From a virus, in the IMG/VR virus record IMGVR_UViG_3300022208_000169, positions 1 to 22,254 of that record: DNA of 22,254 bases; one strand, written 5' to 3'. The notes under the pieces are model-generated. The model searched no databases. It saw only the letters and a program-made list of their open reading frames with translations, and was not told where the DNA came from. Positions 1-22,254 of this stretch are shown here, piece after piece; the first letter of the stretch is position 1, and each line of letters begins with the position of its first letter. The translations under genes were made by a program, and so were the position numbers.

Positions 1-53
1 TTTTCACAGGCGGAACGATAAAAAGTCTCTAGTATTTTCTTAAAATTATTCAT
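1..53 (-). CDS. Start of a gene cut by the window edge
   Basis: An ATG at 53 on the minus strand opens a frame that stays open to the window edge and reads MNNFKKILETFYRSACE. A purine-rich AGGG lies about 8 bases upstream of the ATG, and the frame begins just after the stop codon of the two-helix membrane protein, so it continues the leftward operon. Only 17 residues are visible and no family can be assigned. Confidence 0.5.
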   Translation of the reverse strand, partial: MNNFKKILETFYRSACE

Positions 54-61
54 ACCAAACC

Positions 62-283
62 CTAAGTATTTAAAATTTTTGAAACAAAATATGATATGGC
101 CCAAAAAAGAACCATAACCCAAATTAACCTTGAACCAGTATTTATAACAAACTCCCTTGTCTTACTTTCAATTTTACCATGAGTTTCTATCCAGCTAATT
201 AAGGCATATAAAGCCACTATGGAAACCGTATGTTCCGTTAGTGATGAAGCGAATGTCTTGGCCAACTCTACTTCTGGTGTCAT
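62..283 (-). CDS. Small membrane protein with two predicted helices (holin-like architecture)
   Basis: This 73-residue protein has two hydrophobic stretches, about residues 18-33 and 51-70, joined by a short charged loop rich in K, E and R. That is the layout of many small phage inner-membrane proteins, including two-helix holins, but no lysis enzyme is visible beside it and the sequence itself is not recognised. The start codon lies 2 bases after the stop of the upstream HAD-family gene, so translation is probably coupled. It lies at the distal end of a leftward operon that appears to start at a late promoter, which would suit a structural or lysis role. The holin idea is inference from size and topology only. 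Confidence 0.6.
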   Translation of the reverse strand: MTPEVELAKTFASSLTEHTVSIVALYALISWIETHGKIESKTREFVINTGSRLIWVMVLFWAISYFVSKILNT

Positions 284-285
284 TG

Positions 286-861
286 TTAATTACCGTATTT
301 TTCCAATAATATTTTCTTGAGTTCTAGCCAATTTCTATAAGGAGTTCCATAAGATTCTAATCCTCTTGTCATTGGGATTCTAGGAAAATAAACATCTATA
401 CCTGCTTTTGACATGCGTCTTATATATTCTGGTTTATCTTCAATTGCCACAACTGGTTTTAGATTATTCAATATGTATTCTATCTTTCCTGTTCCAAGAA
501 CCTTTATACTATCATATTTAAATCCCTTTAAGTTTATAACTCTTTCTGATTTGTATTTAGGGTCAAGTGCGGTTACGATATTCATTTGGAATATTTCTGA
601 TAGGTCATTGAAAACTTTTTTAGCATTAGGAAAAATTGTTAGATTTGTTAGAACACCAGAGGACCAAAATTCCTTAATGTAGTTCCAGGATTCTTTCCCT
701 AAATTAAAGTCCCATACAGCGGGATTGAATCCCTGGAAAGCGTCATTATGATTTTCCTCAAGCCAATCCGCAAAATCACCGTTGAAGTCAACTAATACTC
801 CGTCAACATCACTCATTAACTTTATCTTTAATGTTGACTCCATTATTTTATTTAAATTCAT
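286..861 (-). CDS. HAD-superfamily phosphatase, 5'(3')-deoxyribonucleotidase-like
   Basis: This 191-residue protein has the HAD motif I near its N-terminus (D18-V-D20-G-V-L), a motif II-like IVTA near residue 97, and an acidic motif IV (A-I-E141-D142) near residue 140. The order, spacing and length fit the small 5'(3')-deoxyribonucleotidases often carried by large phages, which remove phosphate from deoxynucleoside monophosphates. The frame is open further upstream to an ATG at 933, but I chose the ATG at 861 because AAGGAT sits at ideal spacing before it and overlaps the TAA stop of the upstream ATPase gene. The longer form would overlap that gene by 65 bases without a good ribosome binding site. 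Substrate specificity cannot be read from the sequence. A role in nucleotide-pool control is inferred from the family. Confidence 0.75.
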   Translation of the reverse strand: MNLNKIMESTLKIKLMSDVDGVLVDFNGDFADWLEENHNDAFQGFNPAVWDFNLGKESWNYIKEFWSSGVLTNLTIFPNAKKVFNDLSEIFQMNIVTALDPKYKSERVINLKGFKYDSIKVLGTGKIEYILNNLKPVVAIEDKPEYIRRMSKAGIDVYFPRIPMTRGLESYGTPYRNWLELKKILLEKYGN

Positions 862-868
862 AATATCC

Positions 869-2200
869 TTATGCATATCTGGTTGCCAATTCTTTCCAAC
901 GTGGAGAACCGCCTTTTTTCCATGATAGAGCATGGAGTAGCGTTCTTACGTTTAAATGTTTTGTGCCTTTATAATCCAAGGCAAGTGCATCAATGACTTC
1001 TAGTTTTTCCTCTCTTTTCATAGATGGTTCTATTACGTCAACCAAACTACGCATTCTTTCTATGATTTCATTTGCATTAAGGTTAATGTCAATAACCATT
1101 GAACGTGATAAGATTGCGGGTTCAATTTTTGAACTAGGTACGTTACTGATGAAAATAACTCTACCTTTAAACTCAAATTTTGAGGGTAATATTCCAGCCT
1201 CTAATTCTTCATCGGTTATTTCATCAGGGTCTTTATTTACCGTGTATTTACTAAACCACGAAAGAACTCTTGTTTTCTTTGAATCCAAAGCAGCCTTCAA
1301 TAGATTTTTTGTGTCTTCATTTGCAAACACGCTGTCAATATCATCAAACAAAATTAGATCATCATCAAATCTATTTTTGAAAAGGATGTAATACACGCCA
1401 ACTGGTGAAGCCTTACCTGAAAATTTTTCATAGCCATGTCCGTCTCTTAAACCATGTTTATTCAAGGTATTTTCAATCACGGTGGTTTTACCTACACCAG
1501 CGGTTCCAGTTACAAGCAAAGAATTTTGTAAACCCTTAGCCACTAGAGTAGCCAATTCTTCAAGGTCCCTAAATTGTTCATCGGGTTTTAATTTTTCAGC
1601 CACCTTTCTTTCTATTTTATCAGATTCCTTGTCTATAGTTATTTCAGTAACACCTTTCACGGCCTCAATCGTTTTTGTTTTCTTATTCTGATATTGCCAT
1701 TTCAAAAAATCACTCTGGAAAGAAGGGTCCCAAGAAGTAATGTTCTTTAACTGCATATAATCTATCTTTTCTTGTCCCATTTTTCTAGCTTCGGTCACAT
1801 AGTCATAGTTTCCAGGTCTAGGATTTTTTATCAATTGTGCAACTATATCAAGAATCTGAACCACATTTAGTCCTTTAAGATCAACATGAATAGTTGGCTT
1901 AGAGGGGTCAGAAACATCATCCCAAATATCTATTGACTCCATTTCTTCACCATACTCTTTTGACCAATTGAAACGAATCTGTTTGAGTGTGTTCCCTATA
2001 CCATATACATATCCTATTTTTCTTTTACCCTTTGATATAAATTCAAGTGGTTCCTTTCTATCAAAAGCATATAAAGGCTTGCCTATTTTTCTCTGCAAGA
2101 TTCTTATTATTAAAATTCTGGCCTTATCTGCTTTTGATTCCGAAAAAGCCGCTTCACTGATGAATTCCTTGAAGGATGGTATAAAGGATACTGAGCTCAT
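869..2200 (-). CDS. AAA-family ATPase with a capsid-targeting-like N-terminus
   Basis: This 443-residue protein has a C-terminal AAA module: Walker A GTAGVGKTT at 232-240, Walker B DLILFDDID at 281-289, a sensor-1-like I-S-N at 351-353, and a candidate arginine finger in AILSRS near 366. The first 200 residues are an unrecognised domain. Its N-terminus contains SFKEFISEA at about residues 9-17, which closely resembles the TYQEFIAEA capsid-targeting sequence at the start of T4 internal proteins, with a (I/L)-x-E cleavage site after E16. I therefore suspect delivery into the prohead, though this is inference. The start at 2200 has GGGAGAA upstream and lies 3 bases past the Nudix stop. No exact function is known to me; it is not a recognisable clamp loader, terminase or replicative helicase. 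Confidence 0.75.
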   Translation of the reverse strand: MSSVSFIPSFKEFISEAAFSESKADKARILIIRILQRKIGKPLYAFDRKEPLEFISKGKRKIGYVYGIGNTLKQIRFNWSKEYGEEMESIDIWDDVSDPSKPTIHVDLKGLNVVQILDIVAQLIKNPRPGNYDYVTEARKMGQEKIDYMQLKNITSWDPSFQSDFLKWQYQNKKTKTIEAVKGVTEITIDKESDKIERKVAEKLKPDEQFRDLEELATLVAKGLQNSLLVTGTAGVGKTTVIENTLNKHGLRDGHGYEKFSGKASPVGVYYILFKNRFDDDLILFDDIDSVFANEDTKNLLKAALDSKKTRVLSWFSKYTVNKDPDEITDEELEAGILPSKFEFKGRVIFISNVPSSKIEPAILSRSMVIDINLNANEIIERMRSLVDVIEPSMKREEKLEVIDALALDYKGTKHLNVRTLLHALSWKKGGSPRWKELATRYA

Positions 2201-2203
2201 TTT

Positions 2204-2680
2204 TTAATTCTCCCTGTTTTTAAATTTGTCTAATATTGTTTTTGTTTTTGGTTGTTTGAACATTTTTACAAACCCCCAATGCAAATGATTTGGAAGATCA
2301 TTTAAATCAAACCATTGAAATTTTTCTGTTTCCCAATCAGGTGCAGCATGGAATTCTTCCTTAATTGTTCCTATAAAATTGTAAAAACTAAAACTACCAT
2401 CCTTAAACACATAAGCCAATGTTATATCATCTATAAAACTTTGGTAATGAGTTTCTTCCTTGAATTCCCTTATTGCCCCTTGCTCTGGTGTTTCGTGTTT
2501 TTCTACTCCACCCCCTGGCGCATTCCAGGTGTGAGGTTCGTTGACCCATTTACTTCTAAGTCCTAATAATACCCTGCCCGTGTCTCTAGCCATTACTAGA
2601 ATACTAGCGCCAGAATTTCCCCAATATTTCCCTTCTTCTGTTTCTTCTAAAATGTCTTTTACTAGTATGTTGAAATGCAT
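2204..2680 (-). CDS. Nudix hydrolase
   Basis: This 158-residue protein carries a clear Nudix box: G57, five residues, E63, seven residues, then R71-E72-F-K-E75-E76. This helix-loop-helix binds Mg2+ and hydrolyses nucleoside diphosphates linked to another moiety. The usual glycine near the end of the box is replaced by H78. Upstream, GASILVMA and LGLRSKW look like the first strands of the fold. The start overlaps the previous gene's stop by one base (TAATG), indicating translational coupling. T4 also encodes a Nudix enzyme (NudE), but this protein is not clearly its orthologue. The substrate (oxidised dNTP, ADP-ribose, ApnA or NADH) cannot be deduced. Together with the neighbouring HAD phosphatase it suggests a nucleotide-processing pair. 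Confidence 0.88.
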   Translation of the reverse strand: MHFNILVKDILEETEEGKYWGNSGASILVMARDTGRVLLGLRSKWVNEPHTWNAPGGGVEKHETPEQGAIREFKEETHYQSFIDDITLAYVFKDGSFSFYNFIGTIKEEFHAAPDWETEKFQWFDLNDLPNHLHWGFVKMFKQPKTKTILDKFKNREN

Positions 2681-3360
2681 TATGTTTTTATCTCGATTCC
2701 AAATTTTGAAAATATCTTTTTGATTTGAGCCAAGGTTTTTTTATTGTGTTCTGTATTATCATAAATGATAAATTTTCCCTGTGCAGGATTCTGTTTGAAG
2801 TTTAGATCAACATCTACAAACATGTCTCTTAATACGTTATATAGAAATCTAGATTTTCTTAGAATCTGTGCAACATCAACGCTTTCAATATCTATATTAT
2901 AATAATGCGTAAATTTAATGGACACATAGGAGTGATTTTTTCCTATTGTAGCATGAGTATGTCCCTTAACAATATTAGATAGTGTTGAGGCTTTAACGTA
3001 TATCGCCCTGCCATTAAAAAAATATTTGCAAAACGGAAAATGATCTTGTAGCGATTCATACATTATCCTAGCCAATGGAGCAACATAACCGTATAGCTTC
3101 TTGTATTTTCTATAAGCCTGGTCACTTTTTTTAGAAGTAACTCTAATATCGCCGTTGTTTACAAATATTCTTCTATCATCTATAAAATCTACAAGAATTC
3201 CAGAGTGTTCTGTTACACCCAACACAAGTCCTGGAAACCCATTATCATCTACTACAACATCCCCTTCACTTGCTTTTCCAGAAGTTGCACCTATAATAAA
3301 GGGTTCTGTTATTTTATAGTCTAAAAAATTTGATTCTCTTTCATTCAGTTTAGTATGCAT
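2680..3360 (-). CDS. Unknown protein of the leftward late operon
   Basis: I do not recognise this 226-residue protein. It is soluble in character, with a beta-rich first third (many V, G and D residues, roughly 15-75), and a central and C-terminal part rich in aromatic and basic residues. There is no signal peptide and no obvious catalytic motif. The gene begins one base after the stop of the charge-polarised small protein and overlaps the Nudix start by one base, so it sits tightly inside the operon. Because the operon starts at a late promoter element, a virion or morphogenesis role is possible, but nothing in the sequence proves this. Confidence 0.75.
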   Translation of the reverse strand: MHTKLNERESNFLDYKITEPFIIGATSGKASEGDVVVDDNGFPGLVLGVTEHSGILVDFIDDRRIFVNNGDIRVTSKKSDQAYRKYKKLYGYVAPLARIMYESLQDHFPFCKYFFNGRAIYVKASTLSNIVKGHTHATIGKNHSYVSIKFTHYYNIDIESVDVAQILRKSRFLYNVLRDMFVDVDLNFKQNPAQGKFIIYDNTEHNKKTLAQIKKIFSKFGIEIKT

Positions 3361-3361
3361 T

Positions 3362-3928
3362 CTAGTGTCTTCTACGCTTCATTGTTCTTTTGAATATTCT
3401 AGCTTTTTTCTTGAATGTTCTTAGATTCAATGCTTTTTTACGTTTTACATATCTTCCCTGTTTAGTATCAAAAACATTCTTCAGCTTAAATGTAATTTTC
3501 TTTTCTCTACCTTTTAATCTAACGTCAGCCACATTTTTCTTTCTAGCATAACGTTTAAACTTGGATGTTTTCTTAACTCTAGCAAAACGATTTATATCTT
3601 CATCAAGTGTTTCTACTGATTCAGCCATTTTAAAATCTTCAGGGTCAAAATATTCCTCATCATCGTTTTCTTCATCTTCATCAGAGAAATATCCATTATA
3701 CTCAACATCAAGTATTTCAGCCATTTCATCAAGAATAGCATCTATTTGAGCCTGAGTAAAGGTGTCTGCCAAATCAAACAATATGGAAAACCCTTCATCA
3801 AGATCATCTATTGATTCTACTTCAACATCTTTTTTCAATTCAATAAAATGGATAATTGCTTCTCTTAGGCTGTCACCGAGAGTTTCACCATTTTCTAGGT
3901 TCTCTTTAATAATATCTTGGAATCTCAT
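3362..3928 (-). CDS. Charge-polarised small protein, possible prohead core or internal protein
   Basis: This 188-residue protein has three zones: an N-terminus beginning MRFQDIIKE, an acidic middle with a run of D and E around residues 85-105, and a strongly basic C-terminal third ending RTMKRRRH. T4-type phages use small proteins of such unbalanced charge in the prohead core and as internal DNA-associated proteins. The start MRFQDIIKE also contains an I-x-E pattern like the prohead protease site. The frame is open upstream to 4069, but that extension runs through the divergent promoter region and encodes an implausible hydrophobic leader. The ATG at 3928 has AGGGTGAG upstream. It is the first gene after the leftward late promoter. 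The core-protein assignment is inference from composition and context. Confidence 0.7.
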   Translation of the reverse strand: MRFQDIIKENLENGETLGDSLREAIIHFIELKKDVEVESIDDLDEGFSILFDLADTFTQAQIDAILDEMAEILDVEYNGYFSDEDEENDDEEYFDPEDFKMAESVETLDEDINRFARVKKTSKFKRYARKKNVADVRLKGREKKITFKLKNVFDTKQGRYVKRKKALNLRTFKKKARIFKRTMKRRRH

Positions 3929-3952
3929 ATTTTTTCTCACCCTTTCATAGCA

Positions 3953-3960
3953 TATAAATA
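3953..3960 (+). promoter_or_regulatory. Rightward T4-type late promoter element
   Basis: This is an exact TATAAATA octamer, the T4 late promoter -10 consensus read by RNA polymerase with gp55. It lies 46 bases upstream of the uvsY ATG at 3999. The third copy before the structural gene at 11002 has nearly the same distance (47). Transcription would start a few bases downstream, near 3966, giving a short leader. The octamer is AT-only and this genome is AT-rich, so sequence alone is weak evidence. Its position is what makes it convincing. Confidence 0.7.
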
Positions 3961-3969
3961 TGTTATATC

Positions 3970-3977
3970 TATTTATA
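3970..3977 (-). promoter_or_regulatory. Leftward T4-type late promoter element
   Basis: Read on the minus strand this is another exact TATAAATA. It lies 49 bases upstream of the ATG at 3928 and would drive the leftward operon. Only 9 bases separate it from the rightward element, and each predicted start site lies inside or next to the opposite element, so the two promoters probably cannot be occupied at the same time. Confidence 0.7.
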
Positions 3978-3998
3978 AAAAATGAAAGGTAAAATATT

Positions 3999-4445
3999 AT
4001 GAATGAATTGGATAAAGAAAAAATAGAAGAAATCAAGAAGCATTGGGAAACCCTAAAAAAAGAAGCCAAAGAAGACCTGGATTTTTCACCAGAAGGAATG
4101 GAATTTCGATTTGACTTGACCCAAGTGACTATTAAGTGGTTAGGCTACCTTCAGGATTGGAAGAAACTTTACATAAACTACGAAAAGAAAAGAAAAAATC
4201 TTCAAAAGGAACTCTTGCTTTTCTATAAATACAGAACCAAAGGTGGATATGAATTCAATCTTGAAACAAAAGACGAAGTAACCTTATTCATAGAAACCGA
4301 TGAACGATACGAAGTGATCTATGAAAAATGTCAATTGGTTTATGCTATTATGGAATATTGCACGGAAGTAATGGATAAGTCAAAAAATAAGGTATGGGAA
4401 ATCAAAAATTGGATAGAATACCAGAAATTAATTCATGGTAAATAG
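3999..4445 (+). CDS. uvsY: UvsY-like recombination mediator
   Basis: This 148-residue, highly charged, mostly helical protein resembles T4 UvsY (137 residues) in length and pattern. It has an N-terminal acidic and basic helix, a W-L-x-x-L-x-x-W-K-K-like segment around residues 47-56, a YEKKRKNLQKELLLFYKYR helix at 61-79, a GG-Y-E-F turn, and a C-terminal helix with a Y-x-x-C pattern. UvsY loads the UvsX recombinase on single-stranded DNA coated with gp32. As in T4, it is followed by uvsW. AAAGG precedes the ATG, and a TATAAATA late element lies 46 bases upstream. The assignment rests on remembered similarity plus gene order and is good but not certain. Confidence 0.75.
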   Translation: MNELDKEKIEEIKKHWETLKKEAKEDLDFSPEGMEFRFDLTQVTIKWLGYLQDWKKLYINYEKKRKNLQKELLLFYKYRTKGGYEFNLETKDEVTLFIETDERYEVIYEKCQLVYAIMEYCTEVMDKSKNKVWEIKNWIEYQKLIHGK

Positions 4446-4521
4446 AGAATCCTAAAATCCCTTATATTAGTTTTAGCGCACGATAGTATATCTTTTATAC
4501 CATTAAAACGGATTTTTGTCA

Positions 4522-5811
4522 ATGCATACGGTCAAGAAAATAAATGAGGCAAAATATTATCTAAAAACAGACAACCCTGATATTTATGATAGGTTGAGTG
4601 GACACTTTGCCGCTAGACCAGAAGGCTATCACTTTATGCCCGCTTATAAAATGGGGGCGTGGGATGGATATAACCGTTTTTTCAGTGGTGGTTTTTTTGC
4701 TTCAGGACTTCTTTCTGAATTGAAAACAAAATTAGATGGTGTAGAAGTTTCCTTTAATGAAGGAATAGACGTTGACTTTAAAGACTTTCAAAAGTTTGTT
4801 GAGAGTTTGAAAATTCCACTGAATGTAAGAGACTATCAGATACAGGCCGCTTATGATGCCTGTAAAAATCAAAAAATAGCTATTCATCTCCCTACCAGTT
4901 CTGGAAAATCTCTAGTCCAGTATATCATCACTAGGTTTCTACTATCTGGAAATAAAAAGGCGCTGATTATTGTACCCATAATAAATCTAGTGGAACAGCT
5001 TTTCAAGGATTTTGTTTCTTATGGATGGTCAGACGCTAGTGACTATGTGTATAAGATATATGGTGGTCAAAAATTTAATGTAGACTATCCTGTAACTATT
5101 AGTACATGGCAAAGCATTTCCAAAAAAACAGATTTCTCTGTATTCAATGCCTTAATGATAGACGAAGCACATTTGGCTAAGGGAAAATCAATTTCAACAA
5201 TCGGTTCTAGCTGTGTGAATGCTGAATGGAGAATTGGTCTATCTGGAACCTTTCCAGAACCAAACACGTCAGATTGGTTTTCAATAGTAGGAACACTAGG
5301 ACCTATAAAAAGTTATGCAAACTATGAGTCACTAAGAGAATTGGGATACTTGGCCAACCTAGAGATAATCAACATCAATCTTGACTATGAAAAAAGTATG
5401 AGGGAAATTGCCTATGAATACTGCTACAAAAATTATCAGGCAGAAGTGGATTATCTGATAGGCATAAAACAACGTAATGAGTTCTTGGCAAAGTTGGCCA
5501 CTAACTTCAAGGATAATGTTCTAGTTCTTTTTACAAGAAAGAAGCACGGGAAGATACTACATGACATGATTAAGGAAAAGGGAAAAAAAGTTCACTATAT
5601 AGACGGTGGGGTAGATACGGAAGATAGGGAAATAATTAGGCAAATTTTAGAAGTAGAAGAAGGTACAAAATTCCTTGAATTTGCTGATATTAAAATACAA
5701 TTAGATTTTTATGACGAAGTTCCTTTAAAAAATGGAACAATAAAATTAGCAAAGAATATTACCTTAGAAGATGATGTATGTGAAAAATGGATTGAAAAAT
5801 ATAAGTATTAA
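4522..5811 (+). CDS. uvsW: UvsW helicase, N-terminal piece, with an extra C-terminal tail
   Basis: This 429-residue piece matches T4 UvsW (503 residues), an SF2 helicase that remodels replication and recombination forks. The UvsW-type N-terminal domain (E-G-Y-x-F-x-P-x-Y-x-x-G-x-W-D-G, about residues 34-49) is followed by Walker A PTSSGKS at 124-130, DEAH at 214-217 and LSGT at 240-243. The start of helicase domain 2 is also present (LVLFTRKKHGK near 334-344, then DTEDREIIRQILEVEEG to about 381). The remaining 48 residues do not look like UvsW and run to a stop before an HNH gene. The rest of the helicase is encoded from 6821. A TTG at 4516 is in frame, but the ATG at 4522 has better spacing from the upstream GGA. 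No composite TGACC promoter is seen in the gap before it. Confidence 0.85.
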   Translation: MHTVKKINEAKYYLKTDNPDIYDRLSGHFAARPEGYHFMPAYKMGAWDGYNRFFSGGFFASGLLSELKTKLDGVEVSFNEGIDVDFKDFQKFVESLKIPLNVRDYQIQAAYDACKNQKIAIHLPTSSGKSLVQYIITRFLLSGNKKALIIVPIINLVEQLFKDFVSYGWSDASDYVYKIYGGQKFNVDYPVTISTWQSISKKTDFSVFNALMIDEAHLAKGKSISTIGSSCVNAEWRIGLSGTFPEPNTSDWFSIVGTLGPIKSYANYESLRELGYLANLEIININLDYEKSMREIAYEYCYKNYQAEVDYLIGIKQRNEFLAKLATNFKDNVLVLFTRKKHGKILHDMIKEKGKKVHYIDGGVDTEDREIIRQILEVEEGTKFLEFADIKIQLDFYDEVPLKNGTIKLAKNITLEDDVCEKWIEKYKY

Positions 5812-6853
5812 TGCCAGTAGAGAAAATAAATTTTTTCAAGAAAAGGTATTAGTATGAATTTTAAGGGTATTTTTATAGATAAACTAGGTGAACCAGAAAA
5901 TATTGAATCATTAGAAAGGTATATAGAATTTGTTAAAGAAAACAAATCTGAATATATAAAAGGTGAAACACAATTTCATCATTTATTACCTAGAGTTAAT
6001 TTCAGTGAAGAAACAAAAAATGAGGAAAATATTTTTTGTTTGACTTATGATAATCATATTGAAGCACATTTATTATTGGCTGAAGCCTATCCAATTAATG
6101 TATATTTAAGACCATTGAATTTCATGTTAGAAAAGAATGGTGAAAGATATGAGTCATATATAAAATTAAAATCGCGTTCTGTTAAAAAATGGTGGATAGA
6201 ATTTAAGAAAAGTGAACAATATATTAATTGGAGAAACAAACGGTCTGAAAATTGTAGTAAGAATATGAATAACGGGCAAGCCAAAAAAATGTCGAATGTA
6301 TTTTATTCAAGAGAAAATAGTAATAGTATTAGGTCAAAACAATTTAAAGATTTATGGAAAAATGATTCATATAGAGAAAAAATAATCAATAGTATGAAAA
6401 AAGAAAGAAACACAAAGGAAGCAAAAATAAGAATGAAAAAAGCAGCCAAGAAAAAATGGGATACTATGTCTGAAATTGATAGGGAAGCACATAGAGAAAA
6501 AATGTTAATCATTAACAATAACAACGATAAAAGGAAAATTGCAGGAGAAAAAATAAAAGAGAAATGGAAAGACCCTATATATAGAGAAAAACAAAAAAAT
6601 AGAAAGTATAGTGTAGGGTCTAAAAATTATTTTTATTGGAATAATGGAATAGAAGAAAAAATAGCAAAAGAGAAACCAGGAGAAGATTGGATAAGAGGAA
6701 AACTAACACAAAAACCTATAAAATATATTCCTTGGTGGAATAATGGAGTAGAGGAAAAACAATTCAGGTATAAACCTGATAATACCTGGAAAACAGGTAA
6801 ACTTAAAAAGGATAAAAACAATGAAACCAACTAGATTAGGAGAAAGAAAAGAG
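5665..6853 (+). mobile_element. Homing-endonuclease insertion interrupting uvsW (limits approximate)
   Basis: The UvsW-like protein sequence stops at about 5664 (...EVEEG) and resumes at about 6854 (AAVLVASY...). Joining those points gives a stretch of the right length and character compared with T4 UvsW (about 20 residues between the conserved D-R and A-S-Y). The insert contains the tail of the first piece, the HNH gene and the start of the second piece. It is visibly more A-rich than its surroundings. I looked for group I core helices and intein splice residues and found neither. The limits are inferred from protein alignment by eye and could be off by a few codons. Confidence 0.55.
5854..6834 (+). 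CDS. HNH homing endonuclease with C-terminal DNA-binding repeats
   Basis: This 326-residue protein has an HNH core near its N-terminus: H42-H43-L-L-P-R, then Y-D-N67-H68-I-E-A-H72. Its middle (about residues 160-250) is very rich in K and E, with repeated W-K-x-D/N-x-x-Y-R-E-K units (LWKNDSYREK, KWKDPIYREK) resembling NUMOD-type DNA-binding repeats. The C-terminus has two copies of a W-N-N-G-x-E-E-K ... K-P-x-x-x-W-x-x-G-K-L module, at about 263-290 and 299-322. Such enzymes cleave an allele lacking the insert and spread by recombination. AAGG precedes the ATG at suitable spacing. The last 14 bases overlap the ATG of the downstream helicase piece, so the two are probably translated together. 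The codon use is strongly A-rich. Confidence 0.85.
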   Translation: MNFKGIFIDKLGEPENIESLERYIEFVKENKSEYIKGETQFHHLLPRVNFSEETKNEENIFCLTYDNHIEAHLLLAEAYPINVYLRPLNFMLEKNGERYESYIKLKSRSVKKWWIEFKKSEQYINWRNKRSENCSKNMNNGQAKKMSNVFYSRENSNSIRSKQFKDLWKNDSYREKIINSMKKERNTKEAKIRMKKAAKKKWDTMSEIDREAHREKMLIINNNNDKRKIAGEKIKEKWKDPIYREKQKNRKYSVGSKNYFYWNNGIEEKIAKEKPGEDWIRGKLTQKPIKYIPWWNNGVEEKQFRYKPDNTWKTGKLKKDKNNETN

Positions 6854-7157
6854 GCAGCCGTTTTGGTTGCCTCTTATTAGGTGCGGAACCTTTTCGGTTG
6901 GAGCAAATTTAAAGAACCTACACCATATCATAATGGCTGCTAATTACAAGTCGAAATACAAGGTAGTTCAATCAATAGGACGTGGACTTAGAAAGATGGA
7001 TGGTAAGGAGAAGGTCACTATCTACGATGTTATAGATGATCTATCGTTTAATAAATTCACAAACTATTCTATGATTCATTATTGGCGCAGAAAAAAAATC
7101 TATGAAAAGGAAGGCTATACAAATCTAAAGGAAAAAAAAGTTAAACTGACCAAATAG
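6821..7157 (+). CDS. uvsW: UvsW helicase, C-terminal piece, frame broken by a stop and a 7-nt gap
   Basis: An ATG at 6821, with AAGGAT 8 bases upstream, begins MKPTRLGERKEAAVLVASY and then meets TAG at 6878. VLVASY is the first half of helicase motif V (T4 UvsW: IIVASYG). The second half, GTFSVG, follows at 6885 in the +1 frame and continues through NLKNLHHII, motif VI QSIGRGLRK and the C-terminal domain to 7157. Deleting the 7 bases TAGGTGC (6878-6884) restores an uninterrupted motif. A plain +1 shift would insert Arg-Cys instead. A TTG at 6867 could start the downstream frame separately, but that product would lack VLVASY. The downstream frame keeps about 90 conserved codons, so selection on it seems recent or ongoing. 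Whether full-length product is made is unknown. Confidence 0.7.
6851..6873 (+). promoter_or_regulatory. Stable hairpin directly before the in-frame stop in the uvsW C-terminal piece
   Basis: The arms GAGGCAGCCG and TGGTTGCCTC pair over 10 base pairs (two of them G-U) around a TTT loop. The arms also encode E-A-A-V-L-V-A-S, and the hairpin ends 4 bases before the TAG at 6878. It could be a recoding element, a weak terminator (no solid T-run follows), or a structure hiding the TTG at 6867. Confidence 0.55.
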
Positions 7158-7187
7158 TTTTCTTTTTATAAAAAGATGTTGTATACT
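7147..7187 (+). promoter_or_regulatory. Composite promoter TGACC/TAGTTTTC/TATACT before gene 55
   Basis: TGACC at 7147 lies 35 bases before a -10-like TATACT at 7182, with a T-rich TAGTTTTC at 7155 between them. The same arrangement recurs before uvsX and before the genes at 21592 and 22109. The -10 box lies about 40 bases before the ATG at 7223. TGACC here overlaps the end of the uvsW coding sequence. Confidence 0.5.
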
Positions 7188-7222
7188 AATGAAAAGTAAA
7201 AATATATTAACAAAGGATATTA

Positions 7223-7612
7223 ATGGCTCAATATTTAAACAACAAAGATTTTTTGACTGAAATGGTAAGGTGGAAAGATCAAGGGTATAAAAAACCAATA
7301 CCAGATACTATAGCAAGTTTTTTTATAGGAATTGTAAGTGGTATAGCATCAAAGACAAATTTCAGCGGTTATACATACATTGAAGATATGAAGTCAGAGG
7401 CGCTTGAGCATTGTGTGAAATATGCTGATCGTTTTGACCCTGAAAAATCAAAAAATCCTTTCGGCTATTTTTCGCAAATAGCCTGGAACGCTTTTCTACA
7501 AACAATAAAGAAAGAAAAAAAATATGCCACTCTTTGTTTTGATATAAACAAGGAATCCGTTGAAAATTCTCACAAGTTCAACAGGAATTTAATCAGCGGA
7601 CATACAGAATAA
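7223..7612 (+). CDS. 55: Late-transcription sigma factor, gp55-like
   Basis: This 129-residue protein matches T4 gp55 in its recognisable core. Y-L-N-N-K-D-F-L-T-E-M at 4-14 corresponds to YVNNKELLQAI, N-F-S-G-Y-T is at 46-51, and there follow F-D-x-x-K-x-K-N-P-x-x-Y near 75-86 and A-W-N-A-F-x-Q-x-I-K-K-E near 87-98. gp55 directs host RNA polymerase to TATAAATA late promoters. It is shorter than T4 gp55 (185 residues), and I do not see the C-terminal hydrophobic and acidic sliding-clamp contact that T4 gp55 ends with. AAAGGATATTA precedes the ATG, and a composite TGACC promoter lies upstream. The TATAAATA elements in this window are its likely targets. Confidence 0.85.
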   Translation: MAQYLNNKDFLTEMVRWKDQGYKKPIPDTIASFFIGIVSGIASKTNFSGYTYIEDMKSEALEHCVKYADRFDPEKSKNPFGYFSQIAWNAFLQTIKKEKKYATLCFDINKESVENSHKFNRNLISGHTE

Positions 7613-7625
7613 AAAGGAAATCAAC

Positions 7626-8744
7626 ATGAGTATTGCCTTAATAACTGATTCACATTTCGGTTTGTATAATTTTAACAAAACAAAATTTTATAGAATGATG
7701 GATTACTTTGATAATGTATTTTTTCCATATGTCCTGGAAAACAATATCAAGGATGTTATTCATTGTGGCGACCTGGTTCATAACCGTGTAGTGATGGATA
7801 ATTACATAGATGGACAGATTAAAAAACGCTTCTTTAAATGGTTTGTAAAAAACAAGGTCAATCTACACTGTATAGTAGGAAATCATGACACATATTACAA
7901 AAACGATATTGAACATAATTGGACAAGAGCAAACTCAATGGAGTTTTTACCCTACATAAAAGTTTATGATAAATCTACAATAATCAAGATAGGTAATTAT
8001 ACATTAGGATTGGTTCCCTGGTTGCCAGATATTGATATGATAAAAACCATTCCTTCAAAAGACGAAGTGGATATTCTATTAGGTCATTTTGAAGTTGATG
8101 GTGCTATGATTACCATTAGCCAAACTTCAAAGAAAGGATTTTCTTATGACTGGTTTAATGGTTACAAACAAGTTTTGTCTGGACATTTTCATATCAAGTC
8201 TACACACAATAATTTTAGATACCTTGGAACACAATATCAAATGAGTTGGGGTGATTATGGGGATTCAAAAGGCTTCTGGACTATTGAAGATAATTTTGTT
8301 TTGAGTTTTCATGAGAACATATTCAGCCCACGGTTTCTAAAACTATACTACATGGAAACAGATAGGAAAATAACCCTGAAATTGGGCGGTATGACAAATG
8401 AGTTACAGGATATTTCTATTGAACAAGCTAGGAAATATTCTGAAAACAATTACATTAGATTCATAATAAAAAAGTTTGATTCACAGGAATTGATGGAAAA
8501 AACTTATAATTCCATTGTCAACAATTCATTGGATAAGATTGAAATATATAACGATTCTCATTTAGTAGAAAATTTTAACTTTGAGGAATTTGAGGAAACG
8601 GTGAAGGATGATGTAGAGATAATCACCATTATAGAAAATTTCATAAAGGGAATAACGCTAAAGGATGGACTAGATGAAAGTAAGCTAGTAAGATTGGCTA
8701 ATAGTATATACAAACAATCTAACTTTTTAGGAGAAATATCCTAA
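7626..8744 (+). CDS. 47: Recombination endonuclease subunit gp47 (SbcD/Mre11-like)
   Basis: This 372-residue calcineurin-like phosphoesterase is the nuclease partner of gp46. The metal ligands are all visible: D8 and H10 in ITDSHFG, D49 in CGDLVH, N86-H87-D in VGNHD, H154 in LGHFE, and H187/H189 in SGHFH. T4 gp47 has 339 residues and the same motif order, including the VYDK and LVPW segments between them. The gp46/47 complex resects DNA ends for UvsX-driven recombination and recombination-dependent replication. AAAAGGAAATCAAC gives a good ribosome binding site. The stop overlaps the ATG of a small exported-protein gene, which separates it from gene 46. Confidence 0.93.
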   Translation: MSIALITDSHFGLYNFNKTKFYRMMDYFDNVFFPYVLENNIKDVIHCGDLVHNRVVMDNYIDGQIKKRFFKWFVKNKVNLHCIVGNHDTYYKNDIEHNWTRANSMEFLPYIKVYDKSTIIKIGNYTLGLVPWLPDIDMIKTIPSKDEVDILLGHFEVDGAMITISQTSKKGFSYDWFNGYKQVLSGHFHIKSTHNNFRYLGTQYQMSWGDYGDSKGFWTIEDNFVLSFHENIFSPRFLKLYYMETDRKITLKLGGMTNELQDISIEQARKYSENNYIRFIIKKFDSQELMEKTYNSIVNNSLDKIEIYNDSHLVENFNFEEFEETVKDDVEIITIIENFIKGITLKDGLDESKLVRLANSIYKQSNFLGEIS

Positions 8745-9244
8745 TGAAAGTATTTCTAATACTTGTTTCATTATTCTGTATTTCCCTTAATACAAAGGCT
8801 ACTGAAAAAGATTACATATTAGATATTGAAAATGAAAATATAATGCAACAGTTTGTTATAGTAGAACAATTAGCCTTAATGTATTATTCTAATGTAAAAG
8901 AGACACTAAAGGGAAAGCCACCGTACATATTCAAGCCACCCGTCAATACATATTTTATTTTCAATATTGTTGAGTTGAATACTTGTAAAATAGATTATAC
9001 TACCATGTCCTATGACCTTATTGACAAAAATATATGTGAATATGATATACTTACAGAGTCAATGACTAATATTGACTACATTCTGAAAACTAATGAAAAT
9101 AAAGAATGGATAAAAGATACATGGATTTATTATCGTAACAACTCAAGATATGAGTTTCAGACTATAATGTTTAAGTCCGATGATTTGTTGTTTATGTTCG
9201 GAGTATTTGATAAAAAATATAATAAAAGGGTAATAAAAACATAA
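8744..9244 (+). CDS. Putative exported protein wedged between genes 47 and 46
   Basis: The first 20 residues (MKVFLILVSLFCISLNTKA) form a typical signal peptide: a basic start, a hydrophobic core, and a probable cleavage site after T-K-A at about residue 19. C12 is not in a proper lipobox. The mature part, about 147 residues, is acidic and aromatic-rich, with two cysteines (in NTCKID and KNICEY) that could form a disulfide in the periplasm. I do not recognise the family. Both junctions are one-base TAATG overlaps, so it is co-translated with the two nuclease subunits although it should act in another compartment. AGGAG precedes the start. A periplasmic function, for example superinfection exclusion or protease inhibition, is speculation. 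Confidence 0.75.
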   Translation: MKVFLILVSLFCISLNTKATEKDYILDIENENIMQQFVIVEQLALMYYSNVKETLKGKPPYIFKPPVNTYFIFNIVELNTCKIDYTTMSYDLIDKNICEYDILTESMTNIDYILKTNENKEWIKDTWIYYRNNSRYEFQTIMFKSDDLLFMFGVFDKKYNKRVIKT

Positions 9245-10959
9245 TGATAGAACTAAAGACGCTTTCTTTTAGAAACTTTTTGTCCTACGGAAATCAATTT
9301 ACAGAGTATAATTTCAAAACAGGTTTAACGAGAATAAGTGGAAAGAACGGACATGGTAAATCTACCATAAACGATGCCTTGTTCTTTGCCTTGTTTGGAA
9401 AGGTGTATCGTGAAATCAACCTGATGGATATTATCAATAGTAAAAATAAATCCGATTTGGTTGTGGAACTAGAAGTATTTTCTGATGGTAATAACTACAA
9501 GATCAAAAGAGGACTGAAGCCTAATATTTTTGATATTGAAAAAAATGGTGAATTACTGAATCAAGATTCATCAAAGAAAGATTATCAGAAATATCTAGAG
9601 GACGAAATCCTACATGTCAATGAAGAAATCTTTCACCAAATAATAACAAAATCCCTGACTCGTGATGGTTCTTTTTTAACCTTACCAAAGGGAAAGAAAA
9701 GACAGGTCATAGAAAATATATTTGGTATAGGTATAATATCAAATATGAAGACAGTCAACAAAACATCTATGGATTCTATCGTAGAACAAGTATCCTTATT
9801 GGGGTTGGAAACAACAAAGCTGGAATTATTAATCGAACAGGAACGTTCAAATATTGAACGTTTGGAACTAATTAAATCTTCTATCAAGGCTGAAAATGAG
9901 AAAGCCAATATAGAAAGACAGAATAAGATAGAAGATAAAGAGAAGGAAATTGAAAAATATGAGACTGGTTTGCGTATCATTAAAAAATACAAAACAAAAA
10001 AGGATGAATTATTAAGCAAGATTAATGGTTTATTGGCAGACTTAGACGGTAAAGAAAGGGAATTTACAAAATGTAAGAATGAACAGAATAAGATAAATGA
10101 ACATTTAATCTTTATGGAATCTGCCTGTCCAACTTGTCCTAATATGAAAAAAATTAGGGATAAGGAAATAGATACATCCCATATCTCTGATAAAATGAAA
10201 GAATTAGAACACAACATTTCTTTTCTAAAAGAACAAATAGATGATCTGTTCAAGGAAGAAAAGAAACTTAATACAGTAATAGATGATGAAAATTTTATCA
10301 AGAGAACCATCAGAACCCTGAAGGAAAATATTGATGAACTGAAAAAAGAAATGAATATCACACCCCAAGTAAATGTGACAATAGACAAGACAAGGCTCAA
10401 TGCTTATCTTGAAGATTTACATAAGATAAATGAGGATATATCAAATAAAAATAATGATATACGCTATCATAAATTATTGAATGAGATTCTAAGTGATAAT
10501 GGTATTAGATCATTTATCGTAAAAAAATATCTACCTATACTTAATAAACTATTGAACACTTATTTGAAAAGATTTTCTTCAGAATTTGAGTTGGAATTTG
10601 ATAATGAGTTGGATATTCAATGCCTTACAAAATTCAAAGAGGGTTATAAATACAATGCCTTTAGTGAAGGCCAGAAAAGAAGAATCAATCTTTCTATAAT
10701 GTTTACCTTTCTGGAATTCTGTAAAATGAAAAATTCCAAGGCAAATTTCAATCTAATTATTCTAGATGAATCTGGTGGTGGATTGGATAATGAAGGTGAA
10801 AACACCATGTTTGAGATATTAAGAGAATTGTCAGAAAAAGAGAATAAGGAAGTGATGATTATCAGTCATTCGGATTTAATAGACCCCGAAAAGGTAGATC
10901 GTTTGTTTGAAGTGACTCTAAATGACTTTTCTAAATTAGAATTGGTTCAAGAAATATAA
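9244..10959 (+). CDS. 46: Recombination endonuclease subunit gp46 (SbcC/Rad50-like ATPase)
   Basis: This 571-residue protein is close to T4 gp46 (560). Walker A GKNGHGKST is at 33-41, and long charged coiled-coil segments flank a zinc hook C295-P-T-C298. The ABC signature F-S-E-G-Q-K-R lies near 475, Walker B LIILDESGGGLD near 503-514, and the H-loop I-S-H near 541. It powers the gp47 nuclease through ATP-driven opening and closing of the coiled-coil dimer. The start overlaps the previous stop by one base and has AAAAGGG upstream. A late promoter element overlaps its last codons (10955), but this serves the next gene. Confidence 0.95.
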   Translation: MIELKTLSFRNFLSYGNQFTEYNFKTGLTRISGKNGHGKSTINDALFFALFGKVYREINLMDIINSKNKSDLVVELEVFSDGNNYKIKRGLKPNIFDIEKNGELLNQDSSKKDYQKYLEDEILHVNEEIFHQIITKSLTRDGSFLTLPKGKKRQVIENIFGIGIISNMKTVNKTSMDSIVEQVSLLGLETTKLELLIEQERSNIERLELIKSSIKAENEKANIERQNKIEDKEKEIEKYETGLRIIKKYKTKKDELLSKINGLLADLDGKEREFTKCKNEQNKINEHLIFMESACPTCPNMKKIRDKEIDTSHISDKMKELEHNISFLKEQIDDLFKEEKKLNTVIDDENFIKRTIRTLKENIDELKKEMNITPQVNVTIDKTRLNAYLEDLHKINEDISNKNNDIRYHKLLNEILSDNGIRSFIVKKYLPILNKLLNTYLKRFSSEFELEFDNELDIQCLTKFKEGYKYNAFSEGQKRRINLSIMFTFLEFCKMKNSKANFNLIILDESGGGLDNEGENTMFEILRELSEKENKEVMIISHSDLIDPEKVDRLFEVTLNDFSKLELVQEI

Positions 10960-10962
10960 ATA
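10955..10962 (+). promoter_or_regulatory. T4-type late promoter element before the structural-type gene
   Basis: An exact TATAAATA overlaps the last codon and stop of gene 46 and lies 47 bases upstream of the ATG at 11002, almost the same distance as the element before uvsY. It would switch on the downstream virion-type gene late, independently of the replication genes around it. The octamer alone is common in AT-rich DNA; position supports it. Confidence 0.65.
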
Positions 10963-11001
10963 CTAGGAAACAGTTTATTACGATAATGGAGAATATATTT
11001 T

Positions 11002-11985
11002 ATGAAATTAAAAGTGGCTGGTTATTCATCCCTGATTGGCGTTGAAAGCTATACTGTGTATGCACCAGTGGCCAGAGCCGCGATACAAAAAGTAAAAACC
11101 GTGGCAGACGTTAATGGTAATCTGGATGGAACTTATTTTCATATCTGGAATGCACTAAACACCATGCGTTATGTTGTATGGTATTCAATAGGTTCTTTTC
11201 AAGTAACAGATATAACTACTACTGCCGATACAGCGGGTTCTCTAAACAATAAATGGTTTCATTTATATTCTGCCTTGGATGGAAGACATTTTTATGTATG
11301 GTATAACGTAAGTGGAACTGGTGTTGACCCTGTGCCTAACTCAAACTGGTCGGGAATTTCAGTTGCTATTGCCACCAATGCTCTTTCTACTGCTGTAGCT
11401 TCTGCTACACAGGCGGCTATTAATGCCACAAATGAATTTGATGCCACTGTTTTATCTAGTGTGGTTACAGTTACTAATACAAGAAAAGGCGCTGCTACAC
11501 CCGCAAGCAATGGTACTACTACTGGTTTTACATTCAACGTCACAACTCCTGGAACTGGAAAAGGTTCTATCGCTCCAAATGATTTTTATAATCAGACGGT
11601 TGGAGTGGACTATACATTAGTGACGGTTAATGGTGCCTTAAATGCAACAGCCAATACATTAGCTACTGCTACACAAACTGCGATAGACCCTCTAGCAGAT
11701 TTTGTTGCTACGGTTCTTACAAATGAGGTAACAATAACCAATGCCGCTAATGGTGATACGTTTGCCGCTATTGACAGCACTCTAAAACCTACGGGGTTTA
11801 CATTTAACCTTACTCAAACAGGATTATTAGCCTTGCCCGCTGGTACAAATATGTTCAGAATTGTGGGTAGAATACCAGACCAAAGATATATTCAACAAGG
11901 TAATTTTAACGGTCCAGTTGAAGGTGCAGTTACAAAAATAGATATTATAGTTCATGAACATCAAGTTACAGCTATATTTGAGTAA
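11002..11985 (+). CDS. Virion structural-type protein with two duplicated modules
   Basis: This 327-residue protein is rich in A, T, N and V, has no cysteine, and looks like beta-sandwich virion material. Two short modules with the pattern G-x-L-x-x-x-x-F-H-x-x-x-A-L-x-x-x-x-x-V-W-Y occur at about 39-62 and 79-102. Two longer modules occur at about 121-187 and 203-275, each with an A-T-A-T-Q-x-A-I stretch, an F-x-A-T-V-L-x-x-x-V-T-x-T-N core, and a T-G-F-T-F-N end. Similar modules are familiar from phage tail, decoration and adhesin proteins. The gene is preceded by a late promoter element. Its exact place in the virion is unknown. Base composition is visibly less A-rich than its neighbours, another hint of a separate origin from the replication genes. 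Confidence 0.75.
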   Translation: MKLKVAGYSSLIGVESYTVYAPVARAAIQKVKTVADVNGNLDGTYFHIWNALNTMRYVVWYSIGSFQVTDITTTADTAGSLNNKWFHLYSALDGRHFYVWYNVSGTGVDPVPNSNWSGISVAIATNALSTAVASATQAAINATNEFDATVLSSVVTVTNTRKGAATPASNGTTTGFTFNVTTPGTGKGSIAPNDFYNQTVGVDYTLVTVNGALNATANTLATATQTAIDPLADFVATVLTNEVTITNAANGDTFAAIDSTLKPTGFTFNLTQTGLLALPAGTNMFRIVGRIPDQRYIQQGNFNGPVEGAVTKIDIIVHEHQVTAIFE

Positions 11986-11995
11986 TTTTATAATA

Positions 11996-12033
11996 TGACC
12001 TAGATTGTTTTTTCATAATAAGTTTGATATGAT
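11996..12033 (+). promoter_or_regulatory. Composite promoter TGACC/TAGATTG/TATGAT before uvsX
   Basis: TGACC at 11996 lies 32 bases before TATGAT at 12028, slightly closer than the 35 seen at the other three sites. TAG at 12001 keeps the 27-base distance to the -10 box found at 7155 and 22050. The -10 box carries an upstream TG (extended -10, TGATATGAT). Confidence 0.5.
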
Positions 12034-12065
12034 AATATATCTAAAATTTTTATGGAGAAACAATC

Positions 12066-13139
12066 ATGGTAGATTTAGCAGCCCGTATTTTAAAAATTTC
12101 TAAAAATGAAAATGCTTACCTTCTTACTGAAGATAGACCCCCCGAAACATATATTGATACAGGAAACTTAGCCCTAAATGCCCTTATTTCAGGGGACCCT
12201 TTTCTTGGAATCCCAACAAACGCAATTATTCAATTTGCAGGAAAAGAATCAACAGGAAAAAGTTTTTTCTCGCTTGAAATAGTCAAGCAAGCACAAAAGA
12301 TAGGCTATACTGTTCTGTATTATGATACGGAAGGTGCCCAAAGAAAATCAGCCTTGCTTGGAAGGGGTATTATTCCTGAACTGTTTATTCAGTCTCATTT
12401 TAATCTGATAAAACCTTTACAGACAGACATTCTTAATATTCTTAAAACGGTTGATGCTAAAAAAGACAAATTGCTTATCGTAATTGATTCTATTGGGATG
12501 TTAAATTCATCTAAACAAATGAATGACGCCGTAACTGGCAACGATAAACAAGATATGACAAAACAAAAAGAATTGTCTGGATTGTTCACCACAATGACAA
12601 GTGATGCTAGTTTAAAAAATGTTCCTATTATCGTAATCAATCACGTTTATGACGATACAACTTCAATGTATGGCGCAACAATCGTAGGTGGTGGTAAGGG
12701 TAGTAAATTGTCTAGTACAGGTATTTTTAAAGTAACAAAATCACAAGAAAAAGAAGCCTCTGGAAGAATCGTAGGTGCCCAAATCACGGTCACTTCCGAA
12801 AAGAATAGATTGGCTAGGGAGAAGACAAAGGTCAAGGTGATAATTGATTATAGCCGTGGCTTATTAAGATTTTCTGGACTGTTCGATATAGCCTTAGAAA
12901 CAAATTTTATTAAGGAAGTCAAGAAGGGGTGGTATACCTATGAGGGTTATGAGGGACCTTCTTTGAGGAAAAAGGACTTCAATAATGAAGCAATTTGGAA
13001 AGCTATTTTTGATGCTGGTTTCTATGCAAAAATAAAAGATTTATTTGCCTATAGAGCAGCAACAGACGGTCTTGCGGAATCCGAACACGTTGATTTGGAA
13101 TCTTTTGAAGGTGATGTTGAACCTGAAGAAATGGAGTAA
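12066..13139 (+). CDS. uvsX: UvsX recombinase (RecA/Rad51-like)
   Basis: This 357-residue protein is slightly shorter than T4 UvsX (391). Walker A GKESTGKS is at 59-66, a Y-Y-D-T-E-G segment follows near 85, and Walker B L-L-I-V-I-D-S-I-G lies near 137-145. The DNA-binding loop region is around 160-180, with V-P-I-I-V-I-N-H-V-Y near 190, and the last 17 residues are strongly acidic, as in RecA-family proteins. It forms the filament that drives strand exchange, assisted by UvsY, gp46/47 and UvsW from this window. Upstream are a composite TGACC promoter and a GGAG ribosome binding site. Its stop lies 5 bases before the helicase start. Confidence 0.95.
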   Translation: MVDLAARILKISKNENAYLLTEDRPPETYIDTGNLALNALISGDPFLGIPTNAIIQFAGKESTGKSFFSLEIVKQAQKIGYTVLYYDTEGAQRKSALLGRGIIPELFIQSHFNLIKPLQTDILNILKTVDAKKDKLLIVIDSIGMLNSSKQMNDAVTGNDKQDMTKQKELSGLFTTMTSDASLKNVPIIVINHVYDDTTSMYGATIVGGGKGSKLSSTGIFKVTKSQEKEASGRIVGAQITVTSEKNRLAREKTKVKVIIDYSRGLLRFSGLFDIALETNFIKEVKKGWYTYEGYEGPSLRKKDFNNEAIWKAIFDAGFYAKIKDLFAYRAATDGLAESEHVDLESFEGDVEPEEME

Positions 13140-13144
13140 ATCAT

Positions 13145-14515
13145 TTGATAATTGAAAATATATTTTACGGGCTGTTGCATAACGAACGCTATTTTGGTGT
13201 CGTTATGCCACACCTGAATCAAAAATTATTCATTGAAAAACATGAGAAACAATTGATTGGTATTATTAAAAAATATACCAATATCTATCATTCCAAGCCA
13301 ACTGTTTCTGACCTTAAACTATTGGTCACAGGTGATTCTGAACTAACAGAAAATGATACGGATAAAATCATTTCCTATCTTGATGCCTTGACAGATTTTG
13401 AACATGCTGAAAATACCGATTATCTAATAGATGAAACGGAAAGGTATGCCCAAGATAGATCAATGGAATTGGCTATTCTGGAATCTGTTGATATTCTACA
13501 GAAGAAGGAATCCCGTGGAAAGATTCAAGAGAAAATTAAGGATGCCTTATCAATAACCTTCCGTCAGAACATGGGATTTGAATATTTTATCAATGCTCAA
13601 AACCAGTTTGATTTTTATACTTCTCCTGATGCCTATATGTCTTGTGATATTGATGAACTGAACATTGCTGTAGGTAAAGGATTTAGAAAAAAATGCATAT
13701 ACGCCTTTATTGCAGGAACAAACGTTGGAAAATCTATTTGGTTATGCCACCTTTCAGCTTCCTTCCTAAAGCAAGGATATAATGTATTACATTTAACCGC
13801 TGAAATGTCAGAGAATGCTATTATTCAACGTATAGATGCCAATCTTCTTGATATTCCAATCAATGATTTAAACAGTTCCATATCAAGAGAAACGTATTTT
13901 GAAAAGATAAAGCGCACTCAAAATACATATCAGAGTGGTAAATTGATTGTGAAAGAATATCCTACTTCTACTGCTACGAAAAATCACATTGTCTCATTCT
14001 TGAAGGAATTGAGAATAAAGAAGGATTTTGTTCCTGATATTATCATAGCGGATTATTTAAACATATTCAAGAGTTCTGTTCTGCCAGCCTCACAAGCTAG
14101 TGATTCCTATAATTACATGCGGTCTGTAACAGAAGAATTTAGGGCAATCGCTATTGAGGAAAATGTCGCTTTGATTACTGCTACTCAACTGAACCGCGAA
14201 GCCTATAATAAAGGAACAGATAAACTTGATATGACAGGTCAGGGAGATTCTTGGGGTATTCCACAAACTTTGGACTGGCAAGGTGCTATTGTTAGACCAA
14301 AAGAAATTGAGGGAAAATTTCTCATTAAAGTATTGAAAACAAGATTTGGCTCAAACATAAATGCGGTGTATTCAGTGGGAATTGATTTTGACAAAATGCG
14401 TCTTTTCAACTTGGCTGATGAAGAAAAGGATGTTCCTATCGTGGTTAAGGATAGGCTCAAGAATGAGTTTGAGAAAGAACAAAAGGGATTCATAGATTTT
14501 AATTGGGATGAATAA
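13145..14515 (+). CDS. 41: Replicative DNA helicase gp41 (DnaB-like)
   Basis: This 456-residue protein compares well with T4 gp41 (475) along its whole length: an N-terminal helical domain (N-x-x-Y-H-S-x-P-T near 46-54), a linker region with A-L-S-I-T-F near 130, Walker A A-G-T-N-V-G-K-S near 189-196, a T-A-E-M motif near 218, Walker B D-I-I-I-A-D-Y-L near 298-306, and T-A-T-Q-L-N-R near 340. It unwinds the fork on the lagging strand and recruits the primase. The start is a TTG at 13145. GGAG lies 8 bases upstream within the end of uvsX, and the first residues match the gp41 N-terminus, so the later ATG at residue 20 is less likely. Confidence 0.93.
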   Translation: MIIENIFYGLLHNERYFGVVMPHLNQKLFIEKHEKQLIGIIKKYTNIYHSKPTVSDLKLLVTGDSELTENDTDKIISYLDALTDFEHAENTDYLIDETERYAQDRSMELAILESVDILQKKESRGKIQEKIKDALSITFRQNMGFEYFINAQNQFDFYTSPDAYMSCDIDELNIAVGKGFRKKCIYAFIAGTNVGKSIWLCHLSASFLKQGYNVLHLTAEMSENAIIQRIDANLLDIPINDLNSSISRETYFEKIKRTQNTYQSGKLIVKEYPTSTATKNHIVSFLKELRIKKDFVPDIIIADYLNIFKSSVLPASQASDSYNYMRSVTEEFRAIAIEENVALITATQLNREAYNKGTDKLDMTGQGDSWGIPQTLDWQGAIVRPKEIEGKFLIKVLKTRFGSNINAVYSVGIDFDKMRLFNLADEEKDVPIVVKDRLKNEFEKEQKGFIDFNWDE

Positions 14516-14520
14516 ATCAA

Positions 14521-14550
14521 TTGTCTAGGTCAGAATGAATGTGTTATTAT
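14521..14550 (+). promoter_or_regulatory. Possible sigma-70-type promoter before the RNase H gene
   Basis: TTGTCT at 14521 and TATTAT at 14545 are separated by 18 bases, and the -10 box is preceded by TG. It lacks the TGACC element seen at four other gaps. It lies 23 bases before the ATG at 14573, leaving room for a short leader with AAAAAGGAG. Confidence 0.4.
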
Positions 14551-14572
14551 AGAATAAAAAGGAGATTGTTAT

Positions 14573-15484
14573 ATGGCTATTGTAGTGGATTACAGTCATT
14601 TGATTTACAGAAATATTTTTGCAAATAAAAAGGACATAGTAAATAATCCAGATTTTTTGTCTCACCTTATTCTGACTTCCCTTTTCTCCATAATAAAAAA
14701 GTTTGGAGTCCATAAGGAAAAGCCTCTTATTCTTGCCTTTGATTGTAAGAGGGAAAATAGTTGGAGACATGCTTTTTATGCCAAGGAAGGCTTACAATTT
14801 GATGAATATACAGGACGTGGATATAAGGCACATAGAACAAAAGACCCCTCTTTTCCTTGGGAAGAAATGTATACTGTTCTATCTGACCTTAAAGAAATGC
14901 TGAAGTCTGGAAGTGATGTTCAGGTCATAGAACATCCAATGGCGGAAGGTGATGATATTGTTTATGTATCCACCAAGTTTTATCCAGAAACAACAATCGT
15001 TTCCAGTGATAAGGATTTCAGACAGCTTCTTTCACCTAGAGTCAAAATTTTTGACCCTCTGAAAAAAGCATATATAGAAGAAGACAATCCTAAAAATTTT
15101 TTAATTGAGCATATACTAACAGGAGATGTTAGTGATGGGATACTTGGATTGCCTAAACCAAAGAACAGCCGTGGTGAAAGAACAAAGGTAAGAATAGGGG
15201 AAAAGACAGCCAAGAAATATGTTTCCGAACTAGAATTTTTATTGGCTGATGCTGATCTAAGGGCTAGATATAATTTCAATAAAACCTTGATTGATTTATC
15301 TGAAATACCTGCCCAAATTGAATCCGAAATTATTGATGCTATGAAAGAGCCTCAATTCAATTGGAATCAAGGAAATGCTATGAAATTTTTTATGAAGTAT
15401 AGGTTGGCTAAATTATTCTCTGACATAAAGCTATTGAAGGCAACAACAAGCATGGAAGAAAAGGGAATAGGAACATTATTTTAA
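14573..15484 (+). CDS. rnh: RNase H / 5'-3' exonuclease (FEN-1 family)
   Basis: This 303-residue protein is nearly the length of T4 RNase H (305). All acidic metal-binding clusters of the FEN family are visible: D6 in VVDYSH, D57 in LAFDCK, E125/D127/D128 in AEGDDIV, D146/D148 in SSDKDF, and D185/D188 in GDVSDGILG. A helix-hairpin-helix-like region follows to about 215. The enzyme removes RNA primers and adjacent DNA from lagging-strand fragments. The basic stretch near 195-215 (KPKNSRGERTKVRIGEKTAKK) probably contacts DNA. AAAAAGGAG gives a strong ribosome binding site. The gene sits between the helicase and the primase in one rightward run. Confidence 0.93.
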   Translation: MAIVVDYSHLIYRNIFANKKDIVNNPDFLSHLILTSLFSIIKKFGVHKEKPLILAFDCKRENSWRHAFYAKEGLQFDEYTGRGYKAHRTKDPSFPWEEMYTVLSDLKEMLKSGSDVQVIEHPMAEGDDIVYVSTKFYPETTIVSSDKDFRQLLSPRVKIFDPLKKAYIEEDNPKNFLIEHILTGDVSDGILGLPKPKNSRGERTKVRIGEKTAKKYVSELEFLLADADLRARYNFNKTLIDLSEIPAQIESEIIDAMKEPQFNWNQGNAMKFFMKYRLAKLFSDIKLLKATTSMEEKGIGTLF

Positions 15485-15495
15485 TAGGAGTTTAA

Positions 15496-15954
15496 ATGGA
15501 CGGAACAAGTTGGGTTGCTGTAGAGAATGGTTATGAAGTTTTAGAATATATAGCTATTGGTTCTTCATTTGAAGAAGTCTACGATAAATTGAACAACCAA
15601 ATAATTTCAGACAATCAAACAGGTGCCTCTGGCATTACTACGGGAAAGTCTCTTGTTGACTTCAATATTTTTGAGGTTACATTATATACTGCTGTTGATG
15701 TTCACAAAGAGGTCATTCTAAAAAATCTAATAAAAGAAACAAAGGATAGGGAGAATCAAATAAAGGCAAGTGAAATACCTATTGAGAAAACACCTTATAC
15801 AGTTGAAATAGAAACATATTCTCCATTGAAAAAATTGGAAAAACACACTAGAACAGTCTTGGCTAGGAACTCGAACGAAGCCCTAAGATTGGTCAAGGGA
15901 GAATCCTTTGCCTTTGGGTTAAAAGAGGCTAAAATAATTATCAAGAAAGGATAA
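15496..15954 (+). CDS. Unknown protein
   Basis: I do not recognise this 152-residue protein. It has an N-terminal part with G-S-S-F-E-E-V-Y-D-K-L near 22-32, a central charged helix around 74-90, and a C-terminal part with A-R-N-S-N-E-A-L-R-L-V near 124-134, which is the kind of short helix seen in small alpha/beta domains. The two halves might be related (both have a strand followed by an S/N-x-E-A/E helix), but the similarity is weak. AGGAG lies before the ATG. It sits in the RNase H to primase operon with no promoter of its own. Confidence 0.75.
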   Translation: MDGTSWVAVENGYEVLEYIAIGSSFEEVYDKLNNQIISDNQTGASGITTGKSLVDFNIFEVTLYTAVDVHKEVILKNLIKETKDRENQIKASEIPIEKTPYTVEIETYSPLKKLEKHTRTVLARNSNEALRLVKGESFAFGLKEAKIIIKKG

Positions 15955-15958
15955 ATGA

Positions 15959-16159
15959 ATGCCAAAGTTTGAAATGCAGAAATCTATGTTTTGTGGTGCG
16001 GAAAAAAGACCAGGATATTGTAAAATGGATACAAATATGTGTTGCATAAATTGTACTCATTTAAAATCGTGTGTTTCTTATGCCAAGAAATTTAAGCTAA
16101 TGAAGCCATGCACACCAGACAATTTTGAATTTGATGAAATGTGTGAGTTTTCAATATGA
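15959..16159 (+). CDS. Cysteine-rich mini-protein, probable metal-binding
   Basis: This 66-residue protein contains eight cysteines, at residues 12, 21, 28, 29, 32, 38, 50 and 62. C28-C29-x-x-C32 with C38 and the flanking cysteines suggests a small structural zinc or iron-sulfur site. The ending C-E-F-S-I and a central Y-A-K-K-F-K-L segment carry no known enzymatic motif. AAAGGA precedes the ATG at 15959, which is favoured over the out-of-frame ATG at 15955. The stop overlaps the next start (ATGA). The family is not recognised. Confidence 0.7.
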   Translation: MPKFEMQKSMFCGAEKRPGYCKMDTNMCCINCTHLKSCVSYAKKFKLMKPCTPDNFEFDEMCEFSI

Positions 16160-16431
16160 ATAAGAACGAATCTAATATAATGAGCCTACAGGAATATAAA
16201 AAACTTCAAGATAGATATATTGGTAAGGAATGTTTTATTAAGAAAAAATATCCTCATGGTGAAGTATATGTTCTATTTGTGATTATTAACGTAACATTAT
16301 CAAACATATTTCTGGTCATGGAAAAAATGAACTATGGAATGATAATTAATATAGAACAATGTGGCAAAGATAAATTATTGGAAGAATTTAGAACAAATAA
16401 TGGAACATGGACGTATAAAGAAATTGACTAA
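16156..16431 (+). CDS. Unknown small protein
   Basis: This 91-residue protein has an N-terminal helix (S-L-Q-E-Y-K-K-L-Q-D-R-Y near 10-21), a hydrophobic beta-like centre (V-Y-V-L-F-V-I-I-N-V near 37-46), and a charged C-terminus. It has no signal peptide; the hydrophobic centre is too short for a confident membrane helix. It is coupled by ATGA to the Cys-rich gene upstream and ends 3 bases before the primase start. No function can be named. Confidence 0.7.
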   Translation: MNKNESNIMSLQEYKKLQDRYIGKECFIKKKYPHGEVYVLFVIINVTLSNIFLVMEKMNYGMIINIEQCGKDKLLEEFRTNNGTWTYKEID

Positions 16432-16434
16432 ACT

Positions 16435-17448
16435 ATGTTAGATAAATATGAGGAACTAGATTTCATTTCTAGTCTTAATCTCCCTAAAATGAAACAAATT
16501 CCTTCTGGATATAATTTCCAGTGTGTATTTTGTAATGAGGGACATTCAAAAGGAAGGAAAAAACGTGCCTATCTACTAATCAATAACAGGGATAAAGGCA
16601 ATCGCTATTTCTGCCATAATTGCGGTAAGAGTGTATCATTCAAGACATTTCTTGAAGAATACGACCATGGTTTATTCTTGAAATATCTTGATAAAGAAAG
16701 GGAATCAAAAATAAAAGGACTAAAGAATGGTTCTATTACATGGGGAAAAAAACAAACAATAAAATATGAAAGTAAAAAAAATGAAATTGAATATATCAAC
16801 CTTAAAGAATTTCCATTCATTAAAGTCATACAAAACAACAAAGCAATTGAGTATCTTAACAGGAGAAGAATACCAAAAAAATACTTTACAAGCCTATATT
16901 ATTGTCCAATTTTTTCAGACGATTGGGGAAAATATCCGTTTCAGGATATGGTTATTTTTCCGTTCTATGATGGCGAAGTTAATGTATATGGTTTCCAGGG
17001 TAGATCAATTAACAGGAAGCTTTTCCATACCCATTCACTTGAGGGATTTAAAATCTACAATATTTTTAATGTTGATAAAAACAGTAGGGTATATGTGTTT
17101 GAGTCTATTATTGATTCTATGTATATTGATAATTCTGTTGCCATATTGGGCAGCACAGTTTCTAAGGACTTTTTTTCAGAAATAAAGGATGTAGTCTATT
17201 GCTTTGATAATGATAGAACCGATGTTTCTTATGAGAAATTGGAAAAGCTGGTAAATGATGGGGAACAGGTGTTTATTTGGCCAGACAACATTAAACAGAA
17301 AGATATAGGCGATTTGATAGAAGATGATTGGACACAGACGGATATAATAACTTTAATTGATAGACATGTTGTAACAGGAACAAAGGCTTTGGTTACAATA
17401 GGTTTAAAGAAAACCAGAAAGAGAAAAAAATCATATGATGCATCTTAA
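16435..17448 (+). CDS. 61: DNA primase gp61
   Basis: This 337-residue protein matches the T4 gp61 layout (342 residues). An N-terminal zinc-binding module has C30-x-x-C33 and C60-x-x-C63. The polymerase part follows, with an F-P-F-Y-D-G-x-x-N-V-Y-G-F-Q-G-R segment near 177-192. A Toprim-like core comes next: V-Y-V-F-E-S-I-I-D-S near 218-227, where the usual glycine after the catalytic glutamate is serine, and Y-C-F-D-N-D near 254-259. The C-terminus is basic. It lays the RNA primers used on the lagging strand with gp41. The ribosome binding site is weak. Its last 14 bases overlap the next gene. Confidence 0.92.
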   Translation: MLDKYEELDFISSLNLPKMKQIPSGYNFQCVFCNEGHSKGRKKRAYLLINNRDKGNRYFCHNCGKSVSFKTFLEEYDHGLFLKYLDKERESKIKGLKNGSITWGKKQTIKYESKKNEIEYINLKEFPFIKVIQNNKAIEYLNRRRIPKKYFTSLYYCPIFSDDWGKYPFQDMVIFPFYDGEVNVYGFQGRSINRKLFHTHSLEGFKIYNIFNVDKNSRVYVFESIIDSMYIDNSVAILGSTVSKDFFSEIKDVVYCFDNDRTDVSYEKLEKLVNDGEQVFIWPDNIKQKDIGDLIEDDWTQTDIITLIDRHVVTGTKALVTIGLKKTRKRKKSYDAS

Positions 17449-17686
17449 CGTAGATGAAAATGGAGTAGTAGATTTAAAGGAATTATTCTATGGGACTATT
17501 GCTATATTTCTAAACGCTTATGAACAAAAGGGGTTGGGAAATGCAATCACTTACATGGTAGAAGAAGAAATGTATGTGTTACATTTAAACAATGAAATGA
17601 ATCGCCTTGAAATTTTTATGTTTGATGATATTGAGGAATATGAAAATGTTTTGTTAATTGAACCACAGGAACTAGGACTTATTTGA
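17435..17686 (+). CDS. Unknown small acidic protein
   Basis: This 83-residue acidic protein overlaps the primase by 14 bases. Two adjacent ATG codons (17435 and 17438) can serve as the start. It contains V-D-L-K-E-L-F-Y-G-T near 12-21 and a C-terminal E-P-Q-E-L-G-L-I. No motif is recognised. Tight packing between primase and the macrodomain gene supports it being real. Confidence 0.65.
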   Translation: MMHLNVDENGVVDLKELFYGTIAIFLNAYEQKGLGNAITYMVEEEMYVLHLNNEMNRLEIFMFDDIEEYENVLLIEPQELGLI

Positions 17687-17687
17687 C

Positions 17688-18173
17688 ATGATAAAATATG
17701 TAAAAGGAAATCTTTTTGATTATCTGAATGACAATATGCTTATTGTTCATTCATGTAATTGTAAAGGGGTTTGGGGAAGCGGGTTTGCCAAACAAATGAA
17801 AGAAAAGTTCCCCTTGGCGTTTAATAAATATGAGAGAACATGTAAGGAATTTACCAGTGGAATTCTATTGGGGTTTCCTTTGATAATTAGTAATGAAGAT
17901 CATAAAGATACTCTAACAGTTTGCTTGATGGTTAGTGATGGCTACGGAAAATATGTTGATTCTCCCGCCTCAATTAAAAACTATACCCTGAAGGCTTTAA
18001 GGGAGTTACTAGATTCTATATCAAGAGATTCAAAAATAAGTATCATTTCCCCAAAGTTTAATTCTGGATTATTTAATGTACCCTGGAATGAAACGGAAGA
18101 AATTCTGAATAATGTTCTGAATGAATATAAAGATAAAAAACAAATTGAATGGACTGTTGTTACTGAACAGTAA
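17688..18173 (+). CDS. Macrodomain protein, ADP-ribose-1''-phosphatase / ALC1-like class
   Basis: This 161-residue protein is a single macrodomain. It begins with the strand I-K-Y-V-K-G-N-L-F and has the ADP-ribose binding loop H-S-C-N-C-K-G-V-W-G-S-G-F-A at 21-34 (N24 in the usual catalytic-loop position). The second loop, S-P-K-F-N-S-G-L-F-N-V-P-W at 121-133, resembles the P-x-I-G-x-G-L-x-x-L-x-W loop of Poa1p and TARG1-type proteins. Members remove ADP-ribose from nucleic acid or protein, or dephosphorylate ADP-ribose-1''-phosphate. In a phage it could recycle nucleotides or reverse a host defence that ADP-ribosylates DNA. The usual I-G-x-G is F-N-S-G here, so activity needs testing. Confidence 0.83.
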   Translation: MIKYVKGNLFDYLNDNMLIVHSCNCKGVWGSGFAKQMKEKFPLAFNKYERTCKEFTSGILLGFPLIISNEDHKDTLTVCLMVSDGYGKYVDSPASIKNYTLKALRELLDSISRDSKISIISPKFNSGLFNVPWNETEEILNNVLNEYKDKKQIEWTVVTEQ

Positions 18174-18194
18174 TGTGACCTAAGGAGTATGTGT

Positions 18195-18383
18195 ATGCCA
18201 ACATATGATGTAAAATGTAAAAGATGTAATGAAGAAGGCAGCATTTTTTCTTCTATTTCCAATAAAGACAAGGTGATAGAAAATACAAAATGTGATAAAT
18301 GCGGCGGGAAGCTGGAACAAATCGTTTCAGCACCAACCTTTATCCTTCAAGGTGAAGGTTGGGCTAAAGACAACTACAAATAA
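18195..18383 (+). CDS. FmdB-like zinc-ribbon protein (first of two)
   Basis: This 62-residue protein is a textbook FmdB-family zinc ribbon: M-P-T-Y-D at the start, C-K-R-C and C-D-K-C metal-binding pairs about 27 residues apart, a hydrophobic I-V-S-A-P-T-F segment, and the ending L-x-G-E-G-W-A-K-D-N-Y-K. The frame has an earlier ATG at 18189, but the GGAG at 18184-18187 is only one base from it and 7 bases from the ATG at 18195, so the latter is preferred. FmdB proteins are small putative regulators of unknown mechanism. It is followed at once by a diverged copy. Confidence 0.82.
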   Translation: MPTYDVKCKRCNEEGSIFSSISNKDKVIENTKCDKCGGKLEQIVSAPTFILQGEGWAKDNYK

Positions 18384-18394
18384 AAAGATAAAAT

Positions 18395-18706
18395 ATGCCT
18401 ACATATGATATAGTTTGTGAAAATGAAAAGTGTGAGTATGAAGTAGAAATTTTTTGCTCACATGACAAGTATAAAGAATATCTAGAAGAAAATAAATGTC
18501 CAGAATGTGAATCGGTATTAATCCAGAGATTGCATGGTTTTGGCTATTTTAATATAGCAGGGGGAAAGAAATTGCAACGTAAGCAAATAGATGAATGGAG
18601 AAATGAGGAAAAGAAAGCAGTAGAAGTGAATGATAATTTGAGACGGGCGGAAGAAAAGATGTATAAGAACAGAGCAAGATTGAGTGACAATTCTATAACA
18701 TATTAA
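18395..18706 (+). CDS. Diverged FmdB-like zinc-ribbon protein (second of two)
   Basis: This 103-residue protein again begins M-P-T-Y-D and has paired cysteines, C-E-N-E-K-C (CxxxxC) near 8-13 and C-P-E-C near 35-38, so it is related to the protein just upstream. The first pair has a wider gap than usual, and the typical G-E-G-W ending is replaced by G-F-G-Y-F-N-I-A-G-G. A charged helical tail of about 45 residues is added. Tandem duplication followed by divergence is the simplest explanation. Only a weak purine-rich ribosome binding site is seen. It is immediately followed by nrdJ. Confidence 0.75.
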   Translation: MPTYDIVCENEKCEYEVEIFCSHDKYKEYLEENKCPECESVLIQRLHGFGYFNIAGGKKLQRKQIDEWRNEEKKAVEVNDNLRRAEEKMYKNRARLSDNSITY

Positions 18707-18714
18707 GGAGTTCT

Positions 18715-21528
18715 ATGATAATTAAAGAGTCAACGGATTTATTTAAGTTTAATGAATTTTTTGAAGACAAGAATAGCTATAATGAAGATAAATTTTTTAC
18801 AGAAGATTTTGCAAGAGAAATTTGGGAAGATTCTTATAGACATGATAATGAACAAATACACGAAACACAAGAGAGACTAGTAAACACAATCTTTGAAAAA
18901 GAACAATATTATTACAAACAGCTTTTTGCACTAAGTCTTTTTAATCGTAGAATTTCACTAGGTGGTAGGGTTGTAGCCAATACTGGTATAGGTCTTAAAA
19001 ACGCAAATTCATTTAACTGTTATTCAGCCCAAAGAAGTGTCAAGCCCGTAGATAGTATAAAAAATATTTACAATGACCTATGGATAGCAGCCGAAATTCT
19101 GAAAACGGAAGGTGGGATAGGTTATGATTTTAGTCATATCAGACCAAAAAGAACCTTCATTAAAGGAATCGGTTCAGCGCATCCAGGGGTAGTGGAGTTT
19201 ATGACCCTATATGACAAGTCTGCTGAAATAGTAACAAAATCAGCACAAGGTAATATTTTTCAGCATGATAAGAAAAAAGATGTTACTAAAAAGAAAATCA
19301 GAAAGGGCGCTCAAATCGCCTTGTTGCGTTGTGAACATCCCGAAATTTTTGACTATATTGAATCAAAGACAATAGCAAATAAATTTTCAAAATTCAATAT
19401 ATCAGTGTCAATCACTGATAAATTCATGCACACGATGTTTGAAAACAAATCCAAAAAATTTGCTTTTCTAGATACAGGTAAAGAAGTTGAATATGATGGT
19501 GAACAGCCTAGTAATGCCGTTTATACTCGCAAGGGTGGTGAATGGGTATTATGGTTTCCAAATATCAGATTTGAAAAATATGATGAAGAATGGAATGGAG
19601 ATTTTGAGGATTGGAAAACAAAATATCCAAAAGAAATTGTAGTCTATGAAAAAGTGCCAGCTAAAAAAGTATGGGATTCTATTATCACTACTTCCTATAA
19701 TACCAATGACCCTGGATTATTCTTTATTGATAATGCAAACAAATTCAATAATCTAATTTACTATCAGAAGTATGTAGCAACAAACCCTTGCGGCGAAATA
19801 ACCATGCAATCCGACCCTGGTAGAGTGTGGTTCGAACTTGCTAATATGAAAGGTAATTGGTCAAAGGTAAAATCAGACAACCTTAACTACGAAGTGAAGC
19901 ATCATGGAGATATTTGTAATCTTGGACATTTGAATCTTACTGGATATGTAAAGAAAGTCCGCAACTCTACTCTAGGTTTTGACGTTGAGGATACTTTTGG
20001 TTTTGACTTCGACCTATTCAAGAATGACATAGCTATTCTAACAAGGGCTTTGGATAATCTAATAGACGTATCGGGATATCCTATGCCAGAAATAGCAAAT
20101 TCGGCCAAATTGCGCCGCAAAATAGGAATGGGTATTCTAGGCTATGGTTCTATGTTATACATGATGGGATTGCGTTATGGTAGTAAAGCGGCGAATCAAT
20201 TAACAGAGAAAATTTCTATCGTCTATGCTAATACAGCCTACATGACAAGCGCACTCTTGGCTAAGGAAAAGGGTGTATTCCCTCTTTATAGTAAAGAAAT
20301 TATCAATAATGGATTTATTGCTAATTCTGGAATTCTTGAGGAAGAAACCATTACAGCCATTAAGCTTTATGGTCTTAGAAATTCAGCACTATTGACTTCT
20401 GCGCCAACTGGTCAGAGTGGTGTGTATATGAATGTGGTTTCTGGTGGTGAAGAACCAGTGTTTGATAAAGAGTATAACCGTTGGGTTATTGTAAATCACA
20501 AGGCTGAAAAAATTGATCTAGTAATGCCTGATTACATGAAAGGTGAATTTGTGGAGACAAAAGACTTTAAACTGCAAGTAGAAGGAAAGGATGAAGTCCT
20601 AGTTTCAAAATGTGGCAACTATAAGATTGATAAAAATAGAGGTCTTGTCAAGAAGGTCAAATGTATGGATTTTGGATGGAAATGGGCCAAGGAAAACTAC
20701 AGTCCTGAAAAATTCAAGGAATTGGAGAAACAAGGGGTATTCGTATCTGCTATGGAATTAACGGTTAAAGAACACTTGGACCCCTTTATCATTTTTTCTA
20801 AAGGGATAGATCAAAGCGTTTCAAAAACCATTAACCTGAAAAACGATTATCCATTGGAAGACTTCGATGAAATGTTTGTTAATTTGTGGAAATCTGGCGC
20901 AAGAGGCATGACCACCTATAGAGAAGGAACGATGGCTTCTGTTCTAGAAACTGGTCAAATCAAATCAGAGCAAGAAGAATTTTTTGATATGTGGAATCAA
21001 CACAAAAAAGGTGTTGTCATGGAAGATGTAAATCTACCTACTGAATACCCAATGATGGGACATGTTATTAGGTCAGAAGGCAAAAAATGGTATTTCCATG
21101 TAGCATTCAAAGATCAAAAAATGAAAAGTCCTTTCGCTATATTTGTCCAGACAAATCATACGGAGAGTGATGTTAATACAGAAAACTCTGTTGAACTATT
21201 GTATGAACTGGCAAGAAAAGAAAAGATACCTGAAAAGCATATTCAGGAATCTGAACATAAAATGAGTGGAAGAAATAACGTAACTAAAATCACTCGAACC
21301 GTGGGGCTATTATTAAGACACAATGTTAAGATTGAGAAAATCGTAAATACTCTTAATAAGGTTGAAGTGTCAGTATCATCATTCGTTTATACTTTAAAGA
21401 AATTTTTAATGAAATATATTGAATCTGGTACAATATCAAGTGATGTGTCTTGCCCTAATTGCGGCGGCACTATTCATTTTGAAGATGGTTGTTTATTATG
21501 CAAGGATTGTGGTTATTCGGTTTGTTAG
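18715..21528 (+). CDS. nrdJ: Adenosylcobalamin-dependent (class II) ribonucleotide reductase
   Basis: This 937-residue enzyme reduces ribonucleotides to deoxyribonucleotides for phage DNA synthesis. Visible motifs are R-I-S-L-G-G-R near 79-85, the redox C102 in F-N-C-Y-S-A-Q, G-G-I-G-Y-D-F-S at 133-140, N-P-C-G-E at 357-361 (radical cysteine and glutamate), and A-P-T-G-Q-S-G starting near 563. Y-R-E-G-T near 740 is followed by a C-terminal domain ending in a zinc-ribbon tail, C913-x-x-C916 and C929-x-x-C932. That tail and the single-subunit length fit class II NrdJ rather than NrdA; no nrdB is seen in the window. AAGGAG lies 5 bases before the ATG. T4 itself uses class Ia NrdAB, so this is a swap within an otherwise T4-like replication block. 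Confidence 0.92.
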   Translation: MIIKESTDLFKFNEFFEDKNSYNEDKFFTEDFAREIWEDSYRHDNEQIHETQERLVNTIFEKEQYYYKQLFALSLFNRRISLGGRVVANTGIGLKNANSFNCYSAQRSVKPVDSIKNIYNDLWIAAEILKTEGGIGYDFSHIRPKRTFIKGIGSAHPGVVEFMTLYDKSAEIVTKSAQGNIFQHDKKKDVTKKKIRKGAQIALLRCEHPEIFDYIESKTIANKFSKFNISVSITDKFMHTMFENKSKKFAFLDTGKEVEYDGEQPSNAVYTRKGGEWVLWFPNIRFEKYDEEWNGDFEDWKTKYPKEIVVYEKVPAKKVWDSIITTSYNTNDPGLFFIDNANKFNNLIYYQKYVATNPCGEITMQSDPGRVWFELANMKGNWSKVKSDNLNYEVKHHGDICNLGHLNLTGYVKKVRNSTLGFDVEDTFGFDFDLFKNDIAILTRALDNLIDVSGYPMPEIANSAKLRRKIGMGILGYGSMLYMMGLRYGSKAANQLTEKISIVYANTAYMTSALLAKEKGVFPLYSKEIINNGFIANSGILEEETITAIKLYGLRNSALLTSAPTGQSGVYMNVVSGGEEPVFDKEYNRWVIVNHKAEKIDLVMPDYMKGEFVETKDFKLQVEGKDEVLVSKCGNYKIDKNRGLVKKVKCMDFGWKWAKENYSPEKFKELEKQGVFVSAMELTVKEHLDPFIIFSKGIDQSVSKTINLKNDYPLEDFDEMFVNLWKSGARGMTTYREGTMASVLETGQIKSEQEEFFDMWNQHKKGVVMEDVNLPTEYPMMGHVIRSEGKKWYFHVAFKDQKMKSPFAIFVQTNHTESDVNTENSVELLYELARKEKIPEKHIQESEHKMSGRNNVTKITRTVGLLLRHNVKIEKIVNTLNKVEVSVSSFVYTLKKFLMKYIESGTISSDVSCPNCGGTIHFEDGCLLCKDCGYSVC

Positions 21529-21530
21529 AA

Positions 21531-21571
21531 TGACCACGGTAGTTTCTGTTAGATGTTTAACGTGATATGAT
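21531..21571 (+). promoter_or_regulatory. Composite promoter TGACC/TAGTTTCT/TATGAT after nrdJ
   Basis: TGACC at 21531 is exactly 35 bases before TATGAT at 21566, with TAGTTTCT at 21540 and an extended -10 (TGATATGAT). It lies between the nrdJ stop and the ATG at 21592, so the -10 box is about 25 bases from the start codon. Confidence 0.55.
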
Positions 21572-21591
21572 AAGAGAAAAGGAAAAGATAA

Positions 21592-22038
21592 ATGTTTAAA
21601 ATAATAGAAGATTTTGGGAAAATACCAGCAGAAGATTTTTTTGAATTCGTCCAAAAAAAGAAATATGGATATCTATCAATTCCTTTTGGTGAAAACTTCA
21701 TTGTTATTTCAAGTGTAGTTAATCAAAACAACTTTAATATGTCATATAATATTTATTTAGTCAATAAAGTTCTAACGAAAGAAGAAATGCTTTTACTAAA
21801 TGCATTCAATCTTGAAAAAGGAAATGAAGTAACCTATAAAAAATATGTGACTAAATCGGAAGGTATTTTATGGAAAGATTTTAATAACGTGGATGAAATA
21901 ATCAATAAAGGGTTGGATTGTTTCAAAGAAAAAAATGTATCCAGTGTTTCTATCCAACAAGTATCTTACCCAATCACGGAAGATGAAAAACCATTTCCAA
22001 CTTTTTCACTTGTTGTAAGAAGAATGTCTGAAGAATAA
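21592..22038 (+). CDS. Unknown protein
   Basis: I do not recognise this 148-residue protein. It is soluble, with a strand-rich central part (G-Y-L-S-I-P-F-G, F-I-V-I-S-S-V-V) and mixed charged helices; no catalytic or metal-binding pattern is evident and only one cysteine is present. It starts a new transcription unit behind a composite TGACC promoter, and AAAAGGAAAAG precedes the ATG. The next gene again has its own copy of the promoter, so it may be expressed alone. Confidence 0.75.
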   Translation: MFKIIEDFGKIPAEDFFEFVQKKKYGYLSIPFGENFIVISSVVNQNNFNMSYNIYLVNKVLTKEEMLLLNAFNLEKGNEVTYKKYVTKSEGILWKDFNNVDEIINKGLDCFKEKNVSSVSIQQVSYPITEDEKPFPTFSLVVRRMSEE

Positions 22039-22041
22039 ACT

Positions 22042-22082
22042 TGACCGAGTATCTTTCATTCTAAAAATCTATATGGTATGAT
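22042..22082 (+). promoter_or_regulatory. Composite promoter TGACC/TATCTTTC/TATGAT before the last gene
   Basis: TGACC at 22042 is exactly 35 bases before TATGAT at 22077. TATCTTTC at 22050 occupies the place of TAGTTTTC in the other copies, and TGG precedes the -10 box (TGGTATGAT, extended -10). Confidence 0.55.
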
Positions 22083-22108
22083 ACTAATTAATAAAAGGGA
22101 GAAGGGAA

Positions 22109-22254
22109 ATGATTAATACAACAGAAAAAATAAAGAATTATATTAGAGATATAGGAAAGGCTAATTTAAAAAATTTAGCCGAATCATTGTATGGTAGAAA
22201 CTATAATCATGTTGATATAGATGTTTCTAAAGAATTAGAAAAAGACTATAATGA
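22109..22254 (+). CDS. Unknown protein, cut by the window edge
   Basis: The ATG at 22109 follows a strong GGGAGAAGGG ribosome binding site and a composite TGACC promoter. The visible 48 residues start MINTTEKIKNYIRD and are helical and charged, with an N-L-K-N-L-A-E-S-L-Y-G segment. The family is not recognisable from this fragment. Confidence 0.6.
   Translation, partial: MINTTEKIKNYIRDIGKANLKNLAESLYGRNYNHVDIDVSKELEKDYN

Follow-up and report, generated by a model that had tools for sequence, protein, structure and literature searches.

Background

To our knowledge, gene 60 of bacteriophage T4 is practically the sole established case of translational bypassing in bacteria and phages, and a 2011 report by Bonocora (cited in PMC8300805) is said to present the T4 topoisomerase genes 39/mobA/60 as a mobile cassette. 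Fractured genes with split inteins were reportedly described by Dassa in 2009 (cited in PMC10448857). Counterparts of the gene 60 bypass, perhaps working over shorter distances, have long been presumed to exist (review PMC5009743). Refolding of the upstream stem-loop behind the ribosome is believed to set off movement in T4 (PMC5009743, PMC11194080). Here we describe a viral DNA of 22,254 nt (IMG/VR record IMGVR_UViG_3300022208_000169, positions 1 to 22,254; hereafter the window) whose divided uvsW gene is most likely explained by hairpin-driven programmed bypassing over a stop codon, located within a mobile cassette. Our search of the open-access literature found no report of a bypass in uvsW.

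A uvsW gene broken twice

The window carries on its plus strand a T4-like uvsW in two pieces separated by an HNH ORF, in a gene order that is also T4-like: UvsY (3999-4445), UvsW N part, HNH ORF, UvsW C part and a late sigma factor (7223), followed by ORFs at 7626 and 9244 that, from their position and sequence, look like gp47 and gp46. The gp55-like sigma factor (7223-7612, 129 aa) matched only positions 8-131 of a 181-position profile and is possibly shortened. The N part (4522-5811, alternatively readable from TTG 4516; phrog_16 DNA helicase, E 5e-59) comprises the helicase motifs that precede motif V, matches over residues 1-382 the UvsW of more than 2000 phages in tblastn, a match borne out by alignment, and ends with a novel C-terminal tail of about 49 aa, GTKFLEFADIKIQLDFYDEVPLKNGTIKLAKNITLEDDVCEKWIEKYKY (5662-5808), common to split UvsW N parts and not found in unsplit ones. 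The intervening ORF (5854-6834) encodes a 326-aa HNH homing endonuclease with the motif HHLLPR...N...H (phrog_655, E 4e-11) and overlaps the start of the C part at ATG 6821, which is preceded at 8 nt spacing by a Shine-Dalgarno AAGGA (6808-6812) resembling those of the other genes in the window.

The C part opens with a 19-codon leader ORF, MKPTRLGERKEAAVLVASY-TAG (6821-6880), whose M(A)KP start is common to split relatives. Within it lies an 11-bp hairpin, AAGAGGCAGCC-GTTTT-GGTTGCCTCTT (6849-6875, with arms at 6849-6859 and 6865-6875), whose last base is also the first of the Tyr codon of VASY, with 2 nt left before the stop; by alignment with the family this codon, UAU (6875-6877), would be the take-off codon. 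Directly after it comes UAG (6878-6880), the beginning of a 7-nt non-coding gap, TAGGTGC (6878-6884), and the family sequence resumes at 6885 with GGA ACC... (GTFSVG), in the +1 frame and 7 nt after VLVASY, to continue through the end of motif V and motif VI (QSIGRGLRK) up to 7157 (phrog_9690, E 1e-25; tblastn). The bases of the in-frame TAG, the 7-nt gap and the +1 resumption are exactly those given in a preliminary description of this DNA; the hairpin that it had placed near the stop is likewise present, but is one base pair longer than the 10 bp (6851-6873) reported there and does not end 4 bases before the stop. Among the perfect hairpins of this size in the window it is the most G+C-rich, and a role as intrinsic terminator was discarded, as it is not among the terminator-like sites. 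A second hairpin, of 12 bp (CCAACCTTTATCCTTCAAGGTGAAGGTTGG), occurs at 18333-18362 inside a short zinc-ribbon-like ORF.

The contiguity of VASYG, given for T4 UvsW in the preliminary description, was observed in about 80 unsplit relatives from viral contigs, where 18 residues separate the conserved RE from GTF. The window also yields 18 residues (RE-IIRQILEVEE-A-AVLVASY-GTF) if one discounts the insert (~5662-6850) together with the 7 nt, and so a single gene has suffered two breaks. These flank the hairpin, a ~1.2-kb insert lying directly on its 5' side and the 7-nt gap directly on its 3' side.

The same double break in other viruses

The comparison of related phages that had been proposed for the gap revealed the same double break, exactly at VAS(Y/S)|G, in about 30 viral loci and in one contig filed under a bacterial MAG. 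The break recurs across more than 12 unrelated viruses besides the window, which is more than chance would give. Gap lengths are 4, 6, 7 and 11 nt, covering all three frames, and every gap of at least 4 nt opens with TAG or TGA. Sixteen UvsW loci came from patterns (VA(S)Y, 1-30 free bases, GTFS) that demanded no stop codon, and their gaps open with TAG or TGA in 16/16 cases; chance matches of these patterns outside UvsW nearly all have no such opening. An independent pattern for the tail of the N part, blind to gap and hairpin and equally free of any demand for a stop, gave more gapped loci as well as split loci with no gap. Three loci were added by later scans that did demand a stop in the pattern (L164, L216 and L287, the last being the contig from the bacterial MAG).

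The gaps read TGAC (4 nt), TAGTGA, TAGTGC and TAGTAA (6 nt), TAGGTGC, TGAGGAC, TGAGGTC, TGAGAAC, TGAGTAT and TGAGTAC (7 nt) and, beyond these, TGAATGATTCG. The window's own gap is also found in the divergent virus L137, and although most loci are metagenome assemblies, identical gaps across separate metagenomes (for example in L090/L094 and in L132/L141/L143) argue against assembly error. Searches for relatives with the N part or the HNH protein of the window as query found none, a DNA-level search with L104 gave no match among named phages, and UvsW is unsplit in LR756500-03, huge phages that among the named ones are closest to the L104 group. In a tree of the C parts, used solely for the scatter of gapped lineages given its 98 columns and long branches, these lineages are dispersed, with the gapped L102 sister to the unsplit L007 (support 100/99); L087, labelled as split without gap in the tree and in the break comparison, is an unsplit UvsW. 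Such a scatter is as expected for a moving cassette, and the gap recurs in independent lineages.

Some loci depart from this pattern. L145 (reverse strand) has a split C part with a 1-base frame change at VASY|G and neither a stop nor a strong hairpin. In L086 (4183-4204) the Tyr codon of VASY is replaced by TAG in an otherwise intact, unsplit and gapless UvsW, which may be a nonsense change, recoding or a sequence error. In the gapless split loci of the L131, L160, L152, L138 group, the residues at the break are altered (VASS-NCF or VASS-GCF), perhaps as an alternative escape from a nuclease that recognises motif V.

Selection downstream and the mode of decoding

Every complete C part has an open frame of 82-99 codons. 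Where Ks could be measured between related gapped loci, Ka/Ks ranges from 0.006 to 0.23 (L104/L109 0.057, L132/L134 0.031, L091/L108 0.006), and in several other pairs Ks is saturated at a Ka of 0.06-0.14. For the window, which has no close relative, the sole measurable pair, with the distant L137, gives an uninformative Ka/Ks of 0.70, and selection on its C part is inferred from the family. Judged by these comparisons, strong purifying selection acts on the downstream frame across the family. Its divergence is almost wholly silent, and not the rapid decay in relatives that would have spoken against recoding; from this selection we infer that the frame is expressed. Moreover, no in-frame ATG, GTG or TTG precedes GTFSTG in the gap-6 loci or in L125, L133 and L153. 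Given these missing starts and the gap lengths, a single mechanism has to cope with one or two stops and with frame changes of 0, +1 and +2, which a hop does and frameshifting or readthrough does not.

A +1 frameshift at UAU-UAG G (or UAU-UGA C), also considered in the preliminary description, would insert Arg-Cys in the window, and it has some features in its favour: the 4- and 7-nt gaps are both +1, the stop lies directly after the shift codon, and UGAC is the known RF2-type 3' context, UAU-UGA C resembling the RF2 site CUU-UGA-C. Such a shift nevertheless fails in the gap-11 loci and in the gap-6 loci (TAGTGA, TAGTAA, with two in-frame stops), and AUU pairs poorly with the Tyr tRNA. It would also place variable residues (D, ED, EV, EN, EY, RC) in the helicase motif that is conserved best and that shows no variation in spacing among the about 80 unsplit relatives. 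With gaps in all frames ruling out any one type of frameshift, this explanation, which for the window would predict the tryptic peptides EAAVLVASYR and CGTFSVGANLK, is very unlikely.

Were ribosomes to terminate at UAG 6878 and re-initiate at TTG 6867 (MPLIRCGTFSVG...), the C part would be a separate protein deprived of VASY. This TTG is in frame and near the stop, many gap-4 and gap-7 loci likewise have an in-frame TTG upstream of the resumed sequence, and the leader ORF has a good Shine-Dalgarno. Re-initiation is however unavailable to the loci with no in-frame start, it would lose the conserved VASY that the leader retains in every gapped locus, and the Shine-Dalgarno for TTG 6867 would sit inside the hairpin; initiation only at this codon, named in the preliminary description as a refutation of bypassing, is very unlikely.

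As for the hop, among the frame-compatible triplets it is usually the last before GGN that shows the best pairing with the take-off anticodon. Take-off and landing triplets are identical in L132 (TCG/TCG) and L125 (TAT/TAT) and synonymous in L164 (TAT/TAC), with no other matches; in the window, in contrast to T4 gene 60, UAU and the proposed landing triplet UGC (6882-6884) are not identical, and the latter would pair with the Tyr anticodon GUA in a W-g-W manner. Over ten distinct Tyr-type gaps, 23/30 landing positions are paired (permutation p about 1e-4, in a test that counts related gaps as independent where some share ancestry).

A hairpin that follows the gap

A hairpin of 10-14 bp whose end falls on the Ser codon or on base 1 of the Tyr codon is present in 18 of the 19 distinct gapped upstream sequences, including all 18 that have a stop; the 19th, the 1-nt variant L145, has no significant hairpin. 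Over these 19 sequences, L145 included, the energy averages -17.3 kcal/mol and the mean z is -3.6 against synonymous recodings of the same peptide, compared with 0.07 in 7 split gapless genes and -0.29 in 80 unsplit genes, from which the hairpin is by this measure absent. The arms covary, with 96% of cells paired and 17 both-side changes versus 4.2 in shuffles (0/500), counted on the arms alone as loop lengths differ between loci, and pairing falls to 36-62% when the partner is slid by 1-3 columns.

Hairpin and gap might act at the DNA level only, for instance by blocking self-cleavage by the nuclease, with the C part expressed in some other way. A protective role against the nuclease is possible for the bypass insert of T4 (PMC5009743), and nuclease ORFs lie between the two parts in many loci. 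On the other side, gapped loci whose two parts have no nuclease ORF between them (L090, L094, L103, L104, L133) retain the hairpin, and it is missing from L131 and L138, which bear a nuclease and are gapless, so it tracks the gap and not the nuclease; a conserved stop would moreover be useless to DNA, and we regard an exclusively DNA-level role as very unlikely. By analogy with T4, it is plausible that the gap guards the gene against the neighbouring nuclease. Finally, a plain loss of function, initially taken as the main alternative, or an assembly error could account for a stop and a frame change in a conserved motif of a single metagenome-derived record, but is very unlikely given that the same codon is broken in independent assemblies and lineages, with intact C parts of 82-99 codons under purifying selection and a covarying hairpin.

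The cassette and its tail

The gene is contiguous in relatives and split here with an endonuclease between its parts, as in homing-endonuclease fission. All readable split N parts end with a tail of ~45 aa, and C parts begin with M(A)KP or MAK. Between them, HNH, GIY-YIG-like, unrelated or no ORFs are found depending on the locus, and Vibrio phage K469 and Dickeya phage Ds9CZ have the tail and MKPT with the gap absent. The tail aligns to the block-B half of split-intein N fragments (hhalign to IntN, probability 95%, E 2e-8) that sit elsewhere in the uvsW of L137, L146 and L155, and AlphaFold2 predicts for it a small beta unit (pLDDT 81-91) following a flexible linker. In these three loci another UvsW site, upstream of the tail-type split, is occupied by what looks like a classical split intein whose halves enclose an ORF. 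In L148 (reverse strand, N part ending near locus coordinate 516) the tail is fused earlier in UvsW, after RNKFIKNLALSLNA, and is followed by an ORF resembling the GIY-YIG-like one of L138. The tail thus looks like a mobile module, and more than one insertion site is suggested.

Other identities were tried and rejected. A functional split intein would need the block A nucleophile and a C-intein with HN and C/S/T, neither of which is present: the tail starts at the block-B region, and the UvsW C part begins MKPT...VASY. The tail of T4 gp39 gave a weak hhalign match, and the end of gp39 is native topoisomerase sequence in unsplit relatives. Regarding a group I intron, no Rfam match to its core was obtained in 4400-7800 up to E 1, a search that a divergent or ORF-split core could escape, and splicing at 6884 would lose motif V because the 5' part has no VASY.

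Proposed mechanism and comparison with known systems

We propose that a mobile cassette broke uvsW immediately ahead of the motif V beta strand and that translation of the C part would start at ATG 6821 and run through VLVASY. When UAU occupies the P site and UAG the A site, the 11-bp hairpin would refold behind the ribosome and pull the mRNA forward, the tRNA-Tyr would leave UAU and re-pair near-cognately at UGC seven bases on, and translation would resume at GGA to give the exact family sequence VASYGTFSVG; the product would contain the tryptic peptide EAAVLVASYGTFSVGANLK, and the N and C parts would then assemble in trans. The short hop from UAU to UGC put forward in the preliminary description finds support in the gap lengths, the downstream selection, the gap-linked covarying hairpin and the pairing of the landing triplet. 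Bacteriophages probably harbour widespread mobile short bypass elements, in which a hairpin that ends at the take-off codon would drive the ribosome over a stop and 4-11 nt, no matched landing codon being required; the uvsW-splitting cassette that houses them bears varied homing nucleases and a tail that would be a degenerate piece of a split intein. The family offers about 20 natural variants, which differ in gap length, stop codon, landing triplet and hairpin and would fit into a plasmid reporter, so that the requirements of ribosome release and landing could be read from this variation.

Among the systems with partial likeness, the byps of Magnusiomyces mitochondria are also short inserts bypassed with imperfect landing matches (PMC5009743), but they are mitochondrial, context-independent and have an unused codon instead of a stop. 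Fractured split-intein genes share the split gene, the endonuclease between the parts and a tail homologous to the block-B half of the N-intein; uvsW differs in having neither block A nor a C-intein with HN and C/S/T, and protein splicing is therefore not expected. The nrdA/mobE arrangement of phage Aeh1 is equally a conserved gene in two translated parts with an endonuclease between them (PMC2988022), to which uvsW adds the stop and gap in the C part and the shared intein-like tail on the N part.

The closest parallel is T4 gene 60, as had been noticed from the first reading. In both systems an HNH gene lies close to the split, with the window's HNH protein and the MobA fragment of T4 both matching phrog_655, and both involve a mobile cassette, gene 60 following mobA in T4. 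Both also have UAG directly after the take-off codon, an upstream stem-loop and a C fragment out of frame after a non-coding gap (PMC5009743). The differences are nonetheless considerable: the gene is another one and is broken in many lineages, the gap is 50 nt in T4 versus 4-11 nt in uvsW, the take-off codon is Gly versus Tyr or Ser, with a uvsW landing codon that is usually near-cognate only, and the leader has 46 codons in T4 and 19 in the window. The T4 stem-loop encloses the take-off codon and the stop, while the uvsW hairpin ends at the take-off codon, where by analogy it could act like its T4 counterpart. The M(A)KP start, a candidate for a nascent-peptide signal, also occurs in gapless split loci and is thus not gap-specific. 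The uvsW system would work like gene 60 but is independent of it, not a homologous copy, and a second, independent nuclease-associated gene fission paired with a probable bypass suggests a recurrent strategy rather than an oddity of T4.
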